From Halalkalibacter oceani (GTDB taxonomy: Bacteria > Bacillota > Bacilli > Bacillales > Bacillaceae_D), in contig NZ_JAMBOL010000016.1 in NCBI RefSeq assembly GCF_023715605.1, positions 1 to 64,000 of the forward strand: a DNA stretch of 64,000 nt. Reading direction: 5' to 3'. Shown piece after piece: positions 1 to 64,000 of the stretch. The notes under the pieces were generated by a model. It ran no database searches. It was given only the letters and a program-made list of their open reading frames with translations, and had not been told where the DNA came from. The translations under genes were made by a program, and so were the position numbers. Position 1 is the stretch's first letter; every line of letters begins with the position of its first letter.

Positions 1-583
1 CCTTGATAAGCTCGAGTCAAACCATTGGCGTGTTTGTCAAGGGCGATTGCGTGGCCTTCCCACTAAATTCATGGAAAGAATCTGAACCATCTACCGACTT
101 TTCATAGAACTTTTGACAGTACCTTTTCAATTAAATGTTATTCGTTTCGACATTGATATGATAGGGAGTGGTGCACTGGCGTTTCTCCATCTCATTGATC
201 CCCGAGGCTACATTGGAAGGCTGCACAGCTTTATTTCCCAGCTTATAGGCCGGAGAAGAAAAAAGCTGTCGCCCCGTGTAAAGGACGCTACCTCTTCTCC
301 ACCCCGATCCCTGATAAAATAATCACGTAAGAAAAAACATAGCATCCTTTCTTAGAAGTGGCTTTCGGGACGCTACAATCATTTAAGGATCGCTTGAAAG
401 AACCCCGCTTTCAGCCATCCGCGTAACGCGCGAAGCCGACGCCCCGAATTATCGCGAAAAGGTCGCCCGTCGTTATTCTACAGACAGCTTCCCCGCTGCG
501 TTTCATTTTGCCAAAAGGTATTTTTCCTTTCAGCAATCCGGAAAACGGGGGTTTGGAGTCAGCCCATCACTCAAAAGAGACAT
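1..583. other. Gene-free left edge
   Basis: I see no convincing gene here. A 69-codon plus-strand reading frame (113-322) has no ribosome binding site and no recognisable family. A frame open at the left edge and ending at 85 is too short to judge. The right half (about 329-450) contains a degraded copy of the dispersed hairpin repeat listed separately. The stretch lies downstream of dgkB, which reads leftward, and no clear intrinsic terminator for dgkB is visible. Confidence 0.5.
329..450. repeat. Degenerate copy of dispersed repeat R1
   Basis: It shares blocks with the copies at 1585-1740 and 29290-29447: an A-rich start, then TTTCTTAGAAG, a TGAAAG...CTTTCAG stem-loop near 393-415, and the block CCGCGTAACGCGCGAAGCCG. 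It is more diverged than the other two. The stem bases differ between copies although pairing is largely kept. Confidence 0.6.
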
Positions 584-1489
584 TTATTTTTTCTTCAGCT
601 TTCTTTCCTTAGGGGTGAGCATGTGAAAGTGGTGATACATATTGACGAATTCAGCAGGTAAAATACCACCATATTCGCCGTCTAAATTCAGCTGCATTTT
701 TCCTTCCACCTGAATCTTGATTCTGTTAGCTTGGACATATTTTACTTTCGGATGATGCAGATGCTCTCCCCGCAAAGTCAAGGTTGCGAGGCGTAAGAGA
801 TCTGGAAAGGATAGTTTCTCCACGATAATAAAGTCAAACATCCCGTCCTGAAGGGAGGCGTCGGGGGCGAGCTTTTCAAATCCGCCGACAGAATTCGTAT
901 TGGATACGAGAAAAATCATAATTTCACCCTCGTATAGCTTGCCGTCATATTCGATCCGGACGTTTGTCGGCGCGATTTGCGGCAGCTTTTCGATCCCTTT
1001 AATATAGTAGGCAAGCTGCCCGATCGCGGTTTTCAGCTTGCTCGGCACTTCATAGGTCAGCTCCGTCAGCGTTCCGCCGGCAGCAATATTAATAAAGTAG
1101 CGGTCATCAATCCTCCCGACATCAATCGGTTCGATATGCTCGCCGGCCAGCACATCACACGCTTTCTCAATATCGCGCGGAATGCCGAGGGCCCGGGCGA
1201 AATCATTTGTCGTACCCGCCGGAATGAGGCCAAGTAGCGGGCGCTCCTCTAAATCGGCCAACCCGTTGACGACTTCAAACATTGTTCCGTCCCCACCGGC
1301 TGCGACGACAAGGTCATAGCCGTTTTCACCGGCTTTGCGGGCGGCCCTTTTGGCGCAGCCTTCCCCGGTCGTCGCGTGAGCTGATGTTTCGTAGCCGGCT
1401 CCTTCAAGCCGGTCAAGAACATAGGCGAGATTTTTACGGATCTGTTCCCGCCCTGAGGTTGGATTGTAAATGAGCCTAGCTCGTTTCAT
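584..1489 (-). CDS. dgkB: Diacylglycerol kinase, soluble DagK/DgkB family
   Basis: 301 aa, the normal length for the soluble Gram-positive diacylglycerol kinase that re-phosphorylates diacylglycerol released by lipoteichoic acid synthesis and returns it to phospholipid synthesis. The catalytic nucleotide-binding motif GGDGT is at residues 65-69, preceded by the N-terminal YNPTSG motif of the DAGK_cat fold. The C-terminal half has the usual two-layer sandwich, ending in a lysine-rich tail. In B. subtilis dgkB follows gatCAB, and it does so here, but a gap of 440 bases with a terminator and repeats separates it from gatB, so it probably has its own promoter. The start has only a GGGG-type ribosome binding site. 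Confidence 0.9.
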   Translation of the reverse strand: MKRARLIYNPTSGREQIRKNLAYVLDRLEGAGYETSAHATTGEGCAKRAARKAGENGYDLVVAAGGDGTMFEVVNGLADLEERPLLGLIPAGTTNDFARALGIPRDIEKACDVLAGEHIEPIDVGRIDDRYFINIAAGGTLTELTYEVPSKLKTAIGQLAYYIKGIEKLPQIAPTNVRIEYDGKLYEGEIMIFLVSNTNSVGGFEKLAPDASLQDGMFDFIIVEKLSFPDLLRLATLTLRGEHLHHPKVKYVQANRIKIQVEGKMQLNLDGEYGGILPAEFVNMYHHFHMLTPKERKLKKK

Positions 1490-1584
1490 GTCGCATCCCC
1501 TACTTACAAAAAGTTAACATGATCCACTTTTTGTCATTATTTTTCTGTCCTTATTGTACCGCTTTTCACGAGGAACGACAAATG

Positions 1585-1740
1585 AATAAGAAAACCGCAG
1601 AGCGGCTTTTCTTAGAAGCGGCGTGCGGAGCCGTTACCATCTTTTACGGAGGGTTGAAAACGGGCTTTCTTCAGCCCTCCGCGTAACGCGCGAAGCCGCC
1701 GCCCTTCCTAGAATCAGCCCAAAAATCTTATCCTTTCTTA
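1585..1740. repeat. Dispersed repeat R1, copy A
   Basis: About 155 bp, closely matching 29290-29447. Order of parts: a mini-hairpin AAAACCGC-aga-GCGGCTTTTC, the block TTAGAAGCGGCGTGCGGAGC, a stem-loop whose stem differs between copies (GGGTTGAA/TTCAGCCC here), the block CCGCGTAACGCGCGAAGCCG, then a tail ending AATCTTATCCTTTCTTAT. Pieces recur at 329-450, 16982-17038 and 45992-46055. A 65-codon minus-strand frame over this repeat is not treated as a gene. Confidence 0.85.
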
Positions 1741-1758
1741 TGTTTAAAAAAAGATCCT

Positions 1759-1866
1759 GAGACAAAACTAGCTTTGGACCTACTGGCAATGGCTTCACAC
1801 GCCACAAGCCCGTTGTGAGAAACCCACTCACAACGGGCTTTAAAAGAGCGTGGCGGTTCCGCTCAT
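1759..1866. repeat. Hairpin repeat with conserved tail (R2, copy a)
   Basis: A perfect 13-bp hairpin (AGCCCGTTGTGAG at 1807-1819, its complement at 1827-1839) is flanked on the right by a GCGGTTCCGCTCATTG-type tail. On the left is a 37-base block (1759-1795) that recurs in inverse orientation at about 41723-41757. On the minus strand the order hairpin, CTTGTGGCGTGTGAAGCC, CTAGTTTTGTCTC equals that of the copy at 41680-41757, whose stem sequence is different. Confidence 0.8.
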
Positions 1867-1874
1867 TGCTTAGA

Positions 1875-1918
1875 GAGGCTGGGAAAAAGGTAAAAAAACA
1901 ACCTTTTGTCCCAGCCTC
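1875..1918 (-). terminator. Strong hairpin downstream of gatB
   Basis: GAGGCTGGGA(A)AAAGGT pairs with ACCTTTTGTCCCAGCCTC, giving a stem of about 17 bp with an A-rich loop on this strand (T-rich on the minus strand). It begins 12 bases after the gatB stop. There is no long T-run after the stem, so terminator function is inferred from strength and position. The same AAAAGGT-loop-ACCTTTTG core occurs in hairpins at 12617 and 41603. Confidence 0.6.
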
Positions 1919-1929
1919 CTTCTTTTCTC

Positions 1930-3360
1930 TTATCGTTTCGCGATTTCTTCAAGCAGCAGCTTGTTGACCATTGGCGGGTTGGCTTTTCCTTTGGAGGCTT
2001 TCATAATCTGGCCGACTAAGAAGCCAATTGCCCGGTCCTTCCCGTTCTTATAGTCGTCGATCGACTGCTGATTCTGGTCGAGAACCTCGATGACCATTTT
2101 GCGCAGTTCGCCTTCATCTGAGATTTGAACAAGGCCTTTATCCTTGACGATTTGTTCAGGATCTCCACCTTCTTCAATCAGGTCCTTAAAGACCTTCTTC
2201 GCGATCTTCGATGAAATCGTTCCTTTTTCGATCAGCTGAATCATTTTTGCCAAGCCTTCCGGCGTGAGCGCGACATCGGCAAGCTCTTTTTGTTCAGCGT
2301 TCAAGTAGGCGGATACTTCACCCATCAGCCAGTTCGAGGCAAGCTTCGCATCCGCTCCCTTGGCGATCGTCTCTTCGAAGAAATCAGACATTTCCTTCGT
2401 TAGTGTGAGCACCATCGCATCATAGGCCGGCAGACCAAGCTGTTCGACATAACGCTGCTTGCGCTCGTCCGGAAGCTCAGGAATCTCGGCGCGAATGCGC
2501 TCCTTCCACTCCTCGTCGATGTGAAGCGCCACGAGATCAGGCTCAGGGAAATAGCGATAATCATCAGAGCCTTCCTTGACGCGCATTAATACCGTTTTAT
2601 TCCCGGCTTCATCGTAGCGACGCGTTTCCTGCTCGATGATTCCACCGGAAAGAAGGACCTGTTCCTGACGTTTTTCTTCATATTCAAGCCCTTTGCGGAC
2701 GAAGTTAAACGAGTTAAGGTTCTTCAGCTCCGTCTTCGTGCCGAACTTCTCCTGTCCGACCGGGCGCAGAGAAATATTCGCGTCACAGCGCAGCGAGCCT
2801 TCCTCCATTTTACAATCAGACACACCCGTATATTGAATGATCGACTTCAGCTTCTCTAAGTAAGCATAAGCCTCGTCTGGAGTGCGAATGTCCGGCTCGG
2901 AGACGATTTCAATGAGCGGTGTTCCTTGACGGTTAAAGTCAACCAGTGAGTAGCCGTTACCGGAGTGAGTCAGCTTGCCGGCATCCTCTTCCAGATGAAG
3001 CCGCGTAATTCCGATGCGCTTCTTCTGACCGTCAACCTCAATTTCAATCCAGCCATGCTCGCCAATCGGCTTATCAAACTGGGAAATTTGGTAGGCCTTC
3101 GGGTTATCCGGGTAAAAATAGTTTTTACGGTCGAACTTCGTGTCGGTTGCGACTTCACAATTCAATGCCATCGCCGCTTTCATCGCAAACTCAACTGCCG
3201 ATTTGTTTAATACAGGCAATACGCCTGGATAACCAAGATCAATGACACTTGTATTCGTGTTCGGCTCTGAACCGAAATGGTTCGGACTGGCTGAGAAAAT
3301 CTTTGATTCTGTTTTTAGCTCAACGTGAACTTCAAGTCCAATAATCGTTTCAAAATTCAT
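1930..3360 (-). CDS. gatB: Aspartyl/glutamyl-tRNA(Asn/Gln) amidotransferase subunit B
   Basis: 476 aa, the same length as B. subtilis GatB. It is the kinase and tRNA-binding subunit of GatCAB, which converts Glu-tRNA(Gln) (and Asp-tRNA(Asn)) to the correctly amidated form using ATP and ammonia channelled from GatA. The N-terminus has GLEVHVEL (residues 8-15), and the family signature [10 protein letters not shown] lies around residues 140-149. The C-terminus carries the helical YqeY-like tail. It is the third gene of gatC-gatA-gatB, 12 bases after gatA. It is an essential housekeeping function in organisms without a glutaminyl-tRNA synthetase. Confidence 0.97.
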
Positions 3361-3372
3361 CGTTATCCCCCC

Positions 3373-4830
3373 TTACAATGCCGGTTTTTGTTTATGATAG
3401 TCTGTCGCTTGTTCAAACGCATGGGCGACGCGGTAGACGGTGCTTTCATCAAAATGCTTGCCGATAATTTGCAGCCCGAGCGGCAGACCATCCTGGAAGC
3501 CGCATGGAATCGAAATTCCCGGTACACCGGCAAGGTTAACCGGAATCGTCAAAATATCATTGGCATACATCGTTAGTGGATCATCTGTCTTTTCACCGAT
3601 TTTAAAGGCAGGTGTCGGCGTCGTTGGTCCAACGATAACATCGTACTTTTCAAATACATCCTCAAAGTCCTTTTTAATCAACGTCCGGACTTGCTGGGCT
3701 TTTTTATAATAGGCATCATAGTAGCCTGAGCTTAAGGCAAATGTTCCGAGCATGATCCGGCGCTTCACTTCATTACCGAAGCCTTCGGCGCGCGTCTGCT
3801 TGTACATTTCCATCAGATTCGTTGCATTGTCGGTACGATAGCCGTAACGTACCCCGTCAAAGCGGGACAGGTTGGCAGAAGCCTCAGAGGAAGATAGCAA
3901 ATAATAGGTGGCCAGTGCGTACTTCGAGTGCGGAAGGGAAACCTCTTCCCATGTCGCGCCCTGAGCTTCAAGCACTTTAAGTGCATCGAGCACCGACTGC
4001 TTCACGGATTCCTGAACACCTTCACCTAAATATTCTTTAGGAACGGCAATCTTCAAGCCTTTTACATCGCCGGTGAGAGCCGAAAGGAAATCAGGCACTT
4101 CGACATTCGCCGATGTTGAATCCATCGGATCAATTCCAGTGATGGCTTGCAGCAAATAAGCGTTATCCTCTACAGTACGGGTAATCGGTCCAATTTGATC
4201 AAGGGAGGAAGCAAACGCTACTAACCCGTAACGCGAGACACGTCCATATGTAGGTTTTAAGCCGACGACACCACAGTAGGCTGCCGGTTGGCGAATCGAT
4301 CCGCCCGTATCCGAACCAAGGGCAAATGGCACTTCTCCGGCGGCGACTGTCGCCGCCGAGCCGCCGCTTGAACCGCCTGGTACATAATCGAGATTCCAAG
4401 GGTTTTTCGTTTCCTGGAAAGCGGAATTCTCCGTTGAAGAACCCATTGCAAATTCATCCATATTCAGCTTTCCAATCGTGATCGCCTGAGCTTCGGCAAG
4501 CTTTTGAACAACGGTCGCATCGTAAATCGGGTCAAAGTTTTCCAAAATGCGGCTGGAGCATGTTGTCCGCAAACCTTTTGTGACGATGTTGTCCTTCACA
4601 CCGATCGGCATACCAAATAAAAGCCCACGTTCACCGCCTGAGCTAAGTGCCTCGTCCAGCTCTGCAGCATAAGCGCGCGCCTTTTCTTCGTTTAATGTGA
4701 CAAACGCTTTCACTTTATCATCGACTTCTGTGATGCGCTTGTATGATTCATCAACAAGATCAGAGACCTTCACTTCTTTCTTTTGAAGCATCGTATGAAG
4801 CTCTGTCATCTTATGGTCAAATAATGCCAT
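3373..4830 (-). CDS. gatA: Aspartyl/glutamyl-tRNA(Asn/Gln) amidotransferase subunit A
   Basis: 485 aa, full length. It is the glutaminase subunit of GatCAB. The amidase-signature Ser-cisSer-Lys triad is visible: Lys79 in GVKD, Ser154 in the glycine/serine-rich loop PGGSSGGS (151-158) and Ser178 in DTGGS, the same numbering as the Staphylococcus enzyme. It hydrolyses glutamine and passes ammonia to GatB. It sits in the middle of the gatCAB operon. Confidence 0.97.
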
Positions 4831-4847
4831 CTTGCTTTTCCCCCCAC

Positions 4848-5138
4848 CTATTCTATAATTGACGGCACCCGTACTTGGCCATCCTCATGGTCTGGTGCAT
4901 TCTTTAATACCTCTTCAACCGGCAAGCCTTTTTCCGGCTTGTCCTCACGAAGGACATTCTTCATATCGAGAACATGTGAAGTCGGCTCAACACCAGTGGT
5001 ATCAAGCTCATTCAGCTGCTCCGCAAATGAGATAATTGCATCAAGCTGCTTTGTGAACATTTCTGCTTCTTCATCAGTAATCGCAAGTCGTGCCAGATGC
5101 GCTACATGCTTTACTTGATCTGCTTGGATTCGGGACAT
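4848..5138 (-). CDS. gatC: Aspartyl/glutamyl-tRNA(Asn/Gln) amidotransferase subunit C
   Basis: 96 aa, family length when started at [16 protein letters not shown]. An upstream in-frame ATG (5150) would add MNEE; both starts share one GGAGG, and the inner start was chosen because homologues begin MSRI. GatC is a small belt that wraps GatA and GatB and stabilises the complex. Landmarks are HLARLAI near the N-terminus, [22 protein letters not shown] and the terminal VPSIIE. It is the first gene of gatCAB. Confidence 0.95.
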
Positions 5139-5186
5139 TTCTTCATTCACCTCCGCGTAAATTCGAACGTATTGACAATATCATTA

Positions 5187-5215
5187 ATGATACCAAATTC
5201 CGCCCCTCTAGGCAA
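5187..5215 (-). promoter_or_regulatory. Candidate sigma-A promoter for gatCAB
   Basis: Read on the minus strand: TTGCCT (-35), a 17-base spacer, TATCAT (-10), about 50 bases upstream of the gatC start. An inverted repeat TGACTCA...TGAGTCA (5255-5277) lies further upstream; its role is unknown. Confidence 0.5.
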
Positions 5216-5288
5216 CAAAGCCCAGTAGAGGAGGCCGGAATTCAGTACGCTGTTTGACTCAGGTATACGTTGAGTCATTACATAAATT

Positions 5289-5344
5289 AAAAAACAGGGG
5301 ACAGTTTTTGTTCCACTCGAACGATTCTGTTTGTCCCAGCCCTG
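5289..5344 (-). terminator. Intrinsic terminator of the proline symporter operon
   Basis: On the minus strand CAGGGCTGGGACA... pairs, with a small bulge, with ...TGTCCCCTG, followed directly by TTTTTT (plus-strand A-run 5289-5294). The structure starts three bases after the symporter stop codon. Confidence 0.7.
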
Positions 5345-5346
5345 AC

Positions 5347-6855
5347 TTAAATAATCGGTGTTTTTGCTTGCTCGTATTCTGCCTCGATTTCTTTAGAAGG
5401 CGCTTTGTCGAGCAGGCTGAAAAGAATAATCGCGAGCGAGGCGAAGACGAAGCCAGGAATGATTTCATACAGCTCTAGCAGCGGATAGTGGGCGCGTTCA
5501 ATTCTAAACCAGGTGTCAAGCTCGGCCCAAATAATAACCGTCATACCGCCGACAATCATTCCCGCCAGTGCTCCATTACGCGTCATTCGCTTCCAAAATA
5601 ATGCCAGCAGCAGCACCGGACCGAAGGCGGCTCCGAAGCCGGCCCACGCATAGCCAACGAGATCGAGCACTGAACTCTCGGGATGATAGGCAAGCCAGAC
5701 TGCTACAAGGGCGATGAACACGACGCCGAAGCGGCCGATCCAAACAAGCTCCTGCTGGGAGGCATTTTTGCGTACAAATCCTTTATAAACATCCTCCGCC
5801 AGCGCGCTCGATGATACGAGCAGCTGCGAATCAATCGTACTCATGATCGCCGACAAAATCGCCGCTAATAAAAAGCCGGACACCCACGGATCAAATAAAA
5901 GCTGACTAAATACAATAAAAACCGTCTCATGGCTACCCTCAGCAAGCGGTTGACCGGCGATGCCATTTGCTGAAAAATAAGCGATCCCGACAAAGCCGGT
6001 GAAAATGGCGCCAAACAGGGAAAGGACCATCCACGTCATCCCGACAGCCCGCGCCTTCGGAATTTCGCGTACCGATTTCACCGCCATAAAGCGGGTAACG
6101 ATATGCGGCTGACCGAAGTAGCCAAGCCCCCAGGCAAGCAGGGAAACAATTCCGATCACCGTCGTGCCTTGAAAGGCATCTAAATACGATGGATCGATTG
6201 CGCCAACGGCCTGAACGGTTTCATTCCAGCCACCCATCTCAGCCATCGCCCGCAGCGGAACGATAATGAGAGCGAGAAACATTAAAATCCCTTGAAAGAA
6301 GTCGGTCCAGCTCACCGCTAAAAAGCCGCCTAAAAAGGTGTAGGAAATAATGACGAGCGCCCCAATCCATAACGCCTGCGTATAAGGCATGTCGAAGGAA
6401 GCTTCAAACAGGAGTGCGCCACCGACGAGTCCCGAGGATGTGTAAAAAGCAAAGAACACGAGGATGACGAGTGCCGAAATAATCCGCAATGCCTTCGTAC
6501 GATCATGGAAACGGTTCTCAAGAAATTCAGGCAAGGTGATTGAATCTTTGGCGACAGCCGTATATTGACGGAGGCGTGCCGCAAGAAACTGCCAATTCAA
6601 ATACGCCCCAATCGCCAGTCCGACGGCGATCCAAATTTCCGTCATGCCGCCGAGATACATCGCCCCCGGTAAGCCGAGCAAAAGCCAGCTGCTCATATCG
6701 GAAGCGCCCGCGCTTAACGCCGCCACACTTCCGCCAAGACGCCGGCCCCCAAGTACATAATCTGATAAATTATTCGTCATCCGGTAGGCAATGAAGCCAA
6801 TTAGCAGCATACCGGCCAAATAAACAATAAAGGTTAACAGCGTTGCCAGTTCCAT
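5347..6855 (-). CDS. putP: Sodium/proline symporter (SSS family, PutP/OpuE type)
   Basis: 502 aa with about 13 hydrophobic segments, the usual topology of the sodium:solute symporter family. The N-terminus has the TM2 region SAGASDMSSWLLLGLPG that forms part of the Na+ and substrate site in PutP proteins. It imports L-proline with Na+. Its place directly upstream of gatCAB is the place of opuE, the osmotically induced proline transporter of B. subtilis, so osmoprotection is as likely as catabolism. A 34-aa membrane peptide gene (6857-6961) precedes it by one base and probably encodes a partner. The strongest visible ribosome binding site belongs to that peptide; the symporter has GGAGGGAGA just before its ATG. 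Confidence 0.93.
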   Translation of the reverse strand: MELATLLTFIVYLAGMLLIGFIAYRMTNNLSDYVLGGRRLGGSVAALSAGASDMSSWLLLGLPGAMYLGGMTEIWIAVGLAIGAYLNWQFLAARLRQYTAVAKDSITLPEFLENRFHDRTKALRIISALVILVFFAFYTSSGLVGGALLFEASFDMPYTQALWIGALVIISYTFLGGFLAVSWTDFFQGILMFLALIIVPLRAMAEMGGWNETVQAVGAIDPSYLDAFQGTTVIGIVSLLAWGLGYFGQPHIVTRFMAVKSVREIPKARAVGMTWMVLSLFGAIFTGFVGIAYFSANGIAGQPLAEGSHETVFIVFSQLLFDPWVSGFLLAAILSAIMSTIDSQLLVSSSALAEDVYKGFVRKNASQQELVWIGRFGVVFIALVAVWLAYHPESSVLDLVGYAWAGFGAAFGPVLLLALFWKRMTRNGALAGMIVGGMTVIIWAELDTWFRIERAHYPLLELYEIIPGFVFASLAIILFSLLDKAPSKEIEAEYEQAKTPII

Positions 6856-6856
6856 C

Positions 6857-6961
6857 TTATTCTCTCCCTCCTCTTCGTAATGTGATAAGTGATAAGACGA
6901 TTAATAATGGCATCGGTACAAATAACAAAATCCAAGTCGCTGTCGTCAGCTGATAGTCCAC
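6857..6961 (-). CDS. Small symporter-associated membrane peptide (34 aa)
   Basis: Reading frame GTG GAC TAT CAG CTG ... GAA TAA, giving MDYQLTTATW followed by a hydrophobic stretch and the cationic end LRRGGRE. An excellent ribosome binding site, AGGAGGTGA, lies six bases before the GTG, and the stop is one base before the symporter ATG, so the two are surely co-translated. Length, single membrane segment and position fit the small accessory proteins known next to some sodium:solute and sodium:neurotransmitter symporters. The function is inferred from this context only. It is too short for standard ORF calling. Confidence 0.75.
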   Translation of the reverse strand: MDYQLTTATWILLFVPMPLLIVLSLITLRRGGRE

Positions 6962-7143
6962 TTTCCCTCACCTCCTGTTATTCCATATGCATGAAGAGTG
7001 TATCGTAGTATTCCCGGAGAACGAGCGGACGATTACCACGATAACACAATATTATTATCTGAACATTTTTTTATTTATTTACGATTTTATAAGATGTATA
7101 ACTATCCATTTCTTGTATGTAAGCTTTGCGGGTCAAAAACACA

Positions 7144-7183
7144 AAATGAATAATCATCCATACATATCATTAATTATTCATTT
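7144..7183. promoter_or_regulatory. Inverted repeat upstream of the symporter operon
   Basis: A perfect 11-bp inverted repeat AAATGAATAAT / ATTATTCATTT with an 18-base spacer, about 190 bases upstream of the 34-aa gene, in an AT-rich stretch. It could be an operator; no regulator can be assigned. Confidence 0.35.
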
Positions 7184-7200
7184 CTTTTCCCGACAAAAAG

Positions 7201-7236
7201 GACGATGTTTCAAAAGGTCACATTCGAAACATCGCC
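7201..7236 (-). terminator. Intrinsic terminator of the nupNOPQ operon
   Basis: Minus strand: GGCGATGTTTC, a 14-base loop, GAAACATCGTCC, then TTTTTG. It begins 12 bases after the nupQ stop. Confidence 0.85.
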
Positions 7237-7248
7237 ACAAATTTGTTA

Positions 7249-8217
7249 TTAACGGGAACCTTTTATATAAGGCTTGCCGATTGCCTTTGGACCTTCAGCG
7301 CGACCGACGAAGCCGGCCAGCGCGAGAATCGTCAGCACATAGGGCGCGATCAGGAGAAAAACGGGCGGGACGTTCGCCAGAAGCGGAATCTGCTGACCTG
7401 TTATACTCAATGCCTGCGCCAATCCGAAGAAGAGCGCCGCCCCGAGAGCGCCGAGCGGATGCCACTTTCCGAAGATGAGCGCGGCAAGACTCATGAAGCC
7501 TTGGCCGACAATTGTCGTCCCCGAGAAGTTTCCGGAAAACGTCAGGGCAAACACGGCTCCACCGAGACCGGCAAAAGCGCCGCTGAGCATGACGCCGATA
7601 TAACGCATTTTGTTGACGTTAATCCCCATTGTATCCGCCGCCATCGGATGCTCACCGACAGAGCGCAGCCGAAGTCCGAACGGCGTGTAAAAAATGATCA
7701 GATAGACAATCAAAGCCAACAGAATCGCCACAAAGGATGTAATATACACATTTGAGAAAAACAACGGTCCGATAACCGGAATATCACTTAAAACAGGGAC
7801 ATTAAAACGATAAATGCCATTTTGCACGGAATCGGTTTGTCCTTTGTTGTAAAAAAGCCGCACAAGGAAGACACAAAGCCCGACTGCTAAAAAGTTCAGC
7901 GCGACCCCGCTGACAATCTGATCCGCCCGAAAGCTGATCGAAGCGACCGCATGAAATAGTGAAAAAATCATGCCGACGATAATCGCCGCAAGGAGGGCAA
8001 GAAAAATCGATGTCCACCATGCTACACCGGCTCCTTGCAATGTCAGCGTAGTTACAATTCCGGTGAAGGCTCCCATTACCATCAGCCCTTCAAGCCCAAT
8101 ATTGACAACGCCGGCCCGTTCGCTGAACAAGCCGCCAAGTGCCGTCAAGATAAGAGGAGCAGCTAGGTAAATGGCTGCCGGGATGACAGCAGCTAGTATT
8201 TGCATGAGATCCATCAT
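7249..8217 (-). CDS. nupQ: Nucleoside ABC transporter permease (NupQ type)
   Basis: 322 aa, a BPD_transp_2-family permease with about 9 hydrophobic segments and the motif GLEGLMVMGAF near residue 42, where the paralogue NupP has GVEGQL. It is the second membrane subunit of a BmpA-type importer that brings guanosine and other nucleosides into the cell. The gene overlaps the upstream permease by four bases (ATGA) and has AAGGAGG as ribosome binding site. The operon order lipoprotein, ATPase, permease, permease is that of B. subtilis nupNOPQ. Confidence 0.88.
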   Translation of the reverse strand: MMDLMQILAAVIPAAIYLAAPLILTALGGLFSERAGVVNIGLEGLMVMGAFTGIVTTLTLQGAGVAWWTSIFLALLAAIIVGMIFSLFHAVASISFRADQIVSGVALNFLAVGLCVFLVRLFYNKGQTDSVQNGIYRFNVPVLSDIPVIGPLFFSNVYITSFVAILLALIVYLIIFYTPFGLRLRSVGEHPMAADTMGINVNKMRYIGVMLSGAFAGLGGAVFALTFSGNFSGTTIVGQGFMSLAALIFGKWHPLGALGAALFFGLAQALSITGQQIPLLANVPPVFLLIAPYVLTILALAGFVGRAEGPKAIGKPYIKGSR

Positions 8218-9275
8218 ACATCCTCCTTCTTCACACGGTTAATCACCCAACGAATCATATAGCTTGAGGCGACGAAGAAAATAATAAGCGCAATGACGAT
8301 ATCGATCAGTTCACTAGGTACACCGGCCTGCGACTGCATCGTCAGGGCGCCAACCTTTAAGCCCCCGAACAAAAAGGAAGCGAGGGCGACTCCTATCGCG
8401 GTATTCGCGCCGAGCAGAGCAACGGCAATTCCATCAAAGCCGACGCCGGAAAAGCCGGCAAGAATGCTCATATATCCATAGGTTCCAAGCCCTTCCATCG
8501 CCCCGGCAACACCGGCAAAGGCGCCTGAGACGACCATCGAGAGGACGATGTTCTTCTGCACGTTCATCCCGGCGTATTGCGAGGCGTGCTGGTTAAAGCC
8601 GACCGCCCGTAATTCAAAGCCTTTGGACGTTCGCCAAAGCAGAAACCACATAATGAAACAGCCGAGCAGCGCGATGAGAAAGCCATAATGTAAGCGAGAA
8701 TAATCGGTAATGGATTGCAAAAACGGCGAAGCGAGCGAGGCTGTCGAATGGATTTCCTCCGTCCGCTCACCCGGCACGATCAAATACGTCCGAATAATCG
8801 CATTGGCTGTATGTAACGCAATATAGTTCATCATAATTGTCACGATAACTTCATGAACCTGAAAGCGGGCTTTAAGCAAGCCTGGAATAAAACCCCAAAG
8901 CGCTCCCGCGGCCGCCCCCGCCAAAATCGAAAGAGGTAGATGGACAATCAGCGGAAGTTCAACTGCCAGTCCGACGTAAACCGCTGCCAGCCAGCCAACG
9001 ATCAACTGACCTTCCACCCCGATATTCAGCAATCCGGTCCGGAAAGCAAAGGCTACCGCCAGTCCGGCAAGAATGAGCGGTGTCATCGCCCGGATCGTTT
9101 CGCCAATATAATAGCTTTCCCCGAAAATTCCTTTTACCAATGCCGCATAACCGGCAATCGGATTATATCCGGTAATCAGCATAATCAACGCACCAATGAG
9201 ACCGCCGAGCAGAACGGCAATCAATGGCACGGCTAACGACAGCAGTCTTCCTTTAGGAAGCCATTTAGCTATCAC
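8214..9275 (-). CDS. nupP: Nucleoside ABC transporter permease (NupP type)
   Basis: 353 aa from the preferred GTG (MIAKWLPKGR); a GTG nine bases upstream is possible. The chosen start has AGGTGA five bases before it. It is a BPD_transp_2 permease with about 9-10 membrane segments and the GVEGQLIVG motif near residue 90. It pairs with NupQ to form the transmembrane channel. The 5' end overlaps the 3' end of the ATPase gene by 11 bases, so translation is coupled. Confidence 0.88.
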   Translation of the reverse strand: MIAKWLPKGRLLSLAVPLIAVLLGGLIGALIMLITGYNPIAGYAALVKGIFGESYYIGETIRAMTPLILAGLAVAFAFRTGLLNIGVEGQLIVGWLAAVYVGLAVELPLIVHLPLSILAGAAAGALWGFIPGLLKARFQVHEVIVTIMMNYIALHTANAIIRTYLIVPGERTEEIHSTASLASPFLQSITDYSRLHYGFLIALLGCFIMWFLLWRTSKGFELRAVGFNQHASQYAGMNVQKNIVLSMVVSGAFAGVAGAMEGLGTYGYMSILAGFSGVGFDGIAVALLGANTAIGVALASFLFGGLKVGALTMQSQAGVPSELIDIVIALIIFFVASSYMIRWVINRVKKEDV

Positions 9276-10800
9276 GTCTCTCACCTGCTTTCTCTTTCTT
9301 CGCGCCTGCCATTAGAAGGCCCAGCTCCTGTTCATTGGTCGTTGCCGCGTCGACAATCGCCACAATTTCCCCTTCGTACATGACCGCAATCCGGTCGCTA
9401 ACATTCAAAATTTCATCCAGCTCAAGCGACATTAGCAGGACGGCCCGTCCTTTATCACGCTCCTGGACGAGCCGCTGATGGATCGTCTCAATCGCCCCGA
9501 CATCCAGCCCCCTTGTCGGCTGAGCGGCAATTAACAGCTCAGGTGAACGATCAACCTCACGGGCAATGATTGCTTTTTGCTGATTTCCGCCGGACAGCGC
9601 GCGCGCCGGCGTCAGTTCCGTTGGCGTGCGTACATCATAATCCTCAATCAAATGACGGGCTTTCTGATAAATTTCCCCATATTGCAAAATACCATTTTTG
9701 GAAAACGGCTTTTGATAATAGGTTTGTAGCACGATATTTTCGCCAATCGTAAAGTCGAGCACGAGACCATGCTTATGGCGATCCTGAGGAATGTGGCCGA
9801 TTCCTGCCTCCGTCACTTCCCGCGGCTTCAAATTTTGCAGCGGCTGACCTTTTAACTGGATCGTGCCTGCTTCCACTTTGCGCAGTCCCGTAATCGCTTC
9901 GATCAACTCCGTCTGCCCGTTTCCTTCCACTCCGGCAAGCCCGACAATTTCCCCAGCTTTAATATCAAGGCTGAGGTTTTTGACAGCCTCGACACCGCGG
10001 CCGTCTTTGACTGTTATTCCTTTGACATCCAGCACAACATCCTGCGGCTTGGCCGGAGCTTTCGTAACCTTAAAGTTGACCTCGCGTCCGACCATCATCG
10101 CCGCCAGCTTATCTTCATCGGTTTCAGCGACATCTACCGTCCCGATCCCCTTGCCACGGCGAATGACCGTGCAGCGGTCACAAACAGCAAGAATTTCCTT
10201 CAGCTTGTGGGTAATTAAAATAATCGACTTGCCTTCGGCGACCAATGCTTTCATGATCGCAATCAGCTCTTGAATTTCCTGCGGCGTCAACACCGCCGTT
10301 GGCTCATCGAAAATCAGAATATCCGCCCCGCGGTACAGCGTTTTCAAGATTTCAACACGCTGCTGCATGCCGACTGAAATATCTTCAATCTTGGCGTAAG
10401 GATCCACTTTCAAACCGTAGCGGAGTGAAATTTGCTGAATTTCTTTTGCCGCTTTCTTACTATTAACCGTCCCGAACATCGTCGGCTCGCTTCCGAGAAT
10501 AATATTTTCGGTAACTGTGAACTTTTCAACGAGCATAAAGTGCTGATGAACCATCCCAATCCCGAGTCGATTAGCGACATTCGGATCGGTAATCTTCTCC
10601 TTTTTTCCACGGACGATAATTTCGCCTTTTTCCGGCTGATATAAGCCAAACAGAATATTCATTAAGGTCGATTTACCAGCGCCGTTTTCACCGAGAAGGG
10701 CATGGATCTCCCCTTTTTTCACTTGGAGCGTTATATTATCATTTGCGACGATCCCCGGAAACTCTTTGCGAATATGATTCATTTCAATGACATAATTCAT
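9265..10800 (-). CDS. nupO: Nucleoside ABC transporter ATPase, tandem domains (NupO type)
   Basis: 511 aa with two ABC domains. The first has Walker A GENGAGKST (about residues 38-46), the signature ISVGMQQRVEI and Walker B DILIFDEPTA. The second has a degenerate Walker A GVEGNGQTEL and the signature LSGGNQQKAI, as in ribose- and BmpA-type importers. It energises uptake through NupP and NupQ. It lies 328 bases after the lipoprotein gene, with an intervening hairpin terminator that should lower its expression relative to the binding protein. Confidence 0.92.
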   Translation of the reverse strand: MNYVIEMNHIRKEFPGIVANDNITLQVKKGEIHALLGENGAGKSTLMNILFGLYQPEKGEIIVRGKKEKITDPNVANRLGIGMVHQHFMLVEKFTVTENIILGSEPTMFGTVNSKKAAKEIQQISLRYGLKVDPYAKIEDISVGMQQRVEILKTLYRGADILIFDEPTAVLTPQEIQELIAIMKALVAEGKSIILITHKLKEILAVCDRCTVIRRGKGIGTVDVAETDEDKLAAMMVGREVNFKVTKAPAKPQDVVLDVKGITVKDGRGVEAVKNLSLDIKAGEIVGLAGVEGNGQTELIEAITGLRKVEAGTIQLKGQPLQNLKPREVTEAGIGHIPQDRHKHGLVLDFTIGENIVLQTYYQKPFSKNGILQYGEIYQKARHLIEDYDVRTPTELTPARALSGGNQQKAIIAREVDRSPELLIAAQPTRGLDVGAIETIHQRLVQERDKGRAVLLMSLELDEILNVSDRIAVMYEGEIVAIVDAATTNEQELGLLMAGAKKEKAGERRDS

Positions 10801-10867
10801 CTCGACTCACTCCTTGCTTCTCAGACTCAGCCGTAGTTCTTCCCCGGACTCCAAGCCTTGATTTCTT

Positions 10868-10922
10868 GAAAAAAGGGGCAATGATGGATTGGGGAACAGC
10901 AATCCGTCATTGTCCCTTTTTC
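10868..10922 (-). terminator. Hairpin terminator/attenuator between nupN and nupO
   Basis: Minus strand: AAAAGGGACAATGACGGATTG pairs with CAATCCATCATTGCCCCTTTT (two mismatches), followed by TT. It lies inside the nup operon between the binding-protein gene and the ATPase gene, where partial termination would favour excess binding protein. The remaining intercistronic DNA (10801-11127) has no gene. Confidence 0.7.
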
Positions 10923-11064
10923 TCCATAATTCACATCCTGTTAAGGAAAAAGAGCAACCTATGCACCCTCACTCCTCGTTAGATCCAATAGCAGGCGACA
11001 GGATGCGACGCCCAGACTATTCTACAACTTAAGTCAGAACAGCATAAGTCACCCTGAGTGATGG

Positions 11065-11096
11065 TGCTCCGAAGATCGCCATCGACCTTCGGAGCA
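11065..11096 (-). other. Stable stem-loop after the nupN stop
   Basis: TGCTCCGAAG (11065-11074) pairs perfectly with CTTCGGAGCA (11087-11096). No T-run follows on the minus strand. It is 31 bases after the nupN stop and may protect the 3' end of the binding-protein message. Confidence 0.55.
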
Positions 11097-11127
11097 GTCT
11101 CTTGCATGAATGATTTCAGTCTGCTTA

Positions 11128-12252
11128 TTACAGGGAAGAAAGATATTCCTCATATTCTTCATCCGTCTGAGGTACGCTAATTTCCCCATCCTGGATTTGA
11201 ACTTTGTATTCGTCGACCGCATCAAGTGCTTCCTGCGGCACATTGTCAGTTGTCGGCGCAATTCCAACCGCATCCTCTTCCAAACCATATTCGAGGATCT
11301 CTCCACCAGGGAAGTCTCCGCTCATCGTCCGCTCAGATACAAGGTAAACAGCCGTATCAACACGCTTTACCATCGAAGTTAATGTAACAGACACATCGCC
11401 GGAAACACCTTCCTCATGCTGATCACGGTCAACTCCGATGACCCAGACTTCCTCACCGTTACGCGCTCGGTTAATCGCTTCCTGGAAGACGCCATTTCCC
11501 GCTCCTCCAGCGGCATGATAAATAATGTCCGCGCCTTGGCCGTACATATTATTGGCAATTTGCTGACCACGCGTCGCATCATTAAAGCTTTCTGTATACT
11601 GCGTTAAAATTTCAGCATCCGGGTTGACAGCCTTTACACCGGCTTTAAACCCGCTTTCAAACTTTTTGATCAATTCACTTTCCACGCCGCCAACAAAGCC
11701 GACTTTATTTCCTTTTGTTTGCAATCCGGCAACAACGCCGACAAGGAATGAGCCTTCATGCTCTTTGAACGTAACATTGGCAACGTTGCTGTAAGGATTG
11801 CCATCCCCATCTGTAACAACAGTATCGACAATCGCAATTTGAGCGTCTTCAACCTGCTCGGCAATGGTCTTGACAGCATCCTCCATTAAGTAGCCGATCC
11901 CCCAAACAAGGTTGGCCTCTTCACGTACAAGTGTCCGAATATTAGGCTCAAAATCGTCCATTGTAGCCGATTGCAAATAACGATAGCCTGTCCCTTCTTC
12001 AAGACCCATTTCTTCACCAAATGCTGTTAAGCCTTCCCACGCCGACTGGTTGAATGATTTATCATCAATTCCACCGACATCGGTCACCATTGCGACAGTG
12101 AAATCTTCCGCATCCGGTGTAGCTTCGTTTTCCGCGGGCTCTTCACTCGGAGCCGCTTCATCGGTCGTTCCCTCTTCTTCTCCAGCCCCACACGCCGTAA
12201 GGGCGACAACAGCCGCCGCCGTCATTGTTAATGTGCGTAACCACTTCTTCAT
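11128..12252 (-). CDS. nupN: BMP-family nucleoside-binding lipoprotein (NupN type)
   Basis: 374 aa from MKKWLRTLTM, chosen because it gives a clean lipoprotein signal with LTAC and the lipidated Cys at residue 21; the ribosome binding site is AAGGGGG. An acidic linker (EEEGTTDEAAPSEEP) leads into the BmpA/Med fold, with VAMVTDVGGIDDKSFNQSAW typical of purine-nucleoside-binding proteins. It captures nucleosides outside the membrane for the NupOPQ importer. It is the first gene of the operon. The acidic linker is common in Bacillaceae that grow at high pH, though this is only suggestive. Confidence 0.92.
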   Translation of the reverse strand: MKKWLRTLTMTAAAVVALTACGAGEEEGTTDEAAPSEEPAENEATPDAEDFTVAMVTDVGGIDDKSFNQSAWEGLTAFGEEMGLEEGTGYRYLQSATMDDFEPNIRTLVREEANLVWGIGYLMEDAVKTIAEQVEDAQIAIVDTVVTDGDGNPYSNVANVTFKEHEGSFLVGVVAGLQTKGNKVGFVGGVESELIKKFESGFKAGVKAVNPDAEILTQYTESFNDATRGQQIANNMYGQGADIIYHAAGGAGNGVFQEAINRARNGEEVWVIGVDRDQHEEGVSGDVSVTLTSMVKRVDTAVYLVSERTMSGDFPGGEILEYGLEEDAVGIAPTTDNVPQEALDAVDEYKVQIQDGEISVPQTDEEYEEYLSSL

Positions 12253-12610
12253 CTTTCTTTCCCCCTTTTTTATTCTACAATAAAAATGCTTAACAAATGT
12301 ACGCAATAAACGGTTTTCAAATCTGCTCATTCCTTTCTTATGGTTTTCGGCACTCTACTCTCCTATACCCATCAAGCAGCATCATTCATCCCTTATTTTG
12401 TACATCGTCAAGCCGACTATCACGCTCGTTAGACATCAGACCTCTGAGGACAGTCCATTGTCTTGAACGACATAAATATATCATGTAATGCGGCAATAAT
12501 AAACACTTTTTTCATCATTTTTGTCGTATGTAACATACTAATTGTTGTACTTTTACAAGATTTTATTGATTGTACAGCGCTATCATCTTCGGCAGGAAAA
12601 AACAGAAATG
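12253..12610. other. Leader/intergenic region upstream of nupN
   Basis: No gene and no recognisable riboswitch found. It must contain the nupN promoter on the minus strand; TTGACG at about 12410 is a possible -35 but no good -10 is 17 bases away. Confidence 0.4.
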
Positions 12611-12652
12611 AGAAAAGGCCGGGCCAAAAGATTGTTACCTTTTGCCCGGACC
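12611..12652 (-). terminator. Intrinsic terminator of the esterase gene
   Basis: Minus strand: GGTCCGGGCAAAAG, loop GTAACAAT, CTTTTGGCCCGGCC, then TTTTC. One bulge. The core resembles the hairpins at 1875-1918 and 41603-41647. Confidence 0.7.
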
Positions 12653-12706
12653 CTATCAAAGCCAGTTTTCTTTCATCCTCTTCAGCCCTACTGCCTCTCC
12701 TTCAGA

Positions 12707-13642
12707 TTATTCACCCGCAGAACGCGCCAGTCTAGTCAGGGTCGCAGCAATTTGCCGATGCAGCTCACGGCTCTGTTCAAACAGCCGCGTCATCCGGAAA
12801 AAGCCGTGTATCATTCCTTCATATCTTGTTACTTCCACCGGAACGCCGGCCTCCCTTAAACGAGCGGCGTACAGCTCTCCTTCATCACGATACGGATCAT
12901 ACTCAGCGGTGATCACAAGAGCCGGCGGAAGCTCGGCGTGTGACGCCGCCAAAAGAGGCGAGGCGAGCGGATCAGTCCGCTCCTCTTCCTGTAAATAGTG
13001 ATGACTGTACCAATCAATCGCTTTCTTCGTAAACCCGTAACCTTCGCCATTTTCCTCGTAGGACGGCTTCGGCTCCGAAAAGTCCGTTCCCGGATAAATT
13101 AAAATTTGATAGTGTATAGCCGGCCCTTGCTTTTCCCGTGCCATTAAAGTCACAACCGCCGCCAAATTTCCACCGGCGCTGTCTCCGCCGACGACAAGAA
13201 TACCTGGATTGCCGTTATAAGCGGAAATATGTTCAGCCACCCATTTTACCGCCGCATAACAATCGTGCGGCGCGGTAGGAAAGCGGTACTCCGGCGCTAA
13301 ACGATAGTCAACGGACACGATCAGATACCCTGATAGATTGGTAAGCGCACGAAGCGGACGGTCAACAACATCCAGATCACCAAGCACCCAGCCGCCACCG
13401 TGAAAATAAACGAGCACCGGAAACGGTCCCGCTCCTTCAGGCGTGTAGATCCGCAGCTGTATCGTGCCGTCCTCAACTGGAATGGTCACCTCTTCCACCT
13501 TTGCCACAGCTTGCGGCTCCCCACTGACATCAATCGTTTCTCTCATTCGTTGGCGGTTTTCTTCCACCGTTAATTGTTCAATTGATTTTTGGCCCGCTGC
13601 CGCAGTCTCTTCCAAGTATTTTTTCACCTCTGGATGTAGCAC
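12707..13642 (-). CDS. Alpha/beta hydrolase, HSL (family IV) esterase
   Basis: 311 aa from a GTG with GGGGGAG five bases upstream; a longer frame has no support. The hormone-sensitive-lipase family is clear: oxyanion motif HGGGW at residues 81-85, nucleophile elbow GDSAGG at 153-158 (Ser155), acid in EYDPYRDEG and catalytic His in MIHGFF. Such enzymes hydrolyse carboxyl esters with short acyl chains. There is no signal peptide, so it is cytosolic. It is flanked by camS and nup but shares no obvious pathway with them. The substrate is unknown. Confidence 0.9.
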   Translation of the reverse strand: MLHPEVKKYLEETAAAGQKSIEQLTVEENRQRMRETIDVSGEPQAVAKVEEVTIPVEDGTIQLRIYTPEGAGPFPVLVYFHGGGWVLGDLDVVDRPLRALTNLSGYLIVSVDYRLAPEYRFPTAPHDCYAAVKWVAEHISAYNGNPGILVVGGDSAGGNLAAVVTLMAREKQGPAIHYQILIYPGTDFSEPKPSYEENGEGYGFTKKAIDWYSHHYLQEEERTDPLASPLLAASHAELPPALVITAEYDPYRDEGELYAARLREAGVPVEVTRYEGMIHGFFRMTRLFEQSRELHRQIAATLTRLARSAGE

Positions 13643-13680
13643 ACTGTCTCCCCCTCTTTTACATGAATATTCAGTTATTT

Positions 13681-13739
13681 TGTAGTCTAAGAAGACCTTG
13701 AAGACAGACGACTGCCTCCAAGACTTCACTTAGGCTACA
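13681..13739. other. Long imperfect stem-loop between camS and the esterase gene
   Basis: A 59-base element folds back on itself with several single mismatches: TGTAG/CTACA outer arms, then CTAA/TTAG, GAAG/CTTC, CTTG/CAAG and CAG/CTG. No T-run follows on the minus strand, but TTTTG follows on the plus strand. Possible weak camS terminator. Confidence 0.4.
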
Positions 13740-13747
13740 TTTTGAAA

Positions 13748-14923
13748 CTAGTAAACATGGATAAACGGTTCTTCATTCGGATTTAAAATGACGATACTTT
13801 CCGTCTTGCCGGATACAGAGGTGATCGAAACACTGACCTTGTATCCTCCTTGAAAGCGTTGCTGCAGCTGACTCGCCGCAAATTGCGACAGCGCGACAAT
13901 TTCCGCTTTGCCCTGATAGCGGATCGGGATTTCAATTGTTAGCTCCTGAATTTGATTGTTTTCATAACGACCCCTGGCGACAACACCGATGTACGTATCA
14001 AAGAATTCCTGGATATCATCCTTGAAGCGCTGGAACTGGTCGGCTTCATTACGCGCCTCTTCATTCGCTTCATTGGAAGGGAATAAATAATAGCGCTGAT
14101 TCATTCGCTGCCACCGCTCCAAATTGCCTCCCGGCTCAGCCTCAGCCTGGGCGATGAAGTTTCCAGGAATTACGGATTCCTGCGGCTGCTCACGGAACAG
14201 GGCGACAATAATTGGAATTTCATCAAAGGCGCCGTTCTCCCGTTCTTCTGAACGCAATCGATTGACCACTTCCTCCGCGATCCGTCTGCCTTCCTGTTCA
14301 ATCATTGCTTCTGAAAGCTCGGTTTCGTAGAAGTAGTAGCGGCCCTGTTCATCCTCCACACGGAAATTATACACGCTGTTCATTGAAAGACCGATGACAA
14401 TCCCGCCAAGATTCAGTTGACCATTCTCGCCTTCGACCATATAGTTATGCTCCAAAATGTGCGACAGAGCACGCGGTCGATCCTCCTCCTGCTCACGCAG
14501 CGTATTTCCTTCTCCGAGCGGCGGGTTCAGACCGAGCGGATTATCGGTTTCATCATAGCGCCTCAGCCAACTATTTAATTCTTCACGTTCAATGAATTGA
14601 CCTTCCCGAAAGAAATAATTCTCCGGCTCAAAATATTGCTGGGCGATGCGGGTCAAACCAATTTCAAGTTCATCCAAATCAAGCCGGTTATGAACGACGG
14701 AATTGCCGAATCCGCGCGATTCCCCGTGCAAATAAGTTCCGTCGTAAAGCACGCTTTGATAATAATTATCCGGCGTAATGACTTGCGGTACGACTTCAAC
14801 ACTCGGCTCCCCATCATCAACCGCTTCCTCTACTTCCGCTTCTTCCTCTTCCGGAGGGGTGATCGGTAAGCACCCTGCCAATAGCAGCAGGGCAAGCGAC
14901 AATCCTGCCAGACGTTTCAACAT
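13748..14923 (-). CDS. camS: CamS-family sex-pheromone-type lipoprotein
   Basis: 391 aa. The lipoprotein signal ends LLLAGC with Cys18; a very acidic segment (PPEEEEAEVEEAVDDGEP) follows, then the CamS domain. The family is named for the staphylococcal lipoprotein whose signal-peptide fragment acts on enterococcal conjugation; in Bacillus (YerH) its own function is unknown. It is the last gene of pcrB-pcrA-ligA-camS, 18 bases after ligA, an arrangement conserved across Bacillaceae. Confidence 0.9.
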   Translation of the reverse strand: MLKRLAGLSLALLLLAGCLPITPPEEEEAEVEEAVDDGEPSVEVVPQVITPDNYYQSVLYDGTYLHGESRGFGNSVVHNRLDLDELEIGLTRIAQQYFEPENYFFREGQFIEREELNSWLRRYDETDNPLGLNPPLGEGNTLREQEEDRPRALSHILEHNYMVEGENGQLNLGGIVIGLSMNSVYNFRVEDEQGRYYFYETELSEAMIEQEGRRIAEEVVNRLRSEERENGAFDEIPIIVALFREQPQESVIPGNFIAQAEAEPGGNLERWQRMNQRYYLFPSNEANEEARNEADQFQRFKDDIQEFFDTYIGVVARGRYENNQIQELTIEIPIRYQGKAEIVALSQFAASQLQQRFQGGYKVSVSITSVSGKTESIVILNPNEEPFIHVY

Positions 14924-14941
14924 GTCAACCCCCTCTCCTTT

Positions 14942-17040
<2,099 letters not shown>

Positions 17041-17041
17041 C

Positions 17042-19264
17042 CTATTTCTTCGTAATTGGCGCAAATTTGGCGAACAGCCGCTTAATGCCGGTCGGGTTCG
17101 GAAAGGCAATATCAAGCTCAACCGCTTCGCCTTCGCCTTTTATGCTGACGACCGTGCCAACACCCCATTTTTTATGCTCGGCTTTATCCCCGACCTGCCA
17201 GGAAATCCGCTCTCCTCCTGTTTCCGTCGTCTGCGGCCGGCGCGCTGACGCTGAGAGCGCGGCCGGCTTCGGCCGTGACGTCTTCATCCAGTCGGGAACC
17301 TGCTTCTCTTCATTAAGCGACTCCAGGCACTTCTCCGGAATTTCGGCGATAAAGCGGGAAGGTGGATTCGTATTCGTGCGCCCGTATAACGTCCGCAGTC
17401 TGGCGTTTGTCAAATAAAGCTGCTTTTCGGCACGCGTAATCCCGACATAAGCGAGACGGCGCTCTTCCTCCATTTCCTCTTCCTCAAACAGCGAACGGCT
17501 GTGAGGGAAAATGCCTTCCTCCATTCCGATCAGAAAGACGACTGGAAACTCCAGTCCTTTGGCCGAGTGAAGTGTCATCAGCGTAATCGCCTCCTTCGGC
17601 TTCCCTTCCTTCTCCTCATCGAGCTGGTCAATATCGGCAACTAAAGCGAGATCGGTTAAAAACGCGACAAGCGACTTGTCCTCATTCTGCTTCTCAAATT
17701 CATTCGTTACCGTTAAAAATTCATCAATATTCTCTAGCCGGCTTTGCGCTTCAAGCGATTTGTCATTGCGCAGCATTTCGCGATAGCCTGTCCGCTCAAG
17801 CAGCTCCTCCACAAGCTCGGAAACAGACAAGTATTCCTGCATTTGCATCCAGTGGCGCAGCTGCTCCGCAAAATCGTGGAGCTTCGCTACCGCCCGTCCG
17901 CTCAGGCCGATTTGGTCAACCTCCTGCAAGGCGGCGAACATCGAAATCCCCTGCTCGGACGCAAAGGCGCCAATTTTATCAACCGTCGTCGCGCCGATTC
18001 CCCGTTTTGGGACGTTAATGATCCGCTGCAGACTAATATCATCATCGGGGTTGGCGATAAGCCGCAAATACGCGAGCACATCCTTGATTTCTTTCCGATC
18101 ATAGAACTTTGTACCGCCGACGATATTGTAATCAATATTTGATTTGACGAAATATTCCTCAATCACCCGCGACTGGGCATTCGTCCGGTACAAAATCGCA
18201 ATATCAGAGTAGGAATAGTTCTCCTGTCTCGTCTTTTCTCTAATTTTCTCAACGACGAACTGCGCTTCAGACTGTTCCGTATCCGCCGCAAAATAGCCGA
18301 TGCCGCAGCCTGCCTCGTTATCGGTCCATAGATTCTTCTTTTTGCGCTTGGCATTGTTCGCAATCACATTGTTCGCAGCTTCAAGAATCGTTTTGGTCGA
18401 GCGGTAATTTTGCTCAAGCAGGATCACCTTCGCATTTGGATAGTCTTCCTCAAAGGACAGAATATTACCAATGTCGGCCCCGCGCCAGCGATAAATCGAC
18501 TGATCGGAATCGCCGACGACACAAATGTTTTTAAAGCGGCTGCTCAGCTGCTGCACGAGCATATATTGAGCGCGGTTCGTATCCTGGTATTCATCAACGA
18601 GAATATACTGGAACTTGCGCTGATAAAATTCAAGCACTTCCGGCACAAGCTTAAACAGCTCGATCGTTTTCATAATTAAATCATCAAAATCAAGCGCATG
18701 ATTCAGCTTTAGCTGCTTTTGATAGTCAACATATACATCGGCGGCAATTTGCTCGTAAGGTCCCGTCGCCGTACTGGCAAACGCATCCGGTTTTTTTAAT
18801 TCATTTTTCGCGCTGCTGATCATTCCGAGAATCGTCCGCGGCTCGAATTTCTTGGAATCAATATTGCGTTTTTTGACAATTTGTTTGATCACCGATAATT
18901 GATCAGTCGAGTCAAGAATCGTAAAATTCCGGCTGTAGCCAATCCGGTCAATATCACGGCGCAAAATGCGGACGCACATCGAGTGAAAGGTCGAAATCCA
19001 AATATCCTCGGCAATTGGTCCGACAAGCTGGGCGACCCGGTCCTTCATCTCCCGCGCCGCTTTATTCGTAAACGTAATTGCCAGCACACTCCATGGCGCG
19101 ATCGCTTTTTCCCTTAGCAAATAGGCGATCCGATGCGTCAGCACCCGCGTCTTGCCACTGCCGGCCCCGGCCATTAACAGCAATGGGCCTTCCGTATGCG
19201 TCACGGCCTCCCGCTGTTCCGGATTGAGCCCGGCGAGCATTTTTTCAACAATTTTTCCTTGCAC
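17042..19264 (-). CDS. pcrA: ATP-dependent DNA helicase PcrA
   Basis: 740 aa from a GTG start ([21 protein letters not shown]), which aligns with the B. subtilis N-terminus; TTG at 19279 is an alternative. It is a UvrD/Rep superfamily 1A helicase: Walker [15 protein letters not shown], motif [10 protein letters not shown], motif [16 protein letters not shown], motif IV YRSTKTI, motif [13 protein letters not shown], motif VI VGITRAE, and a C-terminal Tudor-like domain ([12 protein letters not shown]). It unwinds DNA in repair and plasmid replication, removes RecA and binds RNA polymerase. It follows pcrB by about 35 bases. Confidence 0.96.
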
Positions 19265-19299
19265 AAATCCCACCACCAAATATTCGTCTTGTATTTATT

Positions 19300-19995
19300 C
19301 TACTTTTGCGTACGTTTTACAGCTTCGACTGTCGCCAGCGCCGCCCCGACATCCTCATAAATCAAATTCCCGACAACGACTGTATCAGCAAGGCCGGCCA
19401 TTTCCCGCGCCTGCGCCGGTGATTGAATGCCACCGCCGTAAAACAGCCGCGTCTTCTCCAGCACTCGTGACACGTCCTCGACGATGCTGACGTCGCCATA
19501 CACGCCGCTGTATTCGAGATAGAATACCGGAAACTGATACAGCTTCTCAGCCATACGGGCATACGCGACAATATCCTCACCTGACAGGTCTGTGTTTGCT
19601 TCGGTCAACGCAGCGACCTTGGCTTCCTGATTCAGCACACAGTATCCTTCCATCACAACCTCGTCCCAGTTCATAATCGGACCGAATTCCTTGATCGCGG
19701 CGTGATGATGACCGAGAACCCACTCCACTTTACTACTATTCATCACAGAGGGAATGAAAAAATAATCAAAGCCTGGCGTGATGGACTCGACATTGGAAAT
19801 TTCCAGCGCGCAGGAAACGCTGAAACGGCGAACCCGGGCCAGCAGCTGCAATGTCTTATCTAATGTCACTCCATCCGTCCCCCCGAGCAGAATCCCATCC
19901 GTTCCCGATTCACATACGGCTTCAAGGTCTTGATCGGAAATCTCTTTATTCGGGTCCAATTTAAATACATGGCGCCACTCTTGATAGTCAAGCAT
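19300..19995 (-). CDS. pcrB: Heptaprenylglyceryl phosphate synthase PcrB
   Basis: 231 aa from [15 protein letters not shown], aligned with B. subtilis PcrB (228 aa); a GTG four codons upstream is possible. It is a TIM-barrel prenyltransferase that joins heptaprenyl diphosphate to sn-glycerol-1-phosphate, giving an archaeal-type ether lipid in Bacillales. Conserved strings are [15 protein letters not shown] (substrate phosphate site), EGYCVLN, FYLEYSG and FYGGGI. It starts the pcrB-pcrA-ligA-camS operon. Confidence 0.95.
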
Positions 19996-20241
19996 TTTCT
20001 CTTCCACCTCTGCTATTGTTCATGTCATTTTCTCTGAACGTCATTATACCAAAGATAAGAGCTGTTGTCGCTTGACGATCTTGTAAAATAACAGGCAACA
20101 CTTCGCCTTTCCCTTACTGGACATTCAAGTAATGACCGCCTTATACAGATACGGAGGAAGGAGAAGAGATCATTACGATGAAAAATTTCCTCTTGCCTAC
20201 GATAGAAGATCGAGCCGTTACCCGCGGTTCTGAGGAAATGC

Positions 20242-20269
20242 AAAAACGCCCCAGCTTGAAACTGGAGCG
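20242..20269 (-). terminator. Intrinsic terminator of the citrate-type transporter gene
   Basis: Minus strand: CGCTCCAG, loop TTTCAAG, CTGGGGCG, then TTTTTG; 8-bp stem. It lies about 90 bases after the transporter stop. The rest of 19996-20358 has no gene I can support and should hold the pcrB promoter. Confidence 0.7.
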
Positions 20270-20358
20270 CTATCGTTTCCTATTAAATAGTCCCTGAGGA
20301 AGCGAGTACCTGAAAGAAACCCTCCTCCTCATGAACAGGAGCTGAAACATCATACTGC

Positions 20359-21681
20359 TTACAGCGTAACAATGCCAATCAGCATCGCAATGACAATTAA
20401 CACAATACTGAATCCCCACACCCAGAAGAAGGAATAACGGATATGCTTTCCCATCTCAAGACCTGCCAGCCCGAGCGCGAGCCATAATGCTGGTGAAAAC
20501 GGACTGACGAAAGTGCCGATAATATTACCGATAATCATCGCATAGGCGATCGATGCCGAATCGACGCCATGAGCACTGACAATTTGATCGATTAAAGGTA
20601 ATAAAGCGAAATAATAGGCATCCGTACTTAAAATCAGTTCAAAAGGCACTCCAAGAAAACCGATGATGACATGAAGATACGGGATGACGAACGCCGGAAG
20701 ATAAAGAACGATATCCGTTGCCAGTGAATCGAGCATTCCCGTGCCATCAAGAATTCCGAGGAACGATCCGGCAGCAAGAATGATCGCCGCCATCAGCAGC
20801 GCATTTGGCGCATGCGCTTTGATCCGTTCCATTTGATCATTGACCTTTGGATAGTTAACAAGCAGAGCCACACTGAGACCGATCATAAAGATAAATCCAG
20901 CCGGAATGATGCCCCAAACGAGCAGCGTAATAACCCCTAACGTTAAAAGGAGATTCAGCCACAGCAAGCGCGGACGAAGGAGGCTTTCGTCTTTTTCTTT
21001 GATCGTTGCCGTTTCCACGGTTACTGCAACTTCATCAGCCGCTCCGCCTTGCGCCTCCAGCTTGGCAATCCGCCGTTTCTCACGGATGCCGAGAATGACC
21101 GCCAGCCCGACAAGCAGCACGAGAGCAATGAGCTGCAACGGAATAAGCGGCCGCCATAAATCAGAAGGATCGCCGCCAATAACCGCCGCCGTCCGGCCAA
21201 TCGGCCCGGCCCACGGCACCATATTCATGATACTTGCACTAAGTCCGACAAGCAGCAGCAAAAGATATGGATTCATCCGTAGCTTCTGATAAAGCGGAAG
21301 CAAAGCCGGAATCGTAATTAAAAACGTTGACGCCCCTGAGCCATCGAGATGGGCAATCGCCCCGATCAGCACCGTCCCGACTGTAACCGCTATCACATTC
21401 CCGCGTGAAATCGCAATCATTTTATTAATAATCGGGTCAAACAGACCGGCATCCTGCATCACGCCAAAAAACAAAATCGCAAAGATGAACATAATCGCGA
21501 CCTGAATGACCCGGTCAATTCCTTCATTAAATAAACCGCCGATTTCAGCAAGACCGAAGCCCGCTAACAGCGCGCCGGCGATTGGCACAAGCACAAGGCC
21601 GATAATCGGCGAAACCCGCCCCCGCAGCAATAAAAATACAATAATAAATATCGTCGCAAAACCGATCAAACTTAACATCAT
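20359..21681 (-). CDS. CitMHS-family metal-citrate transporter
   Basis: 440 aa from MMLSLIGFAT, with AAGGGGG upstream. About 11-12 hydrophobic segments. The region AIMFIFAILFFGVMQDAGLFDP and the HLDGSG motif (about residue 110) are typical of CitM/CitH, which import complexes of citrate with divalent metal ions coupled to protons. A CitS/CitT-like two-component system lies directly upstream in the same direction, as at B. subtilis citM, and a cre-like site overlaps the likely promoter. Citrate is therefore the best guess; the exact substrate is not proven by sequence. Confidence 0.82.
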   Translation of the reverse strand: MMLSLIGFATIFIIVFLLLRGRVSPIIGLVLVPIAGALLAGFGLAEIGGLFNEGIDRVIQVAIMFIFAILFFGVMQDAGLFDPIINKMIAISRGNVIAVTVGTVLIGAIAHLDGSGASTFLITIPALLPLYQKLRMNPYLLLLLVGLSASIMNMVPWAGPIGRTAAVIGGDPSDLWRPLIPLQLIALVLLVGLAVILGIREKRRIAKLEAQGGAADEVAVTVETATIKEKDESLLRPRLLWLNLLLTLGVITLLVWGIIPAGFIFMIGLSVALLVNYPKVNDQMERIKAHAPNALLMAAIILAAGSFLGILDGTGMLDSLATDIVLYLPAFVIPYLHVIIGFLGVPFELILSTDAYYFALLPLIDQIVSAHGVDSASIAYAMIIGNIIGTFVSPFSPALWLALGLAGLEMGKHIRYSFFWVWGFSIVLIVIAMLIGIVTL

Positions 21682-21730
21682 ACTTCCCCCTTTTTTCCAA
21701 ACAAGACAGAGGGATTCAAGCTCTCCGAAA

Positions 21731-21758
21731 ACCATAAAGCGCTTACAAGCACCAACAA
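21731..21758 (-). promoter_or_regulatory. Transporter promoter with embedded cre (CcpA) site
   Basis: Minus strand: TTGTTG (-35), 16-base spacer, TATGGT (-10). The spacer holds TGTAAGCGCTTTAT (21734-21747), matching the catabolite-responsive element consensus at 12 of 14 positions. CcpA binding there would block RNA polymerase, so glucose repression of the citrate-type transporter is expected. The AT-rich DNA further upstream (21760-21900) is where a CitT-type activator would bind. Confidence 0.6.
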
Positions 21759-21910
21759 AAACCCCTCTATCAAAATGCTATTCCAACGGTAGCATAATTG
21801 ATAAAGAGGATGAAGCTTTTGGAGAAAAAGCGTATATTGCGCATTATTTGCTTTTTGTTCATTATGCTCACAGAAGAAAAACGCCACGCCACAGACGTCT
21901 TTTCTTTCAT

Positions 21911-22624
21911 TCACCCATCCTTATCCTGCAAGCGAAAATAGCGGCGCTCCGGCCGGCCGACCTCTCCATACTTTTGTTCCGCGGCAATCTCGTTAGTCGT
22001 CACCAAATATTCTAAATACCGTCTCGCCGTGGAGCGGCTTGCGCCGATCGTTTTGCCGACAGCGGCTGCGGTTAAGCCTTCTTCTTTATCGTCTTTCATT
22101 ACCCGTCGGACTTTTTCCAAGGTCAGGCGGTCAATTCCTTTCGGCAGCTCACTGTAGTCCGCTTCCTGTTCCAGCCTTTTCTGACGTCCTGCAAATAAGC
22201 CGTCGATCTCCTCCTGCTCCAGCTCCTCGTTCGTCATAAAGGTTCGCCGCTGGTGTCGGTAACGCTCCAATGTTTTCTCCAGCCGGGCAAATTCCACCGG
22301 CTTGATAATATAATCAAACACCCCGCCGCGCAAGGTCTCCTCGATTGTTTTTACTTCTTTGGCAGCCGTCATCATAATGACATCGCATTGTCTTAGACGA
22401 CGGATTTCCCAGAACAACTCGAGTCCTTCAACATCAGGAATAAAGACATCAAGCAAGATCAAATCCGGCTTTGCCTTCCCGCTTGCCAAATAGGCTTTTG
22501 TTGCCTCCCCTGTTTGCAAAGTCGCCACCACCTCAAACTCTGGCACTTTTTCGACGAATTGCCTTGTAATCTCCGCCACCCGAAAATCATCTTCAACAAT
22601 TAACACGTGAAACCGTTCAGTCAT
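21911..22624 (-). CDS. Response regulator, CitT/DcuR/DpiA family
   Basis: 237 aa. N-terminal receiver domain with acidic pocket VEDD (10-13) and phospho-acceptor Asp in LILLDVFIPD (about residue 59), then a linker and a C-terminal HTH (TAAAVGKTIGASRSTARRYLEYLV, about 183-206) of the type that activates transport of citrate and C4-dicarboxylates. It overlaps the sensor kinase gene by eight bases. The target is most likely the CitMHS transporter next to it. Confidence 0.88.
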   Translation of the reverse strand: MTERFHVLIVEDDFRVAEITRQFVEKVPEFEVVATLQTGEATKAYLASGKAKPDLILLDVFIPDVEGLELFWEIRRLRQCDVIMMTAAKEVKTIEETLRGGVFDYIIKPVEFARLEKTLERYRHQRRTFMTNEELEQEEIDGLFAGRQKRLEQEADYSELPKGIDRLTLEKVRRVMKDDKEEGLTAAAVGKTIGASRSTARRYLEYLVTTNEIAAEQKYGEVGRPERRYFRLQDKDG

Positions 22625-24278
22625 CCGTCTTCCCTCCGTCCCTTTCTTTCGCTATTGTCACGACAAAGCAGGCTCCACCAAGCTCGCTTTCCTCAAGCGT
22701 CAGTTCACCATCTATATCCTCCAGCAGCCGCCTCGTCAACGCAAGACCGATCCCTCGATCAGCACCGTCCTTCGTCGTATAGCCCTGCTGAAAAACCTTT
22801 TCGATCTCCTCTTCCGCAATGCCCGGACCCGCATCGTCAACTTCAAACACGACCACATCACCAATATCTGTGAAAGACAGGGCGACCTCGCGCTGTGCTG
22901 TTTTGTCCTTGACCGCTTCAATCGCATTGCCGATCAAATTGCCCAGTACGGTTACCAATGCATCGCGCTGCTGGTCAGACAATGGATGCTGCAGCTGACT
23001 GTCCGGGTCAATCGTTAACGTCACACGCTGTTCCAAAGCCTGATTCAGCTTTCCGAGTAAAATCCCGCTTATCATCGGATCGGGCACCTTTTTCATCAAA
23101 AAATGAATCCAGTTCTGCTGAAGTGTGCTCTCACGCCTAATAAAATCAACCGCCTCCTGCTGCTTATCGAGCTGAATTAAACCGAGAATCGTATACATCT
23201 TATTGGAAAATTCATGCGTCTGGGCACGTAACGCCTCCGCATATTGTTTCACGCGCGTCAGCTCCTGTGAAAGCTGCTCCAACTCAGTTTTATTCCGAAA
23301 AGTCGACACGGCCCCGATCAAATTCTGCTGGTAATAAATCGGCAGCCGATTGACTAACACGATATGTTTGCCGACAAGCATCTCCTTATCATACTGGCTT
23401 TCTCCCGTCTGCAGCACTTCATGCAGACGCGAGTTCGGCAGGACGTCCAAAATCGGTTTTCCGATAAACGGATTCGGCTCCTGGGCCTTTGCCCCGAGAA
23501 GACGCTGAGCCGCTGTATTCATTAAAGTAATCAACCCATATCGATTAACGGCAATAATTGCTTCATGAGTCGACTGTAAAATCGTCTCCTTTTGTAAGAA
23601 AAGATGCGAAATTTCCTCCGGTTCCAACCCAAAGAGCAGCCTCTTAATATAACGGGCGATGAGAACAGCCCCGACGATACCGACGCCCACAAGGGCAACT
23701 AAGACATACCAGAGCTTGCGATGATAATTCATGACAATCGTCTGGACATCCTGCGTTAGAAATCCGACACTGACTACCCCAATCACCCCACCATCGGCAT
23801 CGCGCACCGGCACCTTACCGCGAATCGAACGCCCGAGCGATCCGACAGCCTCCGATACATAGGATTCACCTAACAGCAGCGCCCTCTCATTGTCTCCTCC
23901 GACCATTTGCTCTCCAAGCCGCTCAGGCTGCGGATGAGCGTAACGAATCTCCTCCCTATTGCCGACTACAATAAATTGCGCCCCCGTCGCCGCCCGAATC
24001 GGTTCCACAAGCGGATGAATGACCGCAGCAGGATCCTCCAGCTCGTACGCTTGCCGCAATTCAGGGATCCGCGCGACGCTTTCCGCTACGGCAAGCGCTC
24101 TTTCGCCTACTTCATGTTTAAGAGTATCCGAGAAAAAGGCATGGAGAAACAGCCCCATAATCGCAAACATGCTGATAATCAGCAGCCCGATGATCAACGT
24201 CATTTTCATTTGCAGCTTCAATTTCACATTAGGGTTGCCAATGTACTTAAGATAGTCACCCTCTTTTATCGTCAGCAT
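22617..24278 (-). CDS. Sensor histidine kinase, CitS/DcuS/CitA family
   Basis: 553 aa from MLTIKEGDYL (AAAGGAG upstream); an ATG 27 codons earlier lacks support. Order: short N-terminus, membrane segment (about 24-44), extracytoplasmic Cache-type sensor, second membrane segment (about 185-205), PAS domain, SpoB-like phosphoacceptor helix with His in AQTHEFSNK, then HATPase with N-box GNLIGNAIEA, DAGPGIAEEE and DRGIGLALTRR. The family senses citrate, malate, fumarate or succinate outside the cell. It is first gene of the kinase-regulator-transporter cluster. Confidence 0.88.
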   Translation of the reverse strand: MLTIKEGDYLKYIGNPNVKLKLQMKMTLIIGLLIISMFAIMGLFLHAFFSDTLKHEVGERALAVAESVARIPELRQAYELEDPAAVIHPLVEPIRAATGAQFIVVGNREEIRYAHPQPERLGEQMVGGDNERALLLGESYVSEAVGSLGRSIRGKVPVRDADGGVIGVVSVGFLTQDVQTIVMNYHRKLWYVLVALVGVGIVGAVLIARYIKRLLFGLEPEEISHLFLQKETILQSTHEAIIAVNRYGLITLMNTAAQRLLGAKAQEPNPFIGKPILDVLPNSRLHEVLQTGESQYDKEMLVGKHIVLVNRLPIYYQQNLIGAVSTFRNKTELEQLSQELTRVKQYAEALRAQTHEFSNKMYTILGLIQLDKQQEAVDFIRRESTLQQNWIHFLMKKVPDPMISGILLGKLNQALEQRVTLTIDPDSQLQHPLSDQQRDALVTVLGNLIGNAIEAVKDKTAQREVALSFTDIGDVVVFEVDDAGPGIAEEEIEKVFQQGYTTKDGADRGIGLALTRRLLEDIDGELTLEESELGGACFVVTIAKERDGGKTDD

Positions 24279-24341
24279 TTTCGCCCCGGCTCCTTTTCCC
24301 TTTCTTGTTCCATCTCGTATTGTTTCATATTGCCAACAATA

Positions 24342-24388
24342 AGAAAAGTCTGGCGACATGGTTTTTCAACCTGTTTGCCAGACTTATT
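24342..24388 (-). terminator. Intrinsic terminator after the RNR small-subunit gene
   Basis: Minus strand: AAGTCTGGCAAACA ... TGTCGCCAGACTTTTCTT; nine perfect base pairs (AAGTCTGGC/GCCAGACTT), partly extended inward, with a T-rich tail. It begins four bases after the stop. Confidence 0.85.
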
Positions 24389-24391
24389 TTC

Positions 24392-25423
24392 CTACAATTC
24401 ATCAAAGCCGTTATCGCTTGATACTTTCGCATATTGTCGTGATTTTTGCTCAAAGAAATCGCTTTTGGCGGCATTGACATCCTCATAGGCTTTGATCCAT
24501 CTCATCGTATTCGTCCGGTATTCCGGGTAAATCGCTTCATAGCCGAGCTGTTTGATCCGTTTATTTGCCATAAACTTTAAATAGGCTTCCATTTCCCCGG
24601 GATCGATGCCGTCGATCCGGTCGCCGATAATATAGCGGAACCAGTTCATCTCCAGCTCGGTCGCTCTGTGAAAAGCCTGCTCGACAAACTGCTTCATCTC
24701 CGCTGAATCAAGCTCTGGGTTTTCACGAAGCAGCTCTTTAAAGAGATTCGTAAAAAAGTAGACATGGAGCTGCTCATCCCGGTTAATATAATTAATCATC
24801 GTCGATGTCGAGACCATCTTTTGATGGCGGGCGAGGTTATAAAAGAAGGCAAACCCTGAATAGAAATTCAGCCCTTCGAGAATCACATCATAGACAATCG
24901 ATTTCGCCAGCGTTTCGGCGCTTGGACGCTCAGTAAAATCCTCATAGCCATCGACGATAAATTCATTTCGTTCCCGCAGCACAGTATCATGCTTCCAATA
25001 TTCATAGATTTCATCCTGAACCGCCTTCGGCACGAGGCTTGACAGCACATAGGAATAGCTTTGGTTATGAACGACTTCCTGGAAGGACAGAACGCTCATC
25101 AGCGCCGCCATGCTTGAATCGGTTAAATAGTCGGCCACCCGCAGCGTGTAATCGGTTTGGATGCTGTCAAGAAAAGCGAGCAGGCCGATAATTTTTTTGA
25201 ACGCCTCCTGCTCGTGCTCCGTCAGCGAGGTGAACTGCTTGGCATCATGGGTCATATTGATCTCGAACGGCGTCCAGAAATTGGCGAGCATATTTTTGTA
25301 CAGTGGATAAGCCCATGAGTAACGGACATCATCCCAGTTCAGCACGTTCGAGCTTTTGCCGTTGATCAGCGCGGTCGAGGCATTCGGTGCCTCGACATCG
25401 TATAGCTTTCTTTTTTCCATCAT
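24392..25423 (-). CDS. nrdB: Class I ribonucleotide reductase, small (beta) subunit
   Basis: 343 aa from MMEKRKLYDV (GAGGGAG upstream). It is a ferritin-like R2 protein that houses the dimetal centre and tyrosyl radical. All six metal ligands are visible: Asp86, Glu116, His119, Glu183, Glu217 and His220; the radical tyrosine is Tyr123, four residues after His119. Length and the absence of nrdI or nrdH nearby favour an NrdB-type rather than an NrdF-type protein, though the distinction cannot be settled by eye. It follows the large-subunit gene by about 25 bases under the same cobalamin riboswitch. Confidence 0.88.
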   Translation of the reverse strand: MMEKRKLYDVEAPNASTALINGKSSNVLNWDDVRYSWAYPLYKNMLANFWTPFEINMTHDAKQFTSLTEHEQEAFKKIIGLLAFLDSIQTDYTLRVADYLTDSSMAALMSVLSFQEVVHNQSYSYVLSSLVPKAVQDEIYEYWKHDTVLRERNEFIVDGYEDFTERPSAETLAKSIVYDVILEGLNFYSGFAFFYNLARHQKMVSTSTMINYINRDEQLHVYFFTNLFKELLRENPELDSAEMKQFVEQAFHRATELEMNWFRYIIGDRIDGIDPGEMEAYLKFMANKRIKQLGYEAIYPEYRTNTMRWIKAYEDVNAAKSDFFEQKSRQYAKVSSDNGFDEL

Positions 25424-25448
25424 CGTTGATTCTCCCTCTTGTTCCAAT

Positions 25449-27641
25449 TTAGCTGGAGCAGCTCTCACAATCCTCGACCGTCACCGAGGTTGAACGGACA
25501 TAATAGGTCGTCTTCAGCCCTTCCTGCCAGGCGAGCAGGTGAAGCTCAAGCAGCTCTTTTGCTTTCACCGTATTCGGCACATACAGATTAAAGGAAATCC
25601 CTTGATCGACATGGCGCTGACGGCGGCCGTTCTGGCGGATGCTCCATTTTTGGTCGATCAGGTGAGCCTGCTTATAGAGCCAGGTCGTTTCCGCCGTCAA
25701 ATCCGGTGCCACGACAGGGATTCGGTAATTTTTCTTTTCTTCAACATAAAACTTCGCAAAAATCGGATCAATCGAAGCAGTCGATCCGGCAATAAGCGAG
25801 GTCGTCGCATTTGGCGCGACCGCCATCATATAGCCGTTGCGCACGCCGTACTCTGCCACATCCTGCCGCAGCTCATTCCATTTGTCCGACGTGTAGTCCC
25901 TCTTCGCAAAATAGTCCCCCGTATGCCAATCAGAGCCGGAAAACGCCGGATAGGCGCCCTTTTCCTTTGCCAACAGCAATGAGGCTTTCACGGTGTAATA
26001 ATGAATTTGCTCATAAATCTCATCCGCATAGTCGACCGCTTCCTCGCTTTCCCAGCGAATTCCTTTCTTCGCCAGCAAATGATGCCAGCCGAACGTTCCC
26101 AACCCGACCGCGCGGTATTTTTCATTCGTCAACTGCGCCTGTTTCACCTCAATCTGATTGAGGTCAATCACATTATCGAGCATCCGCACCTGAATCGTAA
26201 TTAACCGTTCGAGCACATCATCTTCCACGGCATTGGCGAGCGAAATCGAGGACAGATTGCAGACGACAAAATCACCCGGCGTTTTCGTCGTAATAATTTT
26301 CCCGTCCTTCGTATGCTCTTCTTCAATGATCGTCGGGCTCATATTTTGCATAATTTCCGTACAAAGATTCGAGCCGTAAATCATCCCACGGTGCCGGTTC
26401 GGATTCATCCGGTTCACCGTATCGCGGTAAAACATAAACGGACTGCCCGTCTCAAGCTGGGAGAGCATGATCCGCTTCATGATCTCAATCGCCGGTACTT
26501 CCACTCTCGAAAGCGCCTCTTCCTCCAGACAGCGGCGGTAACGGTCGCGGAAGCTTCCCTCACCCTTTTTCTCGTCATAGCTGTCCTCCAGCGAAAAGCC
26601 CATCACCTGCCGTACTTCATGCGGGTCAAACAACGCCCAATTCTCACGCTTTTCTACCGCCTCCATAAATAAATCAGGAACGGAAACAGCGGTGAACAAG
26701 TCATGCGTCCGCTGCCGTTCATCACCGTTGTTCAGCTTCGCATCAAGAAAGGAAAAAATATCGCGGTGCCACACATCCAAATAAACGGCAATCGCCCCCT
26801 GGCGCTGGCCAAGCTGGTCAACGCTAACCGCGACGTTGTTCAATTGCTTCATCCATGGCAGCACACCGGATGAGACTCCTTTAAAGCCGCGGATCGAAGA
26901 CCCTTTTGCCCGGATTTTGCCAAGGTAGATTCCAAGTCCACCGCCATTTTTGCTGACGGTCGCCGCATCGGTGCAGCTGTCGAAAATCGCCCGAAGATCA
27001 TCCGCGACCGTATCAATAAAGCAGCTTGATAATTGCCCTCCCTTCTTTCCGGCGTTCGCCAATGTCGGCGTTGCCGTCGTCATATATAAATGAGAGAGCG
27101 CCCAATAGCTTTCCTTCACCAGCTCAAGGCGACGTTCGCGCGGTTCCTTGACCATCAGCAGCATTGCGATCACCATGAAGCGCTCCTGCGGCAGCTCCTG
27201 AAGCGTTCCATCATAGCTTCTCGTCAAATAACGGTCAGCCAATGTCTTAATTCCAATGTATGTAAAGCGCTGATCCTGAGAAAGGTCCAGCACGCCGGCC
27301 AGCTCAGCGAGTTCCTGTGACGAATAGCTCGCCAGCCGCTCATCGTACAGTCCGTCCGCGATTAATCGACCGACCTGGGCCGGGAATGTCGAAGCCCATT
27401 GCTCCACTGCTGTGCCACGCAAGCCTGTGACTTGCTCATAAATCGAGTACAGATAGCATTGCGCCGCGACATAGGTCCAATCCGGCTCATCAACGTCGAG
27501 ATGATTCAACGCTTCAAGCGCCCGCTTTTCCCAGGAAATGTCTTTATCCATTTTCTCCAGCCACTCGGCGATCGGTAGATCGCTAAATCGACTGATTAGC
27601 TCGTCTATCCCATATCGTTCCACTGTTCCTGCTTTGCTCAT
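25449..27641 (-). CDS. nrdA: Class I ribonucleotide reductase, large (alpha) subunit
   Basis: 730 aa. It reduces ribonucleoside diphosphates to deoxy forms. Visible active-site elements are the reducing cysteines (Cys207 in LSSC, and the one in FVVCNLSS), the thiyl-radical cysteine in NLCTEI, the radical-transfer tyrosine pair in KTTYYVRS, and the C-terminal redox pair DCESC. The N-terminus has no recognisable ATP-cone motif, so dATP regulation may be absent. The ribosome binding site GAAGGAG is just upstream, and a riboswitch-linked terminator lies in the leader. The expected B12-dependent counterpart (nrdJ) is not in this window. Confidence 0.88.
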   Translation of the reverse strand: MSKAGTVERYGIDELISRFSDLPIAEWLEKMDKDISWEKRALEALNHLDVDEPDWTYVAAQCYLYSIYEQVTGLRGTAVEQWASTFPAQVGRLIADGLYDERLASYSSQELAELAGVLDLSQDQRFTYIGIKTLADRYLTRSYDGTLQELPQERFMVIAMLLMVKEPRERRLELVKESYWALSHLYMTTATPTLANAGKKGGQLSSCFIDTVADDLRAIFDSCTDAATVSKNGGGLGIYLGKIRAKGSSIRGFKGVSSGVLPWMKQLNNVAVSVDQLGQRQGAIAVYLDVWHRDIFSFLDAKLNNGDERQRTHDLFTAVSVPDLFMEAVEKRENWALFDPHEVRQVMGFSLEDSYDEKKGEGSFRDRYRRCLEEEALSRVEVPAIEIMKRIMLSQLETGSPFMFYRDTVNRMNPNRHRGMIYGSNLCTEIMQNMSPTIIEEEHTKDGKIITTKTPGDFVVCNLSSISLANAVEDDVLERLITIQVRMLDNVIDLNQIEVKQAQLTNEKYRAVGLGTFGWHHLLAKKGIRWESEEAVDYADEIYEQIHYYTVKASLLLAKEKGAYPAFSGSDWHTGDYFAKRDYTSDKWNELRQDVAEYGVRNGYMMAVAPNATTSLIAGSTASIDPIFAKFYVEEKKNYRIPVVAPDLTAETTWLYKQAHLIDQKWSIRQNGRRQRHVDQGISFNLYVPNTVKAKELLELHLLAWQEGLKTTYYVRSTSVTVEDCESCSS

Positions 27642-27684
27642 CTTTCATCACTCCTTCAAAAATTTCGAGGCCATCGAATTCCAT

Positions 27685-27718
27685 CAAAAAACGCCCTTTC
27701 TCGGGCTGAGAAAGGGCG
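27685..27718 (-). terminator. Leader terminator of the RNR operon
   Basis: Minus strand: CGCCCTTTCTC, loop AGCCC, GAGAAAGGGCG, then TTTTTT. It lies between the cobalamin riboswitch and the nrdA ribosome binding site, so it is the expected expression platform: B12 bound, terminator forms and RNR transcription stops. Confidence 0.85.
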
Positions 27719-27829
27719 TAAAACGGCAGATTGAGAGTGTAATGTTCAGCTTTAGGCATGGAATATTCCACCGCTTTAAAAGCTGTGCCGTCTCACTTCT
27801 CAGTCCCCGAAGATAGCTGACTTTGGAAA

Positions 27830-27994
27830 AAATGGCAGGTCTCCTGACTCGTGCTTCGTCCTACAATGAGCCTTCCCATACAAGAGCGATCTACCTGCTT
27901 GCACAGTGGTTTTCTCATTTCGTCACACTTACAGTTGCGGGGACAGTTCTGGATTTTCACCAGATTCCCTATTAAGCCGTATATGGCGCCATTT
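27830..27994 (-). ncRNA. Cobalamin (B12) riboswitch upstream of ribonucleotide reductase genes
   Basis: All consensus blocks occur in order on the minus strand: P1 5' arm AAATGGC, AATAGGGAA, GGTGAAAATCC, ACTGTCCCCGCAACTGTAA, CCACTG, TGGGAAGG, the B12 box GAGTCAGGAGACCTGCC and the matching P1 3' arm GCCATTT. It lies about 190 bases upstream of nrdA, with a terminator in between. Coenzyme B12 should repress this B12-independent reductase. Confidence 0.95.
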
Positions 27995-28003
27995 ATCCAC
28001 ATC

Positions 28004-28031
28004 AATATATAGTTGTCATTCTCGTGACCAA
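28004..28031 (-). promoter_or_regulatory. Candidate promoter of the riboswitch/RNR operon
   Basis: Minus strand: TTGGTC (-35), 16-base spacer, TATATT (-10). Transcription would start just before the riboswitch P1 arm at 27994. Confidence 0.45.
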
Positions 28032-28117
28032 TCACGATATATTGTATATAGTAATGGATTTCTGTCTGAGTTGCAAGATTTGTTTTTGAAGAATGATAGG
28101 AAAGGATGAGGGCAGGG

Positions 28118-28690
28118 TCAGCCAACTTGCTCCAGAACATCTTTCAGACTGCATGATTCCACCGAGGACAAATGCTGTGAAAAATATCCCTCAACCCGGC
28201 CTTCATAAAGGAAAACAGCCTGCTTGCAAGCTGCTAAGTCATCAGGTTTTACAAAGCAGGGAAGCTTCCCACCGACAGAAATTCCGCCTCTCTGCAATAC
28301 CGTCGCAACAAATTCCGAGCAGAAAAAAGCATACGGCCGCTTGATTTCCTTCGCAAACAAAACGCCAAAAAGTCCGAGGAAGTTATACGTATAGCTTGTC
28401 TGCTGCGTCTCGATTTCCCGGACGTAGGACAGCATTTTTTGATAGCTTTCCTCCGTTACAGAGCAGCGATAAATCGCGCAATACGCTTCTCCAAAAAAAC
28501 GGTCTCTCATATTCTCTTTTACAAATCCACCGATGAAAGGATTATTCATTCGTTTCCGTCCAAAGCTGCAGGTCATCTCCAGTTCTTTGTCAAAAGACAG
28601 GGACGCATGGTTCAAGCGCTTTTTTGTAAACAACCTGATCAACCTTGTAAAAACCGTTCCGGTATCGGTAAGTATAATATAAACATCCAT
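28118..28690 (-). CDS. YiiX-like permuted papain-fold protein
   Basis: 190 aa. The pattern of His28 in LNHASLSF near the N-terminus and Cys124 in FFCSEFV fits the circularly permuted NlpC/P60 (papain-like) superfamily represented by YiiX, with a second-half region GGKLPCFVKPDDL. These folds include hydrolases and acyltransferases acting on peptides or lipids; the substrate here is unknown. There is no signal peptide. It stands alone, upstream (in the opposite sense of the genome axis) of the YbjQ-like gene. The family assignment is by motif only. Confidence 0.65.
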   Translation of the reverse strand: MDVYIILTDTGTVFTRLIRLFTKKRLNHASLSFDKELEMTCSFGRKRMNNPFIGGFVKENMRDRFFGEAYCAIYRCSVTEESYQKMLSYVREIETQQTSYTYNFLGLFGVLFAKEIKRPYAFFCSEFVATVLQRGGISVGGKLPCFVKPDDLAACKQAVFLYEGRVEGYFSQHLSSVESCSLKDVLEQVG

Positions 28691-28855
28691 CCTCTCGCCT
28701 CCATCTTCTGACGCAGCTAAAGCAGCATCATTCTTTATAGATCATCCTATAAATTTGAAGATGGAAAAACGCTCCGAGGTTGCAAATCCTATCCGTCTTA
28801 AGGCTGATTATTTGCACACGATTAGGGCGCCCCTTTGCCCGCCCTCTCTTCCTCA

Positions 28856-29173
28856 TCACTCTGCTTCAATGACGACCGCTGTCCCGTAGGCGATAATTTC
28901 TGCAGCTGCACTCATCAATGTAGCCGACTGCAACCTCATGCCGACGATCGCATTGGCTCCTTTCGCTTCAGCTTCTTCGACCATCCGGTGGATCGCCAGC
29001 TTTCTCGCTTCCGCCATCATGTCAGAATATCCCTTTATTTCTCCGCCGACAATTCCTTTTAAAGCCGCTGTAATATCCCGTCCAATATGCTTCGTCTGGA
29101 TCGTGCTTCCTTTGACATAGCCCTTTACCTCTGTTATTTCATAGCCGGCCACCTGCTCAGTAGTCACAATCAT
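28856..29173 (-). CDS. YbjQ family (UPF0145) protein
   Basis: 105 aa from MIVTTEQVAGYEITEVKGYVKG; an ATG one codon earlier is equally possible. It is a pentameric heavy-metal-binding-like domain family, with the conserved VKGSTIQTKHIGRDI and GANAIVGMRL strings. Molecular function is unknown. It overlaps the 3' end of the upstream 41-aa membrane peptide by 17 bases, so the two are probably translated together. Confidence 0.88.
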   Translation of the reverse strand: MIVTTEQVAGYEITEVKGYVKGSTIQTKHIGRDITAALKGIVGGEIKGYSDMMAEARKLAIHRMVEEAEAKGANAIVGMRLQSATLMSAAAEIIAYGTAVVIEAE

Positions 29174-29282
29174 CATAATTGATTTCCTCCTTTTTTTCGA
29201 TGCGCCTTTCTCTGATGAAAATCAGAAGCAAGGCGACCAATGAAATTCCGTAAACGCCAAACAAAAGCAACGCCGTCGACAT
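29157..29282 (-). CDS. Small membrane protein upstream of the YbjQ gene
   Basis: 41 aa from MSTALLLFGVYG; a longer frame would start inside the dispersed repeat at 29290-29447 and is not preferred. One hydrophobic helix is followed by a charged tail (RERRIEKKEE), which resembles small membrane partners of YbjQ-type genes. The ribosome binding site is weak. Its end overlaps the YbjQ start. No function can be given. Confidence 0.5.
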   Translation of the reverse strand: MSTALLLFGVYGISLVALLLIFIRERRIEKKEEINYDDCDY

Positions 29283-29289
29283 CTCGATA

Positions 29290-29447
29290 AATAAGAAAAC
29301 CGCACAGCGGCTTTTCTTAGAAGCGGCATGCGGAGCCGTTACCATCTTTTGAGGATGTCTGAAAGTGGGTTTCTTTCAGACAGGCGCGTAACGTGCGAAG
29401 CCGACGCCCTTCCTCGAATCAACCCGAAAATTTTTATACTTTCTTAT
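29290..29447. repeat. Dispersed repeat R1, copy B
   Basis: Near-identical to 1585-1740 in its outer blocks (mini-hairpin AAAACCGC-aca-GCGG, CGGAGCCGTTACCATCTTTT, GCGCGTAAC...GCGAAGCCG, final TACTTTCTTAT). The central stem is different: GTCTGAAAG (about 29365-29373) pairs perfectly with CTTTCAGAC. The last bases overlap the stop of the 29-aa peptide gene (29434-29523). Confidence 0.85.
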
Positions 29448-29523
29448 CTTTCAAAAAAACGATTCCTGCGACCTGGCCGACAACGGCAATCGTAATCAAG
29501 CCATACTTAAGAGCTTCACCCAT
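29434..29523 (-). CDS. 29-aa membrane peptide downstream of a regulator
   Basis: MGEALKYGLITIAVVGQ, then VAGIVFLKDKKV and a stop. One hydrophobic helix with a cationic end. AAAGGAG lies six bases before the ATG, and the gene begins 12 bases after the stop of the frameshifted regulator, so it would be the second cistron of that unit. It is not recognised. It is supported only by ribosome binding site, position and composition. Confidence 0.5.
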   Translation of the reverse strand: MGEALKYGLITIAVVGQVAGIVFLKDKKV

Positions 29524-29535
29524 CACTTTCTCCTT

Positions 29536-30062
29536 TCAATCCTGTGGAATCGAGATCACCGCGAATGTGTGCGCCTGCCGCTCTTCAGATGGAGAAAAAG
29601 AAAGATAGCGTTCCATTAGTTCACTTAATTCCGTGCTGAACTGCTTCATTTCATCCAGGGATAAATGTAAAATAGTTTGAGTATAGCTTAACCCTTTTTT
29701 GCTCCTATCATGCTGGGGGTGACGCTCGACAAAGCGCTCCATCTCCTTTAATAGGTTTGCCTGATAGCTCATAAAATAGCGAAGATGCTCCTCGGGTGAG
29801 GCATCACCCAACTCCTGCTCCGACAATGTAATGCTCTCTCTTTTGACTGTATATACGTTTTCCATTGTCCCCCTGACCTTACGCGTGTGGACAACCTCGA
29901 CAACATCAGCGTCCTTAACACCTTCAAATGACGGTACATCGTCGCCTGCGGAACATCCTCAAGCTTTTCAAGCAGCTGCTGCACCGTCATTTCCTTATAG
30001 GAATGCAGCGCCTGAATCATCCGCTTTCTTACCGGGTGAAGAATAACATCAGCTTTATTAAT
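29536..30062 (-). pseudogene. ArsR-like winged-helix regulator, frameshifted
   Basis: Two overlapping frames form one protein. The N-terminal part has LINKADVILHPVRKRMIQAL and the recognition region QQLLEKLEDVPQATMYRHLKVL; the C-terminal part begins MENVYTVKRESITLSEQELG. Adding one A in the run at 29913-29918 (TTAAGG to TTAAAGG on the minus strand) joins them as KVLKDADVVEVVHTRKVRGT-MENVY. The restored length is about 175 aa, normal for such regulators. No ATG is available at the 5' end; ATT (30062) or CTG (30065) follow an AGGAG. It is either a young pseudogene or an assembly error. The target is unknown; an inverted repeat lies directly upstream. Confidence 0.8.
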
Positions 30063-30079
30063 CAGTAGCTCTCCTCTTT

Positions 30080-30110
30080 ATTATTATCATTCTATAAAAA
30101 TGATAATAAT
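30080..30110. promoter_or_regulatory. 12-bp inverted repeat, candidate operator
   Basis: ATTATTATCATT (30080-30091) and AATGATAATAAT (30099-30110) form a perfect inverted repeat with a 7-base spacer, extended by GATAATGAAT. It lies just upstream of the frameshifted regulator and 143 bases before the divergent lipoprotein gene. The GATAAT units resemble Fur-family boxes, but an ArsR-type autoregulatory operator is equally possible. Confidence 0.5.
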
Positions 30111-30252
30111 GATAATGAATTCTATCATAATCAGCAAGTTCATATTCAACAAGTCCTCAAGAAAACTAAAAAATAGCATTCTCGCTGTAATATTATGGTA
30201 TATTCTTCCTTTTACGTATATACTCATAGTAAAAATTGAAAGGAGTTAGCCG

Positions 30253-30657
30253 ATGTTTTTTCTAAAGAAGATTTCCTACATAACCATCCTGATTTCCACA
30301 ATCGTTATGTTTCTAATTGCATGCGATGATCAGACCCGAAACGAGGAAGACTATCAATTTGAAGGGTATGTCGTTTCCATTGAGCATATGCAGGACATTG
30401 ATTTAAAGCGCGCTTTGTTCAATGTACTCATTGTTAACGGAATTGAGAAAGAACAGGCGATTGAATGGGACTATAAGGACGTGCAATTGAATGAAATAGA
30501 GCCTAAGAATGTCTTATTTGCCATCGTGGAACAGCCTCATGATTTCATCGAAGTGGGCGATAGAGTTGTTGCCAAATGGGGCAGCTTTGGAGATACACAA
30601 ATATCAGAGCATGATTATTCTGTTTTTAGTGTGGATTCAGTTGAAGTGATCGAGTAG
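30253..30657 (+). CDS. DUF3221-like lipoprotein
   Basis: 134 aa. The signal peptide ends FLIAC with the lipidated Cys24. The mature domain (YQFEGYVVSIEHMQDIDLKR) resembles the DUF3221 OB-like fold found in small Bacillus lipoproteins of unknown role. The ribosome binding site is AAAGGAG, and the gene is transcribed divergently from the frameshifted regulator. It is one of few plus-strand genes in the window. No function is proposed. Confidence 0.75.
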   Translation: MFFLKKISYITILISTIVMFLIACDDQTRNEEDYQFEGYVVSIEHMQDIDLKRALFNVLIVNGIEKEQAIEWDYKDVQLNEIEPKNVLFAIVEQPHDFIEVGDRVVAKWGSFGDTQISEHDYSVFSVDSVEVIE

Positions 30658-30720
30658 TAAGGCAAATGGACTGTATCTAACTTTCTTTATAAGCAGTCGC
30701 TTAAAGATGCTTGAGGTTAC

Positions 30721-30757
30721 TCACATAGAGAGGAGGTACCCCACTCCCTCTATGTGA
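30721..30757. terminator. Hairpin between convergent genes
   Basis: TCACATAGAG (30721-30730) pairs with CTCTATGTGA (30748-30757). It lies between the DUF3221 lipoprotein gene (+) and the sugar-ABC permease gene (-), and is followed by GTAGCGACTCCG, the conserved tail of the R2 hairpin repeats. No T-run, so terminator function is uncertain. Confidence 0.5.
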
Positions 30758-30813
30758 TGTAGCGACTCCGTCCAACGCTTAGAACTATCGCCCAAACCAG
30801 CTCCCATGCATTT

Positions 30814-31839
30814 TTAAGCGATATCCTTTTGCTGCCCTCTCCAGCCATAGGTCTGCATCGCGCTCAACAGTACGGCGAGGACGATGATCGAGCCTTTAAT
30901 GACTAATTGCATGTATGGAGACACACCGATCAGGACCATTCCATTTCCGAGTATCGCAATAAATAACGCACCTAAAAATGTGCCAATCAACGAGCCGCGA
31001 CCGCCGAACAGACTCGTTCCACCGACGATCACGGCGGCGATGACATCCAGCTCCCAGCCATTTGCTACGGTTGGGGTGCTTGACATTAAACGGGAAGAGA
31101 GAATGATACCGGCGATCGCCGTTAAGACACCGGTGATGACAAAAACAGCGACCTTCACCTTCGTTACCGGAACACCGGACAATTGAGCCGCCTTCATATT
31201 GCTTCCAGTCGCGTACACATATCGGCCAAACGTCGTTTTATTGAGAACATAGTAAAAAATTGCAAATAAGGCGACCATAATAATCACCGTTACCGGAATC
31301 GGTCCGATAAAGCCCGATCCGATAAAAGAAAAGGACTCCGGATAAGGAGTGATCGGGAACCCGCCTGTCACGAGGTACGCGACACCGCGCCAGACCGAAA
31401 GCCAGCCGAGCGTCGTAATAAAGCTCGGAATGCCATATCGGTTTCTCAGAAACGCGACAGAATACCCGCTTAAACCACCGATAACCATCGTAATGATGAT
31501 CGCCAGCCAAATATTCATGCTCGCCTGAATCGCCAAAAACCCTAAAATCGCACTGCTCGCCGCAACAAGTGAGCCGACAGATAGATCAATTTCTCCTGTA
31601 ATAATAACAAAGGTCATGCCGATCGCGATGATCGCAATCATCGACATCTGACGCAAAACGTCAATAAAATTCCCGATCGTTAAGAAGTTAGGCGCGGCGA
31701 TGCTAAAGAACATCATCAATAACAAAAGCGCTCCAAACAGCCCGAGAACACTGCGATTATTAGAGAAGTACTCTTTAATATCAACCGTTTTATCCCGATT
31801 TCGCTCTGTCGCTTCTTCTACTTGAATCTGACTAGACAT
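30814..31839 (-). CDS. Ribose-type sugar ABC transporter permease
   Basis: 341 aa from ATG with AGGAGGTGG; the start overlaps the upstream ATPase stop by eight bases. It is a BPD_transp_2 family permease with about 9-10 membrane segments and the signature GEIDLSVGSLVA (about residue 72) and GGTSLFGGRGS of RbsC/XylH-type importers. It forms the channel for a sugar or sugar-like compound with the neighbouring ATPase and binding protein. It is the last gene of the ten-gene operon. Confidence 0.92.
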   Translation of the reverse strand: MSSQIQVEEATERNRDKTVDIKEYFSNNRSVLGLFGALLLLMMFFSIAAPNFLTIGNFIDVLRQMSMIAIIAIGMTFVIITGEIDLSVGSLVAASSAILGFLAIQASMNIWLAIIITMVIGGLSGYSVAFLRNRYGIPSFITTLGWLSVWRGVAYLVTGGFPITPYPESFSFIGSGFIGPIPVTVIIMVALFAIFYYVLNKTTFGRYVYATGSNMKAAQLSGVPVTKVKVAVFVITGVLTAIAGIILSSRLMSSTPTVANGWELDVIAAVIVGGTSLFGGRGSLIGTFLGALFIAILGNGMVLIGVSPYMQLVIKGSIIVLAVLLSAMQTYGWRGQQKDIA

Positions 31840-33337
31840 GCTGTCCACCTCCTACAATATGTGCGGTTAACGAATTTAATGTTAATTCGTCATCATTAAT
31901 TTCATGAGTCGCCTTCCCGTCCTCTAAAATAATGACCCGGTCACAAATTTGGACCAGTTCATCTGCATCAGACGAGGCAATTAAAATTCCAATCCCTTTT
32001 TCAGCAATTTGATGCAGCAATTCATAGATTTGACCCTTAGCCCCGATGTCAATCCCTCTTGTCGGTTCATCGAGTAACAAAATTTTCAGATGATCCATAG
32101 CCAACCAGCGTCCCAATACCGCTTTTTGCTGGTTTCCTCCACTCAAAAACTCAATCGACCTTTCCGGCAAAGGTGGGTGCAGGTCCGTTTTTTCAATCGC
32201 TTCTTTTACCGTTTTATTTTCAGCGGTTTTTTTAATGGAAAAAGCGTGCGTAATTTGCCGCATGACAGAAACGACGATATTTTCCCTGATCGCTCTGCCG
32301 GGAAAAATCCCTTCTCCTTTCCTGTCCTCGGAAACGAATCCGACTCCGTGGCGAATCATATGCTGAATCTCAGGCGCGGCTATTTTGTCGTCTTCAATAT
32401 AGAAGGATCCACTTTTTATTTTGTCAGCACCGAACAAGGCTTTTAACAGCTCGGTTCTCCCTGCTCCCATCTGCCCGGCCAGTCCAACAATTTCTCCCTT
32501 ATGTAGCGTCAGGGAAATGTCCTGTAAAAATGGGGTGGAAAGATTGTTCACTTGCAGAACGACATTGCCTGTTCTGTTTATTCTTTCGCGCTTTGCCGTT
32601 TCCCGTGCTTCTCCAAGCATCAGATCGACCATTTCGTTAATCGTCTTCTCCCCGATGTGATACGTGCCAATATCCCTGCCGTCTCTCATAATCGTCACGC
32701 GATCACAAATCATTTCCAATTCATTCATTCTGTGTGTGATGTAAATAATACCAACATCCTTCGCTTTTAGTACTCTAATTAAGGCAAATAAGCGCTCGAT
32801 TTCTTTCGCGTTCAAGGCCGAGGTTGGTTCATCCAATATCAATACTTTCGCATTAATCGAGATCGCTTTTGCGATCTCGACAATTTGTTGCTCCCCTACA
32901 GACAGGTCACTGACAAGCCTTTTTACATTTAATGAGACTCCTATTTTCTGCAATGCAATTTCCGAATCAGTTCTCATTTTCTTACTATCAATGGAAGGAG
33001 GGAAAGACTGTTTTAACGGCAGTCTTCCCATAAAAATATTTTCGGCGATACTTAAATCGTTGATCAGACTAAATTCCTGATATACAATGGAGATTCCCAA
33101 TTCCTGTACTTGTTGAGGGTTTTCCACCTTAATCTCGTTGCCCTGCAGGACAATTTCCCCTTCATCCTGCTTATACGCGCCGGCGATAATTTTCATTAGC
33201 GTTGATTTGCCGGCTCCATTCGCCCCTAATAAGGCATGAACTTCTCCTTTCTTTAAGGTGAATCCTGCACCTTGAAGCGCTTTTACATTGCCAAAACTTT
33301 TCCTAATATTCGTTAAATTAAGGAGATATTCTGTCAT
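31832..33337 (-). CDS. Ribose-type sugar ABC transporter ATPase (tandem domains)
   Basis: 501 aa from MTEYLLNLTN (GGAGG six bases upstream). The first ABC domain has Walker A GANGAGKST, signature LSVGEQQIVEI and Walker B VLILDEPTS. The second has a degenerate Walker A GQMGAGRTE and signature LSGGNQQKAVL, as in RbsA, MglA and XylG. It energises import of the substrate captured by the lipoprotein at 33375. Confidence 0.93.
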   Translation of the reverse strand: MTEYLLNLTNIRKSFGNVKALQGAGFTLKKGEVHALLGANGAGKSTLMKIIAGAYKQDEGEIVLQGNEIKVENPQQVQELGISIVYQEFSLINDLSIAENIFMGRLPLKQSFPPSIDSKKMRTDSEIALQKIGVSLNVKRLVSDLSVGEQQIVEIAKAISINAKVLILDEPTSALNAKEIERLFALIRVLKAKDVGIIYITHRMNELEMICDRVTIMRDGRDIGTYHIGEKTINEMVDLMLGEARETAKRERINRTGNVVLQVNNLSTPFLQDISLTLHKGEIVGLAGQMGAGRTELLKALFGADKIKSGSFYIEDDKIAAPEIQHMIRHGVGFVSEDRKGEGIFPGRAIRENIVVSVMRQITHAFSIKKTAENKTVKEAIEKTDLHPPLPERSIEFLSGGNQQKAVLGRWLAMDHLKILLLDEPTRGIDIGAKGQIYELLHQIAEKGIGILIASSDADELVQICDRVIILEDGKATHEINDDELTLNSLTAHIVGGGQHV

Positions 33338-33374
33338 GTTCATCCTCCGTTTTCATTCGGCCTTGAGCAGCAGT

Positions 33375-34376
33375 TTACAAACCGCTGTATTCATCCAGAT
33401 ATGCCTGAACCTTCTCCTTGTCTTCCTTTGAATACATATCCAACGGCACGATTGTTTCCGCCTCTACTTCCTCTCCCTGTAATGCTTTCACAGCCGTAAT
33501 CACAGCCTGGTATCCGATTTCATATGGCTGCTGTGTCGAAACGGCATAATAAGGGTTCGAATCATCAAGCAAATACTGGGCCGTCTGTAAGCTCATATCC
33601 GTGCCAAAAACCTTTACTTTGTCTTCTAAGCCAGAAGATTGCACCCCGACGATCGCTCCGACAGCGCCACCTTCATTTGCTCCCCAGATTAAATCAATAT
33701 CCGGATTCCCCCGAATGATTGTCTCTGTCACATTTGCCCCATCCTCCGGACCGGCAGCATCCTGCTGGGCAACGATTTCAATGCCGGGAGCCTGTTCGAC
33801 TTCCGATAAGAACCCTTCCGCTCTCTGTTTTCCGATCTCATACATCGACAGCGTAATCATTGCGACTTTCGCTTCGCCACCCATATTCTCCTCAACATAT
33901 TCGACTAACGAGCGGCCGGCCTGAGCCCCTAATTCAAAGTTATCGATGCCGACAAAATACTCCTGTACGTTCAGATCAACTCCGGTGTTGTAATTAACAA
34001 CGAGCACATCCTTTTCTTGAGCCCTTTTTATCGCTTCGGCGGAGGCGCTTGAATCAATCGCTGACAGGAGAACAGCATCCTTTCCTTGAGAAGAATACGT
34101 GTCAAGCAAGTTGGACTCCTCGGTAATATCTTCATTCGCATTTCCAATCGTTAAATTGACATTGTTTTCTTCAGCGGCTTTTTCCATCCCCATTTGAATG
34201 TATTTAAACCATTCAACATCTGACTGCATCAAAATTCCGGCAATTTCGATCTGATCCCCACCTTCGTCGGTGCCTTCCGCGGAAGATCCCCCATCGGACG
34301 CATTCGAATTACAACCCGTTAACAAAAGTGCCACTGTAACCATGACAAGGCCTGCAAGCATTGACCATTTTTTCAA
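33375..34376 (-). CDS. Ribose-type sugar-binding lipoprotein
   Basis: 333 aa. The lipobox LLTGC puts the lipidated Cys at residue 22; a short acidic linker and a periplasmic-binding-protein type 1 (sugar-binding, RbsB-like) domain follow, beginning IEIAGILMQSDVEWFKYIQMGME. It captures the substrate outside the cell for the ATPase and permease downstream. The substrate cannot be read from sequence; the neighbouring mutarotase and lactonase suggest a deoxyhexose or related aldose. Confidence 0.9.
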   Translation of the reverse strand: MKKWSMLAGLVMVTVALLLTGCNSNASDGGSSAEGTDEGGDQIEIAGILMQSDVEWFKYIQMGMEKAAEENNVNLTIGNANEDITEESNLLDTYSSQGKDAVLLSAIDSSASAEAIKRAQEKDVLVVNYNTGVDLNVQEYFVGIDNFELGAQAGRSLVEYVEENMGGEAKVAMITLSMYEIGKQRAEGFLSEVEQAPGIEIVAQQDAAGPEDGANVTETIIRGNPDIDLIWGANEGGAVGAIVGVQSSGLEDKVKVFGTDMSLQTAQYLLDDSNPYYAVSTQQPYEIGYQAVITAVKALQGEEVEAETIVPLDMYSKEDKEKVQAYLDEYSGL

Positions 34377-34412
34377 TTTTCATCATCCTTTTTTCGTTTA
34401 ATTGTCGATCAT

Positions 34413-35504
34413 TTACTCAATTTCAGCTAAATGCACCGGTCTGTTTTCTGCCATAGACTGATAGGCCGCGAACAGCATTTTTAACGTAAGCAAATTATCT
34501 TCCACACTATTCTCAGGCTCCCGGTCTTCTTCAATCGCCCGCATTAACTCGCCCATCGTTCCGATAAAGGCATGAGGAAACCACTTTCCTTCCAGGGTCG
34601 GCTTGAACCAATAGTGTTCATCAATCTTTTTCGAATAAAATTGCAGCGTGTCTTCTTCTCCGACAGGGTAATTGTATAGCGCACCATTTGTTCCTTTAAC
34701 GATGCCATCGGTGCCCTCAAAGCGAAATGTTGCATACCAGTCATCATGGTCAGCAAAGTTATTATGGTTATCGTGAATCAGCGCGCGGGTTTCATCTTTA
34801 AATTTCATATGGATCATCGTTCTTGTCTCCCCGACCGGAGCCTGGCCGGGAAAGCGCGCACCATCGGCGTAAATATATTCCGGCGTGCCAAAAAGAAAGC
34901 GAATGGAGTCCATGTAATGAATACTGTGATACATAACTTCCAATGTTTCGACCTTTCTTAAAAACTCCCAGCTGGAAAAGTCAGTCTTGACATTTACTTG
35001 AATGGTCGCCTGCAAAAGCTCTCCAAGCCAGCCGCGCTCAATAATCGAATGACTTGCCCTTATTCCCGGGGCCCAGCGCATTTGCTGATTAATCGCGCCC
35101 TTCACGCCGGCCTTTTTACAAAGCTCAACGATTTTGACCCCGTCTTTATATGTGCTCCCAAGCGGCTTTTGGCAGAGAACATGCTTTCCGGCCGCTGTTG
35201 CCATTTCAACGATTTCGACCTGCTTTTCCGCCGAAACAGCGATATCGATAATCGTAATATCCGGATCAGCAATCAGCTCCTCCGCACTTTGATACACCTT
35301 CGGAATCGAAAACCTTTCAGCCAGCTCCTCCGCCCTGCTGATCGTCCGATTTGTAATGCCGACGACATGAAAGCCGGCCAGCTTGTAAGCTGGAAGATGA
35401 GCTTCCCTGACAATCTCCCCCGCGCCGACAATACCGATGCCCATGCTTTTATCAACCGGCAGTTTCGGCTTATAATCCAAGTCCAATAATTGCTCGTTCT
35501 TCAT
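34413..35504 (-). CDS. Gfo/Idh/MocA-family oxidoreductase
   Basis: 363 aa from MKNEQLLDLDYKP (AAAGGAGATGC upstream); a longer frame overlapping the mutarotase gene is not preferred. The N-terminal Rossmann fold has GIGIVGAGEIVREAHLP (from residue 22), and the catalytic lysine motif is HVLCQKPLG. The C-terminal GFO_IDH_MocA domain follows. Family members oxidise hydroxyls of sugars or inositols with NAD(P)+. Here it is the likely sugar dehydrogenase of the operon. Confidence 0.88.
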   Translation of the reverse strand: MKNEQLLDLDYKPKLPVDKSMGIGIVGAGEIVREAHLPAYKLAGFHVVGITNRTISRAEELAERFSIPKVYQSAEELIADPDITIIDIAVSAEKQVEIVEMATAAGKHVLCQKPLGSTYKDGVKIVELCKKAGVKGAINQQMRWAPGIRASHSIIERGWLGELLQATIQVNVKTDFSSWEFLRKVETLEVMYHSIHYMDSIRFLFGTPEYIYADGARFPGQAPVGETRTMIHMKFKDETRALIHDNHNNFADHDDWYATFRFEGTDGIVKGTNGALYNYPVGEEDTLQFYSKKIDEHYWFKPTLEGKWFPHAFIGTMGELMRAIEEDREPENSVEDNLLTLKMLFAAYQSMAENRPVHLAEIE

Positions 35505-35530
35505 CCTGCATCTCCTTTCCTGATTAACCG

Positions 35531-35854
35531 TTAATCTAAATGAAACACTTCCTCCATCGACGCCCACCATTCGCCTTCTTTCCTCGAATCGAGTGGAATT
35601 TGACACGGCTTGCATACTGCCCACCACTTTTGCGTCGTTTCATCTGCCGCCATTTTTTCCATATCCTTGTCGTAATCATCCCCGACATACTCTAAATAGC
35701 TAAACAAGTACCCATCCTTATGATAGATGGAGTAATTTTGAATCGAGCACTCCTTGATGACCTCGGCAACCTTCGGCCATATGTTGTCGTGCAGCTCCTT
35801 ATAGAGCTCAAGCTGATCTTCCTTCACTTTGATAACGCTTCCATATCTTCGCAT
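35531..35854 (-). CDS. L-rhamnose mutarotase-like protein (RhaM family)
   Basis: 107 aa, RhaM length (104). Shared landmarks are RRYGSVIKVK at the start, ELHDNIWPKVAEVIKE (with the His-x3-Trp-Pro region), NYSIYHKDGYLFSYLEYVG, the TTQKWW motif and terminal MEEVFHLD. RhaM interconverts the alpha and beta anomers of L-rhamnose; homologues also occur in L-fucose and other deoxy-sugar clusters. It lies 27 bases before the oxidoreductase start and has AAAGGAGG. Confidence 0.88.
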   Translation of the reverse strand: MRRYGSVIKVKEDQLELYKELHDNIWPKVAEVIKECSIQNYSIYHKDGYLFSYLEYVGDDYDKDMEKMAADETTQKWWAVCKPCQIPLDSRKEGEWWASMEEVFHLD

Positions 35855-35883
35855 CGTTAGAACCTCCTTTCCCTCTCTTCCTG

Positions 35884-36723
35884 CTACAAATTCAGTCGAT
35901 AAAATGCGTTCGCCGTTTGCCCAAACAAATTGTCAACCTCTTCTTGCGGGCGACCTTCAACTGCTTTTACCGTTTCTTCATAAACTTTGCGATAGTCTCC
36001 AGCGAGGTTAGCTACAGGCCAATCGCTGCCAAACATCAATCGCTCAGAACCGAAAATCTCAAACGAAAGATCAATATACGGCTTTATATCTTCCCACGTC
36101 CAACTTTTGGGGTCAGCGGCCGTATTCAAGCCGGATACTTTCGCATAAATATTCGGATAGGCGGCGGCTTTTTTTATCAAAGTCGCCCATGGCTCCATCT
36201 CTCTTTCTTTGATTGGCGGCTTCGAAAGATGGTCAATTACGATCTTCAGCTCTGGAATTTCTTCAGCCAGTCGCGGGGCATGGACTAAATGCTCCGGCAG
36301 GACGGAAACGAGATCAAATGTCAGTTCAAATTCAGCCAGCACCTTCAGACCTTCGATCACATTGCTTTGGATAATCCAGTCCGGGTCGGCTTCCATATGA
36401 ATCAGATGGCGGACCCCTTTAAAGTATGGATTTGCTGAAAACTCTTCTAATTTCCTGCGCGCTTCCTCCGGGCGATCCAACGGAACCCAGCCAACAACGC
36501 CGGCAACCCATTCATAACGGGAAGCAGTATCGAGCATATAAACGGTATCGGCATAGGAGTTATCCGCCTGGACGATGACCGTCTTTTCAATACCGGTTTG
36601 TTTGAGCAACGGTTCCAGCTCATCTGCTTCAATCGTGCGGTAAATCGCCTTTTCCTGCTCGGTAGGCCATGCATACGTAAACCAGTCAAAATTCCAAAAA
36701 TGCTGATGGGCATCAACCTTCAT
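35884..36723 (-). CDS. Amidohydrolase-2 family sugar-lactone hydrolase
   Basis: 279 aa, COG3618 type, related to L-fuconolactone and L-rhamnonolactone hydrolases. Metal and active-site motifs are DAHQHFW (residues 4-10), GVRHLIH, IDHLSKPP and FGSDWPV. It should hydrolyse the lactone made by the neighbouring dehydrogenase to the open aldonic acid. With the mutarotase and importer it indicates oxidative (non-phosphorylating) use of a deoxy-sugar, but no aldonate dehydratase or aldolase is present here. Confidence 0.88.
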   Translation of the reverse strand: MKVDAHQHFWNFDWFTYAWPTEQEKAIYRTIEADELEPLLKQTGIEKTVIVQADNSYADTVYMLDTASRYEWVAGVVGWVPLDRPEEARRKLEEFSANPYFKGVRHLIHMEADPDWIIQSNVIEGLKVLAEFELTFDLVSVLPEHLVHAPRLAEEIPELKIVIDHLSKPPIKEREMEPWATLIKKAAAYPNIYAKVSGLNTAADPKSWTWEDIKPYIDLSFEIFGSERLMFGSDWPVANLAGDYRKVYEETVKAVEGRPQEEVDNLFGQTANAFYRLNL

Positions 36724-36740
36724 GCGATATGCTCCTTTCT

Positions 36741-37190
36741 TTACACAGATTGCTTTTCTGTTAAAAGCAGATGTTCACAAACTAACACGAGCTCATCATG
36801 TTGATTTATGACCTCCACAAGTTCCACAACAAATCCGCTATTGGTTCTCTTTGGATGATCCCTTTTTTCTTTAATCGTCACTTTGGCATAAATCGTATCA
36901 CCAATAAATACCGGCTTAATGAACCTTAGACGATCATAGCCGTATGAGAAGGCGACCGGGTTAATATCACCGGCAGTCATCCCGATTCCCACGCTAAAGA
37001 TTAACGTACCGTGTGCGATTCGCCTCTGGAACTCCTGTGTTTTACACCATTCTGCATCCATATGATGCGGATAGAAGTCCCCCGTTTGCCCGGCGTGGAG
37101 GACGATATCTGCTTCTGTAATGGTGCGGCCATAGGCAGACCGTGTATCTCCGATTTGATACTGTTCGTAGTAGATCGGCTTGTTCAACAT
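36741..37190 (-). CDS. MaoC-family (R)-specific enoyl-CoA hydratase-like protein
   Basis: 149 aa from [12 protein letters not shown] (AAAGGAG five bases upstream). Hot-dog fold. The hydratase-2 catalytic motif reads [10 protein letters not shown], with Asp38 and His43 in the catalytic positions, and [12 protein letters not shown] follows. It is likely to hydrate or dehydrate an acyl-CoA, which fits the two CoA-transferase genes just upstream. The stop-to-start distance from the CoA-transferase is 17 bases. Confidence 0.88.
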
Positions 37191-37207
37191 AACCACTCCT
37201 TTTCGTC

Positions 37208-38365
37208 TTACGTCAGCTCTGCGATGATCTGCGCTGTATTTTCTCCCAGAAAGGGAGCAGGCTTCGAAGATTGATAGATTTCGCCATCAATTCTTATCGG
37301 ACATCTTGTCGTCAGCAGCTGAAAATGATCCTGTCGTTCCACCTTTTGAATCATGTTCAATGCGTGAAAGCCCTCATGCTCCAGAAGCTGATGCCAATTC
37401 AATACTTCCGCGCACCAATAATCCGCACGTTCAAGAGCGTGTAACCACTCTTTCGTCCTTTTCGTTTTCAAGTGTTCAACCAGAATTTGCTTAATCTTGT
37501 CGCGGTGAGTGGACCAGGTTACAGGGTTTTCATATTTCTTTAAAGCTTCACATTGTAACAGTTCACCCAGCTGCGTTACTGACCCCATCGCCAGCGCCAG
37601 ATAGCCATCCTGCGTTTCATATATCCCGTACGGGGCCGCGATATACGGATGGGCATTGTTGACTTTGCTTCTGACAGGCAATTGATGATCATCCTGTAAA
37701 TAAGTCGTTAGCAGCTCAAATTGCAAGTCTACTATCGCTTCCAGCAGACTGACTTGAACATAGGCTCCTTTGCCCGAGACAGCGCGCCTGACCATGGCGG
37801 CAAGAATTCCTTGTGTCAGCTGCTCCCCCGCGATCATATCAATGATCGACAAACCGAAGGGAAGAGGCGGATCGCCGTCGTTTCCATTGAGCCATGTTAA
37901 ACCGGACAACGACTGAACGAGCAGGTCCTGCCCGGGCTTATCCCTCCAGGGTCCTTCATTTCCATAGCCCGTGATCTCCCCATAAATAATTTTCTCATGA
38001 TAAGCTTTGACGCTTTGATAATCCAAGCCGAGCCGTTCCATCACTCCCGGCCGGAAGTTTTCAATCATAATGTCTGCTTTTTTAATCAATGCTTTGACGA
38101 TTTCCGCGTCTTCTTCATTCTTTAAATCAAGCTCGATGCTTTCTTTGTTGCGGTTAATCGCGTGAAAAAGCGTACTCTCACCCTCCAGTTCCGTATTCGA
38201 AATATAGAGCGTTCGACAAATATCACCTGTTCCTTTTTTCTCGACTTTAATGACCCGCGCTCCTAAATCGGCAAGCCTCAATCCCGCCGAAGGTCCGGAT
38301 AAAAACTGACTGAAATCCAGCACGGTCAATCCCTTTAACGGCTTCTCCTGTTCCAATCCTGTCAT
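37208..38365 (-). CDS. CaiB/BaiF type III CoA-transferase, paralogue 1
   Basis: 385 aa from [13 protein letters not shown] (AAAGGAG). Family III CoA-transferase; the nucleophilic aspartate is Asp176 in LSIIDMIAG. The conserved opening [31 protein letters not shown] and IENFRPGVM are present. It moves CoA between carboxylic acids. It is clearly more than half identical by eye to the next gene, so the pair is a tandem duplication and may form a heteromer, as known for BbsEF. Confidence 0.92.
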
Positions 38366-38377
38366 ATGCATCTCCTT

Positions 38378-39520
38378 TTACAGCTGAAAATCGCCCTCGA
38401 TCTGTTCATTATGCTCACCAACACGCGGCGCTCCGCGAGAAGAGATTAACAGTTCTTCATTGAAGCGAATCGGACAGCGCGTTGTTTTCATTTCTTTCTC
38501 GCTATTTGGACTGACGGTTTGAACCATCTGTAATGCCTGGAACCCCTCATGAGCAAATAATTCCTTCCAAGTGAGTACTTCTGCGCTCCAATAGCCGGCG
38601 GCGTCCAATTTTTCAAGCCAATACGCCGTTTTCTCCTGTCTTAGATGCTTCAGCAAAATCAATTTGATCTCGTCTCTTTTTTCAAACCAGCTTTTCGGAT
38701 CTTCATACGTCAGAAGCTCCGGGCAGTTGACTATTTCGCCAAGCTCGGTGATTGAGCCCATTGCCAATGACAGATAGCCATCCTGCGTTTCATAGACACC
38801 ATAGGGGGCACCTAAATAAGCATGGGCATTATTAATCCGGCTCCGCTGAGGAAGCTGGCGTCCGTCATTAAGATGGGTCGTTAAAACTTCGAATTGCACA
38901 GCAATGATTGACTCGATCAGGCTCGTCTCGACAAAGCCCCCCTTATTCGTTTTCTCCCGCCGAATTAAACAGGCCAGTATTCCTTGCACCAAATGAGCTC
39001 CAGTGAACATATCAGCTATAGCAAGCGGAAAAGGAACGGGAGGCTGATCGTCATTGCCATTTAAATAAGCTAATCCGGAATAAGCCTGAACGAGCAAATC
39101 CTGACCCGGCTTCCCCTTCCATGGTCCGACTCTTCCATATCCTGTAACACTGCCGTATACGATTCGCTCGTTAATTTTCCGGACAGTCTGATAGTCCAAA
39201 TGTAATTTCTCCATCACGCCCGGACGGAAATTTTCAATTAACACATCCGCTTTTGCGATCAGCTTTTTTACCTTTTCTAAGTCAGCCGCATCCTTCAAAT
39301 CAACAGCGTAGCTTTCTTTGTTTCGGTTGATCGTATGAAACAGTAAACTGCTGCCGTCTATCTCCTTGTTTTTCAACGCCAATGCCCGATTCGCTTCCCC
39401 GCTGCCCTTTCGTTCGATTTTAATAACCCTTGCTCCCAGATCAGCTAATCTCAAAGCAGCCGATGGCCCTGCGAGGTATTGGCTGAAATCCAAAACGACG
39501 ATCCCTTCCAACGGCTTCAT
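38378..39520 (-). CDS. CaiB/BaiF type III CoA-transferase, paralogue 2
   Basis: 380 aa. The nucleophile is Asp170 in LAIADMFTG. Same opening and IENFRPGVM as its neighbour; both keep the catalytic aspartate, so neither looks degenerate. Its ATG overlaps the stop of the binding-protein-like gene by four bases (ATGA), and it lies 12 bases before paralogue 1. Donor and acceptor acids are unknown. Confidence 0.92.
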   Translation of the reverse strand: MKPLEGIVVLDFSQYLAGPSAALRLADLGARVIKIERKGSGEANRALALKNKEIDGSSLLFHTINRNKESYAVDLKDAADLEKVKKLIAKADVLIENFRPGVMEKLHLDYQTVRKINERIVYGSVTGYGRVGPWKGKPGQDLLVQAYSGLAYLNGNDDQPPVPFPLAIADMFTGAHLVQGILACLIRREKTNKGGFVETSLIESIIAVQFEVLTTHLNDGRQLPQRSRINNAHAYLGAPYGVYETQDGYLSLAMGSITELGEIVNCPELLTYEDPKSWFEKRDEIKLILLKHLRQEKTAYWLEKLDAAGYWSAEVLTWKELFAHEGFQALQMVQTVSPNSEKEMKTTRCPIRFNEELLISSRGAPRVGEHNEQIEGDFQL

Positions 39521-40674
39521 CGGCCTTCACCTTTTTTCGTATCACGGTACAGCTGATCTAATTTCTTTAACGTTGATCTTGCACTGCCCCCATGAATCAA
39601 ATAGCTTCGGATTTCTTCTCCTGCCTGCTCCTGGAATTGCAAATAGCCCGGGTAGCGCGGTCTGACATAAGCCCGTTCAAGCGTTGGAAGAGTATCCTTG
39701 AAAAAGGCCAGCGATTGCCGGTTCACTTCTTCATCCTCCCAGGCCGCTTTATGGCCTGGCTGCCCGCCACTCTCAAAATAGAGCGTCCGTTGGACAGCGG
39801 GACTCAGGGTGTACTCCATAAATCTGACAGCGCTTTCGACGTTGCGGCTTTTATTGGAGATCGCCAATCCGGTCCCCCCTAGAGTCGAGCGAAGCAACGT
39901 TTGATCATCAAGCTTGACCAGATCGGTAAATTTCAACCGGTGTTTCGCATATCCACGTCTTGAATAATTCACATATCCATAGCAAAACGGCGAATAGAGT
40001 AGCAGATCATCATTCGCCGACATCTGCTCACATACATCAATCGGATTCCAGTCAAACATCTGCGGCGGACAAAGGCTGGCGAGTTCTCTCATCTGCTCTA
40101 AAGCCTTTTCTCCCACCTCGGCACTTACAACGATGTCCTCATGCGTGCCCGGCTCCTCTCCCTGGGAAACAACCATCATATAAAAATCCATTAAGAGATA
40201 AATCCCTTTTCCGGCGTAAGCCACTTTTTTTCCTTTTGCGACTTGCAGCAGCTCATTCCAATTGCGAGGAAGGGGGACTTCGTATTTTTCAATTAAGTCC
40301 GGACGATAGACGGCCACCGGGGCAGCGGCATCCAATGCCAACGCGCTCTGAAAGCCATTAAAGTTATAGCTGATATGAGAAGGGCCTACTGAATTTTGTT
40401 CCTGGTCTTGTAAAAATGGTCCGCTCAAGCATTCTTCCAGCCTGACAAGAATATTTTGGCTTGCTGCAAAGCCTGCCCACGGATGATCGATCACCATTAA
40501 GTCATACGTGCTGGCAAGCGTATCAATCGGAAAATCCTCAAAATCCTTTAAGGATCGTTTCTCCCATTCTATCTTTATATCCGGATTCAGCTCTGTAAAT
40601 CGTTGCGATGCCGCTACGAGAGAAACATATCCTCTACTATGATCCCATGTAATCCCTTTCAAAGTTGTCGTCAT
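39517..40674 (-). CDS. Solute-binding-fold protein without signal peptide
   Basis: 385 aa, similar to family 1 extracellular solute-binding proteins (type 2 periplasmic fold), with GGTGLAISNKSRNVESAVRF and PGYLQFQEQAGEEIRSYL near the C-terminus. But the N-terminus, MTTTLKGITWDHSRGYVSLV, goes straight into the fold: no signal peptide, no lipobox, and AAAGGAGG six bases before this ATG argues against a missed upstream start. It is the first gene of the operon, translationally coupled to a CoA-transferase. A cytosolic sensor, chaperone or enzyme role is possible; none is established. Confidence 0.8.
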   Translation of the reverse strand: MTTTLKGITWDHSRGYVSLVAASQRFTELNPDIKIEWEKRSLKDFEDFPIDTLASTYDLMVIDHPWAGFAASQNILVRLEECLSGPFLQDQEQNSVGPSHISYNFNGFQSALALDAAAPVAVYRPDLIEKYEVPLPRNWNELLQVAKGKKVAYAGKGIYLLMDFYMMVVSQGEEPGTHEDIVVSAEVGEKALEQMRELASLCPPQMFDWNPIDVCEQMSANDDLLLYSPFCYGYVNYSRRGYAKHRLKFTDLVKLDDQTLLRSTLGGTGLAISNKSRNVESAVRFMEYTLSPAVQRTLYFESGGQPGHKAAWEDEEVNRQSLAFFKDTLPTLERAYVRPRYPGYLQFQEQAGEEIRSYLIHGGSARSTLKKLDQLYRDTKKGEGR

Positions 40675-40723
40675 GTAGTTCCTCCTTTACTACCATTGCA
40701 TATCATCTGTCATTACGGTACAC

Positions 40724-40734
40724 TGGTACTACCA
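40724..40734. promoter_or_regulatory. FadR/GntR-type operator
   Basis: TGGTACTACCA is a perfect palindrome of the TGGTnnnACCA type bound by FadR-subfamily GntR regulators. It begins seven bases downstream of the predicted -10 of the ten-gene operon, i.e. at the expected transcription start, and lies about 150 bases upstream of the divergent GntR gene. Confidence 0.65.
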
Positions 40735-40741
40735 CAAAACC

Positions 40742-40770
40742 ATAGTATCATCTGAATTTTCTAAATGCAA
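40742..40770 (-). promoter_or_regulatory. Promoter of the ten-gene sugar/CoA operon
   Basis: Minus strand: TTGCAT (-35), 17-base spacer, TACTAT (-10). It lies about 70 bases upstream of the first gene's start, and the palindromic operator covers the start point. Confidence 0.6.
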
Positions 40771-40880
40771 TCATTTATTTGTTGATTTTTAGAATTTACG
40801 GTACTCTTACACTAGTTAAGAAAGCCAACCTTCAAAAAAACAAACTTGAAAATAAAGACGTGTGAAAGGGGTAATCTTTA

Positions 40881-41588
40881 ATGGTTGATGTAAAAGCCGT
40901 CAAGAAAATTACCGTTACCGAACAAATAATGGAGCAAATCGCCACATTGATCACAACGGGTAAATTAAAGCCGGGAGAAAAGCTCCCTACCGAAAGAGTC
41001 CTGGCAGAAAAGTTCAATGTCACAAGAAGTCGCGTCCGTGAATCACTTCGCGCTCTTTCGCTGATCGGATTAATCACAATTAAACCGGGAGAAGGCAGCT
41101 TCGTTAAAGAAAGCCAGCTTGCCTTCCCGGCTGAAACGATCACCTGGATCTTTCATCGCGAGATTAATAATTTAAATGAGATCTACGCTGCCAGAAAGCT
41201 TATTGAATCAGAGGTTTACCTCACAGCGGCACGGAATGCTACCGATGAACAAATCGAACATTTAGAGCGTTTAGCTGAGAACATCGTGAAAATAAAAGGG
41301 GACGATCAACCTGACGTTTATCTTCACCATATAGATGAGTTTGATTTATATATGGGCGAAATTTGCGGCAACAGCATCTACGCGAAACTAATGCAGACCA
41401 TTATTCACCTGCGGAAGGAAACAAGCTTAAAAATCCTTAGCGTACCCGGTTCGATTGAACAGAGTGTCGCGCTCCGCTCAAAATTAATCGAATCGATCAA
41501 AAAGCATGATTACGAACAAGTACAAGAAAACATTGACACCTTCTTTAAACATTCACGTGATTTTTACGACAGCATTCTTGACTCATAA
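40881..41588 (+). CDS. GntR-family regulator, FadR subfamily
   Basis: 235 aa. The N-terminal winged helix (LKPGEKLPTERVLAEKFNVTRSRVRESLRAL, about residues 34-64) is followed by an all-helical FCD ligand domain with the metal/ligand residues in HHIDEFDLYMGEI. Such proteins usually repress and are released by a small carboxylic acid. It is divergent from the ten-gene operon, with a matching palindrome in the shared intergenic DNA, so it is the likely local repressor. Ribosome binding site AAAGGGG. Confidence 0.92.
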   Translation: MVDVKAVKKITVTEQIMEQIATLITTGKLKPGEKLPTERVLAEKFNVTRSRVRESLRALSLIGLITIKPGEGSFVKESQLAFPAETITWIFHREINNLNEIYAARKLIESEVYLTAARNATDEQIEHLERLAENIVKIKGDDQPDVYLHHIDEFDLYMGEICGNSIYAKLMQTIIHLRKETSLKILSVPGSIEQSVALRSKLIESIKKHDYEQVQENIDTFFKHSRDFYDSILDS

Positions 41589-41602
41589 TTTCCTGGTGGT
41601 TG

Positions 41603-41647
41603 GGGCCGGACAAAAGGTTGGTTGTTTTTCTACCTTTTGCCCGGCCC
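41603..41647 (+). terminator. Intrinsic terminator of the GntR gene
   Basis: GGGCCGG(A)CAAAAGGT, T-rich loop, ACCTTTTG(C)CCGGCCC, then TTTTC. It starts 14 bases after the stop. Same AAAAGGT-ACCTTTT core as the hairpins at 1875 and 12611. Confidence 0.85.
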
Positions 41648-41679
41648 TTTTCGCAGCCCTGCGGAAGCGCCATGATCTT

Positions 41680-41757
41680 GACCGGTGTGAAAGGATTTCC
41701 ACACCGGTCTTGTGACGTGTAGAGCCATTGCCAGCAGGTCAAAGCTAGTTTTGTCTC
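41680..41757. repeat. Hairpin repeat with conserved tail (R2, copy i)
   Basis: A 10-bp hairpin GACCGGTGTG / CACACCGGTC (41680-41709) is followed by TTGTGACGTGTAGAGCC and a block ending AGCTAGTTTTGTCTC. The tail matches the minus strand of 1759-1807 almost base for base, whereas the stem is a different sequence. Confidence 0.8.
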
Positions 41758-41857
41758 CAGCTCATTTTTTTCTTATCCCTCTCCCCGTTATCTTTCCCCA
41801 TAAAAAAAGATATGATATTCTAACAGAATAAAAGTTTATCAGACAAGGAGTTTGCCG

Positions 41858-43081
41858 ATGCAGGATCATGCCCAAATGTTCAATCGTCCGTTTGATTCAT
41901 TGGAAGAGTTTGTTGATACCATTAGTGAGTGCTTACAGTGTCCGGTTACGCTGGAGGATGCCAACCACTATTTGCTGGCGTACAGCTCTCATGACGATCA
42001 AACCGATGCAGCACGGATTGCGACCATTATTGGGCGGAGAGTCCCTGAAAAAGTGATTAACCGTTTTTGGAAGGAAGGGGTCATCCCGGCGTTAAATCAG
42101 AGCAATGAACCGGTGATTATTTCGGAAATGACGGAAATCGGGCTTGGGCGCCGCGTCGCTGTCTCGATTCGCAAAAATGAAGAAGTTCTCGGTTATATTT
42201 GGGTTTCTGAGTCCGGCCGCACGTTGTCAAAAGATGAGCTCGAGCTGCTGAAAACGGCAGCAAGCAAAGCGAAAAATGAGCTTCTTCAGCTTAATATGCA
42301 GCGGAAACGGAAGGAACGCAATTATCAGAATGTCCTTTGGCAGTTAATGACCGGCGATGTCCATGATTATACGGAGATGAAGCAGGATTTACAGGCGATC
42401 GGCATGCATCCGAAGATGGGCTTCTCGGTGATGATCATGCGCTTCCCGAAATTATCCGAGACGCTCTATCGGCAAATTACCTATGCAGCGAAAACCTCAC
42501 AGAAAATCACGCTTTTCATCACCGCCCAGGATGGCGATCAAATTATTTTTCTGACCGGACTGCCGGCAAAAGATAAAGGCAGTCAGCAAGCGCTGACTGC
42601 TTTCAGTTCCACCCTTCAGGCTCAGATCGCGGAGCGTTTCAGCATTATTCCGGCTGCGCTTGGCTGGGGCTCTGTCTATCATGATTATGACTATATCAAA
42701 AAGAGCTACGAAGAAGCGCAGAAGGTGATTCAATTAAAACAAGCCTTTCCGAAAGAAACGGAAGGCCTGCTGTTTTTTCATGAGCTTGGCGTGCTGCGCT
42801 ATGTTGAGTTTTTTCAGCGACACAAAGCGGCTGCGGCTGTCGGGAAACATCCCGCTCTGGCCATTTTGCAGCACTACGATAAACGACATCGCACGGAGCT
42901 TTTTGCCACACTAAGAGCCTTTTTGCTGACGGACGGCAATATGAATGAGGCCGCCTCTCTGCTCCATGTTCACGTCAACACGCTAAACTATCGCCTGAAA
43001 CGCATTAAGGAACTGACTGAGATCGATCTAAAAAATCCGATCCAAAAGCTTGGTCTCTACTTTGATCTCCTTCTCGATTAA
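41858..43081 (+). CDS. PucR/CdaR-type regulator, PutR-like
   Basis: 407 aa from MQDHAQMFNR (AAGGAG seven bases upstream). Order: N-terminal sensor-like region, a central GGDEF-related domain, and a C-terminal HTH of the PucR/CdaR class (NMNEAASLLHVHVNTLNYRLKRIKELTEIDL). It most resembles B. subtilis PutR, the proline-responsive activator of proline use genes, but neither neighbour is a proline gene; the Na+/proline symporter is 35 kb away. Specificity is therefore uncertain. Confidence 0.8.
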   Translation: MQDHAQMFNRPFDSLEEFVDTISECLQCPVTLEDANHYLLAYSSHDDQTDAARIATIIGRRVPEKVINRFWKEGVIPALNQSNEPVIISEMTEIGLGRRVAVSIRKNEEVLGYIWVSESGRTLSKDELELLKTAASKAKNELLQLNMQRKRKERNYQNVLWQLMTGDVHDYTEMKQDLQAIGMHPKMGFSVMIMRFPKLSETLYRQITYAAKTSQKITLFITAQDGDQIIFLTGLPAKDKGSQQALTAFSSTLQAQIAERFSIIPAALGWGSVYHDYDYIKKSYEEAQKVIQLKQAFPKETEGLLFFHELGVLRYVEFFQRHKAAAAVGKHPALAILQHYDKRHRTELFATLRAFLLTDGNMNEAASLLHVHVNTLNYRLKRIKELTEIDLKNPIQKLGLYFDLLLD

Positions 43082-43109
43082 GGGGAAAAAACGAGCGCTT
43101 CACTCGCCA

Positions 43110-43280
43110 AAAGCCCGGTGCGAGAAACCCACTCACAACGAGGCCACTGAAAAACCTCTTTTTCCGTAACTCGAAGAAGAGTAATGGCTCCGCGCGTTGC
43201 ACGCCTTGCTTCGAGACACCCACTCGTAGCAAGGCTTTCAAAATCAGGCAACGGCTACGCTCATTACTTCTAATATTTCC
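43110..43280. repeat. R2-type hairpin repeats between convergent genes
   Basis: Two hairpins: an imperfect one around 43111-43143 (loop AAACCCA, as in copy a) and GCCTTGCTTCGAG (43203-43215) pairing with CTCGTAGCAAGGC (43223-43235) with one mismatch, followed by the tail GGCAACGGCTACGCTCATTA. They lie between the PucR-type gene (+) and adeC (-) and may serve as their shared terminator region. Confidence 0.65.
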
Positions 43281-43322
43281 CGCTATCATTTTATCCGCTC
43301 AGCCGCACTTGAAATCAACTTC

Positions 43323-45038
43323 TTACAAATGCCTGAACGCTTCAACATCAAACAAGCCGCAATCGGTCAGCTTTAGCGCCGGGATGACCGGCAAAGCGAG
43401 AAAAGACAAGGTCAAGAACGGATTCCACCCTTCCTCCACGCCGAGCTCTTTTAAGCCGGCATCCAACGTTTTTATCGAGCGATAAACTTCTTCGTAAGGT
43501 GCTATCGACATCAATCCGCCAAGCGGCAAAGGAAGCCCGGCAATCAGGCTCTCCCCTTCAGCAAGCACCATTCCACCGTTCATCCGGATCAACTGCTCAA
43601 TCGCAGTACGAATGCTCGCATCATCTGCTCCACACGCCACAATATTATGAGAATCATGGGCAATCGTTGCGGCCATCGCGCCTTTTTTGAGCGGAATTCC
43701 TTTGACAATGCCGACCCCGACATGGCCGAGAGCCCGATGCCGTTCAGCGACGACCAGCTTCAGCTGATTATTAGCAACAGATGGCTGAAAAAGCCCATCG
43801 CGGCTAGCCACAGGCTCCCGCAAATGCTTCGTTACGATCGAACCCGGTGTGACGCCAATAACCGGTTGCACCTCCTCTCGAACAGGCAAAGCAAACGCAT
43901 CATCCGCCAGCGGCTTTACGTTGATGCTGTGTAAGAGAAAGTCCGGCGGTGCGATTGGCTCGCGTAACACCGTTTTCAGCTCGCCCTTTTCGGCGATAAG
44001 TTCCCCTTTCACATAAACACGCTCGATGTCCAGCGTCTTCAGATCACGCAGGAACAAAAGACTCGCTTCATAGCCTGGCGCGATCGCTCCTTTTTCCCGT
44101 AGGCCAAAGCACTCCGCCGCATTGAGGGTCGCCATCTGAATCGCCTGGAGCGGATCGAGGCCGAGCGAAACGGCCTTTCTCACACTGGCATCAATGCTTC
44201 CTTCATCGATAAGATCATCAAGATGCTTGTCATCTGTCGCGAACACGCATCGTCTCGCGTTGGCAGTCGTGACCGCCGGAAGAAGTGCCTCCAAATCCTT
44301 GGCGGCTGTCCCTTCACGAATGAGAATGTACATCCCTCGGCGGATGCGTTCCTCTGCTTCGGCGGCAGTGACGGCTTCATGGTCATTCGAAATTCCTGCC
44401 ACACGATAGGCATTCAGTCCATCGCCATCCAAACCGGCAGCATGACCGTCGATTCCTTTTTGCCGCTTCCTCGCAGCCTCCAGCTTTGCGACCATCTCTT
44501 CTTCTCCGGCAAATACTGCCGGATAGTCCATTACTTCTGCCAGCCCATATGCCTGATCCTCATCAAACAGCTCCTCAACTTCTTTCGCGGTTAACGTCGC
44601 CCCATTATGCTCAAAGCTCGCAGCCGGGACGCAGGAGGGCACCATAATGTGAATATCGAGCGGTAAATCTTTCGCTGCTTCCAGCATATAACGAACCGCT
44701 TCCTTGCCTCCTACATTCGCCAGCTCATGCGGATCGGCCATCACGGTCGTCACCCCATGCGGGAGTACAACCTTGGCAAACTCCTCGGGTGTGACCGTTG
44801 CTGACTCAATATGGACATGACCGTCAATAAAGGACGGCACAAGAAATGCACCAGCCGCATCAATTTCGACTTCCCCCTCATAAGAGCCGACACCGACAAT
44901 CACCCCACCGGTAATCGCGACATCTGCTTCATATGTGGTTAACGAAAACACATCAATAATTATTCCATTTTTAATAACCAGCTCCGCCTTCTCCCGTTTT
45001 GTCGCGGCAGCCAGTTTCTGCTTCAATGTTTGTTTCAT
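43323..45038 (-). CDS. adeC: Adenine deaminase
   Basis: 571 aa, family length. It converts adenine to hypoxanthine in purine salvage. The metal-binding motif FIDGHVHIESA (about residues 70-80) with following PHGVTTVMADPHELANV is characteristic, as is the C-terminal part with HNIVACGADD and NGGMVLAEG. Divergent from the metallophosphoesterase gene. The window also encodes a YerA-like relative (47631) that lacks the HIES motif. Confidence 0.94.
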   Translation of the reverse strand: MKQTLKQKLAAATKREKAELVIKNGIIIDVFSLTTYEADVAITGGVIVGVGSYEGEVEIDAAGAFLVPSFIDGHVHIESATVTPEEFAKVVLPHGVTTVMADPHELANVGGKEAVRYMLEAAKDLPLDIHIMVPSCVPAASFEHNGATLTAKEVEELFDEDQAYGLAEVMDYPAVFAGEEEMVAKLEAARKRQKGIDGHAAGLDGDGLNAYRVAGISNDHEAVTAAEAEERIRRGMYILIREGTAAKDLEALLPAVTTANARRCVFATDDKHLDDLIDEGSIDASVRKAVSLGLDPLQAIQMATLNAAECFGLREKGAIAPGYEASLLFLRDLKTLDIERVYVKGELIAEKGELKTVLREPIAPPDFLLHSINVKPLADDAFALPVREEVQPVIGVTPGSIVTKHLREPVASRDGLFQPSVANNQLKLVVAERHRALGHVGVGIVKGIPLKKGAMAATIAHDSHNIVACGADDASIRTAIEQLIRMNGGMVLAEGESLIAGLPLPLGGLMSIAPYEEVYRSIKTLDAGLKELGVEEGWNPFLTLSFLALPVIPALKLTDCGLFDVEAFRHL

Positions 45039-45173
45039 AATCTATCTCCTTCTGTCCAGCTTTTTCATTCATTCAGTTTACCTTGCTTTGCGCGGAAATG
45101 CACGACGATCAGGAGATTATATCTGATACCTTTTTTTGCTCCCGCTGTGCTACTATCAAGATGAGGTGAGAAA

Positions 45174-46007
45174 ATGAAAAAACGAATAACGAAGCGCCTG
45201 CTTGTAATAGTTGCAATCCTTATATCCCTGTTTTGGTTCTCACATTGGCAAAATAATTCGCTCGTCACGACTGAAGTAACGCTTCATTCCGAGCGTCTTC
45301 CGCTGAATTTTTCAGCGTACCGCATTGTGCAATTATCCGACTTACATAACAAACGGTTCGGCAGCGAGCAGCAGGCTCTTGTACAAAAAGTTGCCGACGC
45401 CCGGCCTGATCTCATCGTTTTTACCGGAGATCTTGTTGATTCCGCTAAAGGCGATGAAGAGGCAAGCTTACTCTTGATGGAAAAGCTGGTCGAGCTCGCT
45501 CCTGTTTACTACGTAACAGGCAATCACGAATGGTCATCCGGCCGCTTTTCATCGCTTGAACAGCAGTTAACGGCCGCAGGTGTCCACATATTGCGAAATA
45601 CAGCATCGGAGCTCGCGATCGGAGAGGATACGATCCAGCTTGTCGGCATCGATGACCCGGCGCAAGGTGAGCAAACGGAGAATATGCTTGAGCAGGCTTT
45701 TCACAAAGTGGACGAAGAACGCTTCACAATTTTACTGGCTCATCGACCAGAGGAACTTGCGCTCTATGCCGATTATCCAGTTGACCTTATTTTCTCCGGT
45801 CACGCGCATGGCGGCCAATTTCGTCTGCCTTTCATTGGCGGACTCGTCGCTCCAAACCAAGGCTGGTTTCCTCCCTATACAGCCGGCAGCCATACACTGG
45901 GACGGGCAACGATGATTGTGAACCGCGGTCTCGGCAATAGCATCATTCCGCAACGGATCTTCAACCGGCCTGAGATTGTAGTCGTGACATTAAGAAAAAC
46001 CGCGTAG
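45174..46007 (+). CDS. Membrane-anchored metallophosphoesterase (YkuE/YaeI type)
   Basis: 277 aa. An N-terminal membrane anchor (about residues 8-24) precedes a calcineurin-like phosphoesterase domain with all metal motifs: QLSDLHN, FTGDLVDS, GNHEW, LLAHRPE and SGHAHGGQ. Related proteins act on phosphodiesters or lipid-linked phosphates; the substrate is unknown. The last residues, RKTA and stop, are encoded by the edge of a dispersed repeat (AAGAAAAACCGCGTAGCGG), so the natural C-terminus has been remodelled. Confidence 0.88.
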   Translation: MKKRITKRLLVIVAILISLFWFSHWQNNSLVTTEVTLHSERLPLNFSAYRIVQLSDLHNKRFGSEQQALVQKVADARPDLIVFTGDLVDSAKGDEEASLLLMEKLVELAPVYYVTGNHEWSSGRFSSLEQQLTAAGVHILRNTASELAIGEDTIQLVGIDDPAQGEQTENMLEQAFHKVDEERFTILLAHRPEELALYADYPVDLIFSGHAHGGQFRLPFIGGLVAPNQGWFPPYTAGSHTLGRATMIVNRGLGNSIIPQRIFNRPEIVVVTLRKTA

Positions 46008-46055
46008 CGGCTTTTCTCGAATCAACCCGAAAATCTTATACTTTCTTATCTTAAA
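45992..46055. repeat. Dispersed repeat R1, short copy
   Basis: Contains the mini-hairpin AAAACCGC-gta-GCGGCTTTTC followed directly by the R1 tail TCAACCCGAAAATCTTATAC; the middle of the element is missing. It supplies the stop codon of the metallophosphoesterase gene. Confidence 0.75.
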
Positions 46056-46060
46056 AAAAT

Positions 46061-46204
46061 AGAGCCACTCAAAAGGCTAACACCGGCCTTTAACGCCTGG
46101 CTTCGCTCGCTGGAATTCATGAGGACTTCACTCATGAATTTGAAGACCTTCCTGCGGCTCCGCTTTCAGGCTAAGAGCCACTCAAAAGGCTAACACCGGC
46201 CTTT
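46061..46204. repeat. 31-bp direct repeat flanking an 82-bp hairpin element
   Basis: The same 31 bases, beginning AGAGCCACTCAAAAGGCTAA, occur at 46061-46091 and 46174-46204. Only the second copy keeps the other arm of the terminator stem. Between them is an 82-base segment with the hairpin AATTCATGAG / CTCATGAATT (46114-46140) and the R2-like tail CCTGCGGCTCCGC. Confidence 0.85.
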
Positions 46205-46220
46205 TGAGTGGCTCTTTTAT
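46175..46220 (+). terminator. Intrinsic terminator between metallophosphoesterase and yerC genes
   Basis: GAGCCACTCAAAAGGC, loop TAACACCG, GCCTTTTGAGTGGCTC (16 bp, perfect), then TTTTATT on the plus strand. Confidence 0.85.
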
Positions 46221-46534
46221 TCTTCGACTTTTAGTTCGTTTTCCTTCACGCGGTCAAGCGTCATTTTATAGCCGTCGTTTCCGTAGTTCAGGCACCGTTT
46301 GACGCGGGAAATCGTCGCGGTGCTAGCGCCGGTTTCGGTTTCGATTTTATGATAGGTAAAGCCATTTTGCAGCATTCTGGCTACCTCCAGACGCTGGGCA
46401 AGGGACTGGATTTCGTTTATGGTACATAAATCATCGAAAAATTGATAGCATTCCTCAAGATCCTTTAATGACAAAATCGCTTTAAATAGTTGATCGAGCT
46501 CCTTGCCGCGCAGCTTATCTATTTGCAATGTCAT
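46217..46534 (-). CDS. yerC: YerC, TrpR-like DNA-binding protein
   Basis: 105 aa (YerC of B. subtilis 104 aa). It is a TrpR/YerC/YecD-family helix-turn-helix protein: SLAQRLEVARMLQNGFTYHKIETETGASTATISRVKRCL holds the HTH. The regulon is not known. The conserved neighbour YerB-like lipoprotein is encoded just upstream, with 20 bases between. Confidence 0.93.
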   Translation of the reverse strand: MTLQIDKLRGKELDQLFKAILSLKDLEECYQFFDDLCTINEIQSLAQRLEVARMLQNGFTYHKIETETGASTATISRVKRCLNYGNDGYKMTLDRVKENELKVEE

Positions 46535-46554
46535 TCACACCTTTCCTTTTTCAT

Positions 46555-47577
46555 TTAGTAGGTGACACTTGTAAGAGCAGGAACAATATTAATCCATGTT
46601 TGTCCAGGAGTCAGCGGGACTTGTGCCCCGTCCTTGACAGGTATAATTTGCCCATCACGATTTTCCCAATCCACTTCACTGGCGATCCCGCTTTGAAAGA
46701 GGATTCCTTTACCGCCGGAGGTAAGATCAATGGCACGACGTCCGACATCATCCAGCGTCCGGTGTTCAGCTTCGACAACGAACAGGTTCGCCAGGCTGAT
46801 CGGCTCGTCCGTTTCGTCGTCAATCGTCTGTTCTTCCCCATTAAACCGATGGTAGAGACCCAGCTCCTCATCAAAGGCGTACTGAACCATATTCCGGTCA
46901 TAATAATTAATTTCAATTGCTTTTCCGTCCGTACCCGCTATTTGAATCTCTTCATTTTCATAGAAATCAAGGCTTGGAACAGGCCCGTCCAGCTCATAAT
47001 TACGAGATTCAAAGCCTTCCCAAATGTGCTCGAACGTAATATAGGAATTGTGAGGCGCCTGCCGCTCGGAAGAACGTTCAAAAAGCGTTCCATCATAATA
47101 CAGCCCGTTTAGAAAATCCGCCGCTCCGCCATTCAACAATTGCTCGGCGTCCGGACTCCAGCCGTGAATGACGAGCATTCCGTTATAACCGTTGACCAAG
47201 TCAATAAAATATGGCCGGGCACTGCGCACAGGTCCGACGCGCTCCGGCAGCTGGCTGTGATACAAAGCGACAAAACGGGTCACTTCACCTTCCGCCAGCA
47301 CTTCATAGACCACATCGGCGGAAGTCAAGCCCGATTGGGGCCTTGCCGCCGGATGATTGTTAATTGTCACTCCGACAACGCGGCGATCAAGCTGCTCCTC
47401 CGTTCCAACCCCTGTTAACGGATATGTATAAGGGAGAGAAGCCTCGACTTCTCCCGCATCTTCAACTGGTTCTACCTGTTCCTCTTCTTCTATGTCCACC
47501 GTCGGTTCATCGTTCTGACACGCGACCAGCATCGTCAAAGCCGCAACTGCTGCCATCCATTTGCTTCTTTTTTTCAT
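46555..47577 (-). CDS. yerB: YerB-like lipoprotein (DUF3048)
   Basis: 340 aa from MKKRSKWMAA; upstream GTG is possible. The lipobox LVAC gives Cys20, followed by a strongly acidic linker (DIEEEEQVEPVEDAGEVEA). The two DUF3048 domains follow, with VGVTINNHPAARPQSGLTSADVVYEVLAEG and HGWSPDAEQLL typical. It is a surface lipoprotein of unknown function conserved beside yerC in Bacillaceae. Confidence 0.92.
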   Translation of the reverse strand: MKKRSKWMAAVAALTMLVACQNDEPTVDIEEEEQVEPVEDAGEVEASLPYTYPLTGVGTEEQLDRRVVGVTINNHPAARPQSGLTSADVVYEVLAEGEVTRFVALYHSQLPERVGPVRSARPYFIDLVNGYNGMLVIHGWSPDAEQLLNGGAADFLNGLYYDGTLFERSSERQAPHNSYITFEHIWEGFESRNYELDGPVPSLDFYENEEIQIAGTDGKAIEINYYDRNMVQYAFDEELGLYHRFNGEEQTIDDETDEPISLANLFVVEAEHRTLDDVGRRAIDLTSGGKGILFQSGIASEVDWENRDGQIIPVKDGAQVPLTPGQTWINIVPALTSVTY

Positions 47578-47630
47578 CTCATGCACAACCTTTTCCTGAA
47601 TTAACTCACTAAAGGATCTCTTTTTTTAGT

Positions 47631-49385
47631 TTACCGCATAATTGCAGGAAAGAGTACCGTTTTCTTTTTCACATCATAAATTCCACGCTGGGTGACACGA
47701 ATATACGGCAAATGGGTAGAGGAAAAGAAGAGCAGGCTGTAAATTGGGTCTTCGTGCTTATATCCGCGCTCTCTTAACAGTGTAACAAATTTTTTCTCTT
47801 CTTCCATAATCTCTTGCATCGGTTTCGCTGATAAAACGCCAAATAGCTCCAATGTCATGCTGCCGATCACATTTCCATCCTCTACGAGCGTCATTCCGCC
47901 TCCCTGCTTTTTCAAAGCCCGGAAAGCAGCGATCATATCGGATACATTTTTCCCGATCAAAATAATATCACCGGTGTTCGAAAACGAACTGGCGAAGCCG
48001 AGAACGTGCGTGGCGAAGCCTTTAATCATTGTCGCAATAAGCCACTTCCCGTTTTTATCGATCATGACAAAAAAGCTTTCATCATGCGTCGTCGCCAATT
48101 CCTGGCCTGTCGGCTCCACCGAGATTTGATACGGCTTCAAAATAACGGCATTCGCCATTTCAATTCCCATCGGCATGGAAAAAGATAAATCACTTTCGGA
48201 GAGATCCCAATCAATTTCAAGCGGTCCGATGCCGAACTTCTCCCAAGGAAACGACTCAAAGCCTTCGCATTGTCGGCCTTCCCGTACTAGCCACTGGCCT
48301 TTTGCCAGCACCGCTTTCGGATTCGGCTGATCAATCGCTTCAAGAATGTTCAAATGCGCAATCCGGCCAGGCGCAATCATCCCCAGCTTCTGATCAAGCT
48401 GATAATATTTTGCGACGTTATAGCTTGCCATCGAATAAGCGTCAATCGGATCAAGCCCGCTATCAATTGCAATCTTAATCAGCTGATCCATCACGCCATT
48501 TTCGTAAAAAGAAGGCGGCGATCCGTCGGTTGTCATTAAGCATCTGTCAAAATAGTCAACGCCGAGCTCTCTCATTTCTTTTAACAGCTTCGGTAAATCC
48601 GGCCGGATCGACGAATGGCGTAAAGAGGTCATATAGCCCAGATTTAGACGTCGCACCGCTTCTTCTCCCGTCATCGCCTCATGGTCGCACGTGACCCCTA
48701 AAAGAGCCATCTTCGCCAAAGTTCGTTCAGAAGCCCCGGGCAAATGTCCTTCAATCCGCTTGCGCAGACGTGCCGTTTCCTGCATCCAGTGTAAAATCGA
48801 ATCATCTCCGTTTAACACCTTCGGCCACGATGTCAGCTCTCCGCCTTGAATGACAAGAGGATGCTCGAGCCATTCCTTCATTTTCGAATGTGAAAAGAAG
48901 GCGTTGTCCAGCACCTCGGTCTGGGCATCATAGCGGCACCACCAGAACATCGTCGCCGGGAGCTCATTCAAGGCTTCAATAATGGAAAGCGCTTTCTTTT
49001 TTTCAAGATACAAAAAAAACACCATGTTGTCATTGATCAGCGTTGTCGTCCCCCGGGAGGACGCATATTTCGCAAAGCTGTGGGGATTATATAATTGAAA
49101 CGGGTGGGCGTGGTGCTCTATATAGCCAGGTACCACAAAGGATTTTTTACAATCTACAATTTCTGTTCCCGTTGTTTTCGTAGGCATTTCATCGCCAACA
49201 TAAACGATCCGGTCCTCGGTCACCCAAATATTGGCGGTCAACCACTTGCGGCGGGCATGATTTAAATAAGTTGCCTCCTTAAGGACCAGTGAAGGAGCCC
49301 TGTCTCCTTGCACAACAGCAAGCTGTTGCCTTAGTCGTTGTTTTGTCCAGCGATAAAGTCGCTCTGGCATTTCATCATCACTCAT
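47631..49385 (-). CDS. yerA: YerA-like amidohydrolase (adenine-deaminase related)
   Basis: 584 aa (YerA about 580). It has the metal-dependent amidohydrolase fold of adenine deaminase, with metal motif GYIEHHAHPFQ instead of the GHVHIES motif of AdeC, and GVTCDHEAMTGEEA and DRCLMTTDG downstream. The change at the active-site motif means that adenine need not be its substrate; the true reaction is unknown. Position between the pur operon and yerB is conserved in B. subtilis. Confidence 0.88.
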   Translation of the reverse strand: MSDDEMPERLYRWTKQRLRQQLAVVQGDRAPSLVLKEATYLNHARRKWLTANIWVTEDRIVYVGDEMPTKTTGTEIVDCKKSFVVPGYIEHHAHPFQLYNPHSFAKYASSRGTTTLINDNMVFFLYLEKKKALSIIEALNELPATMFWWCRYDAQTEVLDNAFFSHSKMKEWLEHPLVIQGGELTSWPKVLNGDDSILHWMQETARLRKRIEGHLPGASERTLAKMALLGVTCDHEAMTGEEAVRRLNLGYMTSLRHSSIRPDLPKLLKEMRELGVDYFDRCLMTTDGSPPSFYENGVMDQLIKIAIDSGLDPIDAYSMASYNVAKYYQLDQKLGMIAPGRIAHLNILEAIDQPNPKAVLAKGQWLVREGRQCEGFESFPWEKFGIGPLEIDWDLSESDLSFSMPMGIEMANAVILKPYQISVEPTGQELATTHDESFFVMIDKNGKWLIATMIKGFATHVLGFASSFSNTGDIILIGKNVSDMIAAFRALKKQGGGMTLVEDGNVIGSMTLELFGVLSAKPMQEIMEEEKKFVTLLRERGYKHEDPIYSLLFFSSTHLPYIRVTQRGIYDVKKKTVLFPAIMR

Positions 49386-49504
49386 TTCATCAATTCCTAT
49401 TTTTTCAATCGTAACATATTTTTATGGTTTACCTCACGAAAGATGTAATATCTTTTAACGAATTTTTTGTGAAAGATCAATTTTGACAGAAAGGCAGGCT
49501 GAAT

Positions 49505-49762
49505 ATGAGACCAAATATCGGAAGAGTTGACGCGCTTTGTCGAATAACTGCCGGATTCACCTTGTTGGCCTGGGCCACAGCTAAGCTTGCCCGCAACCCG
49601 TCCCATTCACTTCCGCTGCTGGGGGCTGTAATGGGGGGCATGAAGGTCGCAGAAGGAATCACCCGCTTTTGTCCGCTTGTTTACGTGGCTGAACAAAGGA
49701 ATCCGTCTTTATCCCATGAGAAAAACGTCGCTCATCAGCAGCAGGCAGACCGTTATTCATGA
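49505..49762 (+). CDS. DUF2892-like small membrane protein
   Basis: 85 aa. MRPNIGRVDALCRITAGFTLLAWATAKL opens with the RPNIGxxDxxxRI pattern of the YgaP-type membrane domain, followed by two hydrophobic segments and FCPLVY. Function is unknown. It is divergent from the YerA-like gene and followed by a strong terminator hairpin. Confidence 0.8.
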   Translation: MRPNIGRVDALCRITAGFTLLAWATAKLARNPSHSLPLLGAVMGGMKVAEGITRFCPLVYVAEQRNPSLSHEKNVAHQQQADRYS

Positions 49763-49767
49763 ATCAT

Positions 49768-49816
49768 AAAAAGGATAACCTAAAAAGGTTTATTTTAACC
49801 TTCAGGTTATCCTTTT
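49768..49816. terminator. Bidirectional terminator hairpin
   Basis: AAAAAGGATAACCT pairs with AGGTTATCCTTTT, with an inner AAGGTT/AACCTT extension. T-runs follow on both strands. It ends the DUF2892-like gene on the plus strand and, after the small EYxxD gene, the pur operon on the minus strand. Confidence 0.9.
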
Positions 49817-49843
49817 ACATCCATTTTGTCAGGAGGATGAAGA

Positions 49844-51517
<1,674 letters not shown>

Positions 51518-53056
51518 TCAGTGTTTAAAGTGGCGGATGCCGGTCATGACCATGGCGATGTTGTATTTGTTGGCCATTTCGATTGATTCTTCGTCGCGGA
51601 TCGAGCCGCCTGGTTGGATGATCGCGGTGATGCCGGCTTTTCCGGCTAATTCAACTGTGTCTCCCATCGGGAAGAAGGCATCAGAGCCCAAGACGGCTCC
51701 TTCGATTCGTTCGCCGGCCTGCTTGATCGCGATATCGGCAGAACCGACGCGATTCATTTGTCCTGCTCCGACGCCCACTGTCATTAAGCCGTTCGTGACG
51801 ACAATCGCATTTGATTTCACATGCTTGACGACTTTCCAGGCAAGCTTTAATGCTTCCCATTCTTCTTCCGTCGGTTCACGTTTTGTCGGAATTGAAAGCT
51901 CAGCATCCTCCAGCCCGAGCAAATCCTCATCCTGCAATAAAAGACCGCCGTGAACGGAAGTGAGCATCGCTTCCGGCTCGATTTGCTTTTGAACAGGGAC
52001 AGTTAATAAGCGCAAGTTCTTCTTCGCTGTTAAAATTTCCACAGCCTTCTCCGAGAACGATGGTGCGATGATAATTTCAAGGAAAATCTCCTTCATTTTC
52101 AAAGCAGTTGCTTCATCAATTTCACGGTTTGCGGCAATGATTCCGCCAAATATCGAAACAGAATCGGCTTCATAGGCACGATTGTAGGCTTCCTCGATCG
52201 TTGCTCCCGTTCCGACGCCGCATGGATTCATATGTTTGACAGCGACGACGGCCGGCTCTGTAAATTCCTTCACAATCGCTAAAGCGGCATCGGCGTCATG
52301 AATATTGTTATAAGAAAGCTCCTTGCCGTGAAGCTGCTTTGCTTCGGCAATCGAGCTTGAATCAGCAAGCGGCTTTTGGTAGAACGTCGCCCGCTGATGC
52401 GGGTTTTCGCCGTAGCGCAAGCCCTGCTTCCGCTCGAACGTCACAGTGAGGCTTTCCGGCTCTTCTTCCCCGACTGCCTTCGTTAAATATTCGGCAATTA
52501 GCGCATCATAGGAAGCCGTATGGCGGAATACTTTCGCTGCTAAGCGACGCTTCGTTTCTACGGAGACCGCCTGCTCCTGCTTCAGCTCGTCAAGCACGAC
52601 CGCATAGTCAGCCGGATCGACGACGACGGCTACATGCTGGTGGTTTTTCGCAGCTGCCCGCAGCATGCTCGGACCACCAATATCAATGTTTTCAATCGCA
52701 TCGGCAAACGTACAGTCCGGCTTGGCAATCGTCTCTTTGAACGGGTACAGGTTGACGACGACTACGTCAATCGGCGTAATTTGATGCTCCGCAAGCTGCT
52801 GCTGATGCTCCGCACGCTCGCGCATCGCTAGCAAACCGCTATGTATATTGGGGTGCAGCGTCTTGACACGCCCATCTAAAATTTCCGGAAAACCCGTCAC
52901 TTCAGAAATTCCAATGACAGGAACACTGGCTGCTTCAAGAGCTTTCTTTGTTCCCCCTGTTGAAACAACTTCAAATCCGAGCTCAACTAGAGCCTGGACA
53001 AATTCAACGATCCCTTCCTTATTTGAGACACTGACTAACGCTCGCTTCTTACTCAT
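51518..53056 (-). CDS. purH: Bifunctional AICAR transformylase/IMP cyclohydrolase
   Basis: 512 aa from [19 protein letters not shown], equal to B. subtilis PurH. The N-terminal MGS-like domain closes FAICAR to IMP, and the C-terminal domain transfers the formyl group to [14 protein letters not shown] is in the transformylase active site. It performs the last two steps to IMP. It lies 55 bases after purN. Confidence 0.97.
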
Positions 53057-53111
53057 TCTGCTCCAATCCCTTCTTCTGTTCTCCAATCAAAATATTGCCT
53101 GCAACACCCGT

Positions 53112-53681
53112 TTATCTAAGTTCTTCCACGATACGCTGTAACGTTCGCGGATATAAAGAGTGCTCGACTTTCTGCACCTTTTGCCGCAATGTCTCGATCG
53201 TATCGTCCTCTTCAATCGTCACCGCTTCCTGAGCAATAATCGGGCCCGTATCCATTCCCGCATCGACATAATGAATCGTTACCCCGGTAACCTTGACCTT
53301 CGCTGCAAAAGCCTGACCAATCGCGTCAAGTCCCGGAAAGGATGGCAAGAGGGACGGATGAATATTGACAATCCGTCCTTCATAGGCCTTGAGCAACGTT
53401 GTCCCGATTAACCGCATATAGCCGGCCAGCACGATAAATTCGATCCGCTGCTTTGTAAGCTCATCAACGATTTCCCGTTCAAAAGCCGCTTTGTTTGGAT
53501 AAGCTTTCGGATCAAAGTCCATAACTGCGATACCGTGATTTTTCGCCCGTTCAATCACTTTTGCCTGCGGATTATCGCTGACAACAAGCACGACCTCCGC
53601 GTCAACCCGCCCCTCTTTTGTTGCGGCAATAATCGCCTCGGCGTTCGTTCCACTTCCTGAGGCAAAAACAGCGATCCTCAT
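53112..53681 (-). CDS. purN: Phosphoribosylglycinamide formyltransferase
   Basis: 189 aa. It transfers a formyl group from 10-formyltetrahydrofolate to [20 protein letters not shown] opens the Rossmann-like fold; the catalytic Asn-His-Asp set is in NIHPSLLP (Asn, His) and DAGMDTGPI (Asp). It overlaps purM by four bases. Confidence 0.96.
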
Positions 53682-54715
53682 TCGTCAATGCCTCCGATCA
53701 CAACACCCGCGCCAGTCTCCACGCGGCCGATGACAAAAGCTGACTCGCCTTGTGCTTCAAGCTCCGCAAGGACGGCATCCTGCTCCTCTTTTGGAACGAC
53801 CATTACCATGCCGATTCCCATATTAAAGGTGGAGAACAGCTCTTTTTCACTTAGCTTGCCATATTTCTGCAGCAAAGGGAAAACAGGTGGGATCGGCCAT
53901 GATCCGTGCTCGATCGCGACAGCTGTTCCTTCCGGAAGCATGCGCGGAATATTTTCATAGAAGCCGCCGCCGGTAATATGCGCCAGTCCGTGCACCGAAT
54001 ATTTGCTGAGACAGGCTAAAAGCGGCTTGACGTAAATCTTCGTCGGCGTTAACAGCTCATCTCCAAGCGTCTTTCCCAATTCCTCGATCTGATCCGTTAA
54101 TGAAAAACCATGGTCGTTGAGAAAAATTTTCCGGACGAGCGAAAAGCCGTTGCTGTGAAGACCGCTCGACGCTAAGCCAATCACGACATCCCCCGGCTGA
54201 ATCGCTTCCCCTGTGATCAGCTGCTTCTTCTCGGCCGCGCCGACCGCAAAGCCGGCAAGATCATATTCATCCTCGGCATACATTCCTGGCATCTCAGCCG
54301 TTTCTCCGCCGACAAGGGCGCAGCCGGCTTGCTCACAGCCGTCAGCGACCCCTTTTACAATCGCTTCCAGCCGTTCTGGTACCGCTTTTCCACACGCGAT
54401 ATAATCAAGGAAATAGAGAGGCTCCGCTCCCTGGACGACAATATCATTGACGCACATCGCCACTGCGTCAACGCCAATCGTGTCATGGCGGTCAAGCATA
54501 AAGGCAAGCATCAGCTTCGTACCAACGCCGTCTGTTCCGGAGACAAGCACAGGCTCCTTCAGGCCGAGCGTCGAAAGGTCGAACATGCCGCCAAATCCTC
54601 CAAGTCCGCCCATCACGCCGGCGCGCTTTGTCCGATTGACGTGCTGCTTCATCCGTTCCACTGCCTCATACCCTGCTTCAAGACTTACCCCTGCTTGTTT
54701 ATATGCTTCTGACAT
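53678..54715 (-). CDS. purM: Phosphoribosylformylglycinamidine cyclo-ligase
   Basis: 345 aa. AIR synthetase (step 5), ATP-dependent ring closure. PurM-family motifs [13 protein letters not shown] and [11 protein letters not shown] are present. It follows purF by 20 bases and overlaps purN by four. Confidence 0.97.
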
Positions 54716-54735
54716 TGTTCCTGCTCCCTTCTCCT

Positions 54736-56148
54736 TTATACCTTCGCATAAGGATGTAACGTATCCGGATAAATTTCAGTTGGGTACTTCCCTGTAAAGC
54801 ACGCCAGACATTGTCCGCAATTCGGATCAGCGTCAGAGCGGCCAATCCCTTTCATCAGCCCGTCCGTACTAAGAAACGCCAGCGTGTCCGCTCCCATCAT
54901 TTCACGCATTTCTTCGATGGAATGATTAGAAGCAATCAGCTCTCCCGTAGTCGACGTGTCAATTCCGTAAAAGCATGGGTGCGTGATCGGTGGTGAACTG
55001 ATCCGCACATGGACTTCCACGGCTCCCGCCTCACGAAGCATTTTGACGATCCGGCGGCTTGTCGTTCCGCGGACGATCGAATCATCGATCATGACAACGC
55101 GCTTCCCTTCGACGACTCCGCGCACGGCGGAAAGCTTCATTTTCACCCCTTGCTCACGAAGCTCCTGAGACGGCTGGATAAATGTCCGGCCGACATAGCG
55201 GTTTTTGATCATTCCGAGTTCATAAGGAATTCCGGTTTGTTCGGCATAGCCGATCGCCGCAGAGATGCTTGAATCCGGTACTCCTGTGACAACATCAGCT
55301 TCAACCGGCGATTCAAGCGCCAGCTGCTTGCCTAAATTTTTGCGGGCGGTATGGACATTCAGCTCATCGACATTGCTGTCAGGACGGGCAAAATAAATGT
55401 ATTCCATACTGCAAATCGCCCGTGAGGATGGCCCGGTAAACCGTTGCGAACGGAGGCCATGTTCATCAATCGTAATCAGTTCGCCTGGCTGTACTTCCCG
55501 CTCATAAGTAGCACCAATTAAATCAAACGCACATGTTTCCGAAGCGACGACATAGGCGTCGCCAAGACGACCAATCGAAAGCGGGCGCAATCCATTTGGA
55601 TCAAGCGCGACAAAAAGCTGCTTTTCGTTCATGACCGCGAAGGCATAGGCTCCCTTCAGCATCGTCAAAGCGGAGTACAATTGCTGTTCAAGCGTGTGGT
55701 AGCCGCTTCGTTTAATCAGATGGGCAAGCACCTCCGTATCAGAGGTTGATTGAAAAATGCTGCCCTGACTCTCAAGCTGATGCTTCATATTATTCGCATT
55801 GACGAGGTTGCCGTTGTGGGCGATCGCCAAGCTTCCAAGCTGTGAACGGAACAAGAGCGGCTGCACATTCGCCAGCCCGCCGCCTCCTGCTGTCGCATAA
55901 CGGACATGGCCGATCGCCGCATGACCGTTTAAATCTTTAAAATCATCTTCACTGAACACATCATTCACAAGCCCTAAGCCTTTATGAATCTTTAACCGTT
56001 CTCCGTCCGTTGCCACAATCCCGGCTCCCTCTTGCCCGCGATGCTGAAGACTGTGCAGGCCGTAATACGTTAAGTGAGCGGCGTCCTTATGACCCCAGAT
56101 GGCGAATACACCACATTCTTCATTTAAGCCTTTGATTTCAGCAAACAT
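54736..56148 (-). CDS. purF: Amidophosphoribosyltransferase
   Basis: 470 aa from [13 protein letters not shown] (AAAGGAG upstream). First committed step: PRPP plus glutamine to phosphoribosylamine. As in B. subtilis, an 11-residue propeptide precedes the catalytic Cys12. The PRPP loop [13 protein letters not shown] is present, as are cysteines suited to a [4Fe-4S] cluster (ITHPCFYG and NCGQCLAC), so the oxygen-sensitive cluster form is expected. It overlaps purL by 25 bases. Confidence 0.97.
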
Positions 56149-58349
56149 GGAATGGCTCCTTTCCAAGCCTTGACAATTTCATTCTGTGTTGTCGTCAGGA
56201 TCGTTTCATTGGCCTCATTTTTCACCGTCAGGACACGACCTGCACTTACTTCACCGATTTTTTGCGCATCGACAAGCTGTTCAAACTGAGCGGCATTCTC
56301 CTTAGTGACGGTGACGATAAAGCGTGATTGCGATTCAGCAAACAGCGCCGCCGTTGCTTCGCCGGCAAGCGTAACGCTTGCGCCGACCTCACCGTCTGTC
56401 ATACACTCCGCCAGCGCGACAGCAACCCCGCCTTCAGCGACATCATGGGCAGAAGCAACAAGCCCTTGCTTAATCGCCGCCAACAGCTGCTCCTGACGCT
56501 TCTTCTCGACCGTTAAGTCAATCGCCGGCGCCTTTCCGGAAATCGTGCCGTCTGTCAGCTTTTGCAGTTCACTTCCACCGAACTCCGGCTTTGTCTCGCC
56601 GAGCAGGTAAATAGAGTCCCCTGCCTGCTTGAACGACTGTGTCGTAATATGATCGATATCTTCAATTAACCCGACCATGCCAATGACAGGAGTCGGATAG
56701 ACTGCTACGCCATTCGTTTCATTGTAAAGCGAGACATTCCCCCCGATAACCGGTGTTTCGAGAATGCGGCACGCTTCACTCATGCCATCCGTTGATTTTT
56801 CCAGCTGCCAGAAAATTTCCGGCTTATCTGGACTTCCATAGTTAAGCCCATCTGTTAAGCCGAGCGGTGCGCCACCCGAGCAGACGATATTGCGTGCTGC
56901 TTCCGCAACCGCGATCTGACCGCCGACCTCAGGATCGAGGTAAAGATAGCGCGAGTTGCAGTCAGTCGTCATCGCCAATGCTTTCCGTGTTCCGCGAATG
57001 CGGACAACGGCTGCATCAGAGCCTGGTTCCACAACCGTATTTGTTTGCACCATATAATCGTATTGATCGTAGACCCATTCCTTGCTGGCAATCGTCGGTT
57101 GCGCCAATAGCTGCAAGAGCGTCTCTTTATAATCGCTCACAGCCGGAACTTTTTCTTTCTGCTGCTGGAAGGCTTCATAATAAGCCGGAACACGTGATGG
57201 CTTATGGTAAACAGGCGCTTCCTCAGCGAGCGCATCAACCGGAAGATCAGCGACAACCTCGCCTTTGTGCAAAAGGCGCAGACGCTTATCATCTGTCACA
57301 TGACCGACTTCCGCCGAAAGCAGTCCCCACCGGTCAAAAATGTCTTTAATTTCCTGCTCGCGTCCTTTTTTGACGACAATCAGCATCCGCTCCTGGGATT
57401 CCGAAAGCATCATTTCATATGGTGTCATTCCTTTTTCACGCTGCGGCACGAGATCCAAATTCATTTCAATGCCTGAACCGGCCTTGCTCGCCATCTCCGC
57501 TGAAGAAGACGTTAAGCCGGCCGCCCCCATATCCTGAATGCCGACGAGGGCGTCACTTTGAATCAGTTCAAGACAGGCTTCAAGCAGCAGCTTCTCCATA
57601 AACGGGTCGCCGACCTGAACAGCCGGACGCTTCTCGTCGGAATCCTCACCAAGCTCTTCAGAGGCAAAGGTCGCTCCGTGAATTCCGTCGCGTCCCGTGC
57701 TTGCGCCGACATACATTACGGTATTGCCAACACCTTTTGCCTGACCTTTTTGAATATCCTTATGATCAATCAATCCGACGCACATCGCATTGACGAGCGG
57801 GTTTCCTTCGTAGCACGGATCGAACTGAACCTCTCCGCCAACGGTCGGAACCCCGATGCAGTTACCGTAGCCGGCAATTCCGGCAACGACTTCTTCAAAT
57901 AAATAACGAACGCGCGGAGATGTTAACTCTCCAAAGCGCAATGAATTCAGTAACGAAATTGGACGAGCCCCCATGGAGAAGACATCACGTAAAATACCGC
58001 CGACTCCAGTAGCTGCACCTTGATATGGCTCAATCGCCGATGGGTGATTATGGCTTTCGACCTTGAACACGACCGCCTGCTCATCCCCGATGTCAATAAT
58101 ACCCGCACCTTCCCCGGGTCCTTGCAGGACGCGCTCTCCTTCGGTCGGGAATTTCTTAAGAAGCACCTTTGAGTTCTTGTAGCTGCAGTGCTCCGACCAC
58201 ATCACCGAGAACAGCCCGGTTTCTGTATAGTTTGGCGTCCGCCCGAGAATTTCTTCAATCATGGCGAATTCATCATCCGTTAACCCCATCTCGCGGTAAA
58301 GCTTCTCTTCCTTTACACGCTCAGCTGTTGGTTCAAGAAGTAGTGACAT
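56124..58349 (-). CDS. purL: Phosphoribosylformylglycinamidine synthase subunit PurL
   Basis: 741 aa from [13 protein letters not shown] (GGAGGG upstream), the size of the small Gram-positive PurL that works with PurS and PurQ. ATP-dependent amidation of FGAR to FGAM. Motifs: [45 protein letters not shown]. It overlaps purQ by 17 bases. Confidence 0.97.
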
Positions 58350-59016
58350 GAGATTCCCTCCAATTTCGTACAATCGATTGAAATAGCTTTAACCCATCTT
58401 TGCTGCCGAGCAGTTCTTCCACAGCCCGCTCCGGATGCGGCATCATCCCAAGAACATTTCCGGCTTCATTTTTGATCCCGGCGATATTCGCCTTTGACCC
58501 GTTAATGCTTTCTTTGTAAGTAAAGACGATTTGCTTGTTCGCCTTCAGCTCAGCCAGCGTTTTGTCGTCGCATTCATAGTTTCCTTCTCCGTGGGCAACT
58601 GGAATCGTAATTTGTTCACCGGCTTCATAGCCTGAAGTAAAGATCGTTTCATTATTCTCAACGATCAATTCCGTCGGCCGGCAGATGAATTTCAATCCTT
58701 CATTTCGTTTCATCGCGCCAGGAAGCAGACCAAGCTCCAGCAGCATCTGGAATCCGTTGCAAACACCGAGAACCGGCTTGCCTTCTGCCGCCGCTTGTCT
58801 GACTGCCGTCATAATCGGAGCAAAACCAGCGATCGCGCCGGAACGTAAGTAATCGCCATAAGAAAAGCCACCAGGCAAAAGCACGCCATCAAAGCCGTCG
58901 AGCGATGTCTCGTCGTAACGAACATATTCTACTTCTTCCTTCAGCGCATCCCGAATTGCAAAAAACATATCCGCATCGCAGTTTGAACCAGGAAAGACGA
59001 TTACCGCAAACTTCAT
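58333..59016 (-). CDS. purQ: Phosphoribosylformylglycinamidine synthase subunit PurQ
   Basis: 227 aa. Class I glutamine amidotransferase of the FGAM synthase complex, with nucleophile Cys in GVCNGFQML and catalytic His/Glu in PHPERAVE. It supplies ammonia to PurL. It overlaps purS by four bases. Confidence 0.97.
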
Positions 59017-59264
59017 GACGGGACAACCTCCTCAATTTCATAACGGTAATCTTCAATCACCGTGTTGGCTAACAGCTTGGCGCACATTTCATCAACGCGC
59101 TGGTCAATATTGGCCGTCTCCTTCACAATCAGTTCCATGTACTTTCCAATCCGGACATCCTCCACCTCGGCGTAATCCATCGTATGAAGGGCACGCTTTA
59201 CCGCTCCTCCCTGTGGATCAAGAACACTTTCTCTTAACGTGACATACACCTTTACTTTGTACAT
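59013..59264 (-). CDS. purS: Phosphoribosylformylglycinamidine synthase subunit PurS
   Basis: 83 aa, full length. Small dimeric subunit that bridges PurL and Pur[27 protein letters not shown] is typical. It overlaps purC by 13 bases and purQ by four. Confidence 0.96.
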
Positions 59265-59974
59265 GATGCTCCTCCTAATCGTGTTAATATTTCCTGATAG
59301 CCTTCCTGCAAGCTGCCTAAATTTCGTCTGAATAAATCCTTGTCAAAGCGCTGATTGGTATCCTTGTCCCACAGCCGGCATGTATCCGGGGAAATTTCAT
59401 CAGCCAGCAAAATCTCACCGTCGTCCGTGCGGCCAAATTCCAGCTTGAAATCGACGAGTCGGATATTCAGTTCATCAAAAAGCGTCACCAGCTGTTCATT
59501 GACGGCGATCGCCTTTTCTCTCAGTACCGCCAGATCCTCGCTTGAAGCCGCCTCTAAAATCGCAATATGATCTTCGGTTACAAGCGGATCACCTAAGTCA
59601 TCGTCCTTATAGTAAAACTCGACAATCGGGGTCTTTAATGGGGTGCCTTCTTCCATTCCGAGACGCTTTGATAAGCTGCCGGCAACGATATTTCGCGTCA
59701 CAACCTCTAACGGAATAATTTCGACCTTTTGCACAAGCTGCTCCGTTTCGGAAAGCTTCTTGATAAAATGGCTTTCGATTCCGCTTTTTTGCAAATGAGC
59801 AAACAGAAGCGAGGAAATTTCATTATTAAGCCGTGCTTTGCCGGCAAGGGTTTCTTTTTTCTCTCCGTTAAAAGCGGTCGCGTCATCCTTGTAGCTCACC
59901 CACAGCTGATTCTCTTCACTAGTTTGATAGATTTTCTTAGCCTTTCCTTCATAAAGCAGGACACCTTTTTCCAT
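59252..59974 (-). CDS. purC: SAICAR synthetase
   Basis: 240 aa. It joins aspartate to CAIR using [16 protein letters not shown] at the N-terminus, [12 protein letters not shown] and [14 protein letters not shown] are diagnostic. It lies 80 bases after purB with a hairpin in between. Confidence 0.97.
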
Positions 59975-60018
59975 CGTGGACCCTCCATGTACAAAATATT
60001 GTTTCTGATAGTTGGAGC

Positions 60019-60047
60019 ATCGTGCAGCGCTAAAACCGCTGCACGAT
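60019..60047. other. Perfect 11-bp stem-loop between purB and purC
   Basis: ATCGTGCAGCG (60019-60029) and CGCTGCACGAT (60037-60047), 7-base loop. It lies eight bases after the purB stop. No T-run follows on the minus strand, so it may be a processing or stability element within the pur message. Confidence 0.7.
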
Positions 60048-60054
60048 CTCCTCT

Positions 60055-61353
60055 TTAGTTCGACAGACCGAGACGCTCGAAAATCGTATCGACATGCTTG
60101 AGATGATGCTCATAGTTGAAGCACTCGTCAATCTCTTCAGGTGAAAGCATGCTCGTGATCCGCTCTTCGGCCTCGACCAGCTCGCGGAATTGCACGCCTT
60201 TTTCCCACGCCTCCATCGCTTTCGGCTGGACGAGGTCATACGCTTCCTCACGCACCATTCCTTTGTTAATGAGGGAAAGCAGGACACGCTGAGAGTAAAT
60301 TAGGCCATATGTCCGGGTCATGTTGCGCTTCATATTTTCCGGGAAGACGGTTAAGTTCTTAATGATGTTGCCGAAGCGGTTCAGCATATAGTTCAACGCA
60401 ATTGTCGCGTCCGGCAGGATGATCCGTTCCGCGGAAGAGTGCGAAATATCGCGTTCGTGCCAGAGCGGTACATTTTCATAAGCGGTCATCATATAGCCGC
60501 GAATGACACGGGCAAGACCAGTCATATTTTCCGAGCCGACCGGGTTACGCTTATGCGGCATCGCCGAGGAACCTTTTTGACCTTTTGCAAAAAACTCCTC
60601 AACCTCGCGTGTTTCACTCTTTTGCAGTCCGCGCACTTCCACGGCGAACTTCTCAATTGAAGTCGCAATTAAAGCGAGAGCCGCCATATAATCGGCATGA
60701 CGATCACGCTGCAGTGTTTGCGTCGAAATCGGCGCCGCCTTCAGTCCAAGCTTCTCACAAACGAGCTGCTCCACTGCCGGATCAATGTTCGCATAAGTTC
60801 CGACAGCGCCGGACAGCTTGCCGTAGCGGATACCTTCTGCCGCCTGCTTGAAGCGCTCAAGGTTACGCTTCATCTCTTCATACCATAGAGCGAGCTTCAA
60901 GCCGAACGTTGTCGGCTCAGCATGCACACCGTGGGTCCGTCCCATCATCACCGTGCGCTTATGTTCAATCGCTTTATTTTTTAAAATCTCGATAAAGCGT
61001 TCTATATCAGCGAGAAGAATCTCATTCGCCTGCTTTAACAAATAGGATAACGCTGTATCGACGACATCCGTGGACGTCAGTCCGTAATGAACCCATTTTC
61101 GTTCTTCGCCAAGCGTTTCGGACACAGCGCGGGTAAACGCGACGACATCATGCCGTGTTTCTGCTTCGATCTCGTGAATGCGCGCGACATCAAAGCCGGC
61201 GTTCTCGCGGATTTTCGCCACATCCTCCTTCGGGATTTCTCCAAGCTCTGCCCAGGCTTCACAGGCGACGATCTCGACTTCAAGCCATGCTTTAAATCTG
61301 TTTTCCTCTGTCCAAATAGCTCCCATTTCCGGGCGCGTATAACGTTCAATCAT
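60055..61353 (-). CDS. purB: Adenylosuccinate lyase
   Basis: 432 aa. Fumarase/aspartase superfamily; it acts twice in purine synthesis (SAICAR to AICAR and adenylosuccinate to AMP). The signature [11 protein letters not shown] is present, with catalytic His regions [11 protein letters not shown] and [11 protein letters not shown]. Third gene of the operon, 33 bases after purK. Confidence 0.97.
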
Positions 61354-61386
61354 GCTACCAGCCTCCGCTTATATTCAATTTCATCT

Positions 61387-62520
61387 CTATTCTAGCACAT
61401 TCGCCTTATGAAGCCGCTCCAGCTTTTGACAAGCATCCTCGACCGTCACGGCCGTCGCGGTCACATGCCCCATCTTCCGCTTCACTTTCGCTTCTTTCTT
61501 TCCATATAAATGCAGCTTTACTTCAGCCAGCTGATCCACCGCAGCTAAAACCCGTTCCACATCCTCACCGAGGATATTCTCCATCACCACCGGCGAACGC
61601 AGTGTTGTCGGACCGAGGGGAAGACCGCAAATAGCGCGGATGTGCTGCTCGAATTGCGAGGTTTCACAGGCCTCGATCGTATAATGGCCGGAATTATGCG
61701 GACGCGGCGCCAGCTCATTGACATATAATCTGCCATCCTTAAGCATAAAGAGCTCAACCGCCAGCGTCCCGACTACTCCGAGCTCGTTGGCGAGTGTGAA
61801 AGCCATCTTCTCCGCCTGCTCACATACGTTCGTGCCCACCTCTGCCGGCACGTGAGAGCGGTGCAAAATGTTTTCCCGATGCTCATTACGGGCGACCGGA
61901 AAGACCGTTACGTCGCCATGCCGTGAGCGGGTGACGATTACCGATAATTCCAGTTCAAATGGAATCCATGCTTCCAGCACGCATTCGCCATGCGCGAGCA
62001 GCTCCTTCGCCGCCTGCTCAAGCTCGGCCTGACTTTTGACGACCCGCTGCCCTTTTCCGTCATACCCGCCGCGGCACGTTTTTAAGACCGCCGGAAAGCC
62101 AATTTCCGCTTCCGCTCCGCTGACATCTCCAAGCTGCAGAATCGCTTTAAATGGAGCAACCGGCAGACCGACCTGTTGAATCGCTTCCTTCTCGCGCAGA
62201 CGATGCTGCGTCAAGGCAAGCACCTTTGCCCCTTGTGGAAAATCCGCCTGCTCCGTCAGCCAATTGGCCGTTTCTCCGTCAATATTTTCAAATTCATACG
62301 TAATCACATCAGACACATCGGCAAGGCGCTTCGCCCCATCGCGGTCATCATAAGCCGCTTCAATGACAATATCAGCTACCTGGGCACACGGGGAATCAGC
62401 CGTCGGCTCCAAAACAGCGACGCGGTAGCCCATTTGCTTCGCGGCAATCGCCATCATCCGGCCGAGCTGGCCGCCGCCGATCATTCCAATTGTTGATCCT
62501 GGTTTGACTGTTCTGCTCAT
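61387..62520 (-). CDS. purK: N5-carboxyaminoimidazole ribonucleotide synthase
   Basis: 377 aa. ATP-grasp enzyme making N5-CAIR from AIR and bicarbonate. [17 protein letters not shown] and [12 protein letters not shown] are typical. It overlaps purE by four bases (ATGA). Confidence 0.97.
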
Positions 62521-63002
62521 AGTTCTTCACTGCTTTCTAATACAGCTTGTTTCGTTTTTTCACGGCGTTCCTCTAACCGAAGACGAACGTTCTCCTGGTG
62601 TGTGCCAAGAATTTGCGCCGCCAGCAGACCGGCATTTGTCGCACCAGCCTTGCCGATCGCCACCGTGGCGACCGGTACACCGCCTGGCATTTGCACGATG
62701 GAGAGGAGTGAATCAAGCCCGTTTAACGCTTTTGACTGAACAGGGACGCCAATCACCGGAACAGTCGTTTTAGCCGCCACCATTCCAGGTAAATGAGCCG
62801 CCCCTCCAGCTCCGGCAATAATGACTTTTATTCCTCTAGTTTGAGCTTGTTCCGCATATTCAAACATTAAATCGGGAGTCCGATGAGCAGAGACGACTTT
62901 TTTTTCATAAGGAACATCAAGCTCCTCCAAAATGTCACAGGCTGCTTTCATCGTCTCCCAATCTGACGTACTTCCCATAATGACTCCAACTTCAGGTTGC
63001 AT
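62517..63002 (-). CDS. purE: N5-CAIR mutase (PurE class I)
   Basis: 161 aa. It rearranges N5-CAIR to [29 protein letters not shown] and [11 protein letters not shown] are the class I active-site motifs. First gene of the pur operon, downstream of the guanine riboswitch; ribosome binding site GGAGGAGAGG. Confidence 0.97.
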
Positions 63003-63058
63003 TGTTGAACTCCTCTCCTCCTGTAAAACTCCTGAATTTTATAAAATTTTATCTGTTG

Positions 63059-63121
63059 AAAAAAGCGCAAGAGTCGGCTTCTAATCTGCTCAGATTGAGA
63101 GAAAGGAAGCCACTCTTGCGC
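63059..63121 (-). terminator. Riboswitch-controlled terminator of the pur operon
   Basis: Minus strand: GCGCAAGAGTGGCTTC ... GAAGCCGACTCTTGCGC followed by TTTTTT. The stem is nearly perfect (one extra base). Together with the aptamer at 63173-63241 it forms the expression platform. Confidence 0.9.
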
Positions 63122-63172
63122 TTTCATACGGCTACAGGGCACCATAAGAAGACATGTGCCTCTGTCACTTTC

Positions 63173-63241
63173 CCTCATAGTCCGATTTTTTACGGCAATC
63201 GGGTAGAAACTTCTGGACCATATTTCCAAGATTATATGAGG
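63173..63241 (-). ncRNA. Guanine (purine) riboswitch
   Basis: Minus strand: P1 CCTCATA...TATGAGG, J1/2 ATAATC, P2 loop AATATGG, J2/3 GTTTCTACC, P3 loop CCGTAAA, then GGACTATGAGG. The discriminating base in GACTATG is C, which pairs with guanine or hypoxanthine; adenine riboswitches have T there. High guanine should stop pur transcription. Confidence 0.95.
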
Positions 63242-63275
63242 TTCTTATTCGCTTTTGATCATTCGATATAGCTTT

Positions 63276-63304
63276 ATCTTACAAGGATCAAGCTAGGGTG
63301 TCAA
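63276..63304 (-). promoter_or_regulatory. pur operon promoter
   Basis: Minus strand: TTGACA (-35), 17-base spacer, TAAGAT (-10). Transcription would start near 63268, about 27 bases before the riboswitch. Confidence 0.8.
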
Positions 63305-63307
63305 CAA

Positions 63308-63352
63308 ATAGTCGAACGATAAAAAATGTCAGACTATTAACGTTCGTTTTCT
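63308..63352. promoter_or_regulatory. Paired PurR-box-like sites
   Basis: Two inverted CGAAC cores (CGAACGAT on the plus strand at 63313-63320; CGAACGTT on the minus strand at 63346-63339) flank 26 bases, close to the arrangement of tandem PurBoxes in B. subtilis. They lie just upstream of the -35 and overlap the 3' end of yebG. Outer positions match the consensus only partly. Confidence 0.6.
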
Positions 63353-63546
63353 AGCAGTATCCCTTCGAAGATGATTTGCTGGCGGACAGGAACGTACTCT
63401 TTCTGCTGTTTTGAGCCTTTTTCCTCAAAAATAGGCTTCTCAAGACGGCGAACCGGCTGATAGCCCTCCTTTTTCATCCGCTCGAGACAGTCAGCTATCG
63501 TTTCCGTTTCCTGCACTTTAAATCGCTGTTTTCGCTTTTTTGTCAC
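63337..63546 (-). CDS. yebG: YebG-like NETI-motif protein
   Basis: 69 aa from a GTG (MTKKRKQRFKVQETETIADCL) with GAGGTG six bases upstream; a GTG three codons earlier is the alternative. A basic start, then ETETIADCLERMKKEGYQPVRRLEKPIFEE, the NETI family pattern. Function unknown. Its place immediately upstream of purE is conserved in B. subtilis. Its last codons overlap a candidate PurR box. Confidence 0.88.
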   Translation of the reverse strand: MTKKRKQRFKVQETETIADCLERMKKEGYQPVRRLEKPIFEEKGSKQQKEYVPVRQQIIFEGILLENER

Positions 63547-63630
63547 ACTTTGCACCTCACTTGGACATTATTGATTTCATTACTGTATCACGATTTCATG
63601 TCGGAGAAAACCTTTGACGTGCCGTCAGGA

Positions 63631-63689
63631 CAAAGGCAACTAAAAAAGAGTGTGTCAAAGGGTTGTTGCCTTTGTGCACACTCTTTTAT
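63631..63689 (-). terminator. Overlapping hairpins downstream of the edge gene
   Basis: AAAAGAGTGTG (63644-63654) pairs with CACACTCTTTT (63677-63687), flanked by A and T runs: a good terminator for the gene at 63695. A second perfect 10-bp pair, CAAAGGCAAC (63631-63640) with GTTGCCTTTG (63665-63674), overlaps it and cannot form at the same time. Confidence 0.75.
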
Positions 63690-63694
63690 TTCCT

Positions 63695-64000
63695 TCAATA
63701 TTTATTGGTTGAATCCGACCATTTGGCATCCTCTGCTAATTCGCTTTGTGCCCGGTGTGTTTGCGGAAAACCGTTTGCGACCCAATCATTTCGATGAGCC
63801 GAATCAAGCTGGGTAAGTCCTTTTTCTTCCGGCACTTTATCAGCATCGACGCTTTCTCGCTTGTCGCCTTCCCACACATCAATGTCCTCACGCACTTTCA
63901 CGTTTTCCCGCTGCATCTGCTGACAGGCACTTTTCATCAAACAGGCGCCTCCAGCCAAAAGAGCCGACCCCAAAATGAAATTAACTGTTGATGTTTTCAT
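63695..64000 (-). CDS. Hypothetical membrane-anchored protein at the window edge
   Basis: 101 aa visible, starting with ATG at the last three bases of the window, so the true start could lie beyond. An N-terminal hydrophobic segment (FILGSALLAGGACLM) with two cysteines is followed by a hydrophilic, charged domain (REDIDVWEGDKRESVDADKVPEEK). Not recognised as any family. It is followed by a terminator. Confidence 0.6.
   Translation of the reverse strand: MKTSTVNFILGSALLAGGACLMKSACQQMQRENVKVREDIDVWEGDKRESVDADKVPEEKGLTQLDSAHRNDWVANGFPQTHRAQSELAEDAKWSDSTNKY

Follow-up and report, generated by a model that had tools for sequence, protein, structure and literature searches.

A perfect 31-nt direct repeat behind a gene that we take to be yerC (46217-46534, minus strand) consists of a hairpin (T) and its partial copy (T') within one composite unit, and the segment enclosed between them (E) is one of the many copies of a dispersed element that has spread. 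Our favoured, if tentative, reading is that the repeat originated by local duplication within a composite non-coding interspersed repeat of the form T-E-T'. The window (the whole 64,000-nt stretch of DNA analysed) is part of a Halalkalibacter genome referred to here as G000, from a halophilic and alkaliphilic relative of Bacillus, and the features of the locus are the following.

45174-46007, plus strand: metallophosphoesterase-like gene, convergent with yerC (label taken from the feature under a plasmid match)
46053-46060, minus strand: T-run behind T', read from the sequence as ATTTTTTT on the minus strand
46061-46091, minus strand: T', a partial hairpin copy comprising, in the yerC sense, the end of the 5' arm, the loop and the entire 3' arm
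46092-46173, minus strand: E, a family member (match to model R1 at 46093-46173, 64.4 bits, E-value 6.2e-14 in the window)
46173-46216, no strand assigned: T, an 18-bp terminator-like hairpin with an AAAAGG..CCTTTT apex and a T-run at 46213-46219 on the plus strand
46174-46204, minus strand: second copy of the 31-nt repeat, inside T, from direct-repeat detection
46217-46534, minus strand: yerC-like gene, its 3' end at the unit, matched in 59 of the 60 genomes searched (its own counted)

The two copies of the repeat (AGAGCCACTCAAAAGGCTAACACCGGCCTTT, 31 nt) are 100% identical and offset by 113 nt (46061-46091 and 46174-46204), and the 82-nt segment between them (46092-46173) forms a hairpin with an asymmetric bulge. 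Only the second copy lies within a complete hairpin, of 18 bp (46173-46190/46199-46216). The preliminary description had claimed both a perfect 31-base duplication around an 82-base hairpin element and a complete terminator at the downstream copy alone; the duplication holds exactly, and so does the restriction of the complete hairpin to that copy. Folded as DNA, E (46092-46173) has an energy of -16.1 kcal/mol (z -3.6), surpassing all 200 of 200 dinucleotide shuffles, and the stretch 46040-46225 folded as RNA gives a z of -7.5. The unit lies between the convergent metallophosphoesterase-like (plus) and yerC (minus) genes. Read in the yerC sense the order is complete T, E, partial T' and T-run, such that on the minus strand T leads and lacks a T-run, which is found instead behind the partial copy (46060-46053), while on the plus strand E precedes the hairpin with its T-run at 46213-46219. 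The repeat stops exactly at the hairpin base and the T-run comes next, as an insertion between the two would leave.

A first blast search in the genus returned weak pieces of E, and the surroundings of several of these had the same layout at other genes and with other hairpin sequences. A covariance model (R1) built from 12 aligned E copies, the yerC copy among them, gave at least 134 matches in G000 at an E-value of 1e-7 or better (among the best 150 scored, some of the weakest of which overlap) and 132 in its relative G007 at 0.001. At 1e-5, matches were found in 14 of 41 genomes of the family, comprising 12 of 13 Halalkalibacter and 2 of 2 of another genus. Order-wide, with the best 14 candidates scored per genome, 16 of 299 genomes and 8 of 116 genera had matches (own genus, G000 and a weak G002 match at 1.1e-5 included), and the distribution within the order is patchy. 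Twelve copies tied at 87.4 bits are identical by eye and lie behind different genes. In an alignment of 102 distinct rows, which was fitted to R1 and thereby favours structure, 24 of 26 pairs were changed on both sides, none of 500 shuffles reached any measure, and 95.3% of pair cells were standard; sliding the partners by 1-3 columns lowered pairing to 22-52%. The bulge and loop of E contain conserved letters in the 12-copy alignment. Besides the yerC copy, the window holds the following members.

1615-1703, plus strand: E copy, 60.7 bits
1785-1872, minus strand: E copy of family-A type with its own hairpin and tail, 85.5 bits, in the R1 building set
29320-29408, plus strand: E copy, 67.8 bits
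43180-43270, minus strand: E copy, 71.8 bits, in the R1 building set; G007 has an extra hairpin and element piece here
51238-51301, minus strand: weak or decayed E copy, 23.3 bits, E-value 0.0014
51387-51476, minus strand: E copy, 65.2 bits; G007 has an extra T-E unit here

The two plus-strand copies each lie in one member of a 148-nt repeat pair (1582-1729 and 29287-29434, 84% identical), the common downstream tail of which is found again at 46008-46059. About 25 near-identical family A units of G000 (L067-L093) have a nearly constant tail and varying T stems, and a locus of the distant genome G084 (L231) has a hairpin, element and tail similar to family A.

The unit is preferentially placed behind genes. 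Classified by a simple ORF rule, 58 copies of G000 and G007 with long flanks comprised 25 between convergent genes, 22 co-directional in sense, eight co-directional in antisense, two divergent and one unassigned. In 64 of 102 copies (one of the 103 was skipped, its flanks being too short) a hairpin of at least 14 bp with no more than two mismatches ended no more than 8 nt ahead of E, compared with 0/102 behind E and 0/102 in letter-shuffled flanks. Among 62 distinct T hairpins, none was followed in the gene sense by a T-run (at least five T in the 8 nt behind), and thus 'terminator' is only a label there; 14 of the 62 had at least five A in front, equivalent to a T-run in the opposite sense. 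The unit is likely to be a portable 3'-end hairpin, predicted to stop transcription in one orientation or both wherever a T-run lies beside it, yerC being an example. A low share of G-U pairs in E (98/2649) and T (23/1111 predicted pairs) was considered as a hint of DNA-level constraint and set aside, the controls (one tRNA with 3/26 and two riboswitches with 6/72) being too few to use. The orthologous T stems of G004 and G010 at thrS and trx differ by paired A/T flips or entirely, yet remain complementary, as if one arm had been copied from the other.

The arrangement at yerC recurs throughout the family of elements. An exact word of at least 15 nt was shared between a copy's own two flanks in 40 of 103 copies, against 16 of 2020 mismatched flank pairs, and one of at least 20 nt in 37/103 against 7/2020, in a non-random set that includes one array's units, two yerC orthologues and a few non-hairpin repeats, and omits 20 of the 95 matches of one list (eight near-identical family-A copies, N-interrupted, weak or cut copies, and others) and 5 of the 33 of the other. 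Given this recurrence (40/103 versus 16/2020), the yerC repeat is not due to chance. In 38 of the 103 copies the segment just before E is found again downstream, these repeats not being independent, since they include array units, two yerC orthologues and three trx orthologues. Their left edge lies 31-39 nt before E in 24/38 (21 loci of the genus), and their right edge falls between -9 and +7 relative to the E start in 13/38, yerC included, or at least 12 nt inside E in 25/38, mostly array units. Other elements bordered by direct repeats of similar length, which the preliminary description had suggested looking for, are recurrent, and the 31-base duplication looks more like a recurring feature of local multiplication than a one-off scar.

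T' matches the local T, and the T stem varies between loci. Four loci (L064, L054, L146 and L111) have only a stub of E behind T'. Arrays of two to four R1 matches were found in G012, G004, G010, G059, G154 and G081, one G010 unit being broken by N and the third G081 unit assigned by eye. Within one array, the E units that separate the repeats are copies of one another and not the unique spacers of a CRISPR. By eye, other genera have the same layout with other hairpin sequences, and at one such locus (L240) a T-rich run again follows the partial copy. Three R1 matches of 186-187 nt (L096, L110 and L155) were rejected as longer versions of E, as they contain runs of N.

Comparison of orthologous sites indicates how the units come and go between relatives. 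Of 12 yerC loci in the genus, only those of G000 and G007 have an E found by R1. The G007 site has the same double copy and the same middle segment; none of the ten loci without E has the same T (by eye). Judged by eye, six of the other loci have a short hairpin of related sequence with a T-run, and in G003 and G009 the hairpin is longer, its apex of AAAAGG type and its stem different; G009 also has a possible E remnant next to it in the opposite direction. At thrS, E is present in 4 of 13 loci with one further weak match; by eye, there is partial E in G001, G005 and G006 (cut by the contig end in G006), a short spacer without an obvious hairpin in G000, G007 and G003, a short palindrome in G002 and another hairpin in G008. 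At trx, 8 of 13 loci have E (one weak), and each of the remaining five has a single plain terminator that differs in sequence. An empty site with a single terminator copy, which the preliminary description anticipated in related strains, was sought among the yerC, thrS and trx orthologues of the genus, and none with the same T was found (T judged by eye).

The trx locus provides the sole before-and-after pair showing tandem duplication, in which a close species pair has one T-E-spacer unit (G006) and two in tandem with a period of 210 (G009), amounting to a 210-bp tandem duplication; the duplicated T of G009 is complete, unlike the partial T' elsewhere. In G004 and G010 the trx loci are both two-unit arrays, uniform within and with stems that differ between them, reflecting either stems drifting in concert or separate origins. 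The preliminary description's alternative of slippage or simple duplication finds an example in the whole-unit duplication of G006/G009; at yerC, where it had been tied to a relative with a different or missing middle segment, G007 retains the same one.

Turnover is also apparent when G000 is compared with G007 (about 91-99% identity over aligned pieces, 92-93% around yerC). At 43180 and 51387 of the window, G007 contains T-E material that G000 lacks, and six sites in three further syntenic block pairs have units in one genome that are absent from the other or replaced by another hairpin or remnant (one-genome units include G007:C102:34966 and G000:C36:496523). Near 60.7 kb of G000:C80 a different plain terminator occupies the position of a G007 family-A unit, which is a terminator replaced, not split. 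Comparison of 53 G000 loci with 30 G007 loci gave seven orthologous pairs, both lists being partial and hence permitting no count of absences. As regards the earlier suggestion that these elements move, it is the spread of the family that stands, in the form of 12 identical copies behind different genes and units confined to one genome.

T and E are separable, for T-class hairpins were also found alone. The strict apex pattern AAAAGGTYGN{4,8}ACCTTTT occurs in 15 of 41 family genomes, comprising the 14 with E and one with a single match, and its reversed form gave at most one match per strand and genome. With a looser apex (AAAAGG N6-14 CCTTTT plus at least four further pairs) and E-free defined as no R1 match within 45 nt, 10 of 12 distinct T-like hairpins in G000 (window plus 200 kb, 264 kb) and 10 of 13 in G007 (278 kb) were E-free, the ten of G007 including one array tail and one with a truncated E (by eye). 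Such lone hairpins could be insertion targets or the remains of lost units. Several of those in G000 contigs C36 and C80 (L194, L199-L201 and L204) are conserved in place in G007, and some have the family A GGCTGG stem; these lone hairpins are perhaps a dispersed repeat of their own.

Searches for a mobilising enzyme covered draft assemblies, in which gaps are possible. The Y1 transposase profile PF01797 had no match in G000 or G022, both E-rich, and nine in G002, where no E reached 1e-5; among the 14 E-bearing genomes, 12 have a match. The reverse transcriptase profile PF00078 gave no match in G000, G001, G003, G006 or G008, all with E. No family-A unit was detected in phage or plasmid records at blastn sensitivity, and viral contigs had no match to an exact 27-base pattern. 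No Rfam family matched E in the window at its gathering score, and in eight E-bearing loci the sole match overlapping E scored 19 bits against a gathering score of 279 (E-value 0.4), with no group II intron match on any E. A match to group II domain V was noted at 54-124 of L006 (G000 C22, near the end), with an E copy some 650 nt away; the draft genome has no reverse transcriptase match.

Under the local duplication that we tentatively favour, the composite unit would run, in the sense of the upstream gene, from a long terminator-like T through the bulged hairpin E and, in many copies, on to a partial T'. T' would be born locally, through hairpin-provoked replication slippage or template switching or through unequal exchange between units, and such local duplication would give rise to tandem arrays, from which later loss of units would leave T-E-T'. 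The proposal is based on the family itself, its gene-end placement, T beside E, the fixed left edge of T', the arrays, the one whole-unit duplication and the covarying stems; slippage or template switching as the cause, and the manner in which new sites are reached, are what we infer beyond this basis. Local duplication at hairpins accounts for the tandem units, the E stubs behind T' and the uniform arrays, of which the stubs could also arise after insertion and later recombination. Edges as fixed as those observed (left in 24/38, right in 13/38) would not be expected of random tandem duplication and count against this reading, as does the commonness of E-free T-like hairpins. By itself, local duplication leaves the fixed left edge unaccounted for, and a breakpoint determined by the hairpin would account for it. 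If the proposal is right, a portable 3'-end hairpin with well over 100 copies rewrites gene ends between close species, and the arrays are a record of hairpins provoking local duplication. Because the left edge is fixed at 21 loci of the genus, slippage and insertion can be tested directly against each other.

The closest competitor, which we regard as plausible and slightly less probable, is that E is an insertion element which recognises hairpins of the T class, integrates at their base and leaves a duplicated target of about 31-39 nt (the upper 5' arm, loop and 3' arm of the hairpin), with arrays formed by recombination. It comes close behind local duplication because T-like hairpins stand alone and because a target duplication of about 34 nt would explain the fixed left edge. 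The edges at -31 to -39 (24/38) and -9 to +7 (13/38) fit such an event, as do the equality of T' with the local T despite stems that vary by locus, the T-run after the partial copy at yerC with its T-rich counterpart in L240, and the E-free T-like hairpins common in G000 and G007, which could be targets. Set against these are the missing empty sites with the same T at yerC, thrS and trx, the near absence of the strict apex pattern from E-free genomes, the further events required to produce E stubs behind T', and the failure to match a Y1 transposase or reverse transcriptase in G000. The preliminary description had envisaged such a split terminator with one arm left as target duplication, next to a slippage duplication; the fixed left edge and the E-free hairpins speak for the former, and the single-copy empty site did not materialise. 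In a reading that appears unlikely, E would be a minimal mobile element whose integration at DNA hairpins duplicates a hairpin target of about 31-39 nt, which is CRISPR-repeat length, by means of an enzyme distinct from any Y1 transposase or reverse transcriptase detectable in G000, with arrays produced by repeated rounds or recombination.

We consider it quite improbable that selection for termination or 3'-end protection maintains the unit as a functional RNA or 3'-UTR module, its copy number owing more to selection than to mobility. Compensatory changes, conserved bulge and loop letters and the sense-biased placement behind genes (25 convergent and 22 sense versus eight antisense of 58) agree with such a module, but not the turnover between G000 and G007 at 92-93% identity around yerC, the many near-identical copies at unrelated genes or the patchy distribution. 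Least probable of all is an ordinary IS-derived MITE or a RAYT-mobilised REP, for although size, copy number, intergenic location and the imperfectly inverted family-A ends (by eye) fit, family A has no short target duplication (by eye), Y1_Tnp has no match in the E-rich G000 and G022, and the E ends have neither GTAG nor CGTC.

Several known systems resemble the unit in part. Pneumococcal BOX elements are modular with a repeated internal module, and the unit, likened here by description only, resembles them in being modular, with internal modules that vary in number. Terminator hairpins are the targets of group IIC introns, and E is likewise placed behind a terminator-like hairpin, but E is 87 nt long without a group II match, and G000 has no reverse transcriptase match. 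The nearest catalogued kind, which might be related to E, is Bhal-1 of Bacillus halodurans, one of the stem-loop repeat families, with 36 intergenic copies of 74 bp and a conserved stem-loop (PMC2267715). Compared by description only, the two are both high-copy, intergenic, foldable and of similar size, and Bhal-1 belongs to an alkaliphilic Bacillus relative; the accessible part of that source does not mention a hairpin-plus-direct-repeat layout or tandem growth for Bhal-1 (PMC2267715). REP sequences and BIMEs with RAYT share palindromic structure, high copy number, intergenic location and composite arrays with E, but REPs measure 20-40 bp compared with 87 nt and, as far as the available portions of these sources describe them, differ from E in its lack of a GTAG/CGTC end tag and of a Y1 match in G000 (PMC3733652, PMC2817692). 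The 12-sequence consensus of E, nAAGCAATGAGCGG...GAAGCCATTGCC, has neither GTAG nor CGTC at its ends, and a GTAG is found immediately beyond E in family A; the family-A ends look imperfectly inverted, with no short direct repeat outside them (by eye). Bacterial MITEs such as RUP, NEMIS, ERIC, YPAL and bcr1 are, in the accessible account, like E non-coding, dispersed, beside genes and folded when transcribed (PMC3733652). Unlike in the MITEs so described, no short target duplication was seen for E, and the repeated sequence is the adjoining hairpin. E is a structured intergenic interspersed repeat, a known kind, and the T-E-T' layout is not described in the accessible parts of the literature on repeats, terminators, introns, Halalkalibacter and Bhal-1.

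Two further observations concern the window. Positions 27113-27396 of the Klebsiella variicola plasmid CP063894.1 are 75.5% identical to most of yerC, possibly through contamination. Two riboswitches scored above the gathering score, namely a cobalamin riboswitch at 27817-28007 and a purine riboswitch at 63158-63259, both on the minus strand.
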